Part shown: piece after piece, positions 1-64,000 of the stretch | How positions within the stretch are numbered: the first letter of the stretch is position 1 | How the letters are laid out: every line of letters starts with the position of its first letter | Source of the DNA: Candidatus Gallacutalibacter stercoravium | GTDB lineage: Bacteria > Bacillota > Clostridia > Oscillospirales > Acutalibacteraceae | Direction: 5' to 3' | DNA length: 64,000 nt | NCBI GenBank assembly: GCA_018716975.1 | Contig: DVJE01000043.1 | Location: forward strand, 1 to 64,000 | Made by a program: the position numbers and the translations under genes | The notes under the pieces: generated by a model | The model's database searches: none | Told to the model about the DNA's origin: nothing | The model's input: only the letters and a program-made list of their open reading frames with translations

Positions 1-13
1 TGTTATCTTATTC

Positions 14-95
14 ATAGCAAATAGGATGACCTTCTTTCGGTTTGGTGTGAGCAACTTAACCTTAACACAGGTCTTTCCTATTTGCTATCTTTTTT
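14..95 (+). terminator. Long-loop inverted repeat, probable terminator of an upstream gene
   Basis: Bases 14-26 (atagcaaatagga) are perfectly complementary to 76-88. The stem extends inward with 28-32 (gacct) pairing 69-73 (aggtc), giving about 18 pairs. A run of Ts follows at 89-95, so on the plus strand it looks like a terminator with a large loop. It lies before the promoter at 161, so it would belong to a gene left of the window. It could also be the end of a mobile element. No gene is visible in 1-160. Confidence 0.4.
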
Positions 96-160
96 ATCCC
101 CTTCTGTCACACTTCATTGTAACTCCTACAGATTTCATCCTTTGCTCGCTCTGATTCAGA

Positions 161-189
161 TTGACAAAGTATTCCCTTTGTGCTAAAAT
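161..189 (+). promoter_or_regulatory. Sigma-A promoter of the polyamine operon leader
   Basis: The -35 TTGACA is at 161-166 and the -10 TAAAAT at 184-189, separated by exactly 17 bases. A TG dinucleotide one base before the -10 adds an extended -10 element. Transcription would start near 196, about 450 bases before the first structural gene, so the operon has a long leader. Confidence 0.75.
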
Positions 190-540
190 TTATTTGATTT
201 TGGAAGGATATAAGAGTCTTTTCAAAGCAATTGTTCTGGATCACTCCGTCAGGGAGTTAAGGCCATACGGACAGCCGGGTCCACTGCCGATTGGCGGCCT
301 TTGTGCAGCCTTATTGATTGAGTTAAAAGCTCAAATTTTATAAGTTGGTTACTTCATAACCGAAATGCGCCTGTGCGCAGACTTGTGAAACGGTCAATAA
401 GAGTAGCAAAAGTATGATTGCTATTAGACTCTGATCATTCCGTTGTGCCTGAATGTGTCTATTGTTTTGTGTTTTCTGTATGCCCTGCAAAAGCCGGCTG
501 GTTTGGTGCGCGTTCTTAGTGGCGGCCGCTGGATGGCGGG

Positions 541-573
541 ATGCAGAAAAATAAAACCTCTCTCAGGTTATAA
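541..573 (+). CDS. Possible leader peptide MQKNKTSLRL
   Basis: A ten-codon frame starts at ATG 541. Its TAA (571-573) touches the first base of the terminator stem. The purine-rich ggatggcggg just upstream could serve as a ribosome site, but the spacing is short. A ribosome on the last codons would cover the 5' arm of the terminator. The peptide contains one Arg codon (AGG), and arginine is the probable operon substrate. Translation is unproven, and a frame this short could arise by chance. Confidence 0.3.
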   Translation: MQKNKTSLRL

Positions 574-611
574 CGCAAGTTGTGCGTGCTGCACAGCTTG
601 CGTTTTTTGTT
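573..611 (+). terminator. Intrinsic terminator/attenuator just before speA
   Basis: The stem 573-585 pairs with 591-603 (acgcaag with cttgcgt at the base, one G-U pair) around a 5-base loop, about 13 pairs. It is followed by a T-rich run, tttttgttttt. It lies between the operon promoter and the speA ribosome site, so it must be read through for expression. That is the usual arrangement of an attenuator. Confidence 0.8.
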
Positions 612-644
612 TTTGGTAGCAACCAGCAGAAGGGGGAAAAAATA

Positions 645-2105
645 TTGGAAATAAGCCGCACCCATTTGGATCAAAACCGGGCCCCTATCTACGAGGCTTT
701 GGAAACGTTTCGGCAAATGCGCGTTGTTCCATTTGACGTGCCGGGCCATAAGCGCGGCCGGGGTAACCCGGAATTGACCGCCTTTTTAGGCCAGCAGTGT
801 GTGGGCGTGGATGTGAACAGTATGAAGCCGCTGGATAATCTTTGCCATCCGGTATCTGTTATTCGCGAAGCGGAGGAATTGGCGGCCGATGCCTTTGGCG
901 CCGCCCACGCCTTTTTAATGGTAGGCGGTACCACAAGCTCGGTGCAAAGCATGGTGCTAAGCACCTGCAAGCGTGGGGACGAGATCATTTTGCCGCGCAA
1001 TGTGCATAAAAGCGTTATCAACGCCTTGGTTCTTTGCGGCGCAATCCCGGTTTATGTCAATCCAGAGGTGGATCAGCGGCTGGGCATCTCTTTGGGAATG
1101 AAGCGCGAGCAGGTGGCTAAGGCAATTGCCGAGCACCCCAATGCGGTGGCGGTGCTGGTGAACAATCCTACTTATTATGGTATTTGCAGCGATCTTCGCG
1201 CCATTGTTAAGATGGCCCACGACGCTGGAATGCGTTGTTTGGCGGATGAAGCCCACGGCACGCATTTCTATTTCGGCGGGGGGCTTCCGGTATCCGCTAT
1301 GGCGGCGGGGGCGGATATGGCCGCTGTGTCTATGCATAAAAGCGGCGGCAGCCTCACCCAATCCAGTCTTTTGCTGGTGGGCCCCAATATTCATGCCGGC
1401 TATGTGCGCCAAATCATCAATTTAACGCAAACCACGTCGGGCAGCTATCTGCTGATGTCTAGTTTGGATATCAGCCGCCGCAATTTGGCTTTGCGGGGGC
1501 GGCAAGTATTCCATCAGGTGGCGGATATGGCCGAATACGCCCGCCAAGAGATCAACTCGGTGGGCGGCTATTATGCTTTTGGCCGTGAGCTGATGAACGG
1601 CAACTCCATTTTTGATTTTGACACCACAAAATTAAGCGTGCACACCTTAGATATTGGGCTTGCCGGCATTGAAGTTTATGATATTTTGCGGGATGAGTAC
1701 GACATACAAATTGAATTTGGAGATATCGGCAATATCTTAACCTACCTGTCTATGGGGGATCGCCCCCAAGAGCTGGAACGTTTGGTCAGCGCGTTGGCGG
1801 AGATCCGCCGCCGTTATCAAAAGGATGGAACCGGGCTGTTGAGTCAGGAGTATATCGATCCCGAGGTGGTTACCAGCCCGCAAGAGGCGTTTTACGCCGA
1901 AAAGATCAGCCTACCGCTAGAGAAAAGCGAAGGGCGCGTGTGTAGCGAGTTTGTCATGTGCTATCCGCCGGGGATTCCGATTTTAGCGCCGGGTGAGCGG
2001 ATCACAGCGGAGATTTTGGAACATATTCAGTATGCAAAAATGAAGGGCTGCAGTATGACCGGGCCGGAAGATCCCGAGCTAAAGCGGCTGAATGTATTGG
2101 CGTAA
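645..2105 (+). CDS. speA: Orn/Lys/Arg decarboxylase family protein, probable arginine decarboxylase (SpeA)
   Basis: A PLP-dependent, aspartate-aminotransferase-fold decarboxylase of about 486 aa, the size of the short Bacillus SpeA type without an N-terminal wing domain. The PLP lysine is in SMHKSGGS (about K232), preceded by the cofactor-contact motif ADEAHGTHFYF. The C-terminal domain carries the family motif YPPGIPILAPGE. I chose TTG 645 because AGGGGG lies 8 bases upstream; the in-frame GTG at 582 lies inside the terminator hairpin. An agmatinase two genes downstream argues that the product is agmatine, so arginine is the likely substrate. Lysine or ornithine cannot be excluded from sequence. 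First gene of a five-gene operon. Confidence 0.88.
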   Translation: MEISRTHLDQNRAPIYEALETFRQMRVVPFDVPGHKRGRGNPELTAFLGQQCVGVDVNSMKPLDNLCHPVSVIREAEELAADAFGAAHAFLMVGGTTSSVQSMVLSTCKRGDEIILPRNVHKSVINALVLCGAIPVYVNPEVDQRLGISLGMKREQVAKAIAEHPNAVAVLVNNPTYYGICSDLRAIVKMAHDAGMRCLADEAHGTHFYFGGGLPVSAMAAGADMAAVSMHKSGGSLTQSSLLLVGPNIHAGYVRQIINLTQTTSGSYLLMSSLDISRRNLALRGRQVFHQVADMAEYARQEINSVGGYYAFGRELMNGNSIFDFDTTKLSVHTLDIGLAGIEVYDILRDEYDIQIEFGDIGNILTYLSMGDRPQELERLVSALAEIRRRYQKDGTGLLSQEYIDPEVVTSPQEAFYAEKISLPLEKSEGRVCSEFVMCYPPGIPILAPGERITAEILEHIQYAKMKGCSMTGPEDPELKRLNVLA

Positions 2106-2119
2106 AAGGCGGTGATATT

Positions 2120-2974
2120 ATGGAAATGTGGTTTAGTGAATTTCATACCCCGGATGTCAAGCACAGCATCCGGATTAACCGGCACTTGTATTCTAAGCAA
2201 AGCGATTACCAGCGCATCGATATTTTTGAAACGCCGGAATTCGGCCGTGTTCTAACGCTGGACGGCAATGTGATGTTGACGGAGCGGGATGAGTTTATTT
2301 ATGACGAAATGATCACGCATGTGCCGATGGCGGTGCATCCCGGCATTACGGACGTGCTGGTGATCGGCGCCGGGGACGGCGGCGTGGTGCGGGAATTAAC
2401 CCGTTACGACCGGATCAAACGCATTGACTTGGTGGAGATGGATCCGCAGGTGGTGGAAGCTTGCCGCACCTATCTACCCAGTAACGCCTGCCGGATGGAC
2501 GATCGCCGGGTGCATATTTATTTTGAGAACGCTCTGAAATTCATCCGCAGGTGCGAGGCCTCTTATGACCTGATTATTGTTGACTCTACCGATCCCTTCG
2601 GCCCGTCGGAAGGGTTGTTTACCCGCGAGTTTTATGGTAACTGCTACAATGCTTTGCGGGAAGACGGCATTATGGTGAACCAACAAGGAAGCCCCTTTTA
2701 CGCCGAGGATGCCAACGCCATGCAGCGCAGTCATAAGCGCATTGTCAGCACCTTTCCCATCAGCCGGGTTTACCAGGCCCATATTCCCACCTATGCGGCG
2801 GGATATTGGCTGTTCGGCTTTGCCAGTAAAAAATATCACCCCATTGACGACCTGGATGGCGATGCTTGGAACGCATTAAACCTGCACACCCGCTACTATA
2901 CCACCAGGCTGCACGTGGGCGCCTTTTGGTTGCCGGCATTTTTGGAAGAGATTCTAGAGGAGGTGGAACGGTAA
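2120..2974 (+). CDS. speE: Spermidine synthase family aminopropyltransferase (SpeE)
   Basis: 284 aa, normal length for SpeE. An N-terminal beta domain precedes a Rossmann methyltransferase-like fold. Visible motifs are GAGDGG (83-88), the acidic VEMDP (about 105-109) that binds the nucleoside, and DSTDPFGPSEGLF (155-167), the aminopropyl-donor loop. The family transfers an aminopropyl group from decarboxylated S-adenosylmethionine to putrescine or a similar amine. ATG 2120 follows AAAGGCGGTG, 14 bases after the speA stop, so the two are probably co-translated. No S-adenosylmethionine decarboxylase (speD) is in the window, and the operon also encodes the carboxyspermidine route. The true acceptor and donor are therefore open. 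Confidence 0.9.
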   Translation: MEMWFSEFHTPDVKHSIRINRHLYSKQSDYQRIDIFETPEFGRVLTLDGNVMLTERDEFIYDEMITHVPMAVHPGITDVLVIGAGDGGVVRELTRYDRIKRIDLVEMDPQVVEACRTYLPSNACRMDDRRVHIYFENALKFIRRCEASYDLIIVDSTDPFGPSEGLFTREFYGNCYNALREDGIMVNQQGSPFYAEDANAMQRSHKRIVSTFPISRVYQAHIPTYAAGYWLFGFASKKYHPIDDLDGDAWNALNLHTRYYTTRLHVGAFWLPAFLEEILEEVER

Positions 2975-2977
2975 AAG

Positions 2978-3847
2978 ATGCTCCCACCGAACATAGAAAC
3001 CTTTATCGGCTGCAACACAGCATATTCTGACGCCCGCATTGTGCTCTACGGCGCGCCCTTCGATTCCACCACCAGCTTTCGCCCCGGCGCCAGGTTCGGA
3101 CCCTCCGCCATGCGGCATGAAAGCTTTGGCTTAGAAACCTACAGCCCCTATCAAGATGCCGATTTGACCGACTGCGCTGTTTTTGACAGCGGGGATCTGG
3201 AGCTGTGCTTCGGCAGTGCAGAGGCGGCATTGCGCGACATTGAGGCCAGGGCCGCCGAAATTTTGCAGGATGGAAAAACCCCGTTGTTGCTGGGCGGCGA
3301 ACACTTGGTTACATTGGGCGCGGTGCGCGCTGTGGCGAAGAAATATCCCGGCCTTCATATCGTTCATTTTGACGCCCACGCCGATCTACGCAACGATTAT
3401 TTGGGCGCCGGGCTTAGCCATGCCTGCGTTTTACGGCGCTGCCACGATCTGTTGGGGGATGGGCGCATCCATCAGTTTTGTATCCGCAGCGGAGAGAGGG
3501 AGGAATTTGCGTTTGCCAAAGCGCACACGGAGCTTCATCCCTTCTGCTTCGACGGGTTAAAACAAACAGTAGAGGCTTTGCGCAAACAGGGCGCGCCTGT
3601 CTATTTTACCATTGATCTGGATTGCTTGGATCCTTCTGCGTTTCCGGGAACCGGTACGCCGGAGGCCGGCGGCGTCACCTTTTTAGAGCTTTTAGAGGCG
3701 ATCCGCACGGTTTGCACCACCCATGTGGTTGGCGCCGATGTGAACGAGCTGGCTCCGATGTTGGATCAAAGCGGCGTTTCTACCGCAACCGCATGCAAAG
3801 CGTTGCGGGAATTGCTTATAGCGCTTGATAAAATTAATATAAATTAA
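2978..3847 (+). CDS. speB: Agmatinase (ureohydrolase family)
   Basis: 289 aa, the family's usual length. The dinuclear manganese site is complete: GGEH (106-109), DAHAD (132-136) and DLDCLD (213-218), with the family signature continuing as PGTGTPEAGG. Agmatinase hydrolyses agmatine to putrescine and urea. ATG 2978 is three bases after the speE stop and is preceded by AGAGGAGGTGG. The pairing with speA supports a cytoplasmic arginine to agmatine to putrescine route. Other ureohydrolases (arginase, or an aminopropylagmatine ureohydrolase) share these motifs; the operon context favours an agmatine-type substrate. Confidence 0.9.
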   Translation: MLPPNIETFIGCNTAYSDARIVLYGAPFDSTTSFRPGARFGPSAMRHESFGLETYSPYQDADLTDCAVFDSGDLELCFGSAEAALRDIEARAAEILQDGKTPLLLGGEHLVTLGAVRAVAKKYPGLHIVHFDAHADLRNDYLGAGLSHACVLRRCHDLLGDGRIHQFCIRSGEREEFAFAKAHTELHPFCFDGLKQTVEALRKQGAPVYFTIDLDCLDPSAFPGTGTPEAGGVTFLELLEAIRTVCTTHVVGADVNELAPMLDQSGVSTATACKALRELLIALDKININ

Positions 3848-3863
3848 AAGGAGGGCTAAAACA

Positions 3864-5123
3864 ATGAGCAGAGTTCTTGTTATTGGCTGCGGCGGAGTCG
3901 CCTCCGTCGCCATTCATAAGTGCTGTCAGGTGAGCGAGGTTTTTACCGAACTGTGCATTGCCAGCCGCACCAAGTCTAAATGCGATAAGCTGGCCGCCGA
4001 ACTGGCGCCCAAAACCTCAACCAAAATAACCACCGCCCAGGTGGATGCGGACGATGTTCAGCAGGTGATTGATCTGATCAACGCCTATCAGCCCGATTTG
4101 GTGATGAACATTGCCCTCCCTTATCAGGATCTAACAATTATGGATGCCTGCCTGGCCTGCGGGGTGAACTATATGGATACGGCGAATTATGAGCCGGAGG
4201 ATACCGACGATCCCGAATGGCGGGCCGTTTATGAAAAACGCTGCAAGGAAGAGGGCTTTTCTGCCTATTTTGACTATAGCTGGCAATGGGCCTACCGCAA
4301 AAGGTTTGAAGAGGCCGGTCTTACCGCCTTGCTGGGTTGTGGGTTTGATCCGGGCGTGACGCAGGCGTATTGCGCATATGCCCAAAAACATGAGTTTGAT
4401 TCGATTGATACCATCGATATTCTGGATTGTAACGGCGGCGACCACGGCTATGCTTTTGCCACCAACTTTAACCCTGAGGTCAATCTTCGTGAGGTTTCCG
4501 CCCCGGGCAGCTATTGGGAGGATGGCCACTGGGTAGAAATTCCTCCAATGAGCATCAAGCGAGAGTATGAGTTTGATCAGGTAGGGCACAAGGACATGTA
4601 TCTGTTGCACCATGAGGAAATTGAAAGCCTGGCCAAGAATATCCCACAGGTAAAGCGCATTCGTTTCTTTATGACCTTTGGCCAGAGCTATCTCGATCAT
4701 ATGCGCTGCCTGGAGGATGTGGGGATGTTATCCACCACCCCGATTGAATTTGAGGGGCAGCAAATTGTGCCCATTAAGTTTTTAAAAGCCTTGTTGCCTG
4801 ACCCTGCAAGTTTGGGTCCCCGCACCAAAGGCAAAACCAATATCGGCTGCATCTTTACCGGCAAGAAAGACGGCAAAGAGAAAACGTATTATATTTACAA
4901 CGTTTGCGATCATCAGGCGTGCTACCGCGAGGTGGGCAGCCAGGCCATCAGCTATACCACCGGTGTGCCCGCTATGTGCGGTGCGTTGATGCTTTTGACC
5001 GGCCGTTGGAACAAACCCGGTGTCTACACGGTAGAAGAACTGGATCCGGATCCCTTTTTGGACGCCTTGGATCAGTACGGCTTGCCCAGAAGCGAGAGCC
5101 GGACGCCGCAGCTTGTAGATTGA
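3864..5123 (+). CDS. Carboxyspermidine (carboxynorspermidine) dehydrogenase, saccharopine dehydrogenase family
   Basis: 419 aa, with an N-terminal Rossmann site VIGCGGVASV (about 5-14) and the saccharopine-dehydrogenase motif VNYMDTANYEP. A central GCGFDPGVTQAY is typical of the CANSDH/CASDH branch. The enzyme condenses putrescine (or diaminopropane) with aspartate semialdehyde and reduces the imine with NADPH. ATG 3864 follows AAAAGGAGGGC. The next gene is the matching decarboxylase and overlaps it by one base, the usual linked pair of the alternative spermidine pathway. Saccharopine or lysine metabolism is less likely in this context. Confidence 0.85.
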   Translation: MSRVLVIGCGGVASVAIHKCCQVSEVFTELCIASRTKSKCDKLAAELAPKTSTKITTAQVDADDVQQVIDLINAYQPDLVMNIALPYQDLTIMDACLACGVNYMDTANYEPEDTDDPEWRAVYEKRCKEEGFSAYFDYSWQWAYRKRFEEAGLTALLGCGFDPGVTQAYCAYAQKHEFDSIDTIDILDCNGGDHGYAFATNFNPEVNLREVSAPGSYWEDGHWVEIPPMSIKREYEFDQVGHKDMYLLHHEEIESLAKNIPQVKRIRFFMTFGQSYLDHMRCLEDVGMLSTTPIEFEGQQIVPIKFLKALLPDPASLGPRTKGKTNIGCIFTGKKDGKEKTYYIYNVCDHQACYREVGSQAISYTTGVPAMCGALMLLTGRWNKPGVYTVEELDPDPFLDALDQYGLPRSESRTPQLVD

Positions 5124-6334
5124 TGGGGGCTCGGATAAAGGATGTCCGCCCGCCTTTTGCCGGGCTAGGAGAGCGGACGCCGGAGGAATTATTTGGCTCG
5201 CTGCCCACGCCCTGCTATATCTTAGACGAAGCCGCTCTGCGCCGTAACGGCGAAATTCTGGCAGGGGTGGCGGCGCGCACTGGCTGTAAAATACTGCTGG
5301 CGCAAAAGGCCTTTTCTAACTATAATCTATACCCCGTTCTAGCCCCTTATCTGGCGGGCAGCGAGGCGAGCGGCTTATTTGAGGCCCGCTTGGGCGCTGA
5401 GGAGATGCCCGGCAAAGAGGTTCATGTGTTCTGCGGCGCCTACCGGGACGATCAGCTTCAAGAGCTTTTGCGCTATGCGGATCATATTGTATTTAACTCG
5501 CCCAGCCAGTTGGCAAAATTCGGCCCCGCGGCCCGCGCCGCTCAAAAAAGCATTGGGCTGCGGATAAACCCGGAGTACTCCACTCAAGAAGGCCATGCTA
5601 TTTATGATCCCTGTGCTCCGGGCAGCCGCCTGGGCACAACCCGCGCCCAATGGGAAGAAAAGATGACGCCGCAATTGGCCGGCCTTTTGGACGGCCTCCA
5701 TTTTCATACGCTGTGCGAACAGGATGCCGATGCGTTGGAACTGACCCTGAAAGCGGTGGAAGAGCGTTTTGGCGATGTATTGGCACACATGAAATGGCTC
5801 AATTTTGGCGGTGGGCATCATATTACCCGGCCGGGCTATGATATCCCCCGGCTGGAAAAATGCATCCGCATGGCACAGCAGAAATGGGACGTGCAGATTT
5901 ATCTGGAACCGGGTGAAGCCTGCGCCCTGAATGCGGGCTACCTTGCCTCACGCGTGTTGGATGTGCTGCAAAATGGTAAGACACAAATTGCTATTTTAGA
6001 CGCCAGCGCCGCCTGCCATATGCCGGATGTGCTGGAGATGCCCTACCGTCCGCCGCTGTATGGCGCAGGCGAACCAGAAGAGATGGCGAACACCTTTCGA
6101 TTGGGAGGCCCCACCTGTTTGGCTGGCGATCAAATTGGGGAATACGGCTTTAACACGCCTTTGAAGGAGGGCGATTTGTTGCTGTTTGGGGATATGGCGA
6201 TTTATACCACATGTAAAAACAATACCTTTAACGGGATGCCGTTGCCGGACCTATTCGTCTGGCATACCGACGGCCGGCTGCAATGTTTGCGCACATTTGG
6301 CTATACGGATTTTAAATGCCGGCTGGGGCGGTAA
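5123..6334 (+). CDS. nspC: Carboxynorspermidine/carboxyspermidine decarboxylase
   Basis: 403 aa, fold III PLP decarboxylase (alanine racemase-like barrel). The N-terminus LPTPCYILDE is typical, and the PLP lysine is in LLAQKAFS (about K62). Further motifs are LHFHTLCEQ, LNFGGGHHI, EPGEACAL and the CASDC-specific HMPDVLEMPYRPPL. It decarboxylates carboxy(nor)spermidine to (nor)spermidine. The frame is open far upstream, but I start at ATG 5123, which overlaps the previous stop as TGATG and implies translational coupling. The ribosome site there is weak. Last gene of the operon, followed by terminators at 6393 and 6483. Confidence 0.88.
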   Translation: MGARIKDVRPPFAGLGERTPEELFGSLPTPCYILDEAALRRNGEILAGVAARTGCKILLAQKAFSNYNLYPVLAPYLAGSEASGLFEARLGAEEMPGKEVHVFCGAYRDDQLQELLRYADHIVFNSPSQLAKFGPAARAAQKSIGLRINPEYSTQEGHAIYDPCAPGSRLGTTRAQWEEKMTPQLAGLLDGLHFHTLCEQDADALELTLKAVEERFGDVLAHMKWLNFGGGHHITRPGYDIPRLEKCIRMAQQKWDVQIYLEPGEACALNAGYLASRVLDVLQNGKTQIAILDASAACHMPDVLEMPYRPPLYGAGEPEEMANTFRLGGPTCLAGDQIGEYGFNTPLKEGDLLLFGDMAIYTTCKNNTFNGMPLPDLFVWHTDGRLQCLRTFGYTDFKCRLGR

Positions 6335-6392
6335 GCATCCTTCTAAACAAAATAGAGATCCCCCGATGAGTTTTTCGTTTTTTGTTTTATAC

Positions 6393-6425
6393 GGCTCCTT
6401 GCAAAAGGGGAGCGTTCGTTTTTAT
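6393..6425 (+). terminator. Possible first terminator of the polyamine operon
   Basis: 6394-6398 (gctcc) pairs with 6409-6413 (ggagc), followed by gttcgttttta. The stem is only five pairs, so it is weaker than the next hairpin. Confidence 0.4.
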
Positions 6426-6482
6426 GGGTCAGGGTTGCCTAACCTATCTGTGTAAACAACTACATATACCGATACAAAGAAA

Positions 6483-6511
6483 AGGGTTGACATGCAGTCA
6501 GCCCTTTTTTG
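6483..6511 (+). terminator. Intrinsic terminator of the polyamine operon
   Basis: 6483-6491 (agggttgac) pairs with 6497-6505 (gtcagccct, one G-U) around a 5-base loop, followed by six Ts. It lies between the plus-strand operon and the convergent minus-strand gene at 6670. Confidence 0.75.
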
Positions 6512-6669
6512 TTGCTATGGCAAATCAGTTTCTTCACCTGTTATCGGTAACAGTTAGTAGGCGGTATTGAGGAACGCCGCAGTGGCGCATAAGAATCCAA
6601 CTGGCAAAGAACAAGCGGCTTTTTATTTTAAAGACGATATGCAATGTGTTTGATATACAAACGATTCCT

Positions 6670-6855
6670 TTACTCATGTTCACTTTTTTGTAGCTTTTCG
6701 GGATTTTTTACATAAGAACGTACAACTGTGCCGCAGTTTACGCAGATTTCGTGATATAAAGCTCTTTCTTTTAATACAGAGATTTTAACGCCAGCGTATA
6801 CAGCGCCTTGCTTACCTGTTACAAATTCTTCTTTACCACAATAGGGACATTTCAT
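6670..6855 (-). CDS. Small zinc-ribbon protein
   Basis: 61 aa, with CPYC near the N-terminus and CVNC about 36 residues later, a four-cysteine zinc-ribbon pattern. The C-terminus is charged. I start at ATG 6855 because GGAGG lies 8 bases upstream; a longer frame from a TTG would include the ribosome site itself. It lies 32 bases after the HTH regulator on the same strand and is probably co-transcribed with it. Function unknown; such ribbons bind nucleic acid or protein partners. Base composition is AT-rich compared with the polyamine operon. Confidence 0.6.
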   Translation of the reverse strand: MKCPYCGKEEFVTGKQGAVYAGVKISVLKERALYHEICVNCGTVVRSYVKNPEKLQKSEHE

Positions 6856-6887
6856 TTTGGTATCCTCCAATTGCTTGACCGGTAATT

Positions 6888-7094
6888 TTATTTTTCTTCG
6901 TCCACAAATTCAAATAATTCTTCCACTGTAACATGAAAAACCTTTGCGATATCCATGGCCAGCTTTAGCGATGGGTTGTATTTTCCGTTTTCAAGGTGGA
7001 CAATAGTCTCACGCCGGGCAGAAACCAACTCGGCAAGTTCGCTTTGCTTTAATCCGGCTTTTTCCCGATATTCTTTCACTTTTGTTTTCAGCAC
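6888..7094 (-). CDS. Cro/CI-type HTH transcriptional regulator
   Basis: 68 aa, essentially one HTH_3 (lambda repressor-like) domain. The recognition region is [17 protein letters not shown] followed by [11 protein letters not shown], the classic YozG/xenobiotic response element-like arrangement. The start is GTG 7094, six bases after the stop of the upstream membrane gene. AAAGGGA lies further upstream, so coupling is likely. Small regulators of this kind commonly pair with a small membrane protein and repress their own operon. The perfect palindrome at 7517-7560, in front of the operon, is the obvious candidate operator. Confidence 0.8.
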
Positions 7095-7100
7095 AAACGG

Positions 7101-7502
7101 TTACATCCCTTTCTTATCAATGATGAAAAAAATGGCGGCCCTTAAAACTGTAAGTAAAAGAATTGTGCCAAGAACACAATACCCAACAATCACACCGGAA
7201 AAATCGGTAAAGATACAAATGATAGCAGCTGCAATTAACAAAGCGAAGGTAATCTTTAGGCAAATGGAATCTGTGGTTTTTAAATTTTCCCTTGCAAACT
7301 CATCAAAAATATCTTTTTTCTTCGCATAAGAAAGTTGCAATGCCACCAGCGCGCCGGCTGCGGCAAAAATAGCGGTTTGAATATATACATAAGAAGCATG
7401 AAAATGATCCCGGGTACACATCCAATAGTAAACCAAAAATAATACAGCAGGTGTAATCTTTAGAAACATCCATACCCTTAAATTGATTTTCTTGTGTGTC
7501 AT
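7101..7502 (-). CDS. Four-helix membrane protein of the HTH-linked small-membrane-protein type
   Basis: 133 aa with four predicted membrane segments, roughly residues 12-30, 40-57, 82-100 and 103-127. A polar loop carrying KKDIFDEFARENLKTTDS separates the two pairs. This resembles the DUF2178/DUF3796-type partners of Cro/CI regulators, but I cannot assign the family with certainty. ATG 7502 is chosen because TTGGAGGG sits 7 bases upstream; the longer frame from a TTG includes that site. First gene of the minus-strand operon (membrane protein, HTH, zinc ribbon). Function unknown. Confidence 0.65.
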   Translation of the reverse strand: MTHKKINLRVWMFLKITPAVLFLVYYWMCTRDHFHASYVYIQTAIFAAAGALVALQLSYAKKKDIFDEFARENLKTTDSICLKITFALLIAAAIICIFTDFSGVIVGYCVLGTILLLTVLRAAIFFIIDKKGM

Positions 7503-7516
7503 GACGAATCCCTCCA

Positions 7517-7560
7517 AAGTGATATATTTATAACTTCAACGTGTTACAAATATATCACTT
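7517..7560. promoter_or_regulatory. Perfect 13-bp palindrome, candidate operator
   Basis: 7517-7529 (aagtgatatattt) and 7548-7560 (aaatatatcactt) are perfect inverted copies separated by 18 bases. The site lies in the short divergent interval between the minus-strand membrane/HTH operon and the plus-strand gene at 7580. It overlaps where promoters for both must lie. The linked Cro/CI regulator is the likely binder (inference). Confidence 0.55.
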
Positions 7561-7579
7561 CATAATGGGGATGTAGTTT

Positions 7580-8089
7580 GTGTTTAGCCGCCCAGATTTT
7601 ATTGATCTTAGTACGGTGCGCGGCGATCTACCGAACCCCAAGCAAACCAATTTTGTGCGGGCTTCTCTGTGTCAGTATCAGCTGAACCATCAGCCCGATT
7701 CCCCGGGAATCTTGACTGCAATCCCGTTGACCATTCAGAAGGGAGCCCGTTATCCGCTGCGCGCATTTTCCACTTGGTGGGAAAAATTAACGGTATTATT
7801 GGTAGGAAGTCAATATGCCCTGTCTAGACAAGATGTGGTGACGTTGCTGGCCGATACGGACGGCGGCGCGCATGTAGATCCCAATATACAACAGCGGCTT
7901 GCTCTTTTGAAAAGGAAAGAAGCGCTACCGCTTCGGGTATTCATCAAGATGCCAGACGGAAGCCGTAAAGAATATGTAGCGCAGGTGGATCAGATTATGG
8001 CTGCTACTGTACGCACAATAGCCGAAGAAACGCGTTTTATCTTTGAAACCCGTGTGATGCCTTATTGCGAAAAATATATAAGCTATTGA
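7580..8089 (+). CDS. Uncharacterised protein with DGGAHVDP motif
   Basis: 169 aa, soluble, no signal peptide or membrane helix. The centre reads SRQDVVTLLADTDGGAHVDP. I associate this motif with a widespread family of unknown function, from memory and not checked. GTG 7580 is the first usable start after an in-frame stop at 7574, with GGGGAT upstream, so the N-terminus is uncertain and the gene could be a truncated form. It is divergent from the HTH operon and may share its operator. AT-rich block. Confidence 0.55.
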   Translation: MFSRPDFIDLSTVRGDLPNPKQTNFVRASLCQYQLNHQPDSPGILTAIPLTIQKGARYPLRAFSTWWEKLTVLLVGSQYALSRQDVVTLLADTDGGAHVDPNIQQRLALLKRKEALPLRVFIKMPDGSRKEYVAQVDQIMAATVRTIAEETRFIFETRVMPYCEKYISY

Positions 8090-8214
8090 GATACATGAAC
8101 ACGACTTCCACCCCCTAAGTTGGCAGCGAAGACGTTGTGCATACGCTTGCCAGTAATTTTTGGCAAAAAAGAAGAAACGCAGAATCGGATGTATCGCTTA
8201 TTTTCTGACGCCAA

Positions 8215-8250
8215 GCAAAAATAAATCGGAGCAAAGCGAACTTTGCTCCG
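8215..8250 (-). terminator. Terminator of the MFS efflux gene
   Basis: 8227-8236 (cggagcaaag) pairs perfectly with 8241-8250 around the tetraloop cgaa. Read on the minus strand it is followed by atttatttttgct, a T-rich tail, about 80 bases after the efflux gene stop. Confidence 0.7.
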
Positions 8251-8332
8251 ACGTCTTTAGACTGTTACGAAATAGATCCCAAGCTATTAAAAACCTACCT
8301 ACACCCTGTATATCCAGATTTTTAACGAAACT

Positions 8333-9649
8333 TTACAGATCTTTATCTTGATTTTGATCTAATGTTTTGTAGAGGGGATTCTTTAAGGCAACTATGCTTA
8401 TGATAAACCCAATGATTCCAACCACAAAGAAAATGACCGCTACACCGGAACCTTTGCCGGATCCAAACAAAAAAGACAACCCCTGCTGTACAAAAGATGG
8501 CTTCATCATAAACGGTTCAAATACATGGTCCGCCAATACACCGCCAAGAAATAATCCCAAAGGGATGGAAGCATTCTGAATGGTGCCCTGTGCGGAAAAA
8601 ACACGCCCCTGCATATGAATCGGCACATGAGTACGCATAATCACAGTAAGATTGGTTCCAAAAATCGTTGCGGTTACATAGGAAATAAACGATGTCGCTA
8701 TCCAAAACCACAAGGAGTCAGACAGGCTCAAAAGTGCATTTCCTACCAAAAAAGTAATTGCACAGCTGATGAATACAGCTTTTGTTTTATGCACTGCAGG
8801 TTTCATACACATAACAAGCAGGCTGCCCGTAAGAGCCGCAAGCGCGTTGGCGGTTTCCACCATACCAAGAGCGTTTTGATCTCCTCCGCTTTTACTCAAA
8901 ACAAAAACCGACATCAAACCGTCGCCACCCAACTTGGCGAAAAAGTTAATAGCGGCAACAAAGAGAATGATACGAAAAAGCGCTGCATTTTTCTGAAGGA
9001 AACGAATCCCCTCTAGGCAGCTTTTCCAAAAGGATTCCGTATTCGTATCTGTGTCATGTTGTATATCCGGTATTTTAATGAAAACCAGTAAGGTGATAAA
9101 GGCAATCGCAAAGCTTACAAGGTCAAGGATCAAAACGATTTTTAAACCGCCCAGTGCAAGCAATGCGCTTCCAAGCGCCGGCGCCAATATCGAAACAGCG
9201 GAACTGGAAAAAGACTGCAATCCGCTAACACGGGTGTACTGTTCCTGAGGAACCAAAAGACTGGTTGCAACAGTAGACGCCGTAACTTGAAAAGAATCCA
9301 TAAAGCTGAGCAAGAAATTGATGAGATATAAATGCCACACCTGCAGCGAGAATGAGGAATATAAGATAAGAATTGTCAGCGTACCGCTAGCGGCCACTAA
9401 ATCACAAAAGAGCATAATCCGCTTTTTATTCCAGCGATCTGCCATCGTTCCGGCTATAAAACGAAATAGAATCGTCGGAAGAAATAAACAGATGGTCATC
9501 AACGTTAAACTGGAAGCGGTTCCGCTTTGATTGTAAACCCAGATAGCAAGGGCAAAATTGGTCATGGATGTTCCAAGACTCGATACGGTCTGAGAACTCC
9601 ATAAGATCAAAAAATCTTTAAGTCCTGAAAATACATTTATTTTTTTCAT
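8333..9649 (-). CDS. MFS drug efflux transporter, MefA/macrolide-efflux-like
   Basis: 438 aa with about 12 hydrophobic segments and the MFS loop-2/3 signature GTMADRWNKKRIM (about 67-79). The overall layout, starting near FSGLKDFLILWSSQTVSSLG, resembles the MefA/MFS_3 proton-driven efflux branch. The substrate is inferred, not shown. ATG 9649 follows AAAAGGAG. That ribosome site is buried in a hairpin (9651-9689), and a 12-codon leader peptide lies upstream (9740-9778). This is the arrangement of inducible ribosome-antibiotic resistance genes. AT-rich and flanked by a methyltransferase and a tRNA attachment-like scar, consistent with horizontal acquisition. Confidence 0.85.
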   Translation of the reverse strand: MKKINVFSGLKDFLILWSSQTVSSLGTSMTNFALAIWVYNQSGTASSLTLMTICLFLPTILFRFIAGTMADRWNKKRIMLFCDLVAASGTLTILILYSSFSLQVWHLYLINFLLSFMDSFQVTASTVATSLLVPQEQYTRVSGLQSFSSSAVSILAPALGSALLALGGLKIVLILDLVSFAIAFITLLVFIKIPDIQHDTDTNTESFWKSCLEGIRFLQKNAALFRIILFVAAINFFAKLGGDGLMSVFVLSKSGGDQNALGMVETANALAALTGSLLVMCMKPAVHKTKAVFISCAITFLVGNALLSLSDSLWFWIATSFISYVTATIFGTNLTVIMRTHVPIHMQGRVFSAQGTIQNASIPLGLFLGGVLADHVFEPFMMKPSFVQQGLSFLFGSGKGSGVAVIFFVVGIIGFIISIVALKNPLYKTLDQNQDKDL

Positions 9650-9650
9650 A

Positions 9651-9757
9651 GCTTTGCTCCTTTTATTTTATAAAATAAGGATGCAAAGCCTGATTTGGAC
9701 GGCAATTTCATTACCGCTCCATGCAGTTTCCGTCCTTATTCAGACCTTGCATGGAGC
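9651..9757 (-). promoter_or_regulatory. Translational attenuator of the MFS efflux gene
   Basis: On the minus strand, arm 1 (9757-9748, gctccatgca) lies inside the leader peptide codons and pairs perfectly with arm 2 (9725-9716). Arm 3 (9689-9677, gctttgcatcctt) pairs with arm 4 (9662-9651, aaggagcaaagc), which includes the gene's Shine-Dalgarno sequence. A perfect AT palindrome (attttataaaat) sits in the loop. Arm 1 and arm 3 share gct...tgca, so both can compete for arm 2. A second pairing, 9735-9730 with 9702-9697 (ggacgg/ccgtcc), is also possible. This is the classic erm/cat logic: a stalled leader ribosome frees arm 2, which opens arm 3/4. Confidence 0.65.
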
Positions 9758-9778
9758 TAAAGCATGTGCAGACAACAT
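9740..9778 (-). CDS. Leader peptide MLSAHALAPCKV
   Basis: A 12-codon frame begins at ATG 9778, with AAGAGGTG six bases upstream (9792-9785), and ends in TGA 9742-9740. Codons 8-11 form the 5' arm of the first attenuator hairpin, so ribosome position on this frame would decide RNA folding ahead of the efflux gene. I do not recognise the peptide. The good ribosome site and placement make it more convincing than a random short frame. Confidence 0.6.
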   Translation of the reverse strand: MLSAHALAPCKV

Positions 9779-9979
9779 ATCAAACACCTCTTATTGTAAA
9801 GATTATGATATCAGCAATATTCCCATGTGATTTATTGCACCATATATTGATAAAAATGAGTATTGGTGTAAATTTTGAACAATTATACCATAATTCATAT
9901 TTTATAATCAACCACTTTATGAAAAAATCCTATTTCACCTTTTTTCTTTATCCCTTCTCAAGAATCTATTTACTGAAAA
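9779..9979. other. AT-rich promoter region of the efflux gene
   Basis: No gene is seen. It should contain the minus-strand promoter for the leader peptide and efflux gene. A weak candidate is atcaca with cataat 18 bases later on the minus strand (about 9834-9805). An open plus-strand frame here has no ribosome site and no recognisable protein. Confidence 0.4.
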
Positions 9980-10693
9980 TTATAATTTTTCTATTACTAA
10001 TGTGACATAGCCTTCAAACTGTCTACGAATACGGAAATAAATATCATACCACTTATCACACCAATTTTTGTACTCATTATCATCTGGATTGTTTCGTAGC
10101 TTGTCTAAATGTCTGCGGGCGCTCCACATAATATAACGTTCCCATTCGGCGTCTGTGTCACTTGCCATTGATGTAATAAAATAGCCGTGATTTCTAATAA
10201 TTGCATTGATTGCCAAAAGAGATAGCGTTTCACCCTCGAAATCAATAAGTTCAGCAGGTGGACATTCTGTTTTTGAAAATCTGGTGCCGATAATGAGTTT
10301 TCCATTTGGCTTTGCATATTTTTCAAGCAAAGTTATGGTGTTTTCGAATCCTCCAAAATCTTCACCACTCAGACAAACGTAATCGTAGAGTTCATCTGAT
10401 TCCCATGTCAGCACATCGTGTTCAATCAACTTAACATTCTGGATTTGCTCTTGTTGAAGCCTTATGTTTCCCTCGTTAATAAATTCCGGGCAAATGTCAA
10501 CTCCAACGCCTCTACAGCCAAATGCCTGATTCCAAATTTTAAGCATTTCACCATATCCGCAACAAAGGTCAAGAATGGTTGAGGTGCTGTTCATGCCAGA
10601 AGTAAAACCGATTTCAACAATCTTCTCAATCGGGGTCATACTAATTAGAAATTTACTTTCAGTAAGATTTGCAATAATAGTCGTATAATCCAT
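9980..10693 (-). CDS. Class I SAM-dependent methyltransferase
   Basis: 237 aa. The SAM-binding motif I is ILDLCCGYGEML (about 40-51), with the acidic motif II in GVGVDICPEF and a later VCLSGEDFGGF. It is a Rossmann methyltransferase of the small-molecule/natural-product-like class. It lacks the NLPY motif of Erm rRNA adenine methyltransferases, so rRNA is not an evident target. ATG 10693 follows AAAGAGGA. Its own upstream hairpin and leader-peptide frame (10720-10784) and the next gene being an attenuated efflux pump suggest a resistance-type role. That is inference. AT-rich. Confidence 0.75.
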   Translation of the reverse strand: MDYTTIIANLTESKFLISMTPIEKIVEIGFTSGMNSTSTILDLCCGYGEMLKIWNQAFGCRGVGVDICPEFINEGNIRLQQEQIQNVKLIEHDVLTWESDELYDYVCLSGEDFGGFENTITLLEKYAKPNGKLIIGTRFSKTECPPAELIDFEGETLSLLAINAIIRNHGYFITSMASDTDAEWERYIMWSARRHLDKLRNNPDDNEYKNWCDKWYDIYFRIRRQFEGYVTLVIEKL

Positions 10694-10719
10694 TTTTAAT
10701 CCTCTTTCTTATGTTGATG

Positions 10720-10750
10720 AGCGGATAAAATGGACTTTATTTTATCCGCT
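10720..10750 (-). promoter_or_regulatory. Perfect 12-bp hairpin before the methyltransferase
   Basis: 10720-10731 (agcggataaaat) pairs perfectly with 10739-10750 around a 7-base loop. On the minus strand it lies between a candidate leader peptide, whose stop codon is in the first arm, and the methyltransferase ribosome site. There is no T tract on either strand, so it is more likely a regulatory hairpin or operator than a terminator. Confidence 0.55.
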
Positions 10751-10784
10751 AAATATAGCTGCCTCTAAACCGTAAACTTTTCAT
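10749..10784 (-). CDS. Candidate leader peptide MKSLRFRGSYI
   Basis: An 11-codon frame from ATG 10784, with AAAGGTG nine bases upstream (10800-10794). Its TAG (10751-10749) enters the first arm of the hairpin at 10720-10750. A ribosome near the stop would melt that hairpin. The parallel with the efflux gene's leader peptide downstream strengthens the case. Unproven. Confidence 0.45.
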   Translation of the reverse strand: MKSLRFRGSYI

Positions 10785-10869
10785 CAAAAACCACACCTTT
10801 CAGATATGATAATTCATTATAACAAAGCCCTGACAAAAAAGATACCCGCCATAAACGCGAGTGAAAAGG

Positions 10870-10915
10870 TAAAATAAAAAACTGAGCCCGGAACGCGAAT
10901 TGCGTCCAGGCTCAG
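10870..10915 (-). terminator. Minus-strand intrinsic terminator
   Basis: 10882-10888 (ctgagcc) pairs with 10909-10915, with an inner near-match ggaacgc/gcgtcc. Read on the minus strand, the stem is followed by ttttttatttt. It would stop transcripts coming from the tRNA-Arg side. Confidence 0.7.
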
Positions 10916-10920
10916 CCTGG

Positions 10921-10938
10921 TGGCCCGCCCGGAGGGAT
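10921..10938 (-). repeat. Direct repeat of the tRNA-Arg 3' end (attachment-site-like)
   Basis: tggcccgcccggagggat is identical to 11115-11132, which encodes the CCA end, acceptor strand and part of the T arm of tRNA-Arg. The two copies are in the same orientation, 194 bases apart. Tyrosine integrases typically leave such copies at the 3' end of tRNA genes. Confidence 0.65.
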
Positions 10939-11012
10939 ACCGGAACGACTGTGTCGTCCCAGAACGCGCGGACTCCCCACAGGGTGGGGCCCCGCCGCAC
11001 GCTTCTTCGCTA

Positions 11013-11035
11013 AAAACGTGTCAGCGACACGTTTT
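11013..11035. terminator. Bidirectional terminator-like hairpin
   Basis: 11013-11022 (aaaacgtgtc) pairs perfectly with 11026-11035 around agc. The A and T runs at the stem base give a T tract on both strands. Confidence 0.5.
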
Positions 11036-11077
11036 CTTAACGCTCAGACCCTCTCAGGGTTCGAATCCCTCCTAGAT

Positions 11078-11115
11078 AAAAACACAGCACCCACAAAAGT
11101 GAGTGCTGTGTTTTT
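11078..11115. terminator. Terminator of the tRNA-Arg gene
   Basis: 11078-11090 (aaaaacacagcac) pairs perfectly with 11103-11115. It begins directly after the tRNA 3' CCA on the minus strand and ends in five Ts. It is symmetric, so it could also act on the plus strand. Confidence 0.8.
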
Positions 11116-11191
11116 GGCCCGCCCGGAGGGATTCGAACCCCCGGCCTTCAGAATCGGAATCTGCTGCGATATCCAGCTTCGCCACGGGCGG
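11115..11191 (-). tRNA. tRNA-Arg (anticodon CCG)
   Basis: A 77-base cloverleaf on the minus strand. The acceptor is ccgcccg/cgggcgg (7 pairs), with a 4-bp D stem, and an anticodon loop ttccgat giving anticodon CCG, which reads CGG. The T arm is ggggg-ttcgaat-ccctc. The discriminator is G, followed by an encoded CCA. The outermost anticodon-stem pair is a G-A mismatch. A promoter (11213-11241) and terminator (11078-11115) flank it, so it is a stand-alone functional gene. Confidence 0.93.
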
Positions 11192-11212
11192 ACATATGAA
11201 AATTGCTTATCT

Positions 11213-11241
11213 AGTATAGCACATGCGCCCGGTAATTTCAA
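11213..11241 (-). promoter_or_regulatory. Promoter of tRNA-Arg
   Basis: On the minus strand, TTGAAA (11241-11236) and TATACT (11218-11213) are separated by 17 bases, with an extended TG before the -10. Transcription would start about 15 bases before the tRNA 5' end. Confidence 0.75.
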
Positions 11242-11730
11242 ATCTTTTTTAACAAAAAGCACTTTTTCTTATGGCGGCTTGGATTTTTGGCGGCATTCTT
11301 ACCGAAAAATGGATATTCTGCCGCTTTTTACTTATTGCCTGTTGGCTTCCTACTGTTTCACAGAGGATCACTTCTGCCATACGCTCGCCACCCGAAATGC
11401 AGATAAAAGAAATGCGCATGGGACACCTTCGATACAAGCGCCGTTAGAGAATTGCTGTATTTTCCAAAAATAAAACGCTTTTTTTCATATCTTTTCCTGC
11501 AGGTTTGTGCTATACTGCGATAAAACGTGAAGGTTCAGCGCTGATAAATAGCGGCTGTCTGATGAAAAATCGCCCGTGTATTGCGGGTTAGATGGAAACG
11601 GAGGTGGGCGGCTACAGCGAATTTGCCTGCCCGTTCGCGGTAGAGCAGATTCATGGAGATATTTCAGATCTTACTGTCGCAGACAAAATGTTTACCACCA
11701 TTTCAGTATAACGCAAAGGAGAAAATGCAA
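11242..11730 (+). promoter_or_regulatory. Intergenic region with promoter of the glycosidase-like genes
   Basis: An extended -10 (TGcTATACT, 11508-11516) gives a start near 11523 and a leader of about 200 bases. The -35 is weak. The upstream part, 11242-11487, shows no gene; its open frame reads through the antisense of the tRNA. The leader has no structure I recognise. Confidence 0.45.
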
Positions 11731-13821
11731 ATGATCTTGCTAACCAACGAATTTGTAGAAGTTGGCCTGGACGAAAAAACCGGCGCGCTGGTGCACCTGC
11801 TCAACCGCAAAACCGGCTATCAGGCCATCCATCAACCGGCCTTGGCGCTGGGCCTTACCATGCGCATTCCGGTGGGCCAGCACCGCAGCCATTCGGCTCC
11901 CAGTGCAATGCAGCAAATTTCTGATTGCCAGCTCAAGGAAAACGGCGTAGTGATTACCTATGCCAATATTGTTGGTCAAGATACCGGCAAGCTGGATATC
12001 AGCGCCCAGGTAGATATCACCTTGAACGGGCCCGATATCTCTTTCTCGGTGTCCATCGATAACCGCACTGAGTACACCATTGAAGAAGTGGCGTACCCCT
12101 GCCTGGGCGGCTTTAAAGAGCCCGAAGGGGAAGGTCCCTTCCATGCCCGTACCCCCAACATGGGCGCCAATTTGACCGATATGACGTTGGATGACGGTTT
12201 CGCCAACCCCGATTATTGGGGCACCGACTGGCCGACGGTATACAAAACCTATCCGGATCCCGACGTATCCGGCCCGTTTTTGCTGCTGTGCGGCGACACC
12301 CAGGGTATTTACGTCGGTATGCACTGCTATGAGCCGAAGCTGGTAAGCTTTGTGCATGAATATAAGCCCGGCTTTTCCAACTCCAAAGATTCCCGTTTGC
12401 TCAAGGACAACGAGATCCCCGGCGTACCGGCCGGCTTTTGCCTGAGCGTTACCCGCGCGCCCTTTATTGCGCCGGGTGAAAAAATGGATTTGGCCCCCAT
12501 TGTGGTAAGCATGTTCCAGGGCGACTGGCACCAGGGTGTGCAGCCATACATCAGATGGCGCAAAACTTGGTTTAAGCCGGTAAAGCGTCCCTCTTGGTTG
12601 GATGACGCCGATTGCTGGATGACGTTGCATATCAATTCCCCCGAAGGCTGCAAGCGTTACACCTACAAAGAGTTGCCCGATGTTATGCGCGAAGCCAAAA
12701 AGGGCGGGGTTAAGGTGCTGCAGCTTATTGGCTGGGCCCGCGGCGGCCAAGACGGCGACGAGCCCTATCAGGATACCGATCCGATGCTGGGCACCCGCGA
12801 GGAGCTCAAGCAGGCCATCCGCGAGATTCGTGATATGGGCATCCGCGTGCTGATGATGTGCAAATTTAAGTGGGCGGATCAAAGCACCGACGACTTCAAA
12901 AAAGAGCTCATGCCCTACACCATGAAGGATATGTTCGGCAGCCCGGTGCAGTTTGGCGGTTATGCTTATCAGACCTTGATGCAGCACGTCAACGGCGGTA
13001 GCCGGCGCAGCGGCTTTGGTCTTTGCCACCTGTCTAAGGATTACCGCGCCATTGCCCTGCGGGAGTTCCGCAAGATTTTGGATCTGGAGCCCGACGGCAT
13101 TCTATACGATGAGCTGGGCAACCCCATGCTGTGCTGCTTCGACGCCAGCCATGGCCACCGTCCCGGTGAGTGCCACCACATTGGTTCGCTGGAGCTGGCC
13201 AAAGAATTTTATGAAGAGGCCAGCAAGCACAATGAGGACTTCTTTATGGCAGGCGAAGGTCCCAACGACGCCATGTGCCAATACTACCTGGGCAACTATA
13301 TTCGTACCTTTGAGGGCAGTGTTCCCCATGCGCCGGTATGGAAGTTCTTTAACCCGGATCTTTATGTGGCTACCTGCCTGGTGGGCTTTGACGACCGCGA
13401 GATGGTCAACCTGGCGTTGACCTACGGCTACGCCATCAACTATGAGCCCTACAACTTCAAGGGCAGGGTAAACGATGTGCCGCTAACCAGAGATTACATC
13501 TTGCAGGCGCTGGCTTTGCGCAAAGAGCTGAAGGATTATATTTGGACCGGCACCTTCCGCCACACCGAAGGCGCTGTAGTGAAAAATGAAGGCGCGCCCA
13601 GCTGCAAGTTTATTTATTCTTTGTTTATCAACCGCAAAACGGGTAAGCAAGCCGTGGTTGTTGCCAACCAGGATGCTGGAAATGAGCTCGTCGCCAGCGT
13701 GGCGCTCGTGGATGGCGGCAAGCTGAGCAAGGCTTATTATATCGGCGAAGACGAACCCCGTCAGGCCGATGGACATATTAGATTGGCGCCCAGAAGCTGC
13801 TGCGTGTTGGTAGAAGAATAA
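11731..13821 (+). CDS. Glycoside-hydrolase-like protein (DUF6259-like), function unknown
   Basis: 696 aa, no signal peptide, so cytoplasmic. The N-terminal part (about 1-270) is beta-rich and begins TNEFVEVGLDEKTGALVHL, typical of a galactose-mutarotase-like beta-sandwich. The middle resembles a TIM barrel, with VLQLIGWARGG, IRVLMMCKFKW and DGILYDELGNPML; the Asp and Glu of the last motif are catalytic candidates. The C-terminus is another small beta domain. The overall shape resembles DUF6259 proteins from gut bacteria (recalled, unchecked). ATG 11731 is nine bases after AAAGGAG; ATG 11725 is too close to it. Followed 16 bases later by a second glycosidase-like gene, so they form an operon. 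Confidence 0.6.
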   Translation: MILLTNEFVEVGLDEKTGALVHLLNRKTGYQAIHQPALALGLTMRIPVGQHRSHSAPSAMQQISDCQLKENGVVITYANIVGQDTGKLDISAQVDITLNGPDISFSVSIDNRTEYTIEEVAYPCLGGFKEPEGEGPFHARTPNMGANLTDMTLDDGFANPDYWGTDWPTVYKTYPDPDVSGPFLLLCGDTQGIYVGMHCYEPKLVSFVHEYKPGFSNSKDSRLLKDNEIPGVPAGFCLSVTRAPFIAPGEKMDLAPIVVSMFQGDWHQGVQPYIRWRKTWFKPVKRPSWLDDADCWMTLHINSPEGCKRYTYKELPDVMREAKKGGVKVLQLIGWARGGQDGDEPYQDTDPMLGTREELKQAIREIRDMGIRVLMMCKFKWADQSTDDFKKELMPYTMKDMFGSPVQFGGYAYQTLMQHVNGGSRRSGFGLCHLSKDYRAIALREFRKILDLEPDGILYDELGNPMLCCFDASHGHRPGECHHIGSLELAKEFYEEASKHNEDFFMAGEGPNDAMCQYYLGNYIRTFEGSVPHAPVWKFFNPDLYVATCLVGFDDREMVNLALTYGYAINYEPYNFKGRVNDVPLTRDYILQALALRKELKDYIWTGTFRHTEGAVVKNEGAPSCKFIYSLFINRKTGKQAVVVANQDAGNELVASVALVDGGKLSKAYYIGEDEPRQADGHIRLAPRSCCVLVEE

Positions 13822-13837
13822 TAAAGGGGGAACGGCC

Positions 13838-15487
13838 ATGATAGTTCCGGTTTTGCGCTTTGAAGGGGACGATTGGGCCCGTATGATGAACGCCGTGTTC
13901 GCCGAAAACCTGCATGACATGGTCAGCAAGGTGGACGACGGCAAGGGCGAGTATGAGGCCGGTTACTTTCACACCTCCACCATACCGCACGAAGGCACCT
14001 GCTATTATCATTCCACCTGGACTCGCGACGCCGGCTGCGGCCTAATCGAGCTGTGCCGGCTGGGTTTTGCAGAGCAGGCCCAGGCGGCGGCAGAATACCT
14101 GCTGCGCCACATCAACCACGGCGATCATTGGGGCCGCACAGCCGACAGGGCGGATCCCTGCGAATATGAAACCAATGGCAACGCGCTGATCCTGCTGGGG
14201 GTATACAACGCCTGGAAGATAACCGGCAAACAGCAAGAAACGGGCCGGCGCTACCTAGAAACGGTGCGCCCAGTGATCGATTGGGCCCAAAGGCTGATGG
14301 AGCAAAATCCCCATGGGTACCTAATGCCCTGCCAGTCCGAGATGGCGGGCAACCCCAACACACCATACACGGTTTCAGCCATATACCCCAATTATGCCAT
14401 GAAGCTGGCACTGCACGGCTTGGCCGGCATGGCCCGTTTCTGCAGTGAACAGGATTGGGCCTGCCGCCTTTCACAGATGGAAAACCAGCTCACGGGGGCC
14501 ATCAGCGGTTACCTGGTGAGCGGGGTGAGCAACAAAGGGCACACCAACACCCCCGCCGGCTGCTGGATTAACGGATTAGATAACCGCGACGGCCGCCCCT
14601 ATGACTTTGCCGAGTGGGATGACACCATGTGGCCCGCTTACCACTGGACCCGCCAACTGCCCTTCATTTTGCAGTCCGATCTAGGTATGCTGCAACTGCC
14701 CGAGGACGGGCAGCGCCAGGTGCATCTAAACAGCTATGATTATATTCACAGCTATATGCGCAAGGGCGAATACTTCCGCCGTTACGGCTTTGTTAGCGGC
14801 AGCGGCTGGACCGGAATGGGCGAGCGTCACGATGATACTATGTGCGGCTACAGCCAAGGCTTTATGACCCAGGCCGCCATGGTGAGCGACGATGTCAACA
14901 CCTATTCCAAATTGTTAGAGGGCGTGGCCCGCTTAGCCTATGACGGCAGCGTGGTGGAACCCCTGGCCTATGAGATGAATCCGTGGGTGATGCATGAATG
15001 CTTCTCTTATGATAACTACGCCAAGGCGATGGATCACACCTTTGGCACCTATCATATGGGCCGGCCGGGCGTAGCCAATAATCCGGGCGACGAGGGTAAT
15101 TTGGTGCAAGAGGCAGAGATTGTCAAGGCGCTGGCGCTGTGTGCCGGTGTGGATGATTCTACCCCCGGTGTGCTACGGCTGCTGCCTCGAATTCCCTGGA
15201 ATTGGAGCGGCATTACGGCTGAGAACCTGCCTTATGTAAAAGAAAACGGCGAGCTGGTGCGCATCAGTTTTTCGATGCAGCATGACAGGGCAACCCGCCG
15301 GTGCCGGTTCCATTTTGAAAGCTCGCAACCGGTAGAACGGCTGGAAGTGCGCTTGGGGCCCTTCCCCCGTGAGTTGCACACCCTGCGGAAAACGGATTAT
15401 GAATGCCAGCAGGGGACGGATAGTTCCTGGGTCTGGCTGCGGAATTTAAGCGGCAGCCAGATAGATGAGGAAATCGACCTGTGGTAA
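13838..15487 (+). CDS. Six-hairpin glycosidase-like protein, function unknown
   Basis: 549 aa, no signal peptide. Dense Trp, Tyr, Asp and Glu motifs, such as YYHSTWTRDAGCGLIE, WDDTMWPAYHWTRQ, SGSGWTGMGERHDD and NPGDEGNLVQE, fit an (alpha/alpha)6 barrel glycosidase with a short C-terminal beta domain (about 470-549). I cannot name the GH family. ATG 13838 follows AAAGGGGGAA, 16 bases after the upstream gene. The paired arrangement suggests the two enzymes act in sequence on the same intracellular oligosaccharide. The neighbouring GH42 gene suggests a beta-galactoside-containing substrate (inference). Confidence 0.6.
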   Translation: MIVPVLRFEGDDWARMMNAVFAENLHDMVSKVDDGKGEYEAGYFHTSTIPHEGTCYYHSTWTRDAGCGLIELCRLGFAEQAQAAAEYLLRHINHGDHWGRTADRADPCEYETNGNALILLGVYNAWKITGKQQETGRRYLETVRPVIDWAQRLMEQNPHGYLMPCQSEMAGNPNTPYTVSAIYPNYAMKLALHGLAGMARFCSEQDWACRLSQMENQLTGAISGYLVSGVSNKGHTNTPAGCWINGLDNRDGRPYDFAEWDDTMWPAYHWTRQLPFILQSDLGMLQLPEDGQRQVHLNSYDYIHSYMRKGEYFRRYGFVSGSGWTGMGERHDDTMCGYSQGFMTQAAMVSDDVNTYSKLLEGVARLAYDGSVVEPLAYEMNPWVMHECFSYDNYAKAMDHTFGTYHMGRPGVANNPGDEGNLVQEAEIVKALALCAGVDDSTPGVLRLLPRIPWNWSGITAENLPYVKENGELVRISFSMQHDRATRRCRFHFESSQPVERLEVRLGPFPRELHTLRKTDYECQQGTDSSWVWLRNLSGSQIDEEIDLW

Positions 15488-15562
15488 AGCTGTTTTGCCT
15501 TGGCGAAAAAGAACAAAAAGCATAAGCTACAAACGTTACAAGCGGCGTTCGCCGTAATGGAC

Positions 15563-15609
15563 AGAGCCCGGCGGGCGCAATTCATTTGCGCAGCCGGGCT
15601 CTGGTTTTT
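15563..15609 (+). terminator. Terminator after the glycosidase-like operon
   Basis: 15563-15572 (agagcccggc) pairs perfectly with 15593-15602, with an inner cgcaa/ttgcg stem, followed by ggttttta. Confidence 0.8.
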
Positions 15610-15725
15610 ATAAAGCTGAAAGAGAAAGCCTGCATATTGATAAAGGCGTTTCCCTTTTAAAAGGTTATCTGTAGAAAGTCTTTATTCTCAAAAGGAAGAT
15701 TTGATAAAGCAAGGGAGGCGTATCT

Positions 15726-17699
15726 ATGCGCTTAGAAGATGAAATAGTGGTGGGCACCGCTTATTACCCGGAACATTGGCCGCAGCAGCGTTGGGAGGAA
15801 GATCTGCGCCTGATGCAGCAGGCGGGTATTACCGTGGTTCGCCTGGCGGAGCTGGCGTGGAGCCGTATGGAACCCACCGACGGCAACTTCGACTTCGACT
15901 GGTTGGAAGAATTTATCTCTATGGCCCACAGCAAGGGGATGCGGGTGGTGCTGGGAACCCCCACCGAAGCTTCTCCTGTTTGGCTGCGTCATGAGCACCC
16001 TGAGGTGGTTTCCATCAATGCCGACGGCCTGCGTTCCGGCGGCCGCGGCCAACATTGCCACAACAGCCCCACTTTTCGCTTTTACGCGGGGCGCATCGCA
16101 CAGGAAATGTCCCGCCGGTTTGGCAGCAACCCTGCTGTTATCGGCTGGCAAATTGACAATGAACTAAAGGGCGTGCCCTGCTATTGTGAATCTTGTGCTG
16201 CTGCTTTCCGCCTTTGGCTGCAAAAGCGGTACGGCACCATAGAAGAGCTGAACCGCCGTTGGGGTACCCATTTTTGGAGCCAGACCTACAACAGCTGGGA
16301 GCAGGTGCGCCTACCTAGCCACGATCAGCTGACAATTTCCACTTCTCAGGTGGTGGATTTTAAGCGCTTCATCTCGGATACCACCGTCAACTTTTTGCAG
16401 ATGCAGGCCGATATTATTCGCAAAAATGCACCGGGCCAGTTTATTACCCATAACATCCAAAGTTCTCTATACAGCGCGGTGAACATGTACGATCTGGCGG
16501 ATAAGCTGGATTTTATGGGGTGGGATACCTACCCCCATGTGGACGATACCTATGAAGTAACGGCGTTGGGGCATGATTTGGCCCGCGGAACCCGGCACCA
16601 AAGCTATTGGATGATGGAACAGAAGAACGGCTATTTTAACGGATCAGACTACAATCTGGCTTTGGAGCCCGGTATTGTGCGCGCCTGGGCCTATCAGGAT
16701 ATCGCCAGGGGCGCCAATGGGATCTTGTTTTACCGGTGGCGTGCCAACCGCTGGGGGCAGGAGCAAAACCCCAACGGTATTTTGCGCCATGACGGCACGC
16801 CGCGCCGCGCCTACGATGAAATAGCCCGCTTTTGCCGGGAAGTGGCTCCCTTTAGCCAAGAATTGGCCAAAACCAAGGTGCATGCCCCGGTGGCGTTGCT
16901 GCAAAATTATTCCGATATTTGGGCCCATGAGGCGAAGCGGCAGTATACCAACATCAGCTATGACAAAGTGATGATGGAATACTATGAAGCCTTGCTGCAG
17001 CTGGGGGTTACGCCGGATGTGGTGCAAGCAAGCGATGAAGACTTATCCCGTTATCGAGTGGTATTTGCCCCTAATCTGATGCTCATAAGCCGGCAGGAAG
17101 CAGAAAACCTCAAGCGCTATGTGGCCAACGGCGGCCATGTGGTGGTGGGTGTGCGCGCCGGTATGAAAAATGAAGACAATGTGGTGGTGGATACCCCATG
17201 GCCCGGACTGTTGCGGGAGCTATGTGGCGTGACGGTGGACGAATTTGAAGCGCTGCCGCCCCATGTGCCGGTGCAGGTGACCTATGAGGGCTATACTTAT
17301 ACGGCGCGCATGTGGGCAGATGTTCTCACAGCAGAAGCCGCAGCGCCGCAGGTGGTTTACGCCAACCGTTTTTACCAGGGCAAGCCGGCTGTTACCAGTA
17401 ACCGGTATGGCAAAGGCGATGCTACCTATTTTGGCGTTGCTGGTTGCCCGGAGCTACTCAAAGCTTACTTTTCCTGGCTGTTGCCCACTTGCGGGGTGGA
17501 TATTATGGATCTGCCCAAGGGGGTTTATGCCACAATGCGAGAAAGTGAAAAAGCCAAGTTTTTGTTTTTCATCAATATGACCCGTGAAAAACAGCACATT
17601 GATACGCCATTGCCCGGCATAGATTGCATAACAGGGGCAAAGTTGGGTAAAACGGTGCCGCTAAACCCCCTAGGCGTGGTTATGGCCCGGTGTGATTAA
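15726..17699 (+). CDS. Beta-galactosidase, GH42 family
   Basis: 657 aa, the usual GH42 length. The N-terminal TIM barrel starts VGTAYYPEHWP. The acid/base glutamate is in IGWQIDNEL (about E146) and the nucleophile is probably in YWMMEQKNG (about E298). The zinc-site cysteines of the family are seen in CYCESC. The trimerisation and C-terminal domains follow. No signal peptide, so it acts on imported galactosides. ATG 15726 follows AAGGGAGG. It has a separate leader after the terminator at 15563, so it may be regulated apart from the two preceding enzymes. Confidence 0.92.
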   Translation: MRLEDEIVVGTAYYPEHWPQQRWEEDLRLMQQAGITVVRLAELAWSRMEPTDGNFDFDWLEEFISMAHSKGMRVVLGTPTEASPVWLRHEHPEVVSINADGLRSGGRGQHCHNSPTFRFYAGRIAQEMSRRFGSNPAVIGWQIDNELKGVPCYCESCAAAFRLWLQKRYGTIEELNRRWGTHFWSQTYNSWEQVRLPSHDQLTISTSQVVDFKRFISDTTVNFLQMQADIIRKNAPGQFITHNIQSSLYSAVNMYDLADKLDFMGWDTYPHVDDTYEVTALGHDLARGTRHQSYWMMEQKNGYFNGSDYNLALEPGIVRAWAYQDIARGANGILFYRWRANRWGQEQNPNGILRHDGTPRRAYDEIARFCREVAPFSQELAKTKVHAPVALLQNYSDIWAHEAKRQYTNISYDKVMMEYYEALLQLGVTPDVVQASDEDLSRYRVVFAPNLMLISRQEAENLKRYVANGGHVVVGVRAGMKNEDNVVVDTPWPGLLRELCGVTVDEFEALPPHVPVQVTYEGYTYTARMWADVLTAEAAAPQVVYANRFYQGKPAVTSNRYGKGDATYFGVAGCPELLKAYFSWLLPTCGVDIMDLPKGVYATMRESEKAKFLFFINMTREKQHIDTPLPGIDCITGAKLGKTVPLNPLGVVMARCD

Positions 17700-17773
17700 T
17701 TTTTATTACAGCCGCATAACAGCCGCCAGGACAGCCGCCCTGATATATAAACTTTTCTGTTGGTTGTTTTGAT

Positions 17774-17812
17774 ACAGAAGGACCCTCCTCGGTAAGAGGA
17801 GGGTCCTTCTGT
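17774..17812. terminator. Perfect 17-bp hairpin between convergent genes
   Basis: 17774-17790 pairs perfectly with 17796-17812 around a 5-base loop. Neither strand has a strong T tract. It sits between the GH42 gene and the convergent gene at 17908, so a shared terminator role is likely. Confidence 0.6.
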
Positions 17813-17907
17813 CAAAATGAAAAAGAAAAAGGCTCCGGTATTGCCAGTCGTACTCAAAAGAATAAATTGGCGGCACAATCGCCGTTTGGTGAAAGAACAA
17901 CGGCCTA

Positions 17908-18768
17908 CTAGCTGCCGCCCACTGCAGCTTCCTCTGGGGGATTTTCATGCTCCAAGATAAATATAGCTTCGGCATTCAGCTTTTTGTGACTAAGTGGTTC
18001 AGTATAGGCCACAGCCAAGGTATCACCGTTATGAAGAATGAGCCAACCCTCTGAGGTGGCGTCTATAATATGAGCGTCATTGTCGATTTGAATGTAATAA
18101 ACCGTTCCATTCTCAGTTTTAATAGAACAGTTAGTAGTCGCTCCGGTTTGATCGGCCCTCACCGAAATCACTTGACCACAAACCTCTTGCGCGCCTTGTT
18201 GCTCGTACTGTTCCCGTATGAATTTGGCATTTATCGCATCAAAGGATGCTGCCTGCTCATAAGGTACTTCCCGCCGGATGCCGTGATAAGAAAGAAAACG
18301 GTTGCCGACTAGGCTGATTTTTTGACGACTGCCATTCTTCAAAGTAAACTCTATAAAATATCCGCCGCCAATGTAATGGGTGTTGGGATCCAGTTCTTGC
18401 CCCAAACGAAGCGCATCAAGATACTCATACACCACTTGAATATCATCTGCGTCGGTTAAGGTATAGGGCGGATACAAGACTGAACTATAAGAAACCGTCA
18501 CACTTTTTACGGTATTAGCCGAAAATGGAAGCACCGACTCAGCTGAGGCAGACGGCTCTTGAATGTCCGGCAGGTTTACCTCTGAAGAAGGGGCCGCGCT
18601 ATAAGAAGGCGGCGGTTGCGAAGGCTTAGCTGCTGCTTGCCCCGGCCGATCGGATTTACAGGAGGTAAAATAGAAAAGGCAAAGCAGCAACACAAGCAGA
18701 TCAATCGGTTTGGCAATACGCTGAAATAAACCGGTTGCGCACTGTTTCCTGCTGTGAGCAGCTGCCAT
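17908..18768 (-). CDS. Putative lipoprotein of unknown function
   Basis: 286 aa. A hydrophobic stretch (about 24-35) ends in YFTSC with Cys37, a loose lipobox. A Ser/Pro-rich linker (about 43-78) follows, then a folded domain of about 200 residues. The domain contains an N-terminal part with VTVSYSSVLYPPYTLTDADD and a C-terminal OB-like part (VCGQVISVRAD...). ATG 18768 is preceded by GAGAGGGGGCGG; a longer frame lacks a ribosome site. Monocistronic and convergent with GH42. I do not recognise the family. Confidence 0.55.
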   Translation of the reverse strand: MAAAHSRKQCATGLFQRIAKPIDLLVLLLCLFYFTSCKSDRPGQAAAKPSQPPPSYSAAPSSEVNLPDIQEPSASAESVLPFSANTVKSVTVSYSSVLYPPYTLTDADDIQVVYEYLDALRLGQELDPNTHYIGGGYFIEFTLKNGSRQKISLVGNRFLSYHGIRREVPYEQAASFDAINAKFIREQYEQQGAQEVCGQVISVRADQTGATTNCSIKTENGTVYYIQIDNDAHIIDATSEGWLILHNGDTLAVAYTEPLSHKKLNAEAIFILEHENPPEEAAVGGS

Positions 18769-19298
18769 ACCTCCGCCCCCTCTCAAGCCCGATAAGCGGT
18801 ACAAGAACACACAACGTAGGGATATTCAACAGTTTAAAAGAAGTATAACACATTTTTCTAATAAAATCTACTTTATGTGAAAAACAAACTCTTCTTTTTG
18901 CAAAGTAATAAAAATAGGTAAAGAGCTGTGGTGCGTGTCATGTACGGTGTGGTATGATGGGCTCAGGGCACTGCGGCTTCAAACCGGCGATTGATAAATG
19001 ATGACAAACCATATCGTTTAGAAAGTAGTAAAAGTAAAAAACGTTTGATACCGATAGGCAAAATGATACTGCAAATCTTGAACCGTCCGATACGGCGCAG
19101 AAGATAAAATCTTACTTTGGTTTCAGGTTACGCCATGCGGCCTACGGGTTACAATAACAGCAAGCGGTAAAAGAGCATGCAATGGCTGGCAAAAGCTGTG
19201 CTGGGTTGCGAGGTTTTGCCGGAAAGTTTCAAAAAAATTTTTTGCCGTATGCAATAAATACGCCTTGCCGCGCATTATTAGGGTGAAGGGGTAGAATC
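18769..19298. other. 530-base divergent intergenic region before the ECF sigma gene
   Basis: No coding frame is supported. It should hold the promoters of the lipoprotein (minus) and sigma factor (plus). A possible ECF-type site, ggaaag (19221-19226) with ccgta (19245-19249), lies near the sigma gene. The spacing is slightly long, so autoregulation is only a suggestion. No repeats of note. Confidence 0.35.
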
Positions 19299-19910
19299 AT
19301 GATGCTTTTCTTTTGTATAACGTCGACGATGCAAAATGAAATCCGTCCGAAGGAATCGGCAACAGAGCTGGATGACGCTTTAATTGCGGCCGTCGCTTCC
19401 GGCGATAGGGAAGCGTTTGCCTGCCTGTACCGACTTACCGATAAGGCGGTGTACGGTTATCTTTTGTCTATCTTAAAAAATCATCACGATGCGGAGGATT
19501 GTATGCAAGACACCTATTTAAAAATAGATGCCGGCGCAAAGGATTATCAGCCGCAGGGCAAACCTATGGCCTGGGTGCTGACCATTGCCCGCAATCAGGC
19601 GCTTATGCGCTTGCGGCATCGGCGCAATGCGCCAACTGAACTCACCGACGATGTTGCCGACACGCAGGTTTTTTCATTGCCAGACGCTGTTTGCCGGCAG
19701 GAGGATCGCATGGTGTTGCAAACCGTATTGCAAGTGCTGGACGAGCAGGAACGTCAAATCGTCATGCTGCACGTAACGGCAGGGCTGAAGCATCGCGAAA
19801 TAGCCGGAATGCTGGGCATTCCGCTGCCTACGGCGCTGTCGAAGTACCGGCGAGCGCTAGCTAAGCTCAAGCGGGCTTTAGAACAGGCCGAGGGAGGGGA
19901 TGTAGTATGA
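19299..19910 (+). CDS. ECF-type RNA polymerase sigma factor
   Basis: 203 aa. The region 2 motif DAEDCMQDTYLKI, with YGYLLSILKNHHDAED before it, fits the sigma-70 core-binding helix. Region 4 is LDEQERQIVMLHV followed by LKHREIAGMLGIPLPTALSKYRRALAKLKR, an HTH. A non-conserved linker lies between them. It redirects RNA polymerase to stress or envelope promoters. ATG 19299 follows GAAGGGGT; ATG at codon 11 is an alternative. It overlaps the anti-sigma gene by four bases (ATGA), so the two are translationally coupled, as expected for a sigma/anti-sigma pair. Confidence 0.9.
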   Translation: MMLFFCITSTMQNEIRPKESATELDDALIAAVASGDREAFACLYRLTDKAVYGYLLSILKNHHDAEDCMQDTYLKIDAGAKDYQPQGKPMAWVLTIARNQALMRLRHRRNAPTELTDDVADTQVFSLPDAVCRQEDRMVLQTVLQVLDEQERQIVMLHVTAGLKHREIAGMLGIPLPTALSKYRRALAKLKRALEQAEGGDVV

Positions 19911-21409
19911 CAAACCGGGAACTGAAAAAAAGACTAAAACGGGCGGTGGATAATGCGACGCCTGATATGTTGGAGCAACTTATGCCCGTTTTACAGCAGA
20001 AAGAGGGAGCACCGATGACAACCAAAATTTATCATAATACACAGCAAATTTCTCAGCAGGCTCATCCAACGGCCGATATGGCGCCGCGCAAGAGCAGGCG
20101 CAAATGGACGGCCCTAGCCGTAGGGCTGGCAGCTTGCCTGCTCATCGCAATAGGCGTGGGCTGGTTTGCCGGCAATTGGTATGGCGTAGATTCCACCATT
20201 TCGGTGGACGTTAACCCCAGCGTGGTATTAACGGCCAATAAACAAGATAAGGTGCTGGGAGTGCAGGCTTTAAACACCGACGCAGAAACGGTGTTGGACG
20301 GCATGCAGCTAGAGGGCAGCGATTTAAAGGTAGCGGTAAATGCTTTAATTGGATCTATGGTGAAGCACGGCTACTTGGATGAAGCGCGCAATTCCGTGTT
20401 GGTCAGCGTAGAAAATTCCGATCCCGACCGCAGCCGTCAGCTGGAAGAGGAACTAACCGCCAATATAGGCGAAGTTTTGCAGCAAAACAGCATTGACCCA
20501 GCCGTGCTGCAACAAGAGGTGGGGGATGATGCTGCGATAGAAGAAATTGCCCAAAAGTATCAGGTTTCTAAGGGCCGTGCGGCACTGATTCAACGAGTGG
20601 CACAGCTGCACCCCAACTTGACCCAAGACGAATTAGCCCAGCTGAGTATCAGCGATCTGTCGCTGCTGTTGTTGGCAAAAGACCCGCAAAGCGATCTGTT
20701 GGCCGTAGGATCGGTGGGTGACGGCGGCTATATTGGGGAACAAAAAGCCGCTGAAATTGCGGCGCAAAAGGTGCCGGGCGCTACATTACAGGAACTGGAA
20801 TTTGATTATGAAGACGGCAATCCCTGTTACGAAGTGAAAATGTACCAAGGAACCACGGAATACGAGTTTAAAATCCACGCTGAAACCGGGGAAGTATTTG
20901 GGTATGAAGAGGAATCGCGGGATGGAAACGGTGATGTTTCACAACAACCGCCTTCCAGCGGGCAGAGCAATCTAATAACAGAGCAACAGGCCAAAGAAAA
21001 AGCTCTGTCTCACGCAGGCGTGCAGGAGTCGTCGGTTCAGATACGGAAGGTAGCATTGGATGAAGACGACGGACATATGGTATATGATGTAGAATTTTAC
21101 AGCGGCGGCATCAAGTATGAATATGAAATAGACGCCGCCACCGGGGATGTGCGCAAAGCTGAGAAGGAACAGCAGGTATCTGCCTCGCAGTCTACCACCC
21201 AGATAACAGAACAGCAGGCCAAAGAAAAGGCCCTGACCCACGCAGGCGTGCAAGAATCGGCAGCCCAAAAGCTAAAGATAAAGCTAGACGAGGACGATGA
21301 GCGCATGGTATACGAGGTTGAGTTTTATAGCGGCGGTATGGAATATGATTATGAGGTGGATGCCTCCACAGGAGAAATCATACAGGCACAAAAAGAAGCG
21401 GACGATTGA
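19907..21409 (+). CDS. RsgI-like anti-sigma factor with PepSY repeats
   Basis: 500 aa. A short cytoplasmic N-terminus (1-66) would bind the sigma factor. A single membrane helix spans about 67-89. Right outside it is VDVNPSV (100-106), the signature of the RsgI extracytoplasmic domain, where the Asn-Pro bond is the reported self-cleavage site of the family. After an alpha-rich region come three PepSY-type repeats (about 250-330, 355-415, 430-495), each with a Gly-x-x-Tyr-(E/D)-(Y/F) ending and a TGE/TGD turn. The last two repeats are close copies. It overlaps the sigma gene by 4 bases. The extracellular signal is unknown. Confidence 0.8.
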   Translation: MTNRELKKRLKRAVDNATPDMLEQLMPVLQQKEGAPMTTKIYHNTQQISQQAHPTADMAPRKSRRKWTALAVGLAACLLIAIGVGWFAGNWYGVDSTISVDVNPSVVLTANKQDKVLGVQALNTDAETVLDGMQLEGSDLKVAVNALIGSMVKHGYLDEARNSVLVSVENSDPDRSRQLEEELTANIGEVLQQNSIDPAVLQQEVGDDAAIEEIAQKYQVSKGRAALIQRVAQLHPNLTQDELAQLSISDLSLLLLAKDPQSDLLAVGSVGDGGYIGEQKAAEIAAQKVPGATLQELEFDYEDGNPCYEVKMYQGTTEYEFKIHAETGEVFGYEEESRDGNGDVSQQPPSSGQSNLITEQQAKEKALSHAGVQESSVQIRKVALDEDDGHMVYDVEFYSGGIKYEYEIDAATGDVRKAEKEQQVSASQSTTQITEQQAKEKALTHAGVQESAAQKLKIKLDEDDERMVYEVEFYSGGMEYDYEVDASTGEIIQAQKEADD

Positions 21410-21452
21410 GAAATAAGCTACCCTAAAATAGAGAAGGGCAGAAAGTAAAACC

Positions 21453-21488
21453 GGCGGGGCAACAAATTCGTTGCCCCGCCAGTTTTTA
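21453..21488 (+). terminator. Terminator of the sigma/anti-sigma operon
   Basis: 21453-21463 (ggcggggcaac) pairs perfectly with 21470-21480 around aaattc, followed by agttttta. Confidence 0.85.
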
Positions 21489-21586
21489 TGCGTGAGCTTA
21501 AGCATGATTCCCATATGTTACAATGGATGCTGCAACAAAACTAGAATAAAAAGCAAGAAATAAACGGTGCTTTTGCCTTTAAGCTG

Positions 21587-21595
21587 TGCTATAAT
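21587..21595 (+). promoter_or_regulatory. Extended -10 promoter of the VOC gene
   Basis: TGcTATAAT at 21587-21595 is a consensus extended -10. No good -35 lies 17 bases upstream. The motif gtgctata(a/c)tgcg is shared with the promoter at 11508. Confidence 0.55.
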
Positions 21596-21703
21596 GCGTC
21601 GTAACGGGATCATGGCGTTTTGATGTGGCTGGTGCGCCAACAGAGCGTATGATGCTTGTCAATAAAACAGCAAAGGCTGTTTAGCAAGAGGAGGATTTTT
21701 ATC

Positions 21704-22126
21704 ATGGCGAATCAGCAGATTTCTGGTATGGGTGTGCATCACATTGCGCTGCGCTGCAGCGACTTGGAGCGCTCGTTGCAATTTTACTGCCAGGGCCTAG
21801 GCTTTGTGCAGCTGTATGCCTGGGGAGAAGGCGACGGACGCATTTGTATGGTGGATGTGGGCGACGGCGCTATCTTAGAGATGTTTGCAGCGGGGAAGGA
21901 CACCGGCGTTGTTGTACCTGAATCGGAAGCGGGCAAGTTTTTCCATCTGGCTTTTCGGGTGGATGATGTGCAGCAAGCCTACGACCGTGCGTTGGCCAGC
22001 GGTGCAAAAAGCAAAGCGGAGCCTAAGGTAATCCCCATTCAAGCGCAGCCCCATGATATCACCTTAAACGCTGCCTTTGTATATGGGCCTGACGGCGAGG
22101 TTTTGGAGTTCTTTAAGATGCTGTAA
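21704..22126 (+). CDS. VOC (glyoxalase I-like) metalloprotein
   Basis: 140 aa, two paired beta-alpha-beta-beta-beta modules. The metal ligands of the fold are in place: VHHIAL (first His), ILEMF (Glu), FFHLAF (second His) and EVLEFF (Glu). Such proteins act as glyoxalase I, dioxygenases or epimerases, or bind drugs; the substrate cannot be told. ATG 21704 is chosen because AGGAGG is 9 bases upstream; a longer frame has none. Monocistronic, with its own promoter and terminator. Confidence 0.8.
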   Translation: MANQQISGMGVHHIALRCSDLERSLQFYCQGLGFVQLYAWGEGDGRICMVDVGDGAILEMFAAGKDTGVVVPESEAGKFFHLAFRVDDVQQAYDRALASGAKSKAEPKVIPIQAQPHDITLNAAFVYGPDGEVLEFFKML

Positions 22127-22170
22127 TTCTCGGCGCCGTTTGCGCTGGGCAAAAAACAGAAACCAAAATG

Positions 22171-22211
22171 AAAAGGGGGTTTGCTGCAATATGAGCAGCA
22201 AACCCCTTTTA
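22171..22211. terminator. Bidirectional terminator between VOC and Nudix genes
   Basis: aaaaggggg-tttgctg (22171-22186) pairs with cagcaaa-cccctttt (22196-22210), with one bulged G. A and T runs at the base provide a tail for both strands. Confidence 0.75.
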
Positions 22212-22298
22212 TAACGCTTTAGAGCGCTTTATGCGGCAACATTAGCAACCGTCAGTCGTCTGCTAATTGGCTGTTGTTAGCCAGCTATTAGTCAGTTG

Positions 22299-22784
22299 TT
22301 AATCTGCAGTGCTGTCCTTTTCCGGCGGCGCGCTATGGCCGGGCGGCAGCGCAGTAGAAGCATGCAACAATTGTTTTTGAAACAGCCGCACCTGTTCTAG
22401 CACGTGCCCCAGGTTCCCCTCTCCGGCATAACGGGACATATCGAAAAAGTCATGATCCAAGCTGGACCAAAACAGCTCGTTCTCTTCTCCGAAAACAGCC
22501 TGTTCCTTATCCAGCTGCCCTACATAAACCTCCACATAGCAGGGATCCAGGTAGTAGGTAAAATCCATCAGATGGGTGAGCCGGATATCCTCCCGGCTAA
22601 TGCCTGTTTCCTCCCATAGCTCACGGTAAGCGGCGTCTTGTCCTGCCTCGCCGGCTTCAATTTTGCCGCCCACCAGGTTAAAAAGCCCAAGATAGGGCGG
22701 CTTTTTGCGCTTGCACATCAATAACCTGTCTGCTGCCGGATTAAATACGGCGATGAGGTTGTAGCCTTGCCCTTGTCCGCTCAT
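22299..22784 (-). CDS. Nudix hydrolase (MutT-like)
   Basis: 161 aa. A complete Nudix box starts at GKIEAGE and continues to RELWEETGI. The protein hydrolyses a nucleoside diphosphate linked to another group; an 8-oxo-dGTP or NTP-cleaning role is typical of this size, but the substrate is unknown. ATG 22784 lies five bases after AAGGGGG; the longer frame is less likely. The C-terminus after about 140 is low-complexity (PPGHSAPPEKDS). Monocistronic. Confidence 0.85.
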   Translation of the reverse strand: MSGQGQGYNLIAVFNPAADRLLMCKRKKPPYLGLFNLVGGKIEAGEAGQDAAYRELWEETGISREDIRLTHLMDFTYYLDPCYVEVYVGQLDKEQAVFGEENELFWSSLDHDFFDMSRYAGEGNLGHVLEQVRLFQKQLLHASTALPPGHSAPPEKDSTAD

Positions 22785-22838
22785 AGCAACCCCCTTCTGT
22801 CTTATCAAAATGCTTTTTGCAGTCCACTCGCTTGCCGG

Positions 22839-23969
22839 TTACGAAATATGTATGCCGATGCCGTTTACCGTTACGTTTTCGCCCGCGCGAATTAGTATAT
22901 ATTTCACTCCGTCAATGACGCGGGTCTGCACCAAGTCGCCGTGTTCGGCGTTGACCTGTATGGTTACGTCGGGGGTGCGCACCTGCAACTGTTTTTTCTC
23001 CACCAGGTTACTGGGGCTGATTTGGGCGTCGGCACCGAAAACTGTATTATAATTCTCGTCAAAGGCGTCTACTTGCTGTTCGGTGGCGCCACAGGCTTGC
23101 AGCACGTTCTTTACCGTTGCCTTCGTAAGAGATAAAGGTTCCTCTTGCTTGCTTTCTTTGTGCTCTTGAATCATACCGCAAAGCTGTTCGTTAACCGCCT
23201 GCACCATCTCGTAGCTGCAATCCTCGTTCAAAGTATCGCCCAGCAAAGAGGCAAAGGCTTCCTTTTGAACGGCGGCAGGCACCGGGGGATCGGCGCGAAA
23301 TACCGCGTCGATGAAGGAGGCGTGGTTGTCCTCGGTATTGCGCGAGTAAAAAAGGGCGTTGTAAATATTGGTGCTGCGATCGTCAAAGGCGGGAAAAAGA
23401 AAGCCAAGTTCCGGGGCGGCTATCAGCCATTCCTCACGGATGTTGCGCATGGTGTTCTCAGGAATATCAAAGCAAAGGGCCGGTTTTTCCGGTTTTACGG
23501 GGCAAACGCTGCACAGTATATAGGAATAAACCTCGCTGGAAGCGTCCTCCAGCTTCTCACCGTCCTTTGAGCGATAGGGCACGTCATACGTATCGTAGGC
23601 CAGCAAGATAAGATAGTGGCTGTCTAGAGAAATAGCGCTTATCATACGGCTGTAAAAGTTTTGCACAACCTCCGGATCGTTGAGCGCACAGCCCCTAAGG
23701 GCCATCAGCAAACGGTGCTCATCGCTGTCTACCACCTGTTGGGTAGAGAAAGAAATATCAAACAGGTTCTTTCCCAGCGTGCCGGACAGGGATTTTTTCA
23801 ACAATGCCAGCATACGCTCGCAGTCCTCCTGCGGCGTCAAGGCCAAGGGTTGATCAAACTGAGAGATAACCTCGCCCTTTTCGTTCACATAGCAACCGCA
23901 AATGCGGGTGATGTTGTTTTTATCCGGGCGAAACCGGCGCCGGATTTCTGCAATTTCTTTTTCATTCAT
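22839..23969 (-). CDS. DUF4317 family protein
   Basis: 376 aa. The start, MNEKEIAEIRRRFRPDKNNI, followed by TRICGCYVNEKGE is the typical opening of the Firmicutes DUF4317 family, and length also matches. There is no signal or membrane helix. The function of the family is not known. The ribosome site (TTGAGGT) is further upstream of ATG 23969 than usual. It lies 55 bases upstream of the Nudix gene on the same strand, so co-transcription is possible. Confidence 0.8.
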   Translation of the reverse strand: MNEKEIAEIRRRFRPDKNNITRICGCYVNEKGEVISQFDQPLALTPQEDCERMLALLKKSLSGTLGKNLFDISFSTQQVVDSDEHRLLMALRGCALNDPEVVQNFYSRMISAISLDSHYLILLAYDTYDVPYRSKDGEKLEDASSEVYSYILCSVCPVKPEKPALCFDIPENTMRNIREEWLIAAPELGFLFPAFDDRSTNIYNALFYSRNTEDNHASFIDAVFRADPPVPAAVQKEAFASLLGDTLNEDCSYEMVQAVNEQLCGMIQEHKESKQEEPLSLTKATVKNVLQACGATEQQVDAFDENYNTVFGADAQISPSNLVEKKQLQVRTPDVTIQVNAEHGDLVQTRVIDGVKYILIRAGENVTVNGIGIHIS

Positions 23970-24122
23970 AACGCATTTTTACCTCAATCGTTTTATGAAT
24001 TTTATGAAATAGAGCCGCCCATGCCCTACAAAAGCTGGTGGCGTTAGGGCATCATTATAACATGCTCCACCGGCGCCCGCAAAAGGATTTTGTTGTATTT
24101 TGCCGGTAAAATGCAAGCGGGT

Positions 24123-24947
24123 TTAGCCTTGCTGCGTATCATGCAGCAAAAAACGTTCCACAGCGACGGCCACGCCGTCTTCATCGTTCGAGGGAGCCAC
24201 CCAGTCGGCGGCCTCCTGCACAACGGGCTGGGCGTTGGCCATGGCTACGCCCAGTGCGGCGGCGCGCAACATAGAAAGATCGTTGTATCCGTCGCCGCAG
24301 GCCATAAAACCGTTTTCCGCTAGATTGCAGATTTTCATCAGGCGCTGCAAAGAGGCGGCTTTATCCACACCGCGGGGCACAATTTCTAAAAAGTAAGGCT
24401 CTGAGCGAAAAACCTCAAAAAAAGGGTAGCGCTGCCGTATCTTGGGCAGGAGCTCTTCCATAACGGGCGGTTCGCCGATAAGCAATAATTTGTCTAGCGG
24501 AAAATCCACAGCTTCGACCAAGCAGGGCACTTCGTGAATCGGGATGCCGTTAATTTTGGCGTCCAGTTGGATATAGGGGCTTTGGCTGTTTTCTGTTAAA
24601 ATGCCGGTTTTGCTATAGACAATGCAGTCTATTTGATATTCTCGGGCCAACCCGCAAAGTTCCTTGCGGTAATCGTCGGGCAGGCATTGCTCAAAAAGCA
24701 CGGCTTCGTCGGCGCAGCGGATGATTTGGCAGCCGTTCATCGCCAAAATATAACCGTCAAAACGGGGCAAATCCAAGGCGCGGGCCAACGGCCAAATACC
24801 GCAGGCAGGCCGGCCGGAAACCAAGGCCAAGCGTACGCCGGCTTGTTGGGCGGCGCATAAGGCTTGCTGGGTGCGAGGGGTTATCTGTTTTTGTGAATTG
24901 GTTAACGTTCCATCCAAATCCAGCGCAAGCAGCTGGTAAGGTACCAT
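24123..24947 (-). CDS. Cof-type HAD-IIB phosphatase
   Basis: 274 aa. HAD motif I is ALDLDGTL near residue 10, motif II is LALVSGR, motif III includes the DKAASLQ lysine, and motif IV is CGDGYNDLSML. The cap of about 100 residues between motifs II and III is the IIB type. It dephosphorylates sugar phosphates or cofactors such as FMN or PLP; the substrate is unknown. ATG 24947 follows AGGAAAGGATG. A longer frame adds 17 residues without a ribosome site. Confidence 0.85.
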   Translation of the reverse strand: MVPYQLLALDLDGTLTNSQKQITPRTQQALCAAQQAGVRLALVSGRPACGIWPLARALDLPRFDGYILAMNGCQIIRCADEAVLFEQCLPDDYRKELCGLAREYQIDCIVYSKTGILTENSQSPYIQLDAKINGIPIHEVPCLVEAVDFPLDKLLLIGEPPVMEELLPKIRQRYPFFEVFRSEPYFLEIVPRGVDKAASLQRLMKICNLAENGFMACGDGYNDLSMLRAAALGVAMANAQPVVQEAADWVAPSNDEDGVAVAVERFLLHDTQQG

Positions 24948-25063
24948 CGAGCCAACATCCTTTCCTGCCGCCCAGATAAGCGGCGTGTTCTTGTGCATAC
25001 TTTATTTATTGTAACACGCGAAAAGGGATATGTACAACGCCATAAACGCACAAACAACGCAAA

Positions 25064-25090
25064 AGACCCCTGCTCGGCAAAGAGCAGGGG
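25064..25090 (-). terminator. Terminator of the HPr-like gene
   Basis: 25067-25075 (cccctgctc) pairs perfectly with 25082-25090. Read on the minus strand it is followed by tcttttg. Confidence 0.7.
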
Positions 25091-25111
25091 CTAAAGTTTC
25101 TTTTTAGCGGG

Positions 25112-25354
25112 CTATGCGATATAAGGGGATAGACGTTGCAACAAATCAACGCAAACCGGATCTTCCGGATTATCGCAATAAATGCGCATTTCCAAGGGCC
25201 GGCTGATATCTAAGCTAAAAATTCCCATAATGGACTTGGCGTTTATCACATACCGGCCCGATATCAGATCAATTTCAAAGGGGCACTGGTTTACTTCGTT
25301 GACGAAAGCTTTAATGCGTTCCACTGTATCCAGCCGAACAGTTTTTGTAATCAT
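25112..25354 (-). CDS. HPr-like protein lacking the catalytic histidine
   Basis: 80 aa, the size and strand pattern of HPr (PTS phosphocarrier). The HPr active-site loop, normally GLHARPA, reads DTVERIKAF here, with no histidine, so phosphotransfer from enzyme I is not expected. The regulatory serine region is kept as NAKSIMGIFSLD, like Ser46. Bacillus Crh is a known HPr-like protein that lost the same His and works only in CcpA signalling. A regulatory role is therefore a reasonable guess. ATG 25354 follows AAGGATGG. Monocistronic. Confidence 0.75.
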   Translation of the reverse strand: MITKTVRLDTVERIKAFVNEVNQCPFEIDLISGRYVINAKSIMGIFSLDISRPLEMRIYCDNPEDPVCVDLLQRLSPYIA

Positions 25355-25498
25355 TGACGGCCATCCTTTCTTATGTTCTGCGCTCTTGCTTCTTCAGCCG
25401 ATAAGCTTGGCCTTATTATACATCATCTAAGCGGCAGAAACAATAAGAAAGGCAACTGTTTGCACATCGGTTCCGTACTGCTCAAACGATAGAAAACA

Positions 25499-26092
25499 TT
25501 ATGCCGCACGGCGTAAGGCTTTATGCAGCTGCGGCACTAAAGTGGCCGCTAAAATAATCTTGAGTGCGTCACCGGGCAAAAAGGGGAATACGCAGGCCCA
25601 TAGCGCAGCCCAAAGGGAACTTTTTGTTACAACAATGAACCAAATGGTACCCAAAGTATAGCACACAGCCAACCCCGCTACCATGGATAATACCAGCAGC
25701 CCCCAGTAACCTCGCCGGCCTGCCAGGCGGTAAGCCAACAAGCCAACAAGCCAGGCGGCGGCAGCATAGCCCCAAATGTAACCGCCCGTAGGGCCCACTA
25801 AAACGTGGATGCCGCCGTTAAAATTAGAGAAAACCGGAAGCCCCACAGCACCCAGCAGGATGTATACCGCCTGGCTAAGGAGGCCCAACTTTGCACCCAG
25901 CACGCCGCCGGCTAAAAAGACCGATAAAGTGGCCAAATTGATAGGAACTAGTGAGGGCAGCGGGATGGAAAGCTGAGACAGCGCCGCCGTTAGCGCAGCA
26001 AACAGGGCGCACAACACCAGCCGAACGGTGTGAGATAGGGATTTTGTTTGAAGATACGATACATCTGGGTTGGTTTGTTTTGCTTTCTCCAT
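25499..26092 (-). CDS. bioY: BioY biotin transporter substrate-binding subunit
   Basis: 197 aa with about six hydrophobic segments. The family motif NLATLSVFLAGGVLGAKLG and the later VGPTGGYIWGY are characteristic of BioY, the S component of the biotin ECF transporter. The ATPase and EcfT subunits are not in the window and must be encoded elsewhere (general ECF module). ATG 26092 follows CGGAGGT. A BirA-like box and a sigma-A promoter lie directly upstream, so repression by biotinoyl-AMP-bound BirA is likely. Confidence 0.9.
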   Translation of the reverse strand: MEKAKQTNPDVSYLQTKSLSHTVRLVLCALFAALTAALSQLSIPLPSLVPINLATLSVFLAGGVLGAKLGLLSQAVYILLGAVGLPVFSNFNGGIHVLVGPTGGYIWGYAAAAWLVGLLAYRLAGRRGYWGLLVLSMVAGLAVCYTLGTIWFIVVTKSSLWAALWACVFPFLPGDALKIILAATLVPQLHKALRRAA

Positions 26093-26104
26093 GCGATACC
26101 TCCG

Positions 26105-26138
26105 ATTGTAAACCTAAAATATTTTTAAAGTTGACAAT
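26105..26138. promoter_or_regulatory. BirA-like operator
   Basis: attgtaaac (26105-26113) and gttgacaat (26130-26138) are inverted half-sites with one mismatch, 16 bases apart. This matches the two-half-site layout of biotin repressor boxes. It covers the expected transcription start of bioY. Confidence 0.65.
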
Positions 26139-26141
26139 AGA

Positions 26142-26170
26142 AGAATACCAGGGTTTACTTTGCTTGTCAA
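26142..26170 (-). promoter_or_regulatory. Promoter of bioY
   Basis: On the minus strand, TTGACA (26170-26165) and TATTCT (26147-26142) are 17 bases apart. The start point would fall inside the BirA-like box. Confidence 0.75.
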
Positions 26171-26289
26171 TAGCGCGAGAAAAATGTCTATAAAAGGGTT
26201 TACGTATTTTTCCACGCTTGTTATACTGTTTTACAGCAACGGCAGAAGCGTGAAAGACAAGATATCGCAAATGCGGGGAGGGGCGTTTT

Positions 26290-26751
26290 ATGAAAATCTG
26301 GGAGGATTTTAAAACCTTTGCTTTTAAGGGTAATGTCATTGATATGGCGATCGGCGTAGTTGTAGGCGGCGCTTTTAGCAAGATTGTAACTTCCCTGGTG
26401 AATGATATTATCACGCCCTTTTTTGGTTTTTTGACCTCGGGTGCAGATTTTAAGCAGTGGAAGCTGGTGCTCAGCCAAGCGGTGGTGGAAAACGGCCAAG
26501 AAATTAAGCCGGAAGCGGCTATTTTGTACGGCAGTTTTTTGCAAAATGTGGTGGATTTTTTGATCATCGCCGGTTCAATTTTTTTAGCAGTGCGGCTTGT
26601 GAACAAAGCGAGGCATAGAAAAGAAGAAAAGGACGAAAAGAAAGAAGAGATTAAAGAAGAAGCAGCGCCCAGCCCAACAGAGGTGGAGTTGCTTTGTGAA
26701 ATTCGCGATTTGTTACGCCAACAGAAAGACGAACAAAATAACGTTTCTTAA
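26290..26751 (+). CDS. mscL: Large-conductance mechanosensitive channel MscL
   Basis: 153 aa. The N-terminal helix and TM1 carry the MscL signature FKTFAFKGNVIDMAIGVVVG, with gate residues in GVVVGGAFSKIV. TM2 is VVDFLIIAGSIFLAVRLVNK. A charged, glutamate/lysine-rich stretch then leads to the C-terminal bundle ELLCEIRDLLR. The homopentameric channel opens under membrane tension to release solutes. ATG 26290 follows GGGGAGGGG. Monocistronic. Confidence 0.93.
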   Translation: MKIWEDFKTFAFKGNVIDMAIGVVVGGAFSKIVTSLVNDIITPFFGFLTSGADFKQWKLVLSQAVVENGQEIKPEAAILYGSFLQNVVDFLIIAGSIFLAVRLVNKARHRKEEKDEKKEEIKEEAAPSPTEVELLCEIRDLLRQQKDEQNNVS

Positions 26752-26790
26752 AGCAAGGCGGTTGTGTTGTTTTTGCCTGTAACAGCTGCT

Positions 26791-26825
26791 ATGCGGAGGT
26801 TACAGACGGATAAACCGCATTTTTG
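26791..26825 (+). terminator. Probable terminator of mscL
   Basis: 26791-26796 (atgcgg) pairs with 26815-26820 (ccgcat), followed by tttttgtg. The inner part of the stem is imperfect. Confidence 0.5.
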
Positions 26826-27017
26826 TGTTGTATGGATGCCGGCACCTTTGACAATATGTGGCCAGCTCCCTGTGTGCGCAAAGCAATACGTACAAGCGGT
26901 TAAACGATGGAGTTCTCAACTGGTATATCATTACGAAGAGCATAGCTAGCACATTGTGGTGTTTGGCTGTGCTCTTTTGTTGTGTAACGGACGGCGTTTG
27001 TCGTGCAGATAGGTTTT

Positions 27018-27067
27018 TTGACAACGAAAAAATATTAGTTGACAACATATACTATATAACATATAAT
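27018..27067 (+). promoter_or_regulatory. Promoter of the padR operon
   Basis: TTGACA (27039-27044) and TATAAT (27062-27067) are both perfect and 17 bases apart. A second ttgacaac lies 21 bases upstream (27018). The spacer and -10 are near-palindromic AT sequence (atatactatataacatataatat), a plausible PadR autoregulatory site. Confidence 0.8.
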
Positions 27068-27091
27068 ATTGCACAGAAAGGGGGATCGGGG

Positions 27092-27439
27092 ATGGATACC
27101 CAGTTAAAACGAGGGATGCTGGAGGCTTGCGTGCTTTCGGTACTGCAAAAGGGGGATTCCTACGGCTACCAAATCATCAAAGAGGTTGCTGCCTGCGTGC
27201 CTATTTCGGAATCTACCCTTTACCCGGTGCTCAAACGTTTAGAGGGGGCCGGGTGCCTGTCTACTTTTACCCAGGAGCACAACGGCAGGCTGCGCCGGTA
27301 TTATCAAATTACTCCTCCGGGCAGGCAAAGGCTCCGCGATTTTTTGGCACAGTGGCAGCAGGTGATGCAGGTTTACCGCTTCATTGAAAAAAATAATCAA
27401 CAAAACGCCGGTGAAAACACAGGCGTAACTGAGAAATGA
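27092..27439 (+). CDS. PadR family transcriptional regulator
   Basis: 115 aa. The winged HTH begins LKRGMLEACVLSVLQKGDSYGYQI, the recognition helix region is ISESTLYPVLKRLEGAG, and the wing includes RRYYQITPPGRQRL. The short C-terminal helix indicates the PadR-s2 subgroup. ATG 27092 follows AAAGGGGG. The next gene, starting 13 bases later, is a DUF1700/DUF4097 protein, the family's common partner, so the regulator probably controls this envelope-stress-type operon and itself. Confidence 0.9.
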   Translation: MDTQLKRGMLEACVLSVLQKGDSYGYQIIKEVAACVPISESTLYPVLKRLEGAGCLSTFTQEHNGRLRRYYQITPPGRQRLRDFLAQWQQVMQVYRFIEKNNQQNAGENTGVTEK

Positions 27440-27452
27440 GGTGCTGACGGCT

Positions 27453-28535
27453 ATGGAAAAACAACAGTTTTTGGCAAAACTGGAAGCGTTGCTTTCCGGC
27501 ATTCCGGCTTCAGACAGGGAACAAATTCTAGATTTTTATCGTGAAATAATCGAAGATCGCATAGAAAACGGCGCAAGCGAAGCAGCCGCTGTGGCGGATT
27601 TTGGGAATGTGGAGCATTTGGCGCAGGAAATACTGCAAGAAAACGCCTATTCTCAGAAGGAACAGCAGCCCGACCAACCGCAGCCGGCGCAGCAGCAAGA
27701 AGAACGGCGGGGGAATAAATGCGTCTACCGGGAATATCGCGCTATGGCCGGGGCGTTTGATAAAATTGTGATTAACGCGCGCAACACCAAATTTTTTATC
27801 CGCCCCTCGCAAGATGGAGCGATCCGTTTTTGCTACTATGAAGATCAGGATGTGCGTTACAACCTGAATAAAGAAGGGAACACACTGCACATTGAACAAA
27901 CGATAGAGAAAAAATGGCATTGGTATTTTTTGTTGGGTGTTGGTTATCACAGTGCGCTTACGAAGGGCGTTGTGTTGGAACTTCCTACCCCCTATGAAGG
28001 ATGGTTGGAAGCGGCTACCACCAATGCGCGTATCGTATTGGAGAATTTGCACCTAAACCGTTTGGAGGCCGTTACCACCAATGCTGCCATAGAGGTAAAG
28101 GGTGTGCAGGCGCAGGAGCTGGTTACCAATACCACCAATGGGTCAATCACGATAGAGAATACCCAAGCGCAGCGGTTAAACGCCCATACCCATAACGGTA
28201 GAATGACTTTGTGGGATGTTATGAGCAAAAACTGCGAGGCGGCTACCTCTAACGGTAAGCTGGAGCTCGGCAATGTGCAGGCAGAGGATTGGCTGCACGG
28301 CCAAACCAGCAACGGCGGAATTGAATTGTGGGGCGTATCGGGATTTGTTATGGATTTTCACACCAGCAATGCTTCTGTTTCCGGCACGGTAAAGGGGGAT
28401 GAAAGCCTTTATAACATTATGTCTACCACCAGCAACGGCAGCAACGAGCTGGGCAGGCGCGTGGTGGCGCAGAGCCGGCGGAGCCTAAGTGTTAAAACCA
28501 CCAACGGCAACATTCGGGTAAGATTTGAGCAATAA
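27453..28535 (+). CDS. DUF1700-DUF4097 fusion protein with TxNG repeats
   Basis: 360 aa. Residues 1-70 are the DUF1700-type alpha-helical start (FLAKLEALLSGIPASDREQI, DFYREIIEDRI). A Gln/Pro/Glu-rich linker (about 72-88) leads to a DUF4097 beta-helix region. That region repeats a T-(T/S/H)-N-(A/G) turn about every 20 residues: ATTNAR, VTTNAA, NTTNGS, AHTHNGR, ATSNGK, QTSNGG, HTSNAS, TTSNGS, KTTNGN. No membrane segment is evident, unlike the usual split membrane DUF1700 proteins. ATG 27453 is nine bases after GAGGTG. Function unknown; linked to PadR. Confidence 0.8.
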   Translation: MEKQQFLAKLEALLSGIPASDREQILDFYREIIEDRIENGASEAAAVADFGNVEHLAQEILQENAYSQKEQQPDQPQPAQQQEERRGNKCVYREYRAMAGAFDKIVINARNTKFFIRPSQDGAIRFCYYEDQDVRYNLNKEGNTLHIEQTIEKKWHWYFLLGVGYHSALTKGVVLELPTPYEGWLEAATTNARIVLENLHLNRLEAVTTNAAIEVKGVQAQELVTNTTNGSITIENTQAQRLNAHTHNGRMTLWDVMSKNCEAATSNGKLELGNVQAEDWLHGQTSNGGIELWGVSGFVMDFHTSNASVSGTVKGDESLYNIMSTTSNGSNELGRRVVAQSRRSLSVKTTNGNIRVRFEQ

Positions 28536-28579
28536 GGTTGCAAACCGGTATAGTCATGTTTTGCAACATAAAACAAAGC

Positions 28580-28610
28580 GCGGGCTCCCGTTGTAGATAT
28601 GGGAGCCCGC
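28580..28610. terminator. Terminator between convergent genes
   Basis: 28580-28589 (gcgggctccc) pairs perfectly with 28601-28610. The minus-strand tail gctttgtttt is T-rich. Confidence 0.65.
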
Positions 28611-28646
28611 ACTGTTATACTGCTTACTTATCTGTGCCGCGAAGCG

Positions 28647-29546
28647 CTAATTGGTTTGGTTTAGATATTCCTCTAAACAAACGCCAAGGCGGGTGATTTC
28701 TTCAGCTGCCGGCTGCCCTACGTAGCGGTAATGCCAGGGTTCGTACCCAATGCCCGTGATGGCGGATTTATCTGAGGGATAACGCAAAATAAAGCCGTAC
28801 TCCCAACAATGGGCCATTAGCCATTGTTGCGTGGGCGTGTTTTCCTGTGAGCTGTCTAAATTTTGGTTGCTTAACGAAACCACGTCCACCGCCAAGCCCA
28901 TTTGGTGCTCGCTGGTGCCCGGCGGCGCTACCCAATAACCGGCTTGCTCTTGGGCTTCTTGTTGCCCGTAACCCAGCCCCAGGTAATAGGCAACCTTATT
29001 TTCAAACAGTTGGGTTTGCAGCTCTTGCGAGCGGTAGGCAGAACAAACAATGGGATCCAACCCTGCCGCCCAGGCGTCGTTTAGCATCGCCTCTAAAGAA
29101 GCAGCCGCCCGGCTGTCTATTTGCAGGCCGTTTTGGCATTCTACCAGATCAACTTGCCAATCTGCCGGTAAAGGGTGGGCGGCGTTGACAAGGGTTAGCA
29201 AAGGATCAGAGGTTGCTTCGGATGAGGAAACGTTCCCACTGGAGAAAGATGCGCTTTGCCTGGGTTCTTCTGCCGTAGTGGAGGATGGTGTTTTATCCAA
29301 AGAGGAAACAGGCGGTTGCGTTTGGACGGCGTTATTTGAAGAAACCGCTGAAGAATCCGGCGGCGACATAGGCAACTGGCCGGTGCCGCCGGTCCTCCAC
29401 AGAAGCAAAGCGGCAATCAAGAAAAAAGAAACCAGAAACAAGGCGGCCTTTAACCCGCCATGGCGGCGCCTGCGCCGGGCGGGGCGTCTTTTCTTTGCGC
29501 CGCTATGACGATAGTTTTTGCTGGTTTTGTTGCTTCCACCGGGCAT
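28647..29546 (-). CDS. D-alanyl-D-alanine carboxypeptidase, M15B (VanY-like)
   Basis: 299 aa. A basic N-terminus (KKRRPARRRRRHGG) precedes one membrane anchor (about 33-50), then a Ser/Thr-rich linker (60-115) and the M15 domain. The zinc ligands are in TSEHQMGLAVDV (SxHxxGxAxD) and EPWHYRYVG, with the substrate motif CSAYRS before them. It trims the last D-Ala of peptidoglycan stem peptides outside the membrane. ATG 29546 follows AAGGAG. A resistance function like VanY is possible, but no van genes are nearby. Confidence 0.88.
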   Translation of the reverse strand: MPGGSNKTSKNYRHSGAKKRRPARRRRRHGGLKAALFLVSFFLIAALLLWRTGGTGQLPMSPPDSSAVSSNNAVQTQPPVSSLDKTPSSTTAEEPRQSASFSSGNVSSSEATSDPLLTLVNAAHPLPADWQVDLVECQNGLQIDSRAAASLEAMLNDAWAAGLDPIVCSAYRSQELQTQLFENKVAYYLGLGYGQQEAQEQAGYWVAPPGTSEHQMGLAVDVVSLSNQNLDSSQENTPTQQWLMAHCWEYGFILRYPSDKSAITGIGYEPWHYRYVGQPAAEEITRLGVCLEEYLNQTN

Positions 29547-29618
29547 TTTAGCGCTCCTTCCTAGGGGTAAAAATATGCAAAATTTGCTCTTTTTCCTTCC
29601 TTTTATGGCTGTGGGGCG

Positions 29619-31184
29619 CTAAGCCTTTTCGTAAAGAATGCGCCCTTCTTTTATGGTGCACAGCACTTGAATATCCTTTATCGCTTGGGGATCGGTTTGC
29701 AGCGGGTTTTGATCCAGCACCACAAAATCGGCCAACTTGCCGGGGCGGATGGACCCCTTTCTTTCCTCTTCGCCATACTGATAGGCCGCATCAAGCGTGA
29801 CGGCCCGCAGAGCTTCATATGGGGTGAGGCATTCTTCTTGGGATAGCGCCGCACCCTGCCGGGTAACGCGGTTAACCGCGCACCAAACGGTGTTTAGCAT
29901 ATCCGGCGGCAGAACGGGTGAATCCTGATGCAGCGTAAAGCGCACGCCCGCGCGCAGTGCAGTTTTTGCCGGGCTGATGCGCATCGCCCGCTGGGGCCCA
30001 AAGTTTTGCAGATGAATATCGCCCCAGTAATAGGTGTGCGCTACAAAAAAAGAGGCCATCATGCCCAGCTGGGCCATGCGTTGCAGCTGATCGGGACGCA
30101 CCAACTGGGCGTGGATCATCACCGGACGCACCCCGGGCTTGCCGGTTGTTTGCAATGCGCGGGCATAGGCGTCGATCATCTGCTGAGCAGCGGCGTCCCC
30201 GTTGCAGTGAGCCAGTAACTGCCGCCCCGTTTGCAGCGCCTGTTCCATAAAGGCCGTTACTTGGTCATCGTCATAGATGGGATAGCCATAGTATTCCTTT
30301 TCCGCTCCCAGATAAGGCTGGCTCATCCAGGCTGTGCGGCCTTGGGGCGAGCCGTCTAAAAATATCTTATAGCCGCCGATGCGAAGCCGGTTGTGATAGC
30401 CGCCCGCATAAGCGGCGCAGTAATCGGGTAAATCAAACAGCTCGCTACAATCGGGGTAGCAGACAGTGTCCACCGTTAGGCGGCCGCTATCGGCCATCGC
30501 CTTGAGCAGCTGCCATTCCGGCTTGCGCGTATAACCATCCTGCACGGTAGTGATACCGTAGCGCAGGTAAACCTGTTGGGCCTTTTCCATCAGCCGGAAT
30601 TGCTCCTCTAAGCCTGGGCGGGGGATGGATGCCGAGGTAAAAGCGGTTTCTTCTAAATAACCGCTGGGTTGCCCGTCCGGTTCCCTGCCGATTCTGCCTC
30701 CGTCGGGATCCGGGGTGCTTTGTGTGATTCCCAAAATGCGCAAAGCGGCCGTATTGGCTACCCCCATATGGCCCGACGCATGGGCGATGACGCAAGGGCG
30801 ATCCCCCACAGCCTTGTCCAATACCTGCCGGGTGGGGTGCGCTTTTTCTTTTAAAAAGTTGTGGTCGTACCCAAAACCGGAAATCCATGAAACAGACGGA
30901 TTTTCTTGGGCAAAGGAGCGCAACGCGGCGGCGATGTCGCCAAAACAGCGGGCTTTTTCCAACGGCGCTAAACCCAGGGTTTGGGCCAAAGCGGTTATGT
31001 GGCTGTGAGAATCGATAAAAGCCGGCAGTAGTGTGGCGCCCTTTAGGTCGAAGGGCCGCGCGCCTTTTTGCCCGCAGGAGCGGCCTGTGCGCCGCACAAC
31101 GCCATCTTCTACCAACACAGATTCGGGGCAATCCCCTTCCATCGTGATAATATTGCCGCCAAAAAACAGAGTGCTATCACACAT
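29619..31184 (-). CDS. Amidohydrolase family protein (YtcJ-like)
   Basis: 521 aa. An N-terminal beta-sandwich precedes the metal-dependent barrel. Metal ligands are visible in IDSHSHITAL (HxH), LLAHCNGDAA, PVMIHAQLV and HQDSPVLPPD. The C-terminus returns to the sandwich with GSIRPGKLADFVVLDQNPL. The amidohydrolase-3/YtcJ branch hydrolyses amides or N-formyl groups; the substrate is unknown. I start at ATG 31184, about ten bases after AAAAGGA, rather than the ATG 12 bases upstream, which abuts the ribosome site. Monocistronic, 72 bases upstream of the M15 peptidase. Confidence 0.85.
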   Translation of the reverse strand: MCDSTLFFGGNIITMEGDCPESVLVEDGVVRRTGRSCGQKGARPFDLKGATLLPAFIDSHSHITALAQTLGLAPLEKARCFGDIAAALRSFAQENPSVSWISGFGYDHNFLKEKAHPTRQVLDKAVGDRPCVIAHASGHMGVANTAALRILGITQSTPDPDGGRIGREPDGQPSGYLEETAFTSASIPRPGLEEQFRLMEKAQQVYLRYGITTVQDGYTRKPEWQLLKAMADSGRLTVDTVCYPDCSELFDLPDYCAAYAGGYHNRLRIGGYKIFLDGSPQGRTAWMSQPYLGAEKEYYGYPIYDDDQVTAFMEQALQTGRQLLAHCNGDAAAQQMIDAYARALQTTGKPGVRPVMIHAQLVRPDQLQRMAQLGMMASFFVAHTYYWGDIHLQNFGPQRAMRISPAKTALRAGVRFTLHQDSPVLPPDMLNTVWCAVNRVTRQGAALSQEECLTPYEALRAVTLDAAYQYGEEERKGSIRPGKLADFVVLDQNPLQTDPQAIKDIQVLCTIKEGRILYEKA

Positions 31185-31296
31185 GGTAATCCACATCCTT
31201 TTATGCCGTTTTACGGGCTTGTAACCCGCAGCCTAACCCTGGTATGCGCCCGGTGCCCGCCGGATATACATGCGCCGTAAAAGGAAGATGTGCGGT

Positions 31297-32229
31297 TTAG
31301 CCTCGGGTGCGGATGGGAGCAGCAAGAATTTCTTCTTTTTGCCCCAGCAGATCCTCTTGGGTGAGCAGGCGTTCCACCTCTTGCGCACCCAAACGTTCCA
31401 CCATGTTGCCAAAACGTTCTTTGGCGTAGCCGTATTTACGGTACAACAAAATGGCTTTTTCTAATAGATCTAGGCTGTCTTCCACCGAATAAACGCCTGA
31501 AAGAGCCGTAGCCACATGACCCTCGCGGCCCCACCGTCCGCCGAGAACAATTTTTACGCCGTGAGCGCGGGGGCTGATACTGCCAAAATAGCAGGCCTTT
31601 ACACACTTACCGCAACCGTTGCAGCGCTCGGGATCAATTTGAATTTTACCATCCACCACCCGGCCGGCGTGCATTAAACATACCGATTCCACCGCACACT
31701 TTTTGCAACCGCGGCATTTGTCTTTGTCAATTTGCGGCAAAGTTTGGCCAATCAAGCCAAAATCGTTTAAATCGGGCTTCATGCAGTTGTTGGGACATCC
31801 CCCCACCGCAATTTTAAACTTATGGGGCAGGGCTACATTGCCGTACCCTTTGTAAAACCGGTCGTGAATCTGTTTGGCGATAGCCTGGGTGTCAATTTGG
31901 CCGAACACACAAGTGGTGCCTTTGCAGGCCACAACGGGGCGCACTTTGGCGCCGGTGCCGCCGGTTTCCAACCCGGCTTGGGCAAGGTGCTCTTGCAATG
32001 CGGGAATATCGCCATAAGAGATTCCGGGCAGCTCCACCGTCAACCGCGCCGTGAAGGCCGCTGTGCCGTTGCCAAAGCGCTGGGCGGCGTCGGCAATGTT
32101 GTGCAGCTGGTCGCCGGTTAAGGTGCCGTTTTCTGTGATAACACGGGCGGAAAACTCGTCCTCACTCTCTCGGTTAAACAAAAAGCCCATGGCCTTTACT
32201 CGCTTAATATCTTCGTTGTTTACTGTCAT
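31297..32229 (-). CDS. Nitrite/sulfite reductase-like 4Fe-4S protein (AsrC/siroheme type)
   Basis: 310 aa. An N-terminal ferredoxin-like half (about 1-90) is followed by the siroheme/[4Fe-4S] ligand set CKGTTC and CPNNC, as in AsrC and short sulfite reductases. Two ferredoxin motifs come next: CRGCKKC and the canonical CNGCGKCVKAC. A C-terminal helical part includes LGGRWGREGHVATALSG. It is shorter than dissimilatory sulfite reductases and has no AsrA/B partners here. The electron donor and true substrate (sulfite, nitrite or another) are unknown. ATG 32229 follows AAAGGAG; the longer frame is cysteine-rich nonsense. Monocistronic. Confidence 0.8.
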   Translation of the reverse strand: MTVNNEDIKRVKAMGFLFNRESEDEFSARVITENGTLTGDQLHNIADAAQRFGNGTAAFTARLTVELPGISYGDIPALQEHLAQAGLETGGTGAKVRPVVACKGTTCVFGQIDTQAIAKQIHDRFYKGYGNVALPHKFKIAVGGCPNNCMKPDLNDFGLIGQTLPQIDKDKCRGCKKCAVESVCLMHAGRVVDGKIQIDPERCNGCGKCVKACYFGSISPRAHGVKIVLGGRWGREGHVATALSGVYSVEDSLDLLEKAILLYRKYGYAKERFGNMVERLGAQEVERLLTQEDLLGQKEEILAAPIRTRG

Positions 32230-32300
32230 TATTGCTGGCTCCTTTCTCAATGCCGGCCCTCCGTTATGCACGGTTCTGCGCAGGCAGCAGACACGTGGGC

Positions 32301-32333
32301 AATCATAACATACTATATGGGAATCATAACATA
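32301..32333. repeat. Direct repeat upstream of the siroheme protein gene
   Basis: aatcataacata occurs at 32301-32312 and again at 32322-32333, 21 bases apart, two helical turns. Between them, on the minus strand, lies tatagt, a possible -10. A regulator-binding pair is plausible. Confidence 0.5.
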
Positions 32334-32381
32334 ACCCCGCAATCTTTGCAACGGCGCAAAAACGGCCCGTTATGCCTGCGG

Positions 32382-32410
32382 TTGACATTTTTTGCCCGCA
32401 CTCCTATACT
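32382..32410 (+). promoter_or_regulatory. Promoter of the cupin gene
   Basis: TTGACA (32382-32387) and TATACT (32405-32410) are separated by 17 bases. Confidence 0.8.
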
Positions 32411-32494
32411 GAACATAAACCCGGCATTTATGTTGCCGGCTTTGGAACGGGCAGAACGCCGGGTTTTTGACAAATGGAAAGGATGGTTTTGATT

Positions 32495-32839
32495 ATGATC
32501 TCTTCACAGGGGCGTCCGGTAGAACGCAATGAAGCCATGTGCGGCGGCAAAGGGCACGTGCTGATTGAGCGGCTGCTGGGGGAAAAGGAGCTCAACGGCA
32601 AATGCGGCCTGTATGCTAAGGTGACCATTGAGCCGGGATGTTCTTTGGGTTACCATGAGCACCACAATGAAAGCGAAACCTATTATATCCTGCAGGGGCA
32701 GGGGGATTACAACGATAACGGCGCGATTGTTCCCGTGAAAGCAGGCGATGTTACCTTTACCCCAGACGGCTGCGGCCATGGGCTGGAGAACACCGGCGAT
32801 ACAGATTTGGTGTTTATGGCGTTGATTATTTTTGACTAA
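32495..32839 (+). CDS. Cupin domain protein
   Basis: 114 aa, a single cupin barrel. Motif 1 is GYHEHHNESETYYIL, with the metal-binding His and Glu, and motif 2 is FTPDGCGHGLEN. The role could be isomerase, binding or sensing; the substrate is unknown. ATG 32495 lies about ten bases after AAAGGATGG; the upstream in-frame ATG has no ribosome site. Monocistronic, with a clear promoter and a long terminator. Confidence 0.8.
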   Translation: MISSQGRPVERNEAMCGGKGHVLIERLLGEKELNGKCGLYAKVTIEPGCSLGYHEHHNESETYYILQGQGDYNDNGAIVPVKAGDVTFTPDGCGHGLENTGDTDLVFMALIIFD

Positions 32840-32886
32840 GGCGTTTTAGAAGATTGCTGCATTGCGGTTTATCTTTTTCATGGCTT

Positions 32887-32942
32887 AAAAAATACCGGAA
32901 CGGTGAAAGAGAATGTTTTCTCTAACCGTTCCGGTATTTTTA
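32887..32942. terminator. Terminator between cupin and peptidase T genes
   Basis: 32889-32904 pairs perfectly with 32925-32940 (16 bp), with an extra inner stem agagaa/ttctct. A and T runs at the base make it bidirectional. Confidence 0.85.
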
Positions 32943-32963
32943 TAGGGCGGATGTGTTAAAAGG

Positions 32964-34193
32964 TTATTCCTCGTGCGGCATGGTGAGCAGCTGTTTGATA
33001 ACCTGCACGGCGGTATCCATGGATTGCATGCACACCAGCTCATGACGGCCGTGACCGTTATGGCCGCCGGTAAATAGGTTGGGGCAAGGCAGACCCATAA
33101 ACGACAGGCGGGATCCGTCGGTGCCGCCACGCACCGGCATGCTTACAGGGGTAATGCCGCAGGCTTCCATCGCCCGGCGAGCCCTGTCTACCACATCCAT
33201 GCGGTCTTTTAATACTTCCTGCATATTATAATAGGTGTCGGTAACGGTTAACTCCACTGTGCCCAAACCGTACTTTTCATTCATAAAACGGCCGGCGGCT
33301 TCAAACAGCGCTTTGCGCCGGTTGAATTTCTCGCGATCGTGGTCGCGAATGATATAGTGCAGCTCGGTGCGTTCCTCATTGCCCGACATCCCCGTCAAAT
33401 GGAAAAAGCCCTCATAGCCGTCGGTGCAGGCGGGATTTTCGAACACCGGCAGCAACTGCTGGAATTCCATCCCCATGAGGATGGAGTTTTTCATTTTGCC
33501 GCGGGCTGATCCGGGATGAATGCTTACCCCGTGCACAACCACCCGGCCTGCCGCGGCGTTAAAGGTTTCATACTCAATTTCGCCCACAGCGCCGCCGTCC
33601 AGCGTATAAGCGTAAGCTGCGCCAAAACCGGCCACGTCAAAATGATCGGCCCCCCGGCCGATTTCTTCATCGGGGGTAAAGGCGATGGCGAAGGGGCCGT
33701 GGCTGGGCGCGCCGGGGGCCAGCAATTGCTGGGCGGCGGTTAATATTTCGGCGATGCCCGCCTTATCGTCGGCGCCCAGCAGCGTTGTGCCGTCGGTAAC
33801 AATCAGATCTTTGCCTGCGTATTGGGGCAGAAAGTCAAATTCTGCTGGGGATAGAGCCACTCCCTTTTCTTCGTTGAGAACGATAACGCCGCCATCGTAA
33901 TTTTTGACAATGCGGGGCTTGATGTTTGCACCCGGCATGGCGTTAGAAGTATCCATATGGGAGATAAGGCCGATAACGGGATCGTCTTCCCGGCCTGGGG
34001 AAGCGGGCACAAAGCCGTATACATAACCAAATTCATCTAACCGTACGTTAGAAACGCCCATCTGGCGCATTTCATCGGCCAACAGCCGGGCTAATTCCAA
34101 CTGGCCCGGCGTGCTGGGGCAACTGGGGAATTGTTCGTCAGAAGTGGTGTCTATAGCGATATATCGTAAAAAACGTTCATATGCTTGTTCCAT
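32964..34193 (-). CDS. pepT: Peptidase T (tripeptide aminopeptidase, M20B)
   Basis: 409 aa, the usual PepT length. Zinc ligands and catalytic residues are in LISHMDTS, LLGADDKAGIAEI and FTPDEEIGRGADHFD. The C-terminal catalytic motif is VRGGTDGSRLSFMGLPCPN, followed by GGHNGHGRHE. It releases the N-terminal residue from tripeptides in the cytoplasm. ATG 34193 follows AAAGGGAGT at a long spacing; the longer frame adds 23 residues that are not conserved-looking. Second gene of an operon behind the PPC gene. Confidence 0.92.
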   Translation of the reverse strand: MEQAYERFLRYIAIDTTSDEQFPSCPSTPGQLELARLLADEMRQMGVSNVRLDEFGYVYGFVPASPGREDDPVIGLISHMDTSNAMPGANIKPRIVKNYDGGVIVLNEEKGVALSPAEFDFLPQYAGKDLIVTDGTTLLGADDKAGIAEILTAAQQLLAPGAPSHGPFAIAFTPDEEIGRGADHFDVAGFGAAYAYTLDGGAVGEIEYETFNAAAGRVVVHGVSIHPGSARGKMKNSILMGMEFQQLLPVFENPACTDGYEGFFHLTGMSGNEERTELHYIIRDHDREKFNRRKALFEAAGRFMNEKYGLGTVELTVTDTYYNMQEVLKDRMDVVDRARRAMEACGITPVSMPVRGGTDGSRLSFMGLPCPNLFTGGHNGHGRHELVCMQSMDTAVQVIKQLLTMPHEE

Positions 34194-34245
34194 AGGATTG
34201 ATTTTACTCCCTTTCTCCGTTGCTAATTGGTGGCTTAGGTAACAA

Positions 34246-34665
34246 TTAGAAAACGAAAACATTGAGCCCTACGTCGGGGTCTACCCGGCGTTCAATAGAG
34301 CCGGACACAATCTGTACAAACAGTTCGCAGGTGGCCGATACCACCGCTTCGTTTAAATGCCCGCCAAAGGCCGCGCCGGTTTCATCTGCCAAAGTGGCGT
34401 GCAAATGCAGATAAACTTCGCCCTCTTTGGTGGTGACGCTACCCGTGAGCGCAGTAAGCTCAAAGGGCCGGTCAAAGGTGTTGGAATGATACTGTTGCTG
34501 GGCTACATTGTAAAGGCCCACCACTACGTGGTTGACCGCCCCTATGGCGGAAACAACGCCCAAACGGATCTTTTCTTGCTCGCATACCTTTTTTAGAGAA
34601 GAAACGATTTCTTCACCCTTATCCAGGCGAAGGGCCAGGGTGTTGCCAAATACTTTATATTCCAT
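34246..34665 (-). CDS. PPC/DUF296 domain protein
   Basis: 139 aa, a single PPC domain (plant and prokaryote conserved, DUF296). Motifs include LALRLDKGEEIVSSL, VVSAIGAVNHVVVGLYN, VYLHLHATLADE and GGHLNEAVV; the His residues of the last two form the family's metal-like cluster. In plants the domain lies next to AT-hooks, while the bacterial proteins are uncharacterised trimers. ATG 34665 follows AAGGAGG. It lies 52 bases before pepT on the same strand, so the two are probably co-transcribed. Confidence 0.85.
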   Translation of the reverse strand: MEYKVFGNTLALRLDKGEEIVSSLKKVCEQEKIRLGVVSAIGAVNHVVVGLYNVAQQQYHSNTFDRPFELTALTGSVTTKEGEVYLHLHATLADETGAAFGGHLNEAVVSATCELFVQIVSGSIERRVDPDVGLNVFVF

Positions 34666-34785
34666 AGTGGTTCCTCCTTAAAAATAATTTATTTTACTGC
34701 AGCAAGAACGGATTGCTGCTTTTTGGCAAGTTGACATGGCCTTATCAGCGTGTGCGCCTTAGAAAGGAGCGCGCCGCATAGGGGG

Positions 34786-36189
34786 TTAAGCCTTGAGAAT
34801 GGTGCGGCTAACCACAAAGCTGTTCTTTTGCGCAAATAGATCGTTGAGCATAGCATAATAAGCGCCGGGGGTACTGATGCCGTTGAGACGCAAATCGTCG
34901 ATACCGGTTGCGCCGGCAATGGTATCCGCCAATTGTACACAGTTGGTGTTAAGGGCAAAAAAGGTTTTAAACGGCCCCTTTTTCACTTTATACAACTTGG
35001 CGCCTGTGGCTTCATACAAAGCGCTGCCCTCATCGTAGCCCTTTCGGGGTGGGGGCACAGGCAAACCCTCGCGTTTACACTGGGCGTCGGGTTTCCACTC
35101 CATCAGCAGCCCGGCAATTTCTCGCAGCTTATTTTCTACAGCCTCCTTTTGCCGCCGGGTGAGGCAAAGGCCAAAGCTAATAAGCAACTGTTTGTCGTGG
35201 GTGAGGCAATAATGCACATAAGGCTCCCGCCGGATAACCGCAAAGGAGCCGTCGCTGACTAAGCGGCCAATTTTGTGGGAATGGTGATCGTAGCAGCCGT
35301 AGGAATAAACTGTGTCGCCGTAGGCAATATCCACGTGGCCGAACCGGCCGATTGCCCCTTTGGCCATATGAATAAAAATTTCTAAATCCACCCGGTTCAT
35401 TCCTTCGGGAGCGTTGACGCTAAAGATGGCCCGTTCTTCCGGCGGCTTTTCTTTAAAATAGGCATTAAAGCGGTTTACTAAAGTAACAGGCAGCAGCGCA
35501 GCCAAAAAGGTAGGAATCGGAATGCGCACCCGGCGTTTAATGCGGTTGCCCACCTTGTCCCACCGTAATAGCTCTACGATAAAATCTATCAGTTCGGTGG
35601 CCGAATAAATGATAAGATAAATCCCCGCAATGCGAATGAGGGCATCCACCGGCCGGGCGGAGCCGGTGATTAAAATTGTGCCGAAGAACAGTGAAAGTAC
35701 GCCAAACAGCAGGTTGCGGGTTTTGCCTTGCAGGTTCTGCACAAAACACTGCACGCACACCAAGGCGCGCATAGCGCCCATCAATAAGAACCACAGGCCG
35801 AACAACAGCGGAAAGGATCCGGCATAGAAACCGGGAAAAATATAAAAGCTAGCTCCAAGAAAAAGGTAGCCTATCACAGTGACGGCGGCCCAAATATAAT
35901 GCCGCCGGTTACAGTAATAGAAGCAACGGGCTATGCCCTCTGCCGCTAGCAATATGGCGGCCGATAGCTGAATAGACCAAGCAGCGGGCCGCCCACAGGC
36001 CACCAAATAAATGCCGAACGCCAAAAATAAGCAGGCGGTCAACAAAGTAGCAAAAGGGCTTAAAGCGGCGAAAGGGTGGGGAACCGGGGAATCCTTTTGC
36101 GCTTTTTGCGGCCCTTGACGCAGTTTAAAATTTTGGGATAAAGGGCGAACAGCAGGTTCGCCTCTATGTTTTACGGTTTGTTTTGGCAA
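34786..36189 (-). CDS. DUF308 (HdeD-like) membrane protein with a papain-like C-terminal domain
   Basis: About 467 aa. Residues roughly 45-235 contain six to seven membrane segments arranged as in HdeD/DUF308. The C-terminal half (about 260-467) is soluble. It contains IGRFGHVDIAYGDTVYSYGCYD and later NTNCVQLADTIAG, a His followed much later by an NC motif, as in DUF4105/YiiX-like papain-fold hydrolases. The domain call is a guess from these motifs. The start is uncertain: GAGGTG lies six bases before TTG 36189, and GTG 36192 or a longer frame are possible. The fusion suggests a membrane-tethered hydrolase. Monocistronic. Confidence 0.6.
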   Translation of the reverse strand: MPKQTVKHRGEPAVRPLSQNFKLRQGPQKAQKDSPVPHPFAALSPFATLLTACLFLAFGIYLVACGRPAAWSIQLSAAILLAAEGIARCFYYCNRRHYIWAAVTVIGYLFLGASFYIFPGFYAGSFPLLFGLWFLLMGAMRALVCVQCFVQNLQGKTRNLLFGVLSLFFGTILITGSARPVDALIRIAGIYLIIYSATELIDFIVELLRWDKVGNRIKRRVRIPIPTFLAALLPVTLVNRFNAYFKEKPPEERAIFSVNAPEGMNRVDLEIFIHMAKGAIGRFGHVDIAYGDTVYSYGCYDHHSHKIGRLVSDGSFAVIRREPYVHYCLTHDKQLLISFGLCLTRRQKEAVENKLREIAGLLMEWKPDAQCKREGLPVPPPRKGYDEGSALYEATGAKLYKVKKGPFKTFFALNTNCVQLADTIAGATGIDDLRLNGISTPGAYYAMLNDLFAQKNSFVVSRTILKA

Positions 36190-36261
36190 CACGGGCACCT
36201 CGTTTGTCGTGTAGAATCGCTTACAGGATAGCACAAAACCATCCCGGCGCGCAAGCCAAAG

Positions 36262-36306
36262 AACAAAAAACAACCGGCGGTGGGAATAACCCCGCCACCG
36301 GTTGTA
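36262..36306 (-). terminator. Terminator of pckA
   Basis: Read on the minus strand, acaaccggtggcgggg and cccaccgccggttgt form a slightly imperfect long stem (36270-36305), followed by tttttgttc. Confidence 0.75.
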
Positions 36307-36371
36307 TTGGCAAACTATATTATTTCTTTGCTAGTAGGTGCTAAAACCGCTAGCCTGCTAGGGCTTAAGCA

Positions 36372-38135
36372 TTAGTTCAAGCGGCTCTTGAGGTTCTCCA
36401 GCTGATCTTTGAGCTCTTGGGGCAGCTTGTCGCCAAACTTGCCGTAGAACTCGGTGATACCGTCGGCTTCTTGCTTCCAAACGTCCTTGTCAACCTCGAG
36501 GATGCTCTTAAGGGCGTCCATATCCATATCCAAGCCTTCCAGGTTGATGTCTTCGGGCTTGGGAACATAGCCGATGGGGGTTTCCTCAGCGTCAACCTTG
36601 TCTTCGCAGCGGTTGAGGATCCACTCCAACACGCGCAGGTTGTCGCCGAAGCCCGGCCAAATGAAGTGGCCTTCGTCGTCCAGACGGAACCAGTTGGTGT
36701 TAAAGATCTTGGGAGCCTTGTCGCCCAGAACCTTGCCCATCTCGATCCAGTGGGCAAAATAATCGCCCATATGGTAACCACAGAAGGGCAGCATGGCCAT
36801 CGGATCGCGGCGCACAACGCCTACGGCGCCGGCAGCTGCTGCGGTGGTTTCAGAAGCCATGATAGAGCCTACGAACACACCGTTGTTCCAGTCGCGAGAC
36901 TGATACACCAACGGAGCGGTCTTGGCGCGGCGGCCGCCGAAGATAATGGCAGAAATCGGCACGCCCTGGCCCTTATCAAATTCGTCGCTGATGCAGGGGC
37001 AGTTCTTAGCAGGCGCGGTAAAGCGGCTGTTGGGATGCGCGCCCTTTTCGGTGCTGGTTTTGCCGTTCCAGGGGTTGCCCTTCCAGTCAACAGCATTCTC
37101 GGGGGGATTCTTATCCAAGCCTTCCCACCAAACGGTGTTGTCATCTAGGTTGTGGGCAACGTTGGTGAAGATGGTACCCTGACGGGTAGAGGCTAGCGCG
37201 TTGGGGTTGGACTTTGCGTTGGTGCCGGGCGCCACGCCGAAGAAGCCGTTTTCGGGGTTAATGGCCCACAAGCGGCCGTCGGGGCCTTTGCGCATCCAAG
37301 CGATGTCGTCACCGACTGTCCATACCTTATAGCCCTTCTTCTTGTAAACCTCGGGCGGAATCAGCATAGCCAGGTTGGTTTTACCGCAAGCAGAGGGGAA
37401 GGCGGCGGCAATATACTTAACCTCGCCGTCGGGCTTCTCAACGCCCAAAATCAACATATGCTCGGCCATCCAGCCTTCGTTTTTGCCCAGGTAGGAAGCA
37501 ATGCGCAGCGCAAAGCACTTTTTGCCCAGCAGCACGTTTCCGCCGTAGCCGGAGTTAACCGAAATAATGGTGTTGTCTTCGGGGAAGTGGCAAATGTATC
37601 TCTTTTCGGCGTCAATGTCGCACTTGCAGTGCAGGCCCTTGACCCAGTCGGTGCTGTCGCCCAGCACGTCCCACACCTTGTCGCCTACACGAGTCATGAT
37701 GGCCATGTTAAGCACAACATAGATGGAGTCGGTCAGCTCTACGCCGATTTTGGCCAAAGGAGAACCGATGGGGCCCATAGAGTAAGGAATGACATACATG
37801 GTGCGGCCCTTGTAGCTGCCGCGAGCGATGTCATACAGCATCTTATAGGCTTCTTGCGGATCCTTCCAATGGTTGGTGGGGCCGGCATCTTCTTCTTTTC
37901 TAGAGCAGATGAAGGTGCGATCCTCCACGCGGGCAACATCGTTAACAGCTGTGCGGTGCAAATAGCAGCCGGGCAGCTTTTCTTCATTCAGCTTAATCAT
38001 TTCGCCGGTAGAGCAAGCCTCAGCGCGCAGCGCTTCCAATTGCTCCTCCGACCCGTCAATCCAAACCAACTTATCGGGAGTAACGAGCGCTTTCATCTCG
38101 TCGATCCACGCAAGTACAGACTTATTGGTGGTCAT
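36372..38135 (-). CDS. pckG: Phosphoenolpyruvate carboxykinase (GTP)
   Basis: 587 aa, as expected for the GTP-type enzyme. The P-loop (kinase-1a) motif is AAFPSACGKTNLAM, with the metal region VWTVGDDIAWM, the mobile lid IIFGGRRAKTAPLV and the guanine-binding part NWFRLDDEGHFIWPGFGDN. It interconverts oxaloacetate and PEP with GTP/GDP. In fermenting anaerobes it often runs towards oxaloacetate. ATG 38135 follows AAAGGGGAT; the longer frame adds 8 residues. Monocistronic, with a terminator at 36262. Confidence 0.95.
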   Translation of the reverse strand: MTTNKSVLAWIDEMKALVTPDKLVWIDGSEEQLEALRAEACSTGEMIKLNEEKLPGCYLHRTAVNDVARVEDRTFICSRKEEDAGPTNHWKDPQEAYKMLYDIARGSYKGRTMYVIPYSMGPIGSPLAKIGVELTDSIYVVLNMAIMTRVGDKVWDVLGDSTDWVKGLHCKCDIDAEKRYICHFPEDNTIISVNSGYGGNVLLGKKCFALRIASYLGKNEGWMAEHMLILGVEKPDGEVKYIAAAFPSACGKTNLAMLIPPEVYKKKGYKVWTVGDDIAWMRKGPDGRLWAINPENGFFGVAPGTNAKSNPNALASTRQGTIFTNVAHNLDDNTVWWEGLDKNPPENAVDWKGNPWNGKTSTEKGAHPNSRFTAPAKNCPCISDEFDKGQGVPISAIIFGGRRAKTAPLVYQSRDWNNGVFVGSIMASETTAAAAGAVGVVRRDPMAMLPFCGYHMGDYFAHWIEMGKVLGDKAPKIFNTNWFRLDDEGHFIWPGFGDNLRVLEWILNRCEDKVDAEETPIGYVPKPEDINLEGLDMDMDALKSILEVDKDVWKQEADGITEFYGKFGDKLPQELKDQLENLKSRLN

Positions 38136-38300
38136 ATTGTTATCCCCTTTCCGCCCCAATGGGCAAACATACGATGTTGAACTTATTATAATCTACTTTG
38201 TTGGGATTATCAATGGCTATTTTGTTAATTTCTTGTCAGAATCCTGTGATATGGCGTCGTTTTTGCATTAAGCATAGCTTTATCTTGCAAAACGGCTCGT

Positions 38301-39308
38301 TTACTTCTCAATAGACATGGTGGCATATGCGTTTAAATCCAACCCGGCAACGCGGCCGCTTTGGTATTCGTAAAATCCCTGCGCACCAACCATGGCGGCA
38401 TTGTCGCCGCACAGAGAAAGGGGCGGCATATAAAGCCCCCAGCCGTTTTGCGCGCAAATATCTTGCAGCCTGCGGCGCAGCAGCGTGTTAGCCGAAACGC
38501 CCCCGGCGGTTACTAGGGTGCAGCTGCCCGTATCTCGGGCGGCTAGGCAGAAGCGATCGATTAGGCAATCTACAACCGCCTTGCGAAAAGAGGCGCTGAG
38601 ATCCGCCGTGGAGACCTCTTCTCCTTTTTGCCCGGCGTTGTGGATGATATTAACCACTGCGGTTTTTAAACCGGAAAAGCTAAAATCGTAGGGGGCGCCG
38701 TCCACCCGCGGATGTGGCAGGCGAAAGGCGCTGTCATCGCCACCTTCTGCTGCCTTATCTAAATCGATTCCGCCGGGATACGGCATACCCATGGCCCGGG
38801 CGGCCTTATCAAAAGCTTCGCCGGCGGCGTCGTCGCGAGTGTGGCCAACCACTTTGAGCCGGGTATAATCGGTTACCTGCACAATGTGGCTGTGCCCGCC
38901 GGAAACTACCAGGCACAAAAAGGGCGGCTTCAGCTGCGGGTGGGCCAAATAGTTGGCTGCAATATGAGAGCGCAGGTGATGCACCGGAATCAGGGGTTTG
39001 CCGGTGGCTAGGCACAGGCCCTTGGCAAAGTTGACCCCCACCAGTAGTGCACCGATAAGCCCGGGCGCATAGGTGACGGCAATGGCGTCTACTTCTTGCA
39101 AATCCATACCGGCTTGTTGCAGTGCCTGCTGCGTTACAGGCACAATAGCCTCGGCGTGCATACGCGAAGCAATTTCGGGCACCACGCCGCCGTAACGACG
39201 GTGCTCTTCCACCTGAGACGCCACCACAGAGGAAAGCACCCGCCGGCCGTCTTCCACAACAGCCGCGGCTGTTTCGTCGCAGGAGCTTTCAATTGCTAAA
39301 ATTTTCAT
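38301..39308 (-). CDS. tsaD: tRNA N6-threonylcarbamoyladenosine transferase TsaD
   Basis: 335 aa. The ASKHA nucleotide fold starts MKILAIESSCDETAAAV. The metal-binding HxxxH lies in HHLRSHIAANYL, with VSGGHSHIV and VTAGGVSANTLLRR further on. It transfers threonylcarbamoyl to A37 of ANN-decoding tRNAs with TsaB, TsaE and TsaC. TsaB/E are not in the window. ATG 39308 follows AAGGGGTGA. It is 49 bases downstream of rimI on the same strand, a common gene order. Confidence 0.95.
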   Translation of the reverse strand: MKILAIESSCDETAAAVVEDGRRVLSSVVASQVEEHRRYGGVVPEIASRMHAEAIVPVTQQALQQAGMDLQEVDAIAVTYAPGLIGALLVGVNFAKGLCLATGKPLIPVHHLRSHIAANYLAHPQLKPPFLCLVVSGGHSHIVQVTDYTRLKVVGHTRDDAAGEAFDKAARAMGMPYPGGIDLDKAAEGGDDSAFRLPHPRVDGAPYDFSFSGLKTAVVNIIHNAGQKGEEVSTADLSASFRKAVVDCLIDRFCLAARDTGSCTLVTAGGVSANTLLRRRLQDICAQNGWGLYMPPLSLCGDNAAMVGAQGFYEYQSGRVAGLDLNAYATMSIEK

Positions 39309-39357
39309 CCGGTCACCCCTTCTGCTTTGTATCGACAGATCAGCAGATGTAAACCTG

Positions 39358-39891
39358 CTATATTTCGCTTTCAGATTCCCGCACCAGAAAACGCCGGGTC
39401 ATCAGCAAAGCGTCCTCTTGGGGATTGCGGTAAAAATCTTTGCGCTTGCCCACCAATTCAAACCCTTCTGTGCGGTATAAGCTGATAGCGGCCTCGTTGG
39501 AAGCACGCACCTCTAGTGTGAGAAAATCAAGCTTTTTCTCTTGGGCATAGCCTACAAGGGAGCCCACCAGCAGGCGCCCTACGCCGCGCCCACGCCAGGG
39601 GGCGGATACGGCGATGTTGGCAATATAACCTTCGCCAAACACGTCGTGCATGCCGGCATACCCCACAACTGTGCCGTCGCTGCTTTTGGCCACAAAAAAA
39701 TGGGCTGTGTCGTTATCCAGCTCCACCGCTAGGCTTTGCTCCGACCATGGCTCAGAAAAGCATTCTTCTTCTAAGCGGGCCAAAGCGGGAATATCCTCCT
39801 GACACATAGGGCTTGTAGAAAACAGTTCGTCAGAAGCGTAGCTGTTGGGCACGTCCATAACCCGGACGCTTTGATTACTTTCCATCTCCAT
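39358..39891 (-). CDS. rimI: Ribosomal protein S18 alanine N-acetyltransferase RimI-like GNAT
   Basis: 177 aa, a GNAT fold. The acetyl-CoA loop motif is RGRGVGRLLV, preceded by YIANIAVSAPWRG. The C-terminal strand motif is EVRASNEAAISLYRTEGFELVGKRKDFY (listed here as its two halves EVRASNEAAISLY and GFELVGKRKDFY). RimI acetylates the N-terminal alanine of S18, and its location beside tsaD supports the call. An extra 25 or so N-terminal residues precede the domain. ATG 39891 follows GGAGGTAG and overlaps the end of the phosphatase gene by 17 bases. Confidence 0.85.
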   Translation of the reverse strand: MEMESNQSVRVMDVPNSYASDELFSTSPMCQEDIPALARLEEECFSEPWSEQSLAVELDNDTAHFFVAKSSDGTVVGYAGMHDVFGEGYIANIAVSAPWRGRGVGRLLVGSLVGYAQEKKLDFLTLEVRASNEAAISLYRTEGFELVGKRKDFYRNPQEDALLMTRRFLVRESESEI

Positions 39892-40324
39892 AATGTGTAA
39901 CTACCTCCTGATAAAAAGTGTTAAGCGCCTGGCTTATACTGTCCCGGCACTGCCGGTACACCTGTTCGTTTTGACCGTAGGGATCAGGGATTTCGCCCAA
40001 GTGATAAAGCTTTTCGGGCGCGACGCCCGCCTGCTGCAACACATAAGCCTGGGTGGAGGTCATAGGCACAAAGACGTCGAAAGCGTCGATCCCCCCTAAA
40101 TCGGCAATGCGGCGAGCACGGTGGCGGCTGATGTCTACCCCGATTTCCCGGCAGACCGCAACGGCATTCGCGGTGGCAGGGGCGCCGGGTTGCGCCGCCA
40201 AACCGGCGCTCATGCAGTAAAATTTGTCCAACGTGCCGCCCTGTTGGGCTATTTTACGAAAGATGCCCGCCGCCATGGGGCTGCGGCAGGTGTTCCCCGT
40301 ACAAACAAAGAGTATTTTGAGCAA
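39875..40324 (-). CDS. Low-molecular-weight protein (arginine/tyrosine) phosphatase, YwlE-like
   Basis: 149 aa. The P-loop is VCTGNTCRSPMA (C-x5-R), with the general acid in IPDPYGQ. Thr in the loop (CTGNTCR) is the feature reported to favour phosphoarginine in YwlE, so protein-arginine phosphatase activity is plausible; tyrosine phosphatase is the alternative. The start is TTG 40324, seven bases after AAAGGAGG; the upstream ATG would include the ribosome site. First gene of the operon ywlE-like/rimI/tsaD, as in many Firmicutes. Confidence 0.85.
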   Translation of the reverse strand: MLKILFVCTGNTCRSPMAAGIFRKIAQQGGTLDKFYCMSAGLAAQPGAPATANAVAVCREIGVDISRHRARRIADLGGIDAFDVFVPMTSTQAYVLQQAGVAPEKLYHLGEIPDPYGQNEQVYRQCRDSISQALNTFYQEVVTHYGDGK

Positions 40325-40476
40325 ACCTGCTCCTCCTTTTTGCATTTACGCGTCGCCGTTTCCGGCATGTTAACCTGTTCTGTTGTTCCCCCTTACGCCA
40401 AAATAGCCGCAAAGGGGAGGGTAAACGATAGAAAAGTCCGGCTCCGATTATAACACTTAATTTTTGAAATGAAAAG

Positions 40477-40485
40477 TGATATAAT
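40477..40485 (+). promoter_or_regulatory. Extended -10 promoter of polA
   Basis: TGaTATAAT at 40477-40485, with an AT-rich stretch instead of a good -35. It lies about 65 bases before the polA start, in the divergent interval with the ywlE-like gene. Confidence 0.55.
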
Positions 40486-40550
40486 ACAATAACAATCCAA
40501 CAGGGCGGTGTACCCTGGTTGGAAAGAACGCGGTGGGAAAGGAAGCGCTT

Positions 40551-43163
40551 ATGAAATTACTGGTACTGGACGGCAACAGCATTCTCAATCGGGCATTTTA
40601 CGGCATCAAGCTGCTCACCACCAAAGACGGGCAGTATACCAACGGTATTTATGGTTTTTTAACCACGCTGCACCGGCTGGAGGAAGAAACCTCTCCCGAC
40701 GGGGTGGCGGTGGCGTTCGACATGCGCGCCCCCACCTTTCGCCACAAGGCGTACAGCGGCTATAAAGCCCAGCGCAAGGGCATGCCTCAGGAGCTGGCTT
40801 CTCAGCTGCCGGTGCTTAAAGAGCTGCTGGGATTGCTGGGCTACCGCATTGTGGAGTGCGAGGGCTATGAGGCCGACGATATTCTGGGCACCTTTGCGGC
40901 CAGCTGCCGCAAAAACGGGGATGAATGCGTGATAGCCACGGGGGATCGCGACAGCTTACAGCTGGTTGGGCCGGGCGTAACGGTGCGCATCACCGCCACC
41001 AAGATGGGCAGGCCCGAGGTAACGGTGTACGACGAGGCGAAGATACAAGAGGTGTACGGCGTTACGCCGCCTCAGCTTATCGATATCAAGGCCATTCAGG
41101 GCGATAATTCCGACAATATCCCCGGGGTGGCGGGCATCGGCCCCAAGGGGGCCGGGGAGCTGATTCAAAAATTCCATGATTTAGACGGGGTATACGCCAA
41201 CTTGGATTCCCCTGAAATCAAAGCGGGAATGCGCGCCAAGCTACAAGCAGGGAAGGATAGCGCCTATCTAAGCCGTATGCTGGGCACCATCTCTACCCAA
41301 GCCCCCATAGACGCCCAGCCGGATCACTACCTGCGGCAGCCGGGGGACAAGGCAGCCGCAGCCCGGTTGATGGCCAAGCTGGAATTTTTTTCGCTGATGG
41401 ACAAGATGGGTCTGGCGGCGCAGGAGGCTCCGCAACCGGAGGAAGAGGCGGCCAAAGCGAAGGTTGCGCTGCGCAAAGAAACGGATTTATCCGCGCTGCA
41501 AAAACAGCTCAGCGCGCAGGGGGGCGGCGTTTTTCTGGCGGATGTGGAAAACGGCGCGCTGCGGGCCTTGGCCTTTGCTGCGCCCGGCGAGGTGACGGTG
41601 GCGGCTTGCGAGGATGGCGAAGAGGAATTTTGGGCCTTTTGCAAAAATATGCTGGAGGATCCTTCTCTGTCGTTTTGCACCTACGACAGCAAACCGGTGT
41701 ATGCTGCACTGGAACAAAGGGGCATCGATTGGAAGAACCTGCGTTTTGATGTGATGCTGGCGGGTTATTTGCTCAATCCCTCAGCGTCGGGTTATGATAT
41801 TGCGCGCATGGCGGCGGAGTATGGCGTTTCAGCCGGCGGAACTACTGAGGCGGAACAGGAGGGATGGCCCCTGCTGGCCCAAAACGCGGTGCTATTGCCG
41901 GGTTTAGAAGAATGCCTGCGTGATTCGCTGGAGCAAAAGGGGCAGATAAAGCTGCTAAAGGAGATTGAGCAGCCCCTTTCTCGGGTATTGGCCCGCATGG
42001 AAAATGAGGGTTTCGCCGTGGACGAAGCGGGCATCCGCCGGTATGGCGAAACACTGCAACAACAGCTGGAACAAATTGAGCAGCAGGTTTACGACGAGGT
42101 GGGCTACGCTTTTAACATCAATTCTCCCAAGCAGTTGGGCGTTGCTTTGTTCGATAAGCTGGGTTTGCCCACGGGCAAAAAAAATAAAAGCGGCTATTCC
42201 ACCAGCGCCGAGGTGCTGGAAAATTTGCGCTACGCCCATCCGGCGGTGGATTTGGTGTTGCAATTCCGGGCCTTGAGTAAGCTGAAATCTACGTATTGCG
42301 ACGGGCTGCTTAAAGTAATCGGGCCGGATGGACGCATCCACTCCAACTTTAACCAAACCGAAACCCGCACAGGGCGCATCAGCTCCACAGAGCCCAATTT
42401 GCAGAACATACCGGTGCGCACTGAGCTGGGCCGGGAGTTCCGCCGGTTTTTCTGCGCCAGAGAAGGTTGGCTGCTGGTGGATGCAGACTATTCGCAAATT
42501 GAGCTGCGCGTTTTGGCCCATGTGGCCGATGACGCCAACATGATAGAGGCATTCCGCACGGGGGCGGACATCCATGCCGAAACGGCCGCCCAAGTGTTCC
42601 ATATGCCGCCTGATATGGTTACGCCGTTAATGCGTTCCCGCGCCAAGGCGGTGAATTTTGGCATTGTGTACGGCATTGGGGCGTTTTCTCTTTCTAAAGA
42701 TATCAATGTAACCCGCAAAGAGGCTGAACAGTATATTAAGGATTATTTGGCCCATTACGCGGGGGTGGACCGCTATATGAAGCAAGTGGTGGAGCAGGCA
42801 AAAGAGCAGGGCTATGTAGAAACCATGTTTGGCCGCCGGCGTTATTTGCCCGAGCTCACCTCTTCTAACTTTAATTTGCGTGCTTTTGGCGAGCGGGTGG
42901 CCCGCAACATGCCCATTCAGGGCACAGCGGCGGACATCATTAAAATTGCCATGATCCGCGTAGAAGAGCGGCTTAGGCGGGAAGGGTTCAAGGCCCGGCT
43001 AATTTTACAGGTGCACGACGAGTTAATTGTAGAGGCGCCCCAAGAGGAGGCCCAACAGGTGGCGGTTTTATTGCGTGAAGAAATGGAACACGCCGTGACC
43101 CTTAAAGTGCCCATGACGGCAGACGCCGCCATAGGAAAAACTTGGTATGACGCCAAGGGATAA
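40551..43163 (+). CDS. polA: DNA polymerase I
   Basis: 870 aa. The N-terminal 5'-nuclease (1-280) has EGYEADDILGT, ATGDRDSLQL and KAIQGDNSDNIPGV. The middle 3'-5' exonuclease-like domain (about 310-480) has weak active-site motifs. The polymerase domain carries motif A DADYSQIELRVLAH, motif B RAKAVNFGIVYGI and motif C QVHDELIVEAP. It fills gaps in repair and removes RNA primers. ATG 40551 follows AAGGAAG; the upstream GTG is less likely. First gene of a possible polA/hydrogenase-like/hydrolase transcription unit. Confidence 0.95.
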   Translation: MKLLVLDGNSILNRAFYGIKLLTTKDGQYTNGIYGFLTTLHRLEEETSPDGVAVAFDMRAPTFRHKAYSGYKAQRKGMPQELASQLPVLKELLGLLGYRIVECEGYEADDILGTFAASCRKNGDECVIATGDRDSLQLVGPGVTVRITATKMGRPEVTVYDEAKIQEVYGVTPPQLIDIKAIQGDNSDNIPGVAGIGPKGAGELIQKFHDLDGVYANLDSPEIKAGMRAKLQAGKDSAYLSRMLGTISTQAPIDAQPDHYLRQPGDKAAAARLMAKLEFFSLMDKMGLAAQEAPQPEEEAAKAKVALRKETDLSALQKQLSAQGGGVFLADVENGALRALAFAAPGEVTVAACEDGEEEFWAFCKNMLEDPSLSFCTYDSKPVYAALEQRGIDWKNLRFDVMLAGYLLNPSASGYDIARMAAEYGVSAGGTTEAEQEGWPLLAQNAVLLPGLEECLRDSLEQKGQIKLLKEIEQPLSRVLARMENEGFAVDEAGIRRYGETLQQQLEQIEQQVYDEVGYAFNINSPKQLGVALFDKLGLPTGKKNKSGYSTSAEVLENLRYAHPAVDLVLQFRALSKLKSTYCDGLLKVIGPDGRIHSNFNQTETRTGRISSTEPNLQNIPVRTELGREFRRFFCAREGWLLVDADYSQIELRVLAHVADDANMIEAFRTGADIHAETAAQVFHMPPDMVTPLMRSRAKAVNFGIVYGIGAFSLSKDINVTRKEAEQYIKDYLAHYAGVDRYMKQVVEQAKEQGYVETMFGRRRYLPELTSSNFNLRAFGERVARNMPIQGTAADIIKIAMIRVEERLRREGFKARLILQVHDELIVEAPQEEAQQVAVLLREEMEHAVTLKVPMTADAAIGKTWYDAKG

Positions 43164-43291
43164 AAAGCTTACCCATTTTGGAACTGTAGCTTGTATGCCG
43201 CAGGCCGGAGCGGGTTACGCTAAACGATGGAGATGAAAGAAAAATACGAAAGCGGGCACGGAAGAATCCCGATGCAAGAAAGGAGACGGGT

Positions 43292-44575
43292 ATGACTTTT
43301 TGGGAGCTGTACAGCCGTTTGGCAGGCGCGTCGGTAGCAGGGCGCACAGAGGAAGAAATGGAAAAACTCAAGAAAGAGGCGCTGGATCCCCACCAGCTGG
43401 ATTGCCTGCTCAACCCCCAGGAGCATCCTGTGGTATGGAATATCGGAGGCCCCTGCGCCTGTAAGGAAGGGGAGGAGCGCTGCACGGCGGCATGCCTGTT
43501 TGGCGCGGTGTCGAAGGATGAAAAGGGCAACGCGGTGATTGATCCCAACGCTTGTGTAGGCTGCGGCGCCTGTGTGGACGCCTGCAAAGCCCAAAAGCTG
43601 GTGGAGAGCAAAGATATTTTGCCCTGCATGAAGGTGGTTTGCGAGGCCAAGGCGCCGGTTTACGTGTTGGTTGCGCCTGCTTTTATCAGCCAGTTCAGCA
43701 GCGCGGTGACCCCCGGCAAACTGCGTTCTGCCTTTAAGAAACTGGGCTTTGCCGGTATGGTGGAGGTGGCGCTGTTTGCCGATATCCTCACGCTGAAGGA
43801 AGCATTGGAATTTGACCGCACCATTCAAACCGATGAAGATTTTCTGCTTACCAGCTGCTGTTGCCCTATCTGGATTGCCATGATCCGCAAGGTATACAGC
43901 CAGCTATCTTCCCATTTGCCGGCGGCGGTTTCGCCGATGGTCGCCTGCGGGCGTTCTATTAAACTGCTGCACCCGGATGCGGTAACGGTTTTTGTGGGGC
44001 CCTGTATGGCCAAAAAGGCCGAAGCCCGTGAACCGGATATCAGCGACGCGGTGGATTTTGTGCTTACTTTTCAGGAAGTGGCCGATATTTTTGCTTTTGC
44101 GGGCATTGAGCCGGAGAATATGGAGGAGGATATGCGGGATCATTCCTCCCGGGCCGGGCGCATCTATGCCCGTACGGGCGGGGTTAGCGAAGCGCTGGAG
44201 GCAACAGTGCAGCAGCTTTCGCCGTTGCGCCCCATTCCGGTTCGGGCTCAGCAGGCCGACGGGGTTCCGGCTTGCCGCGCCATGCTAAACGACCTGGTTG
44301 CAGGCAAAAGCACTGCCAACTTTTTGGAGGGGATGGGCTGCGTGGGCGGTTGCGTAGGCGGCCCGCGCGCTATCCTGGATAGAGAGGAAGGGCGAAAGCA
44401 CGTGAATGAATACGGCGATGAAGCGCCCTGCCGCACCCCGGCGGATAATCCCTATGTGATAGAACTGCTGCACCGGTTGGGTTTAGATACGGTGGAAAGC
44501 CTGTTGGAGCACAGCGATATTTTTACCCGCGATTTTTCCACGCCGCCCGCCGCACAAGCGGGCAAAAAGGCATAG
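43292..44575 (+). CDS. [FeFe]-hydrogenase-like iron-sulfur protein
   Basis: 427 aa. Residues 54-100 hold cysteines resembling two ferredoxin clusters, CACKEGEERCTAAC and the canonical CVGCGACVDAC. The H-cluster domain has L1 TSCCCPIW (187-194), L2 GPCMAKK (236-242) and L3 EGMGCVGGC (346-354), so all four H-cluster cysteines appear present. Compared with TSCCPGW and MPCxxK, L1 has an extra Cys and L2 lacks the Met. It may be a bidirectional hydrogenase of a minor group or a sensory form; no HydE/F/G maturases are in the window. ATG 43292 follows AAAGGAG. Confidence 0.8.
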   Translation: MTFWELYSRLAGASVAGRTEEEMEKLKKEALDPHQLDCLLNPQEHPVVWNIGGPCACKEGEERCTAACLFGAVSKDEKGNAVIDPNACVGCGACVDACKAQKLVESKDILPCMKVVCEAKAPVYVLVAPAFISQFSSAVTPGKLRSAFKKLGFAGMVEVALFADILTLKEALEFDRTIQTDEDFLLTSCCCPIWIAMIRKVYSQLSSHLPAAVSPMVACGRSIKLLHPDAVTVFVGPCMAKKAEAREPDISDAVDFVLTFQEVADIFAFAGIEPENMEEDMRDHSSRAGRIYARTGGVSEALEATVQQLSPLRPIPVRAQQADGVPACRAMLNDLVAGKSTANFLEGMGCVGGCVGGPRAILDREEGRKHVNEYGDEAPCRTPADNPYVIELLHRLGLDTVESLLEHSDIFTRDFSTPPAAQAGKKA

Positions 44576-44620
44576 TTTTTCTGCAGGCAGCATATACGGC
44601 AAGAGAAGGGGGCTGAAAGG

Positions 44621-46453
44621 ATGGATATTTTAGGGCAGGTCAAGATGGCGGACTTTCTGCTCAAACTGTACCGGGGCGAGCTTGACAAGATTTCTGCTTA
44701 TCCCCATGTGCCGCAAAAGCCGCCCTTTTCTCCCGGCAGCAAGCCCAGTGTGCCTTTGCCGCGGGCTACGCCGGAATCCCAGGGGGTGAGCGCGTGGTAT
44801 TTAGAAAGCTTTTTTCAAGAGCTGGCAGGCCTAGAGGGTTCGAACCCCCACAGCGTGCTGATTTTGCGCCACGGCAAAGTGATTGCCGAAGGGCATTTTC
44901 GCCCTTATAACCCGCAATGCCCCCACATGCTGTATTCGCTGAGCAAAACGGTTACCGCCACCGCCGTAGGCATGGCGGTGCGCGAGGGGTTGCTGTCTTT
45001 AGACGACAGGCTGGTGGATATTTTCGCCGACAAAATGACGCCTATCCACAATCCGCGGTTGAATCAGATCACCCTGCGTCATCTGCTCACCATGCAGTCG
45101 GGCATCAAATTTAACGAGCTGGGTTCTGTGCTCACCAAAGACTGGGCCAAAGGCTTTATGCAGTCGGAGATTGTGCAGGAACCCGGGCGTGTGTTTTCCT
45201 ATAACAGTATGAATAGCTATATGCTGGCCGCAGCGGTGGTGCGTAAAAGCGGGCAGAGCCTAACGGAATTTTTGCGCCCCCGCCTGTATGAACCCTTGGG
45301 CATTGGCTGTTACCACTGGGAAACCTGCCCCTTGGGCATTGAAAAGGGGGGATGGGGCCTGTCGCTGCGGCCGGAGGATATCGCCAAGCTGGGGCTGCTT
45401 TATTTGCAGGGCGGCGAATGGTTGGTGCAGGGCGCATGGCGGCAGATTCTTCCCCGCAGTTGGGTAGACGATGCAGTGAAAAACCAAGCCGCCGGCGAAG
45501 GGGCCCCGCACGAGGGTTACGGCTATCATATATGGATGTGCGGCGATAAGGGCGGCTACGATTTTAACGGCATCTTTGGGCAATACGCCATTGTGTTGCC
45601 CCGGCAGGATATGGTGGTGGCGGTAACAGCGGGCAGCCAAAACCTATTTCCAGAAGGAAGCATTCTTCATCTGGTGCAACGCTATTTTGATGGGGAGCAG
45701 TTAAGCGCCTCTGCTTTACGCCGGGATAAAAGAGCCGATAGGGCTCTTGCCAGAACAACGGCGTCGCTGCGGCACCTATCTGGTGTGCTTGCACCCCGCA
45801 GTGGATCCGGAACAGAAAAGCGGTGGGTGTTGCGTCTACCCGTGGGCAAAAAAGAGAAGCCGCGCCTAACCCGCAGGGAAAGCCGCTACCAGGGCAAAAC
45901 GTATGATTTGGAGAAAAGCTTTGGTTCGCTGCTGCCCTTTGTGCTGCAAGCGGTGCATGGTAATTTCACCGGCGGGATGCGACAGGTGCGGTTCCGCTTT
46001 TTGCCGGGCCGGTGCCTATTAGAGGTAACCGAAGGCGGGCGGCTGCATCGGGTTATGGCAGGCACTGGGGGCAAACCCGCTTACTGCCGGTTGAATATTG
46101 GCGGAGAGGATTACCTGGTGGGCGCGGTGGCGCAATGGGCCACTGATGAAGATGGTCACGACGTGTTAAAGGTTTTGTTGGACTTTTTAGAAACGCCCGA
46201 TACCCGCATTATCAAGTTCATTTTTTTGAACCGAAGCGCCGCCGGCGGCAGCGATCTGCTGGTGCGTTTTGACGAATTGCCCAGCGTAAAAGACGCTCTT
46301 TCTTTATTGGGCGGAGTGGTCAGCCTGCAGGGCGGCGCCGGCAACGCCGTGCGCGTGCGTTTAAAACGGTTGATTTCACCCAAGGCGGCTGGTCATGCCG
46401 GGCATTTGATAAAACAAGAAAAAGCAGAGCCTGAAAACAAACCGGGCGAATAA
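44621..46453 (+). CDS. Serine hydrolase of the class C beta-lactamase/DD-peptidase fold
   Basis: 610 aa. The catalytic SxxK is in YSLSKT (S106, K109) and the Tyr motif in FSYNSMN (Y194). The third motif region is GIFGQYAIV. No signal peptide is seen, so a cytoplasmic esterase or peptidase is more likely than a beta-lactamase. After about residue 360 there is an extra C-terminal half of about 250 residues, beta-rich and basic, that I do not recognise. ATG 44621 follows AAGGGGGCTGAAAGG. It lies 45 bases after the hydrogenase-like gene and is probably co-transcribed. Confidence 0.82.
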   Translation: MDILGQVKMADFLLKLYRGELDKISAYPHVPQKPPFSPGSKPSVPLPRATPESQGVSAWYLESFFQELAGLEGSNPHSVLILRHGKVIAEGHFRPYNPQCPHMLYSLSKTVTATAVGMAVREGLLSLDDRLVDIFADKMTPIHNPRLNQITLRHLLTMQSGIKFNELGSVLTKDWAKGFMQSEIVQEPGRVFSYNSMNSYMLAAAVVRKSGQSLTEFLRPRLYEPLGIGCYHWETCPLGIEKGGWGLSLRPEDIAKLGLLYLQGGEWLVQGAWRQILPRSWVDDAVKNQAAGEGAPHEGYGYHIWMCGDKGGYDFNGIFGQYAIVLPRQDMVVAVTAGSQNLFPEGSILHLVQRYFDGEQLSASALRRDKRADRALARTTASLRHLSGVLAPRSGSGTEKRWVLRLPVGKKEKPRLTRRESRYQGKTYDLEKSFGSLLPFVLQAVHGNFTGGMRQVRFRFLPGRCLLEVTEGGRLHRVMAGTGGKPAYCRLNIGGEDYLVGAVAQWATDEDGHDVLKVLLDFLETPDTRIIKFIFLNRSAAGGSDLLVRFDELPSVKDALSLLGGVVSLQGGAGNAVRVRLKRLISPKAAGHAGHLIKQEKAEPENKPGE

Positions 46454-46482
46454 AAACGATTCGTCCTGTAACATCTTTATGC

Positions 46483-46522
46483 AGCAAACAGCGGCACACC
46501 TTTTGGTGTGCCGCTGTTTGCT
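46483..46522. terminator. Perfect 18-bp hairpin between convergent genes
   Basis: 46483-46500 pairs perfectly with 46505-46522 around tttt. There is no T tract, but the position after the serine hydrolase and before the convergent regulator suggests a shared terminator. Confidence 0.65.
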
Positions 46523-46560
46523 ATACTGGGATCTGTGCAGAAAGCCGGTCTATAGCCAGG

Positions 46561-46815
46561 CTATTTATAAATGATTTTGCGGATAGTTTCAGGCGAGAGG
46601 CTGTATTGGCCGGCCAATTCGTCTATACTGGTTCCGTGAAAAAAACGAAACCGGATTTCTGCATTGCGCTGTTCATAAAACACCCGGCTGCCCGAACTGC
46701 CCCATTTTTTACGGGCCGATCCGCTGGGGATATAAATCGCCTGCCCTTGCACATATTTTTGAATTTCATGCAACAGATCATCGGGCAGGATGTCGGAAGC
46801 ATTTCTATATTTCAT
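46561..46815 (-). CDS. CD3324-type small DNA-binding protein
   Basis: 84 aa. The start, MKYRNASDILPDDLLHEIQ, and YVQGQAIYIPSG match the CD3324 family (Mor-like) of Clostridia. The C-terminal HTH is TSIDELAGQYSLSPETIRKI. It probably acts as a transcriptional regulator; the target is unknown. A ribosome site is weak (GAGGTTAG upstream of ATG 46815). It lies 32 bases after the uncharacterised gene at 46848, on the same strand, so the two may be one operon. Confidence 0.75.
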   Translation of the reverse strand: MKYRNASDILPDDLLHEIQKYVQGQAIYIPSGSARKKWGSSGSRVFYEQRNAEIRFRFFHGTSIDELAGQYSLSPETIRKIIYK

Positions 46816-46847
46816 GGTATACTTCTAACCTCATTTCTTGTGAGGGA

Positions 46848-47885
46848 TCAGCTGTTTTGGGAAATGAATTCCTCCACTGTATCGTAGGTCTTCAGCTGGA
46901 CGCCGTGGCTTTTGATTTGCTGCACAATATAGCGCTCCAGTTCCTGGGCGCGCCGGCGCACGGGCTCTAAATCCCCGGCTTGGTAAACGCCCATCAAATC
47001 CATGGGCTGCAAGCCGAACTCTTCTGTTACCGTGTTTAATTCTTGTTGCAGCATACAGCCCCATACAAACACCTTTTGCCGGTCGTTCCTGTCGCACCAA
47101 AAATAAATGCGCGCCCAGGTGTAGCTGAGCTCCTGATACCAATCGGCCAGCTGGGCAAAATCGGCGTTCCCTTTTGGCGCGCCGGCGGGCCGGTGCTTTT
47201 TTAAAAAGCGGCGGGTGGCGGCGATCATACTGTGGCTTAGCTCACGCAGTTGATCGGCGGTTTTCGCCTGTATGATGGCGTCGTAATACGCTAAGAAGCG
47301 ATCCGGCAGTTCTTTCATAGCCGAAAGCTCAGCTGGCTGCTCCACTTGGCTGTATTTAAAATAGGTGTGGTTTATAAAGGCCACGGCGCAAGACAGATAA
47401 TCGGCGATAAAGCCGGCCCCTGTGCGCACTCTGCCCAACTGCTCTTCAAAGGCTACGGTTTGGTAAATCTCCATGGCTACATCCAGCTTTTCCAGCGCCT
47501 TGCGGTACATAAAAGACGTGTTGGATAAATTTTCTTTTAGCTTTTGCTGAATAGCAAAAAAACGCTCTTTGTCGGCATCGCTGCGGGCGTATAAAATTTC
47601 GCCGTAGCCTAGGCAGGTGGTGTTGTAGTCGTCAAGATTGGCCATGTGCTCCAGCCGTTCCCAAGAGCGGGGATAAATATCATAGCCAAGGCCTTCTATG
47701 ATAAAGGTTTGGGCGAACTGGTTGCCCCGTTCCGTGGCGGGCACAAAATAATCCATATAGCAATTGTTTTGATCCGGGTTGCGGTGCAACGGCGCGTTGC
47801 CGATTAGCAGGCAAATGTCGTCTTTATATTCCTTTTGAATGCGGTCAATCGCCCAGTTGAGCAGTTTATTCTCTTTGTTCTGCAT
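46848..47885 (-). CDS. Uncharacterised protein, possibly nucleotidyltransferase-like
   Basis: 345 aa, soluble, mostly alpha-helical after residue 110. The N-terminus, with CLLIGNAPLHRNPDQNNCY and DYFVPATERG, resembles a degraded nucleotidyltransferase core (a small GxS-like turn and acidic residues). The catalytic pattern is not complete, so the assignment is weak. The helical C-terminus could be a HEPN-like or substrate-binding part. ATG 47885 follows AAAGGGGTT. It lies upstream of the CD3324-type regulator on the same strand. Confidence 0.45.
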   Translation of the reverse strand: MQNKENKLLNWAIDRIQKEYKDDICLLIGNAPLHRNPDQNNCYMDYFVPATERGNQFAQTFIIEGLGYDIYPRSWERLEHMANLDDYNTTCLGYGEILYARSDADKERFFAIQQKLKENLSNTSFMYRKALEKLDVAMEIYQTVAFEEQLGRVRTGAGFIADYLSCAVAFINHTYFKYSQVEQPAELSAMKELPDRFLAYYDAIIQAKTADQLRELSHSMIAATRRFLKKHRPAGAPKGNADFAQLADWYQELSYTWARIYFWCDRNDRQKVFVWGCMLQQELNTVTEEFGLQPMDLMGVYQAGDLEPVRRRAQELERYIVQQIKSHGVQLKTYDTVEEFISQNS

Positions 47886-48004
47886 GTTCTAACCCCTTTT
47901 CTCAATTGATAACGTGCTGAAACTCTTCTTTTATTTTAATCGATAATCAAAATCTTACAATGACGAAGATTGATTATAATTGTTTTTGCCGGTTGAACCG
48001 GCCA

Positions 48005-48060
48005 ATAAAAAACCGGCGCCTCGCCCCATGGATCAGACCCATGAAACGCAGCCGCCGGTA
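48005..48060 (-). terminator. Terminator of the HAD/pdxY/galT unit
   Basis: 48012-48018 (accggcg) pairs with 48053-48059, with an inner catgg/ccatg match. Read on the minus strand it is followed by ttttttattgg. Confidence 0.7.
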
Positions 48061-48126
48061 GAATTTTTGGGATAGGCTAACGAGTGCCGGTTCAGCAGTT
48101 TGCAACAGCCTTTACAAAACCAAGTA

Positions 48127-48774
48127 TTATCTGAAAAGGCCCAGCTGTGTTAAAAAGCAGCGCAGCTGGTGGTGCCCCTGAAAGCGGTAGCCCAGCATTC
48201 CAATTGATTGGGCGCCGCGCACATTTTCTTCCAGATCATCGATAAACAGGCTACGCTCGGGCAACTTCCCCGCGCGCTTTAGGGCCGTGCGGTAGATTTC
48301 GGGATAGGGCTTGATAAGCTTCATCTCAGCAGAGATATTCAGCCCGTCGAATAAGGAGAATATCGGATAGCGCTGATAATACTCATAAAACCGCACAGAT
48401 GCATTAGAGAGCAAATAAAGGGGAACGCCTGCCGTTTTTAGGTCGGATACCAGCTCATACATCCCGTCTACAACCTGCATTTGATCGGGCCAATGCTGCA
48501 TAACCAGCTGGATCTCCTCTCGATATCGGGGAAAACGGGCCGCCATAGCCTCTGTGGCGTCCTCTTGCGTAATGCAGCCGGCGTCCAGCAGGCGCCATTC
48601 AGGTGCACCCAGTGTGATTTGGCAAACGGTTTGGGCGATGCCGGGCTCCCGGTTTTCTTGTTCCTGTAGTAAACCCGAAACGATTCGGCCGGGATGAAAG
48701 TTAAGCAGCACGCCGCCCATATCGAAAAAAACGGCGTCAACGGCCGGGGTAGCCGTTTGTGTAGCGCTGTTCAT
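48127..48774 (-). CDS. HAD-IA family hydrolase
   Basis: 215 aa. Motif I is FFDMGGVLLNF, motif II LLSNAS, motif III KPYPEIY, motif IV IDDLEENV. The DMGG form of motif I is typical of the YihX-like alpha-glucose-1-phosphate/haloacid-type subgroup, so a sugar phosphate is a reasonable guess for the substrate, given galT in the same unit. ATG 48774 follows AAAAGGAGG; a longer frame adds 12 residues. It lies 32 bases after pdxY. Confidence 0.85.
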   Translation of the reverse strand: MNSATQTATPAVDAVFFDMGGVLLNFHPGRIVSGLLQEQENREPGIAQTVCQITLGAPEWRLLDAGCITQEDATEAMAARFPRYREEIQLVMQHWPDQMQVVDGMYELVSDLKTAGVPLYLLSNASVRFYEYYQRYPIFSLFDGLNISAEMKLIKPYPEIYRTALKRAGKLPERSLFIDDLEENVRGAQSIGMLGYRFQGHHQLRCFLTQLGLFR

Positions 48775-48806
48775 AAGCTGCCTCCTTTTGTTCGTCGACA
48801 ATTGGT

Positions 48807-49727
48807 TCATGGTCCAACCAGCGGCCCGTGAGGGCCGCTTTTGTTCTTTTTGTTTAGAACGCGTTCGTGCAAGCCCAGGGCGTTTATTAAAAAGGGGAGC
48901 TCTTCTTCAAAAGCCACGCCATAACGCTCATCGGTGTGGCGGCCGGCAGAGCGTGCAATAGAACGCGCGGTAAAATCAGCCGCAACTTGGGCGGATTGCC
49001 GTATGCCCAAGCCGCGCATCATTCCGCCCAACAGAGCGCTGGCAAAAACGTCACCGGTGCCGTGGTAATGCCCTGCTACCTCTTGGGCGGAAGCATAGGT
49101 AATCAAACCGCCCTTTTCATAGCAGGCCGCCCCAATTTGCCCCGGCTGGGGCCGCACACCGGTAAGCACCACACGAGGGCAGCCCAATGAGGCCAAGCCC
49201 TCCAACAGCTGTTGCAAATATACCCGGTCGCCGGCCAGATCGGGGCGATAGGGCATGTCTGCCAACATGGCGGCCTCGGTTATGTTGGGGATGAGCAACC
49301 CCGCTTTGGCGCACAGTTGTTTCATGCCCTGCACCATATCGGGGGAATAGACCCGATATAGTTTGCCGTTGTCGGCCATACAGGGATCTACAACGCACAG
49401 CGTGCCAGCATCACTTAACAGATCAAAGATACGCGAAACCAAATCAATTTGCTCATAAGACGCCAAAAAACCGCTGTATAAAGCGTCAAAATGCAGGTTG
49501 AGGGATCGCCAATGCTTAGCGATGGGAAGCAAATCTTCGGTTAAATCCCGCATGGTGTAGCCGGTAAAACCGCCGGTATGGGTAGAGAGCACTGCTGTGG
49601 GCAGCGCGCAGGCCTCCACCCCCGTTGCAGAAAGAATGGGCAACACCACGGTGAGGGAGCATTTGCCGAACCCAGAGATATCGTGAATGGCGGCGATCCG
49701 CTTTTGGGTGCTGAACGCGTCAGGCAT
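48807..49727 (-). CDS. pdxY: Pyridoxal/pyridoxamine kinase (PdxY-like)
   Basis: 306 aa, ribokinase-like fold. The start, IAAIHDISGFGKCSLTVVLP, is typical of PdxK/PdxY. The phosphate loop with catalytic Asp is HYHGTGDVFASAL. It phosphorylates B6 vitamers to feed the PLP pool, fitting the several PLP enzymes nearby. ATG 49727 follows AAGGAGGG; a longer frame adds 13 residues. The stop of galT is 50 bases upstream. Confidence 0.9.
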   Translation of the reverse strand: MPDAFSTQKRIAAIHDISGFGKCSLTVVLPILSATGVEACALPTAVLSTHTGGFTGYTMRDLTEDLLPIAKHWRSLNLHFDALYSGFLASYEQIDLVSRIFDLLSDAGTLCVVDPCMADNGKLYRVYSPDMVQGMKQLCAKAGLLIPNITEAAMLADMPYRPDLAGDRVYLQQLLEGLASLGCPRVVLTGVRPQPGQIGAACYEKGGLITYASAQEVAGHYHGTGDVFASALLGGMMRGLGIRQSAQVAADFTARSIARSAGRHTDERYGVAFEEELPFLINALGLHERVLNKKNKSGPHGPLVGP

Positions 49728-49777
49728 GACGGCTCCCTCCTTTTTTGATGATGCTGTGCCGCTCAACGGGCAAACGT

Positions 49778-51292
49778 TTATTGTTGGTTAACATATTGAA
49801 CAAAGCGCAAAAACGCCTCTTTCCCTGCGGCGTCGCTGGAAAACACACCGGCGTTTTCCAAAATACGGCAAAAGATTTGCCCCACCTCCCGGCACAGCAA
49901 GTCGTGCACGGTTTCTTCTGTGTATTCCTTGGCCAACAGTTCCCGATACCAGGGCAAATGCTTGCGCAAAGGTTCCTCTTGCAGCATGGCCTGCTCCTGC
50001 TCTGGGTGCAGCAGGTAATATTCCAGCCGCCCCAGCTCCTCTTTAAGCCGGGCGGGCAAAATGGCAAGGCCCATAACTTCAATCAGCCCGATGTTTTCTT
50101 TTTTAATATGGTGATACTGGGCGTGGGGGTGGAAGATGCCCAGCGGGTGCTCTGGGCTTGTGCGATTGTTGCGCAGCACCAAATCCAGCTCAAACTGCCC
50201 ATCCCGCATGCGGGCGATGGGGGTAATGGTGTTGTGGGGCGTTTGATCGCTAAAAGCGAGGATTTCAGCCTGCCGGTCGGAATACCCGCGCCAAGCGTTT
50301 AAGATGTGATTGGCTAGCTTCGCCAAACGGTCTTGATCTGAACTGCGCAGCCGTATGACCGACAACGGCCATTCTACCAGCCCCGCTTGAATCTCTTCGT
50401 AGCCAGAAAAGCAGATCTTTTGATAAACGGGGGCCTTGGCCATCGGAAATTCAAAATTGCCCCCCTGAAAATGGTCGTGCGAAAGAATGGAGCCGCCTAC
50501 AATGGGCAGATCGGCGTTGGATCCTAGAAAATAGTGGGGCACCAGGCGCACAAATTCCAGCAAGCGCTCAAAGGTTTTGCTGGTAATACGCATGGGGACG
50601 TGCTGCTCGTTTAGCAAAATGCAATGCTCGTTGTAATACACATAAGGGGAGTATTGCAGATACCATTGCTCCCCGCACAGCGGGAAGGGGATAAGCCGGT
50701 GGTTACCCCGGGGCGGCTGGGCCACGGTGCCCCGATATCCCTCGGTTTCGCGGCACAGCTGGCACTTTGGGTAGCCCGAAGCGGGCAGCTTGCGTGCGGC
50801 GGCAATCGCCTTTGGATCCTTTTCCGGCTTAGAAAGATTGATGGTAATAATCAAATCCCCGTAGCGGGTGGGTGTCGTCCATTGCTCGTTTTTGGCAATG
50901 CGATCGGTGCGTATGTAATTGGAGTCGCGGCTAACGCGGTAATAATAATCGGTGGCCGCCTTGGCGTCCACACTGTAAAGGGTGCGGAATTGAGAAACAA
51001 TTTCCGACGGGCGCGGCATTAAGCAGTTCATCAACTCGGTATCCAGCAGATCCCGATACACAGGGGAATTCTGCTCCAACACGCCGTTCTGGGCGGCCCA
51101 ATCCAATATGTTTTCCAAGATGGGGGCCGGGCTGCGCAAGCGTTCCACCGGCACTTCTGTGGGCTGATATTCGGTGAGCCCCAGCACCGCCAGCAAACGG
51201 TTAACCGCATACCAGCGATCCTCTAAATGCAGCAGATCGCGGTTCACTCCATAGGCAACCAGCCGGGTTATTTCATAATTAATATCTATCAT
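49778..51292 (-). CDS. galT: UDP-glucose-hexose-1-phosphate uridylyltransferase, class II GalT
   Basis: 504 aa, the long Firmicutes GalT. The class II active site is GGSILSHDHFQGG. A probable metal-binding pair is CQLC. NNRTSPEHPLGIFHPHAQYHH is split here as NNRTSPEHPLGIF and HPHAQYHH, the C-terminal substrate region. It exchanges UMP between UDP-glucose and galactose-1-phosphate in the Leloir pathway. galK and galE are not in the window. It would use galactose released by the GH42 enzyme at 15726. ATG 51292 follows GAGGAATGAAGA. Confidence 0.93.
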   Translation of the reverse strand: MIDINYEITRLVAYGVNRDLLHLEDRWYAVNRLLAVLGLTEYQPTEVPVERLRSPAPILENILDWAAQNGVLEQNSPVYRDLLDTELMNCLMPRPSEIVSQFRTLYSVDAKAATDYYYRVSRDSNYIRTDRIAKNEQWTTPTRYGDLIITINLSKPEKDPKAIAAARKLPASGYPKCQLCRETEGYRGTVAQPPRGNHRLIPFPLCGEQWYLQYSPYVYYNEHCILLNEQHVPMRITSKTFERLLEFVRLVPHYFLGSNADLPIVGGSILSHDHFQGGNFEFPMAKAPVYQKICFSGYEEIQAGLVEWPLSVIRLRSSDQDRLAKLANHILNAWRGYSDRQAEILAFSDQTPHNTITPIARMRDGQFELDLVLRNNRTSPEHPLGIFHPHAQYHHIKKENIGLIEVMGLAILPARLKEELGRLEYYLLHPEQEQAMLQEEPLRKHLPWYRELLAKEYTEETVHDLLCREVGQIFCRILENAGVFSSDAAGKEAFLRFVQYVNQQ

Positions 51293-51424
51293 TCTTCATT
51301 CCTCACGGTCAACAGCGGGCTCCCTTTAGGGCGCAGCCTTTACATACCCGCCGTTCTTAAATTTATGTTATTCACATTATGCACAGCGTACAGTGTTTTA
51401 AAAGGGCAGCAATGCGCTGCGCGG

Positions 51425-52096
51425 TTACCGCTTTTGAGCAACTTCGCCTTGGCGCTTGTAGATGCTGTTTTCCGCCACATAGCCGCGCACCATGGATAAG
51501 GGATATATATTGCTGTTTCTTCCCACAACGGTGCCGGGGTTTAAAACCGAGCCGCAGCCCACCTCAACACAGTCGCCCAATATAGCGCCGAATTTTTTTA
51601 GCCCCGTTTCTAAAGAGCCTTCCTCTGTGTGGACGCACACCAGAGTCTTATCCGATTTGACATTGGAGGTAATGGAACCCGCCCCCATATGGGAGCGAAA
51701 GCCCAAAATAGAATCGCCTACATAATTGTAGTGGGGCACTTGCACCTTGTTAAACAGCACCACATTCTTTAGCTCGGTGGAGTTGCCCACAACGGCCCCT
51801 TCTCCTACCAATGCGCTGCCGCGAATAAAAGCGCAATGGCGTATTTCGGCATCTTTGCCGATGATAACCGGCCCGCTGATGCTGGCGGTGGGGGCTACCT
51901 TAGCACTGCGGGCAATCCAGATACCGTCGCCCCGCTGCTCATATTCCTCTTTGGGCAAGCTTTCACCCAAGGCGATGAGAAAATCTTTTATTTTGCCCAG
52001 CGCCTCCCATGGGTAGGCAATACCGTCAAAGAGGGCGGCGGCCAGGGTTTGGCTAAAATCAAACAGTTTAGCAGGATGCAAAAAAGAATAATCCAT
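51425..52096 (-). CDS. Left-handed beta-helix nucleotidyl/acyltransferase-like protein
   Basis: 223 aa. An N-terminal helical segment (1-65) leads to hexapeptide repeats of the left-handed beta-helix type (about 70-200): APTASISGPVIIGKDAE, LVGEGAVVGNSTELKN, GDCVEVGCGSVLNPGTVVG. The pattern resembles the C-terminal part of GlmU-like proteins without the pyrophosphorylase domain. An acetyl- or succinyltransferase role is possible; the substrate is unknown. ATG 52096 has only a weak ribosome site (AGCGGGG). It lies 132 bases upstream of galT. Confidence 0.75.
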   Translation of the reverse strand: MDYSFLHPAKLFDFSQTLAAALFDGIAYPWEALGKIKDFLIALGESLPKEEYEQRGDGIWIARSAKVAPTASISGPVIIGKDAEIRHCAFIRGSALVGEGAVVGNSTELKNVVLFNKVQVPHYNYVGDSILGFRSHMGAGSITSNVKSDKTLVCVHTEEGSLETGLKKFGAILGDCVEVGCGSVLNPGTVVGRNSNIYPLSMVRGYVAENSIYKRQGEVAQKR

Positions 52097-52430
52097 GTTA
52101 TTGCCCCGCTGCCCCGCGGCAAACAAGCCTTTCAGGCCCGGGGCACACCACCTTTCTGTGCCGTTTATAGTTGAAAATTAGACCGTTGAGCGGCCGATAG
52201 ATAATAGACAATAAAGCTCTGCCAATATTATATTTTTTTACCAGCAACAGGTCAATGGGCGGGATAAAAAAGTACAGTATTTCGATAATTCTGTACATAT
52301 GCTTGTGTGTCGGGACAAAATCATGTAGAATAGATTAAAATAGGGTAATTGCGGTATGCAGGATAGAATCAACGCGCCGCAGAAGAGGCGGCAGTTAAGC
52401 GGCGAAGGCAAAACGGTGGGAGGTGCTCCG
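52097..52430 (+). promoter_or_regulatory. Divergent intergenic region with promoter of the anchored repeat protein
   Basis: On the plus strand TTGTGT (52303-52308) and TAGAAT (52326-52331) are 17 bases apart, giving a start near 52338. The left part should hold the promoter of the beta-helix gene. No further gene is supported in the interval. Confidence 0.5.
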
Positions 52431-53330
52431 ATGAACGAACGGGATGAAATGGAAGAAAAACAAGAGCAACCAGAACAAGTGCAAAATGACAAGATGCCGG
52501 TAGAAAACGATGATGCGCCAAAGTCCATACAGGAAGACAAGACAGATAGCGGAAAAAAGGACGCCGGCTCTGCGCGTAACGATAAAACAACCAGCCAAGA
52601 TAAGATAGCACAAGAAAAGGGCAAGGCTGCCCATATAAAAGCAAAAGCAACACACCTTGCTGCTTCTTGGAAGAAACCATCCCGCCGGGCGATTCGTATT
52701 GGGGCTGCGGTACTGGTAGTGGTGGTGGTTTTGGTGGCGTTGGTGGTTTTTCTTACGCGGCCGCAGGATAGCCTGTTGGGCAGTTGGGAAAGCCAGACCG
52801 GCGACAGTTATATGACCTTTCGCGAAGACGGCACAGTGGAGGTCACCGTGCAGGTGATGCACGTGGAGGGAACTTATACGTTAAAGGAAAACAATACGGT
52901 TTACCTCAATATCTATGCGCTGGAAAATAGGGAAATTCTAGACGGTGATTTTACCTATGCCTTTAACGACGGCGCATTGATATTGACCGACGTCAACGGC
53001 CAGCAAGAAGTCTTTACGAAAAACGAGCAAGATCTCAACGCAATTACGCCCCCCGAAACACCGGTGGTGGATGCCAATTTGGTGGGAACTTGGGGCGATG
53101 AAGCGGGCAAAATGAGCTATACCTTCCGCGAAGACGGCACAATAACCTGCGTGATTGGCGGCGTATCCATGCGCGGTGTTTATGAGGCGCGAGACGGCAA
53201 CGTTTATGCAACCTATTCTGTTTTGGATCAGCGTGAACAGGAAATTTTGCCTTATGTAGTAGAGGGTGAGCAGCTGACGATTAACAACATTGAGCTCGTC
53301 AAACAAGAAACTGCTTCTTCGGCGCCGTAA
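52431..53330 (+). CDS. Membrane-anchored protein with two lipocalin-like repeats
   Basis: 299 aa. An acidic/lysine-rich cytoplasmic tail (1-85) leads to one membrane helix (about 87-108). Two tandem extracellular domains follow, each starting LLGSWES.../LVGTWGD... with the shared SYxTFREDGT and a final (L/I)xITD/N strand. This resembles the DUF5640/lipocalin-like small beta domain of Clostridia. Role unknown; possibly envelope sensing. ATG 52431 follows GGGAGGTG. A longer frame starts at 52356, without a ribosome site. Confidence 0.75.
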   Translation: MNERDEMEEKQEQPEQVQNDKMPVENDDAPKSIQEDKTDSGKKDAGSARNDKTTSQDKIAQEKGKAAHIKAKATHLAASWKKPSRRAIRIGAAVLVVVVVLVALVVFLTRPQDSLLGSWESQTGDSYMTFREDGTVEVTVQVMHVEGTYTLKENNTVYLNIYALENREILDGDFTYAFNDGALILTDVNGQQEVFTKNEQDLNAITPPETPVVDANLVGTWGDEAGKMSYTFREDGTITCVIGGVSMRGVYEARDGNVYATYSVLDQREQEILPYVVEGEQLTINNIELVKQETASSAP

Positions 53331-53382
53331 CAGCCGGGCAGTGATTTTGCTTATTTTCGCTTTGTTTTTGGCTTTGCGACTA

Positions 53383-53411
53383 TTTACAAGGCAAGCGGGC
53401 TATGTTATAAT
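53383..53411 (+). promoter_or_regulatory. Promoter of rpsO
   Basis: TTTACA (53383-53388) and TATAAT (53406-53411) are 17 bases apart. The leader to the rpsO start is about 115 bases and has short stems (ggg-ccc around 53430-53445, aagcaag/cttgc at 53451-53468), a place where S15 autoregulation could act. Confidence 0.7.
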
Positions 53412-53533
53412 AACCCCTGTCCCTTTCCGGGTTTCGGGCGCAGGCCCTAAAGCAAGTTTTTTGCTTGCTAAAAACGGGCGTTCACCTACCTGTTACGCAG
53501 AAACGGACGATATTTTTCAATGAGGTGAGAGTA

Positions 53534-53797
53534 ATGCTGAAAGAAGAAAAAGACGCGATTATTAAGGAGTATGCCCAGCATGAGGGCGATACCGGTTCCC
53601 CCGAGGTGCAGATTGCCCTGCTGACCAAGCGCATCAACGATTTGACCGAGCATCTGCGCACCCACAAGAAGGATCATCATTCCCGCCGTGGTTTGCTGAA
53701 GATGATCGGTAAAAGAAGAAACATGCTTAACTATCTGACCAAGGTAGACATTGAGCGGTATCGTGCTTTGATTGCCAAATTGGGCATCCGCAAATAA
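53534..53797 (+). CDS. rpsO: Ribosomal protein S15
   Basis: 87 aa, the usual length. The signature is [20 protein letters not shown], with [17 protein letters not shown] before it. It binds the 16S rRNA central domain early in assembly of the small subunit. ATG 53534 follows GAGGTGAG; the longer frame is not conserved-looking. rpsO followed by pnp is a widely conserved order; here a terminator separates them. Confidence 0.96.
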
Positions 53798-53810
53798 GAT
53801 TGTGTGTTGC

Positions 53811-53838
53811 AAGGCAGGCGGCTTTGGCCGCCTGCCTT
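53811..53838 (+). terminator. Terminator after rpsO
   Basis: 53811-53822 (aaggcaggcggc) pairs perfectly with 53827-53838, followed by taggcttttta. Partial readthrough into pnp is possible, as the T run is interrupted. Confidence 0.75.
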
Positions 53839-53926
53839 TAGGCTTTTTAGGCGTGCGCGGGTGCTTGCCTGTTTAGGCGGCTCCCGGTTGCTTTGCATTG
53901 GTCTATTTTGGGGGAATGCGCGTGGC

Positions 53927-53978
53927 TTTAGCAGTGAAACGAGCCGCAGAAGAGGCTGCGGCTGGTTTTATTGCTAAA
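53927..53978 (+). promoter_or_regulatory. Double-stem hairpin in the pnp leader
   Basis: An outer stem, tttagca (53927-53933)/tgctaaa (53972-53978), encloses an inner agccgca (53942-53948)/tgcggct (53957-53963). It lies 47 bases before pnp. Leaders of pnp often fold into RNase III-cleaved hairpins used in autoregulation; that role here is inference. Confidence 0.5.
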
Positions 53979-54025
53979 CCCATGGTTCCCCCAGATGAAT
54001 AAATGATGGTTTAAGGAGGAACGAC

Positions 54026-56260
54026 ATGTTCGAAAATTACAAGGTTTTTGAAACAGACTTTGCCGGCCGCCCGTTGGTGGTAGAAACCGGCAAAATTGCC
54101 CAGCTAGCCAACGGATCCTGCCTGGTGCGCTATGGTGATACGGTGGTCAATGTGGCTGTTACCGCATCGGCCAAGCCCCGCGACGGGGTGGATTTCTTCC
54201 CCTTGTCGGTGGATTTTGAAGAAAAACTTTACGCGGTGGGCCGTATCCCCGGCTCCTTCCTCAAAAGAGAAGGCCGCCCCTCTGATAAGGCTATCCTCAC
54301 TTCCCGCGTGATCGACCGTCCGATTCGCCCCTTGTTCCCCAAGGATATGCGCAATGACGTTTCGGTGGTGTGCACCGTGATGTCGGTGGATCCCGATTGC
54401 TCGCCGGAAATTGCCGCCATGGTGGGCACATCCATTGCTCTTTCTATTTCTGATATTCCGTGGAACGGCCCCATCTCGGGTGTGTCTGTTGGTTTGGTGG
54501 ACGGCGAATTTGTTATCAACCCCGATGCTGCCCAAAGGGAGCGCTCCCGCATGGCGGTAACTGTGGCTTCTACGGACAAGCTTATTGCTATGATCGAGGC
54601 AGGCGCCCAAGAAGTGACCGACGAAGAAATGTTTAACGGCATTATGGCCGGCCACGAGGCAAACCAAAAGATCATTGCTTTTATTAAAGACATTCAGGCG
54701 CAAATTGGCAAAGAGAAGTTCGCTTATCCCAGCAATGAGCCGGATGAGCAAATGCTGCAAGAGATTATGGATTTTGCCATCGACGATATCCGTCAAGCGA
54801 TGGATACCGACGATAAGACGGTGCGCGACGCCCGGCTGAAGCCCATCTATGAAAAAGTGCACGAGCGCTTTGACGAGGTGTATCCCGACAGCGCTGCAAA
54901 AATAGAAGAGTGCCTGTACAAAACCCAAAAGAAAGTGGTGCGCCGCTGGCTGCTGGATGAGCAAAAGCGTGTAGACGGCCGCGGTATGGATGAAATGCGT
55001 CCCTTGGCCGCCGAAGTGGGCCTGCTGCCCCGGGTGCACGGATCCGGCTTGTTTACCAGAGGCCAAACCCAGGTGTTCACGGTGGCAACCTTGGGGCCGG
55101 TTAGCGATCAGCAGATCTTAGACGGTATCGACGATGAAGAATATAAGCGTTATATGCATCAATATAACTTCCCCTCTTATTCGGTGGGTGAAACCAAGCC
55201 CAGCCGCGGCCCCGGCCGGCGCGAAATCGGCCACGGCGCTTTGGCCGAGCGGGCGCTGGTGCCGGTTATCCCCCCTGTGGAGGAGTTCCCCTATGCGCTG
55301 CGCCTGGTAAGCGAAGTGGTATCCTCCAACGGCTCTACCTCCCAAGCTTCTATTTGCGGCTCCACTTTGGCCCTGATGGATGCGGGCGTGCCCATCAAAA
55401 AACCCGTTGCAGGCATTTCTTGCGGTTTGATCACCGAGGGCGAGCGCTGGATGACCATGGTTGATATTCAGGGTGTAGAGGACTTTTTCGGCGATATGGA
55501 CTTTAAGGTGGCCGGCACCCATGACGGTATTACGGCTATTCAGATGGATTTAAAGATAGACGGCTTGACCCCCGCCATCATCAAAGAGGCGCTGGCAAAA
55601 ACCCATAAGGCCCGCGATTATATCATCGACGAGGTGCTGCTCAAGGCTATCCCCGCGCCGCGTGCGGAGCTGTCGAAATACGCGCCCAAGATGCTGTCTA
55701 CGGTGATCCCGGTGGATAAGATCCGCGAGGTAATCGGTTCCGGCGGCAAAGTGATTCAAAAGATCTGCGCCGAGTGCGAAGTAAAGATGGATGTAGAAGA
55801 GGACGGGCATGTGTTTATTTCCGGCTTGGATATTGATAACTGCCGCCGTGCCCTGACGATTGTAGACACCATTGTGAAGGATCCTGAGGTGGGCGCTATC
55901 TATAAGGGCCGCGTCACCCGTATTATAGACATTGGCGCTTTTGTAGAAATCGCCCCCGGTAAAGAGGGCTTGGTGCACATTTCCCGCTTGGATGTTAAGC
56001 GCACCGAAAAGGTGACCGATGTGGTAAATGTGGATGACGAAGTGATTGTTAAAGTGCTGGAGATCGACGACAAGGGTAGACTCAACCTATCTCGCCGCGA
56101 CGCTCTGATTGAGGTGGAGGGCCTGGTGCCGGAAAACGATATTTCGGATCAGCCGCCCCGCCGTTCTGGCCCGCGGCACGATGATCGCCGCCGTGACAGG
56201 CGCGACGCGCCTCGTGGCGCCAACGGCTTTGTGCCCAATAACAATAAGCCCAGGCAATAA
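54026..56260 (+). CDS. pnp: Polyribonucleotide nucleotidyltransferase (PNPase)
   Basis: 744 aa. Two RNase PH-like domains flank a helical linker; the second has the catalytic-region motif TSQASICGSTLALMDAGVP. KH domain GxxG is in GSGGKVIQKI, followed by an S1 domain with GLVHISRLDVKR. A basic, Arg-rich tail (RRSGPRHDDRRRDRRD) ends the protein. It degrades RNA 3'-5' with phosphate and can add tails. ATG 54026 follows TAAGGAGG. The terminator at 56305 ends the unit. Confidence 0.96.
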   Translation: MFENYKVFETDFAGRPLVVETGKIAQLANGSCLVRYGDTVVNVAVTASAKPRDGVDFFPLSVDFEEKLYAVGRIPGSFLKREGRPSDKAILTSRVIDRPIRPLFPKDMRNDVSVVCTVMSVDPDCSPEIAAMVGTSIALSISDIPWNGPISGVSVGLVDGEFVINPDAAQRERSRMAVTVASTDKLIAMIEAGAQEVTDEEMFNGIMAGHEANQKIIAFIKDIQAQIGKEKFAYPSNEPDEQMLQEIMDFAIDDIRQAMDTDDKTVRDARLKPIYEKVHERFDEVYPDSAAKIEECLYKTQKKVVRRWLLDEQKRVDGRGMDEMRPLAAEVGLLPRVHGSGLFTRGQTQVFTVATLGPVSDQQILDGIDDEEYKRYMHQYNFPSYSVGETKPSRGPGRREIGHGALAERALVPVIPPVEEFPYALRLVSEVVSSNGSTSQASICGSTLALMDAGVPIKKPVAGISCGLITEGERWMTMVDIQGVEDFFGDMDFKVAGTHDGITAIQMDLKIDGLTPAIIKEALAKTHKARDYIIDEVLLKAIPAPRAELSKYAPKMLSTVIPVDKIREVIGSGGKVIQKICAECEVKMDVEEDGHVFISGLDIDNCRRALTIVDTIVKDPEVGAIYKGRVTRIIDIGAFVEIAPGKEGLVHISRLDVKRTEKVTDVVNVDDEVIVKVLEIDDKGRLNLSRRDALIEVEGLVPENDISDQPPRRSGPRHDDRRRDRRDAPRGANGFVPNNNKPRQ

Positions 56261-56304
56261 TGGTACATCTGCCCAGGGGCAAACCTAGTGCAAAAAAGAA
56301 CACG

Positions 56305-56363
56305 GCGGCCGGGTTCCCGCGAGGTTCCTATCTGGGAATCGCGGCGAACCGGCCGCTTTTTTT
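56305..56363 (+). terminator. Terminator of pnp
   Basis: gcggccggg-tt (56305-56315) pairs with aaccggccgc (56347-56356), with one bulged G and an inner cgcga/tcgcg stem, followed by seven Ts. Confidence 0.8.
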
Positions 56364-56442
56364 GCGTCGGATTGTTACGGCAGCGGCAAAGGTTTTACGA
56401 TGCGGCAAAAATATACGGCAAACTATCATGGGGGTACATAAG

Positions 56443-57795
56443 GTGGAAAAACTTAAAAATGACGGCGCTTTTTATAAACGCTTTTTTTCTTTGACCATTA
56501 CCATCGCCTTACAAAACCTGATTGTATTTAGCGTAAACTTGGCGGATAACCTAATGCTGGGTGGTTACAGCGAGCAGGCGCTTTCTGGCGTGGCCCTGGC
56601 GAATCAAATTCAATTTTTGTTGCAAATGCTGGTGATGGGTGCGGGCGAAGGTATGATTGTGCTTGCCTCTCAGTACTGGGGAAAAAAAGAAGTGGAGCCC
56701 ATTCGCCGCATTATCAGCATCGGCTTTCGTTTTGGCTTGGCGGCAGGGTTGCTGCTTGCGGTAATTATGTTTTTCTTTCCCTATCAGGTGCTGGGGCTGC
56801 TGACAAATGAGGCCGCCGTCATTGAAGAAGGGGTAAGCTACATTCGTGTTATTTGCTTTTCTTATCTTTTCTTTGCCATGACGAATATTTTGCTGTCTGC
56901 CTTGCGCAGCGTAGAAACGGTTAAAATCGCTTTTGCCGTTTCGGCCTCCACCTTGTGCATCAATGTGTTTCTCAACTCCCTGCTGATTTACGGCAATTTG
57001 GGGGCGCCGCGTTTGGGCGCCCAAGGGGCGGCCATCGCTACCTTGATAGCCCGCATTGTGGAATTTTTTATTGTGCTGTGGTACCTTAAATTCAAAGATA
57101 AAAAGTTAAATTTGCACGCCCGCGATCTGTTGGTGCTGGATTGGGAGTTGCTGCGCCGTTATGTGCGGGTGGGCTGCCCAGTTATTCTGTCCAACGGCAT
57201 TTGGGGCATCGCCCAAGCGGTGCAGACGGGAATTTTGGGCCATTTGGGCGGGCCGGCCATTGCGGCAAACAGCATTGCCACCACGGTATTTCAAATTATA
57301 ACGGTTATCAGCTACGGTGCGGCCAGCGCTACGGCAGTGCTAACGGGCAAAACCATTGGCGAAGGCCATATGGATAAGCTGCGCCACTATTCCAAAGTGT
57401 TGCAGGTGCTTTATCTGATTATCGGGTTGTGCACCGGGTTGCTTCTGTTTTTGCTCAAAGATGTTATCATTCAGTTTTACAGCATTTCGGGGGAGACCAA
57501 AGAGCTGGCCATCCAGTTTATGCTGGTGCTGTCGGTCACCGTGATAGGCACGTCTTATCAGGTAGCAGCGCTAACCGGCTTGGTGCGCGGTGGCGGCGAT
57601 ACCAAATTTGTGTTGTTCAACGATTCTATTTTTATGTGGCTTATCGTAATCCCGTCGGCGGCGCTGGCGGCGTTTGTCTTTAACGCCCCGCCGGTGGTGG
57701 TGTTTGGCTGCTTAAAGTGCGACCAGATCCTAAAGTGCGCCGTGGCGTTTGTTAAGGTCAATTACGGAAAATGGATTCGGCGCCTAACCCAATAA
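56443..57795 (+). CDS. MATE family efflux transporter
   Basis: 450 aa with about 12 hydrophobic segments in two homologous halves. MATE motifs include NLADNLMLG near residue 30 and the second-half equivalent around GPAIAANSIATTVFQI. Such pumps exchange drugs or metabolites for Na+ or H+; the substrate is unknown. GTG 56443 lies 7-9 bases after GGGGGT; ATG 56428 is an alternative without a ribosome site. It is preceded by the pnp terminator and followed 41 bases later by the M16 peptidase gene, so the two may be co-transcribed. Confidence 0.88.
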   Translation: MEKLKNDGAFYKRFFSLTITIALQNLIVFSVNLADNLMLGGYSEQALSGVALANQIQFLLQMLVMGAGEGMIVLASQYWGKKEVEPIRRIISIGFRFGLAAGLLLAVIMFFFPYQVLGLLTNEAAVIEEGVSYIRVICFSYLFFAMTNILLSALRSVETVKIAFAVSASTLCINVFLNSLLIYGNLGAPRLGAQGAAIATLIARIVEFFIVLWYLKFKDKKLNLHARDLLVLDWELLRRYVRVGCPVILSNGIWGIAQAVQTGILGHLGGPAIAANSIATTVFQIITVISYGAASATAVLTGKTIGEGHMDKLRHYSKVLQVLYLIIGLCTGLLLFLLKDVIIQFYSISGETKELAIQFMLVLSVTVIGTSYQVAALTGLVRGGGDTKFVLFNDSIFMWLIVIPSAALAAFVFNAPPVVVFGCLKCDQILKCAVAFVKVNYGKWIRRLTQ

Positions 57796-57836
57796 AGAAG
57801 GCCTTTTCTTGTTATTGCATAAAGGAGGAACATCAA

Positions 57837-59099
57837 TTGGCTATGGAGAAAATCACCTTGCCCAACGGGTTGCGGATTTTATTGGAACCCCGGCAAGAAG
57901 TGCGCACCGCCTGCTTTGGTATTTGGGCAAAAAGCGGCCCAATTTATGAAACGCCTGAAATTAACGGAATATCTCACCTAATTGAGCATATGGTGTTTAA
58001 GGGGACGAGTTCCCGCAGCGCTAAGGATATTGCCGAGCAGATGGATGCCATCGGTGGGCAGATGAACGCCTATACAGCTAAGGATTATACCTGTTTTTAT
58101 GCCCGATCGCTTGCCGAGCACGTGGAGCAGGCCTTTGAAATTTTGGCCGATATGGTGAAAAACCCCCGCTTTGGTGAGAAAGAGCTGCGCTTAGAGCAGG
58201 CAGTGGTGCGCGAAGAGATCGGAATGAGCAAGGATATGCCCGACGATTTGGTGCTGGAAAATTTGTATCGCCAGGTTTGGGGCGGATCTACGCTGGGGTT
58301 GCCGATTTTAGGCGATGATCCTTCCGGCTTATCTGCGGCGGATTTGCGCAGCTATATGAGCCGGGCTTACGCTCCCCAACGGCTGGTGGTGAGCATCTGC
58401 GGGCAGTTTGACCGGGAGCGGTTCCTTTCTTGCGTAACGCGTTATTTTGGAGATTTACAGCCCGGCCCCGCCATAGCCGAACCGGGGGCGGTTACCTTTC
58501 GCCCCGGCTGCACAGCGCAGAGCAGCGAGCAAGAACAAACTCATATTTGTGTGGCCATACCCGGTTTTGATTTTTCAGACGAAAGGCGCAACGCCATGAG
58601 CTTGCTCAACTTGATAACCGGCGGCAGTGCATCCTCCCGGTTGTTTCAGCGCATCCGCGAGCAGCTGGGGTTGGCCTATTCTGTTGACAGCGACACGGTT
58701 TCTTATGCGGCGGGCGGCATGATGGTGGTGCAAACCGCAGTGAATCCCAGCGTGACACAACGGGCGCTGCAAGAGATTTTAGCCGTGTTAAACGAGCTGC
58801 GTGGCGGCGTTACGCCGGAGGAATTCAGCCGGGCCAAGGAACAACTCAAATCCGGGCTGCTGATGGGAATGGAGAGCGTGGCGGCCCGCGCGGGCCGTAT
58901 GGGGCGCGGCGAGCTGCTGAAAAACGAGGTGCTTACAGAGGATGAGCTGGTGGCCCGTTTGGAGGCGGTTACCCTGCCGCAGGTGAACGATTTGGCCCGG
59001 GAGGTGTTTGAACTCTCCTCTTCGCGGGTGGCCCTGTCGATTGTGGGGCCGGATCAAGAAGAAAAATATGTTCGCCTAGCCAATCAAGTAATAGCGTAA
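57837..59099 (+). CDS. M16 family zinc peptidase (processing peptidase-like)
   Basis: 420 aa. The inverted zinc motif is HLIEHMVFKGT (HxxEH), with the distal Glu in RLEQAVVREEIGM. The second M16 half lacks catalytic residues, as usual for the YmxG/MlpA type. The start is TTG 57837, eight bases after AAAGGAGG; ATG 57843 is the alternative. Widely conserved in Firmicutes, in YmxG contexts; the substrate is not established. The MATE gene ends in the sequence just upstream, with overlapping frames. proB follows 48 bases after. Confidence 0.88.
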   Translation: MAMEKITLPNGLRILLEPRQEVRTACFGIWAKSGPIYETPEINGISHLIEHMVFKGTSSRSAKDIAEQMDAIGGQMNAYTAKDYTCFYARSLAEHVEQAFEILADMVKNPRFGEKELRLEQAVVREEIGMSKDMPDDLVLENLYRQVWGGSTLGLPILGDDPSGLSAADLRSYMSRAYAPQRLVVSICGQFDRERFLSCVTRYFGDLQPGPAIAEPGAVTFRPGCTAQSSEQEQTHICVAIPGFDFSDERRNAMSLLNLITGGSASSRLFQRIREQLGLAYSVDSDTVSYAAGGMMVVQTAVNPSVTQRALQEILAVLNELRGGVTPEEFSRAKEQLKSGLLMGMESVAARAGRMGRGELLKNEVLTEDELVARLEAVTLPQVNDLAREVFELSSSRVALSIVGPDQEEKYVRLANQVIA

Positions 59100-59147
59100 T
59101 GAGAAAAATTAACGTCCGCCTGCGGGCGGGAGGGAATGGGGAAAAGG

Positions 59148-59939
59148 ATGGAAAATACACGTATTGTGGTGAAGGTGGGAACCTCTACCCTTACCTATGA
59201 AAACGGAAGGTTAAATATACGCCGGGTGGATAAGCTGTGCAAGGTATTAAGCGACCTGCAAAATTCCGGTAAAGAGATTGTGTTGGTAAGCTCCGGCGCC
59301 ATTGGGGTTGGCGTGGGTAAATTAGGGCTTAGGGAACGCCCCGTCAGCACCGAAGAAAAGCAGGCCGTGGCAGCTGTGGGCCAATGCGAGTTGATGTTTA
59401 TGTACGATAAGCTGTTCGGCGAGTACAACCACACGGTGGCCCAGGTGCTTTTAACCCGCGATGTTGTGGAAAACGATCATTCCAAACAAAACGTGGTGAA
59501 TACCTTAGAAACATTGCTACGCATGGGAATTATCCCGGTGGTAAATGAAAACGATACAGTGGCTATCGACGAATTGGTGGGCTTTCACTTTGGAGATAAC
59601 GACACTCTGTCGGCCATTGTGGCCGATATTGTGCAAGGGGATTTGCTGGTCATCCTTACCGATATCGATGGATTATACGAAGAGGATCCCCGCAAAAACC
59701 CCGGCGCCAAGCGCATCCCCGTGGTGCGCCATATTGATGAACATATCCGTGAAATAGCCGGAGGCAGCGGTTCCAACCGGGGCACCGGAGGCATGAGCAC
59801 CAAGGTGAGCGCCGCCGTGGTGGCCAATGCCGCGGGCATTGATTGTTGCGTGGTCAGCGGCAACGATCCGGCTATTTTGTATGATTTATTAGAGGGCAAA
59901 CAGGTGGGAACGGTATTCCAGGCCAAGCGAATGCCCTAA
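59148..59939 (+). CDS. proB: Glutamate 5-kinase
   Basis: 263 aa, the short form without a PUA domain. The amino acid kinase fold starts RIVVKVGTSTL, with LVSSGAIGVGVG, VNENDTVA and the nucleotide region LTDIDGLYEEDP, and ends GTGGMSTKVSAA. It makes gamma-glutamyl phosphate, the first step of proline synthesis and the point of feedback inhibition. ATG 59148 is chosen over ATG 59136 because of spacing from GGGAGGGAATGGGGA; both are possible. proA follows 47 bases later. Confidence 0.93.
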   Translation: MENTRIVVKVGTSTLTYENGRLNIRRVDKLCKVLSDLQNSGKEIVLVSSGAIGVGVGKLGLRERPVSTEEKQAVAAVGQCELMFMYDKLFGEYNHTVAQVLLTRDVVENDHSKQNVVNTLETLLRMGIIPVVNENDTVAIDELVGFHFGDNDTLSAIVADIVQGDLLVILTDIDGLYEEDPRKNPGAKRIPVVRHIDEHIREIAGGSGSNRGTGGMSTKVSAAVVANAAGIDCCVVSGNDPAILYDLLEGKQVGTVFQAKRMP

Positions 59940-59986
59940 GCAGGACGGCGCAAAGTGCCAAAGATAACAAAAGGGAGGAATGAAAA

Positions 59987-61228
59987 ATGACCTTGCAAGA
60001 AATGGGGGCGCGGGCCAAAGAGGCTGCCCGTGCACTGGCGGTGGCCGGCGCGCGCAAAGACAAAGCGCTGCTGGCGGCGGCGCAGGCGCTAGAAGACGCC
60101 TGCGGTGAAATCCTGGCGGCTAACGAGCAGGATCTTCAAGCTGGGCGCGACGCCGGTATGCGCGACGCAATGCTGGATCGGCTGGCCCTTACCCAAGAGC
60201 GTGTGGGCGCCATGGCCGCAGGACTGCGGGAAGTGGCCGCCTTGGCCGATCCGGTAGGCCGGGTGCTGGAAGGGAGCGTGCGGCCCAACGGCCTGCGCAT
60301 TACCAAGGTCAGCGTGCCTTTGGGCGTGGCGGGCATTATTTATGAGGCCCGGCCCAACGTTACGGCGGACGCCGCCGCTTTGTGCTTAAAGTCGGGCAAT
60401 GCAGTGATTTTGCGGGGCGGCAAAGAGGCCATTCGTTCCAATCAAGCCATTGCCCAGGTGCTGCGTGGCGCTGTAGAGGGCGCAGGTCTGCCCGCCGACT
60501 GTATTCAGCTGGTGGAGGACACCAGCCGGGAGTCTTCTGTTGGGTTGATGAATTTGACCGGTTACCTGGATGTGCTCATCCCCCGGGGGGGCGCAGGGTT
60601 GATTCGCACCGTAGTAGAGCAGGCCAAAGTGCCGGTGATAGAAACCGGCGTGGGCAACTGCCATGTGTATGTGGACGCCCAGGCGGACTTGGATATGGCC
60701 GCCGATATCATTTACAACGCCAAAACTTCCCGTCCTTCGGTGTGCAACGCCATTGAAACCGTGCTGGTGCACAGCGCTGTGGCGCAAACGTTTTTGCCTA
60801 TGATGAAACGTAGGCTGGATGAAAAACAGGTGCAGCTGCGGGGTTGCCAGCGAACCCGGGAGATTTTGGGTGAGGCGGTGCAGCCCGCCACTCAAGAGGA
60901 CTGGGCCACTGAGTTTCTGGATTACATTCTGGCTGTGCGGGTGGTGGAAGATCTGGATGAGGCGATCGCGCATATAGCGGCCTATTCCAGCGGCCACAGC
61001 GAGTGTATTGTTACCGAAAATTACCGCAACGCCTGCCGGTTCACCCAAGAGGTGGATGCAGCGGCGGTGTATGTCAACGCCTCTACCCGGTTTACCGACG
61101 GCGGAGAGTTCGGCCTGGGGGCGGAAATTGGAATTTCTACCCAAAAGCTTCATGCCAGAGGGCCGATGGGCTTGCGGGAGTTGACCTCATATAAATATAT
61201 TGTGCAGGGAGACGGCCAGATCCGCTGA
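59987..61228 (+). CDS. proA: Gamma-glutamyl phosphate reductase
   Basis: 413 aa, aldehyde-dehydrogenase fold. Family motifs are VPLGVAGIIYEARPNV, ILRGGKEAIRSN, the catalytic cysteine region SRPSVCNAIET and VYVNASTRFTDGGEFGLG. It reduces gamma-glutamyl phosphate to glutamate-5-semialdehyde with NADPH, in complex with ProB. ATG 59987 follows AAAAGGGAGG. The arginine- and glutamate-derived pathways of the window (polyamine and proline) are not otherwise linked. Confidence 0.95.
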   Translation: MTLQEMGARAKEAARALAVAGARKDKALLAAAQALEDACGEILAANEQDLQAGRDAGMRDAMLDRLALTQERVGAMAAGLREVAALADPVGRVLEGSVRPNGLRITKVSVPLGVAGIIYEARPNVTADAAALCLKSGNAVILRGGKEAIRSNQAIAQVLRGAVEGAGLPADCIQLVEDTSRESSVGLMNLTGYLDVLIPRGGAGLIRTVVEQAKVPVIETGVGNCHVYVDAQADLDMAADIIYNAKTSRPSVCNAIETVLVHSAVAQTFLPMMKRRLDEKQVQLRGCQRTREILGEAVQPATQEDWATEFLDYILAVRVVEDLDEAIAHIAAYSSGHSECIVTENYRNACRFTQEVDAAAVYVNASTRFTDGGEFGLGAEIGISTQKLHARGPMGLRELTSYKYIVQGDGQIR

Positions 61229-61268
61229 CGCCACGGCTTGGCCGGCCTGTTGGAAGGATGGGAAAGCG

Positions 61269-62357
61269 ATGCAACGCCAAACAGACAGGCAAGAGCGGCA
61301 GGCTCAAAAAAACGGTAAAACCCGAGCTGCCGATATCAACCCGAACGGCCAAAAGACGGAACAAGCATGGGCCATTGAGGAATACCGGGCGGATTACCGG
61401 CAGGATACCGATACCCCGGTGCAGCGCACACAGCAGCCGGCCTCGCCGGAGGAGAAATCCGGCGTTTTGCGCCCCCGCCAAGATGAGACGCACGCTGCGG
61501 TAAAAGGGGAAGAATCCCCTTTGGATCCGGTACAACAAGCGGCCCAAGAGAAGACCCCTGAACAAGAGCAATTTACCGCCGGTTCTTTTGTGCAAGAAGA
61601 GGAGCGGCAATATCAAACAAAAGAGCCCCAACAACATGAAGAGCCTTTACAAGATGATGCGCTGAAGGCCCCTGTGGTCGTGCGGCAACAGCGGTATTAT
61701 GGGCGGCGCAGGTATGGCGTGCCCTTAGGGGCCGCGGTGCTGCTGCTGGCCTTGGCCGGCGTGGTGGCGTTGGTCTGCCTGGCGGCTGGCTTCTTTACGG
61801 CAACGGGCCAGGTGGATGAACAAACGCTGCGGGACTATGACACTTTTTTGGCCCCGGTGGTGATGCAGGATCCCGCGCCTTTTAGCGAGGCGGGGCAAAT
61901 GGATCCCCAAGCCGCGCTGACCGCCGCACTGTGGCGGGCCATTTCCGTAAAAGAGGGGGGCTATACCTCTTATGACAGCAGCGGCAGAAGCGTCATCCCT
62001 TTGCAGGATGTGCAACAAGCGGCGCGGGACTTATTCGGCCCATCTTACTCCTTGGCACAGCAGGCCCCGGCGCAAGAAACCTATTTTACTTTTGAAGAGG
62101 AAGACGCCTGCTATCATGTAAGCCCTTATAGCGTACAAGATAGCTATTCCCCTTATACGGAAGCCGCTTGGCAGGAAGAGGACGCTATTGTGCTACGTGT
62201 GGGCTATGTGTCGGCGTTGGATCCCTTCCGCACCGATGCCACCGGGCAGGTGCAGCAGCCCACGCCAGAAAAATATATGGAGTTTGTACTGCAGCCCGAT
62301 GGGCAAGGCAATTATTATCTGGCCGCTTTGCGTCAACCCTCTGCTGGGGGAACATGA
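61269..62357 (+). CDS. Membrane-anchored protein of unknown function
   Basis: 362 aa. A long cytoplasmic tail (1-145) is low-complexity and Gln/Glu/Arg-rich. One membrane helix spans about 150-178. The extracellular part (about 185-362) contains Tyr-rich motifs such as YDTFLAPVVMQDPAPF and ACYHVSPYSVQDSYSPYT. I do not recognise the domain. ATG 61269 follows GGAAGGATGGGAAAG. It starts 40 bases after proA and may be co-transcribed. Organisation resembles the anchored protein at 52431, but the extracellular domains differ. Confidence 0.65.
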   Translation: MQRQTDRQERQAQKNGKTRAADINPNGQKTEQAWAIEEYRADYRQDTDTPVQRTQQPASPEEKSGVLRPRQDETHAAVKGEESPLDPVQQAAQEKTPEQEQFTAGSFVQEEERQYQTKEPQQHEEPLQDDALKAPVVVRQQRYYGRRRYGVPLGAAVLLLALAGVVALVCLAAGFFTATGQVDEQTLRDYDTFLAPVVMQDPAPFSEAGQMDPQAALTAALWRAISVKEGGYTSYDSSGRSVIPLQDVQQAARDLFGPSYSLAQQAPAQETYFTFEEEDACYHVSPYSVQDSYSPYTEAAWQEEDAIVLRVGYVSALDPFRTDATGQVQQPTPEKYMEFVLQPDGQGNYYLAALRQPSAGGT

Positions 62358-62420
62358 AACAGGGGCTCTGTTCCTCCAAAAATTTTTTCTTTATGCTAAG
62401 AAAAATATATTGTTAGGTGA

Positions 62421-62456
62421 AAAATGCGTCCCCATAACCGGGGGCGTATTTTTTTA
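62421..62456 (+). terminator. Terminator of the proBA unit
   Basis: aaaatgcgtcccc (62421-62433) pairs with gggggcgtatttt (62440-62452) around ataacc, followed by more Ts. Confidence 0.8.
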
Positions 62457-62503
62457 CCAACCAATAAGGCGGTGGGATAAAGCCGTTTTGCTTCTCTAGA
62501 CAA

Positions 62504-62537
62504 ACAAATATATCACAATAATACAAAATATATTTGT
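62504..62537. repeat. Perfect 10-bp inverted repeat before the lipoprotein promoter
   Basis: acaaatatat (62504-62513) and atatatttgt (62528-62537) are inverted copies 14 bases apart, just upstream of the -35 at 62553. The 13-mer acaaatatatcac at 62504 is also present at 7547-7559 in the candidate operator. Operator function is inference. Confidence 0.4.
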
Positions 62538-62552
62538 GAATATATAGAAATA

Positions 62553-62581
62553 TTGACGAAAAGTGTTGCGTATGTTATACT
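62553..62581 (+). promoter_or_regulatory. Promoter of the tandem lipoprotein genes
   Basis: TTGACG (62553-62558) and TATACT (62576-62581) are 17 bases apart. Confidence 0.75.
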
Positions 62582-62649
62582 GGTGGTGAAAAAGATACTG
62601 GATATTGGCTGCCTGCGCCAATGCGGCTGTTTTATGAGGAGGGATAACC

Positions 62650-63390
62650 GTGAAAAATCATAAAAAAGTGAACGTTACAAAGAGAATGCTTGCAGCAATA
62701 TGCGCTTTTTTGGTCGCGGTATGCCTGCCGGGCTGCAACGGCGAAGAACAGTCTTCTTACAATTGGGAAGTATCGCTGGTGGATTCCTTTGATCCCGAGC
62801 AATGCTGCCTGTCGGATTTGCCTTGGCTGACGCCGTTGGAGGAAGTAAAAGAGATTTTAGGCGTTGAAAATTACCCGGAGGGCGATTTTGAGCAATGGGA
62901 AAACAAAGACGGTTCGGGCGTGGGCATTGCTGTGCATAACCTAAAAATCAAAGAGTTCCGTTACCCAGTAGAGGCATATTTATATTTCCGCAGCGATTTG
63001 CCGCAGGCCGATAAAACAGGTATGCTGCTGTATGGTTACATTTTCGGTACCTCTGAAATAGATGGGTATGATGTGTTTGCCGATGAAGGAGAAGACTACA
63101 GCGAATTTGATCAGTTGCCTCGGGATCAGCGGGAAGCGTACTATGAAATTTATGACGAGGATCGCCAGGCCTGTTTACAGGCGCTGTCGGATAAATACGG
63201 AGCCGTTTTCGCTGATAAAAATTACGGCAACGATCCGTTCGAGTCTATGAAAGAAAATTCTTCTTCCATTGAAATTGTAGATGGTAGTTTGCCGGGCTCA
63301 GAGCAAACTACGCAGATCCGCATGACGTTTAATATACTGCAAACCCAATTCCGTTTTTACGATGTTGATCCGGTATCGCCGGCGGCTTAA
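62650..63390 (+). CDS. Lipoprotein of unknown function (first tandem copy)
   Basis: 246 aa. The signal peptide ends in the lipobox CLPGC (Cys29), so the protein is likely lipid-anchored outside the membrane. The mature part is acidic, with motif LPWLTPLEEVKEILGV and FRYPVEAYLYF. GTG 62650 follows GAGGAGGG. The next gene, 63567, encodes a paralog with the same layout. Function unknown. Confidence 0.75.
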   Translation: MKNHKKVNVTKRMLAAICAFLVAVCLPGCNGEEQSSYNWEVSLVDSFDPEQCCLSDLPWLTPLEEVKEILGVENYPEGDFEQWENKDGSGVGIAVHNLKIKEFRYPVEAYLYFRSDLPQADKTGMLLYGYIFGTSEIDGYDVFADEGEDYSEFDQLPRDQREAYYEIYDEDRQACLQALSDKYGAVFADKNYGNDPFESMKENSSSIEIVDGSLPGSEQTTQIRMTFNILQTQFRFYDVDPVSPAA

Positions 63391-63455
63391 TCATACGGCG
63401 CAATAATTAGGCGGCGGTTGCTGCTATGAGAGGAAATGAATACACCGTTAGCCTG

Positions 63456-63484
63456 GAACCCGTGCAGCTGTTGCGCGGGTTTCA
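63456..63484 (+). terminator. Possible weak terminator between the lipoprotein genes
   Basis: aacccg (about 63457-63462) pairs with cgggtt (about 63476-63481). The stem is short and lacks a T tract. It may be only a processing hairpin. Confidence 0.25.
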
Positions 63485-63566
63485 ACAGCATAGCGGCCAA
63501 ATAGGGCGTCTTCTTATTCCTTTAGAATATAAAGGGATTTCAAGCTATTTGAGAGGAGGGAGCGCC

Positions 63567-64000
63567 ATGAAAAGTAAGCTGTTGCTTTGCTTTTGCGCTG
63601 TCATTCTTGCGTTGTGTTTTTATGGGTGCGCACAGGAGCAGCAGACCGATGATCCTCTTTGCTTTTCGTTAAATGAATCTTATGTTCCGCAGCAGGGCGG
63701 CCTGTCTTTCCTCCCTTGGTTTACCAGCTTGGAAGAAGCAAAAGAAATACTAAAGCTTGACAGCCTAGCACAGGGAGATTATAAGCTGTGGGGAGAGGGA
63801 AACGTTCGGTTTTTGTCTTTGTATAACGTCAAGCTGCAGGAGTGGCGTTATCCTATGGAGCTGCGGCTAACCTTCGTTCAAGATCCGCCTGTTTGCCAAG
63901 AAAGCGGCTACCTGCTGTGCAAATATGTTTTTGAAATATCCACCGCAGAGGGGTTGCCGGTGCAAACGGGGGATGATTGGCTAAAGGTGCCCGCCGCAAC
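63567..64000 (+). CDS. Lipoprotein of unknown function (second tandem copy, partial)
   Basis: The open frame runs to the window end, so the 3' part is missing. About 144 residues are visible. The signal peptide ends in CFYGC, a lipobox with Cys21. The mature part shares FLPWFTSLEEAKEILKL and EWRYPMELRLTF with the preceding lipoprotein. ATG 63567 follows GAGAGGAGGG. An in-frame ATG at 63426 would place the signal peptide inside the protein and is rejected. Confidence 0.8.
   Translation, partial: MKSKLLLCFCAVILALCFYGCAQEQQTDDPLCFSLNESYVPQQGGLSFLPWFTSLEEAKEILKLDSLAQGDYKLWGEGNVRFLSLYNVKLQEWRYPMELRLTFVQDPPVCQESGYLLCKYVFEISTAEGLPVQTGDDWLKVPAA

Follow-up and report, generated by a model that had tools for sequence, protein, structure and literature searches.

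The window analysed here, the whole 64,000-nt stretch from Candidatus Gallacutalibacter stercoravium, carries close to its start a long leader upstream of a polyamine operon, and the question raised by this locus is whether the leader regulates the operon and, if so, which signal it senses. In the initial annotation, made from the sequence alone, the leader had been described as uncharacterised and structured, with a consensus promoter, a three-way junction and an attenuator formed by a strong intrinsic terminator in front of the speA ribosome site; arginine, putrescine, spermidine and charged tRNA were considered as candidate signals. The features discussed below are collected in Table 1.

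Table 1. Positions of the features of the leader and of the operon in the window
Feature	Position	Strand	Basis
Sigma-70-type promoter, TTGACA-N17-TAAAAT with extended TG	161..189	+	11/12 match
Conserved RNA domain, proposed riboswitch aptamer, ~230 nt	208..439	+	Covariance model R1, profile and alignment A1
P1 5' strand, closing the domain, pairs with 427-432	213..218	+	Own versus swapped pairing
RF02440 (SpF59 sRNA) match, domain core	238..290	+	66.1 bits versus gathering 37.2
P2 238-242/278-282; P2a 243-247/253-257; P3 261-263/274-276	within the RF02440 match, 238..290	+	
Candidate pseudoknot, CGG 268-270 with CCG 287-289	268..289	+	Pair count
P7, variable hairpin, 293-295 with 308-310	293..310	+	Pair count
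P4, 312-318/393-399, enclosing hairpin P5 (319-324/328-333) and the P6 arm	312..399	+	RNAalifold and pair count
P6, 337-346/380-389, with P6a 347-351/357-361 and P6b 367-370/375-378	337..389	+	Pair count
Putative antiterminator strand 1, 3' strand of P6b and P6	373..387	+	15 bp with 574-589
P8 hairpin, 400-404/428-432 and 406-409/418-421	400..432	+	Pair count
P1 3' strand, alternatively pairing with 400-404 (P8 extension)	427..432	+	Pairing test and pair count
Intrinsic terminator, stem 572-604 and U-tract 605-611	572..611	+	Folding
Putative antiterminator strand 2, terminator 5' arm	574..589	+	Own versus swapped pairing
RBS AGGGGG and speA, fold-type I Arg/Lys/Orn decarboxylase family, likely TTG start 645	631..2105	+	
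speE, polyamine aminopropyltransferase	2120..2974	+	NF002010, 373.5 bits, cut-off 260
speB, agmatinase	2978..3847	+	TIGR01230, 275.5 bits, cut-off 174.3
Carboxy(nor)spermidine synthase (CASDH) family	3864..5123	+	NF043000, 413.5 bits, below cut-off 800
ORF with likely carboxy(nor)spermidine decarboxylase, start probably near 5123	4904..6334	+	Named by sequence and position

Promoter, terminator and operon of the window

The consensus promoter was borne out (Table 1), and from its position transcription is predicted to start near 196, ~15 nt 5' of helix P1 of the RNA domain described below. A promoter-like site within 75 nt upstream of P1 was also detected in 95 of 105 diverse homologues, compared to 25 of 105 for the next 78 nt upstream. 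The terminator in front of the speA ribosome site was likewise as strong as had been claimed, its stem having an energy of -22.7 kcal/mol (z -5.3, 0 of 200 shuffles), and it ends ~20 nt 5' of the ribosome-binding site (631-636); an intrinsic terminator was present in 98 of the 105 diverse leaders.

The description of the leader as structured was upheld in part. An excess of structure over shuffled sequences was found for 205-440 (minimum free energy -74.1 kcal/mol, z -4.1, 0 of 200 shuffles) and for 196-644 (z -3.8), but the three-way junction at 259-301 was rejected. Its closing helix (259-264 with 296-301) forms when a single sequence is folded and is not conserved, as at least five of its six pairs could be formed in only 4 of 90 homologues, and the conserved fold uses these positions for P3 and P7 instead (Table 1).

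The operon that follows includes speE (Table 1), but in the window genome, which is 98% complete, neither the E. coli nor the B. subtilis type of SpeD was found. It is not evident where the window SpeE would obtain its decarboxylated SAM, whereas genes of the carboxyspermidine route are there. At the start of the contig, before the promoter, positions 18-86 hold inverted repeat arms (AGCAAATAGGA ... TCCTATTTGCT) and then a T-rich stretch; this may be the terminator of a gene that lies further upstream, beyond the contig.

A conserved RNA domain and its fold

The homologous sequences of alignment A1 (90 in total) have common blocks from ~208 to ~439. A full-length covariance model (R1) of 236 positions, blind to gene context, gave 230 bits to the window domain, the window itself being part of the model, and a full-length domain profile matched 233 of the 233 loci fetched. 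RF02440 (SpF59_sRNA, ldcC RNA) was the sole Rfam family found in the leader, with a score above its gathering threshold (Table 1); matches to snoRNA and miRNA models had high E-values and were rejected as unsupported. The RF02440 model is 54 nt long and, as the full-domain profile matches all the loci, it holds only a fraction of the ~230-nt conserved domain. Thus, the statement of the initial annotation that no riboswitch class fits the leader still stands, but the leader is not wholly uncharacterised, since this 54-nt piece of it is an Rfam member.

Covarying pairs, sought in the homologous leaders, were present. In an explicit pair count, 93.3% of the cells were paired overall and double changes affected 29 pairs, in 251 cells compared to 86.8 in shuffles (0 of 500), whereas sliding the partner columns by 1-3 positions made pairing fall to 29-46%. 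Two-sided changes detected by RNAalifold and by the pair count backed P2, P2a, P3, P5, P6a, P7, P6b and P8. Among them, P7 showed double changes in 3 of 3 counted pairs with 73% of its cells paired, and P8 was paired in 95% of the cells, with some double changes. Both analyses found P4 and P6 nearly invariant and P5 covarying, and the pair count revealed that P6, P6a and P6b form a three-way junction that is conserved. The candidate pseudoknot was paired in 98.5% of the cells and, being almost invariant, shows no covariation. Covariation cannot probe such invariant core pairs, and in the loci chosen by an exact core 26-mer (L061-L180) the invariance of the core is partly by construction, which is not the case for the other loci.

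The helix that closes the domain, P1, was supported by the comparison of own with swapped pairing across 105 leaders (0 of 5000 permutations). Its 3' strand, ACUCU, can also pair with a near-invariant AGAGU at 400-404 in place of the 5' strand of P1, and the choice between P1 and the P8 extension may be a second mutually exclusive one within the aptamer.

Some homologues depart from this layout. Two loci (L011 and L199) have an extra P6a-like hairpin as a tandem insertion in the P6 junction (TTGGCAACTNAATTGCCAG), and three others (L008, L022 and L182) have an additional variable hairpin between UGCCGA and P7. In Bacillales loci such as L066, L096 and L121, a further conserved stretch (GATATATTTGAATATTAA ... 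TTAATATTGATTATATC) lies between P1 and the terminator; it looks like an extra long helix and was absent from the Clostridia inspected by eye.

Genes downstream of the element and its distribution

The gene context was counted at 226 loci with enough downstream sequence, taking at each the first codirectional polyamine gene. Such a gene came first in 224 of them, at a median of 201 nt downstream of the RNA, and it encoded carboxyspermidine synthase (CASDH) in 90, speA in 70, speD in 56 and potA in 8; for the speD and potA examples, family identity was above the NCBIfam curated cut-offs. Other speA genes therefore also have homologous leaders, and the association extends across unrelated families that deal with one metabolite. 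Also, among the new or divergent loci found with R1, all 19 that were examined precede speA, speD or potA. In the two remaining loci, L194 and L196, no polyamine gene was found downstream. They are the two weakest matches, and by eye the genes that follow them encode a C39-peptidase-like lipoprotein and a membrane protein; these copies are possibly decayed, false or repurposed.

This gene set bears on the nature of the signal. Leaders that control only CASDH, speD or potA exist, so arginine or charged tRNA does not fit. An attenuator dependent on a leader peptide or on tRNA, speF/orf34-like or T-box-like, in which arginine, ornithine or tRNA would be sensed through translation, has a precedent in Salmonella, where the speF leader with its translated peptide orf34 reportedly controls a polyamine-forming decarboxylase (PMC6386406). 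The window element resembles that system in being a leader ahead of such a decarboxylase and differs from it in the lack of a conserved ORF: a small ORF with an SD-like site was found in only 33 of 105 leaders, those listed look mutually unrelated, and no conserved short ORF emerged among the 105. The T-box covariance model gave no match in the window leader up to E=10, and the genes behind many of the leaders have nothing to do with arginine. Both the leader-peptide and the T-box candidates were consequently rejected, and this type of explanation is considered extremely improbable.

Regarding its distribution, the RF02440 model detected the element in 17 of 60 genomes of relatives, 99 of 395 of the order and 18 of 398 of the phylum, as well as in 27 of 349 genomes of a Bacilli-like class and 10 of 100 of another class. 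The search with R1 was positive in 29 of 120 genomes of the family, 20 of 299 of the phylum and 19 of 59 of a further family (that of G1033), in which the Rfam fragment had produced few matches. The exact core 26-mer was present in at least 120 contigs, from Paenibacillus, Neobacillus, Lachnospiraceae, Oscillospiraceae, Phascolarctobacterium and others. By these sequence matches, hundreds of Firmicutes carry the RNA element.

One genome (G1338) has the RNA twice (L257 and contig C4:51761-51968), with one copy before speA. The element was also found with a speA operon in contig JAGADT010000055.1 (L120), binned as Desulfovibrionaceae, which is explained either by wrong binning of the contig or by transfer beyond the Firmicutes. 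A phage or mobile origin was rejected: the exact core was absent from viral contigs, there was no phage match, and the plasmid set contained it in one Paenibacillus replicon.

Coupling of the terminator to the domain and the proposed switch

The 5' arm of the terminator carries a recurring motif, CARGY, to which the invariant aptamer strand RCUUG on the 3' side of P6 is complementary, A or G both pairing with U. The complementarity reaches into the variable P6b strand and tracks its changes. In the window, the resulting antiterminator would comprise 15 bp with an energy of -20.1 kcal/mol. Across 94 leaders, the pairing of each aptamer strand with its own terminator arm was stronger (-15.36 kcal/mol) than with swapped arms (-12.06 kcal/mol; 0 of 20000 permutations), in a test that lessens and does not remove the influence of shared ancestry, whereas three control segments of the aptamer had no effect (p 0.97, 0.20 and 0.29). 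In the set with more than 25% divergence (n = 35), the values were -15.70 for own and -11.77 for swapped arms, and -10.39 and -7.60 when the variable part alone was considered (0 of 20000 in both cases). The effect was weaker in held-out loci (-10.67 vs. -9.17, p 0.02, n = 14 after excluding 5 of 19 in which P6 reads differently). As the antiterminator uses the P6b/P6 strand, folding of the aptamer and antitermination exclude each other, and as the 5' arm of the terminator is complementary to its own P6b/P6 strand, terminator and antiterminator are also mutually exclusive. The proposal that the leader controls the operon as an attenuator was thus supported by an antiterminator that co-evolves with, and couples the terminator to, the aptamer.

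These data bear on the possibility that the element is a trans-acting sRNA with its own promoter and terminator, placed before speA by chance. Rfam types RF02440 as an sRNA, and its pneumococcal counterpart is listed as an expressed one (PMC3395615). SP0916 of the pneumococcus is presumably a lysine/arginine decarboxylase gene. The RNA in question, F59/srn235/SN20, occupies the interval from SP0915 to SP0916, on the + strand and in the sense orientation of SP0916 (PMC3395615). A terminated leader would likewise appear as a small RNA. However, nearly all the copies counted above lie directly upstream of, and codirectional with, a polyamine gene of one of four unrelated types, with a terminator that co-evolves with the aptamer strand; a trans-acting sRNA placed there by chance is considered very improbable. 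Whereas the Rfam entry is an sRNA gene of 54 nt, the element is ~230 nt long, has an expression platform and acts like a leader that regulates in cis. Transposon mutants at F59 had a relative fitness of 0.05 in mouse lung (PMC3395615), a phenotype that may stem from the speA operon, and the function of F59 was left blank in the table of a 2015 review (PMC4387999); if the present proposal is true, it provides a function for this 'sRNA'.

The element is probably a cis-acting riboswitch of a new class, which would terminate transcription when its ligand, most likely spermidine, stabilises the aptamer. The nascent RNA, started near 196, would fold into a compact aptamer (208-439) in which P1 encloses P2/P2a/P3 and their likely pseudoknot, together with P7, the P4/P5/P6 arm and P8. 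With abundant ligand, the aptamer including P6/P6b would be stabilised, leaving the terminator arm free, so that the terminator would form and transcription would stop before speA. With scarce ligand, the 3' strand of P6b/P6 would pair instead with the terminator 5' arm as a 15-bp antiterminator, and the operon speA-speE-speB-CASDH-CASDC would be read. The covarying fold, the promoter, the terminator, the co-evolving exclusivity of terminator and antiterminator and the association with polyamine genes were observed, and the direct binding of a ligand, its identity and the OFF polarity of the switch are inferred. Ligand-free folding energies, calculated ignoring kinetics and pseudoknots, were -142.3 for the terminated state of 205-612 compared to -125.4 with the antiterminator forced, and -125.2 compared to -116.8 for the RNA up to 589. 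As they favour the terminated state without ligand, kinetics would have to play a part in a switch of the proposed kind.

The choice between antiterminator and terminator could also be made by an RNA-binding protein and no metabolite, which would be compatible with direct ligand binding being an inferred step. The size of the domain and its many invariant unpaired bases suggest an aptamer rather than a short binding site for a protein, however, and so does its spread over Bacilli, Clostridia and Negativicutes-like genomes; in addition, the window operon contains no regulator gene. A protein-dependent attenuator is therefore regarded as improbable.

With respect to the ligand of the proposed riboswitch, all four types of lead gene have spermidine in common, as end product or as cargo, and OFF control by an end product is the usual logic. 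Among the candidates originally put forward, the gene set favours spermidine, which on the basis of genes and pathway knowledge is most likely the ligand. A general ligand role is less likely for SAM or decarboxylated SAM, given that no SpeD of either type was found in the window genome. The same switch could have another ligand, such as putrescine, agmatine, another triamine, a derived polyamine or several polyamines: potA-type transporters carry putrescine as well as spermidine, speA makes agmatine, and the window genome, without a SpeD match, may have an unusual polyamine pool. On the other hand, CASDH and speD act downstream of putrescine, and an OFF switch on them would more plausibly respond to their product, spermidine, than to the substrate; another ligand is thus unlikely, while deserving consideration.

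The layout recalls that of the lysine riboswitch and other large terminator-type riboswitches, in which a strand of a multi-helix aptamer competes with a terminator arm; the window element has no Rfam sequence or structural match to them. A spermidine riboswitch consisting of a SAM-I aptamer with point changes has been described from 13 examples before polyamine synthesis genes of Gram-positives, where spermidine causes termination, OFF (Salvail et al. 2023, PMC10853860), and it is the only bacterial one for spermidine in the open-access literature searched. The window element shares with it the position upstream of polyamine synthesis genes and the proposed OFF control by transcription termination, but its fold is a distinct one and hundreds of genomes carry it; identity with the SAM-I variant was rejected, as no SAM-I match appeared up to E=10 in a search with all Rfam families. 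With somewhat less assurance than for the switch itself, it can be proposed that the element represents a second class of spermidine riboswitch, independent of the first in structure and much more widespread, with a pseudoknotted ~230-nt aptamer serving spermidine synthesis and uptake. With similar reserve, this class would extend over hundreds of Firmicutes, including lineages that are likely Streptococcus and Lactococcus, and would control alternative synthesis routes and uptake. Polyamines are RNA-binding metabolites that occur in abundance and, if the proposal is true, a common dedicated polyamine sensor would join two spermidine routes and uptake across Firmicutes.

Within the open-access literature searched, neither the full element nor a riboswitch role for it was described. 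Other candidate structured RNAs next to polyamine-related genes are the odc1 (uORF) and potE (WRC-18-1) motifs (PMC8632094) and the potC motif RF01751 (PMC2864571), the last of which gave no Rfam match in the window; all three are small or weakly supported structures, unrelated to the element.
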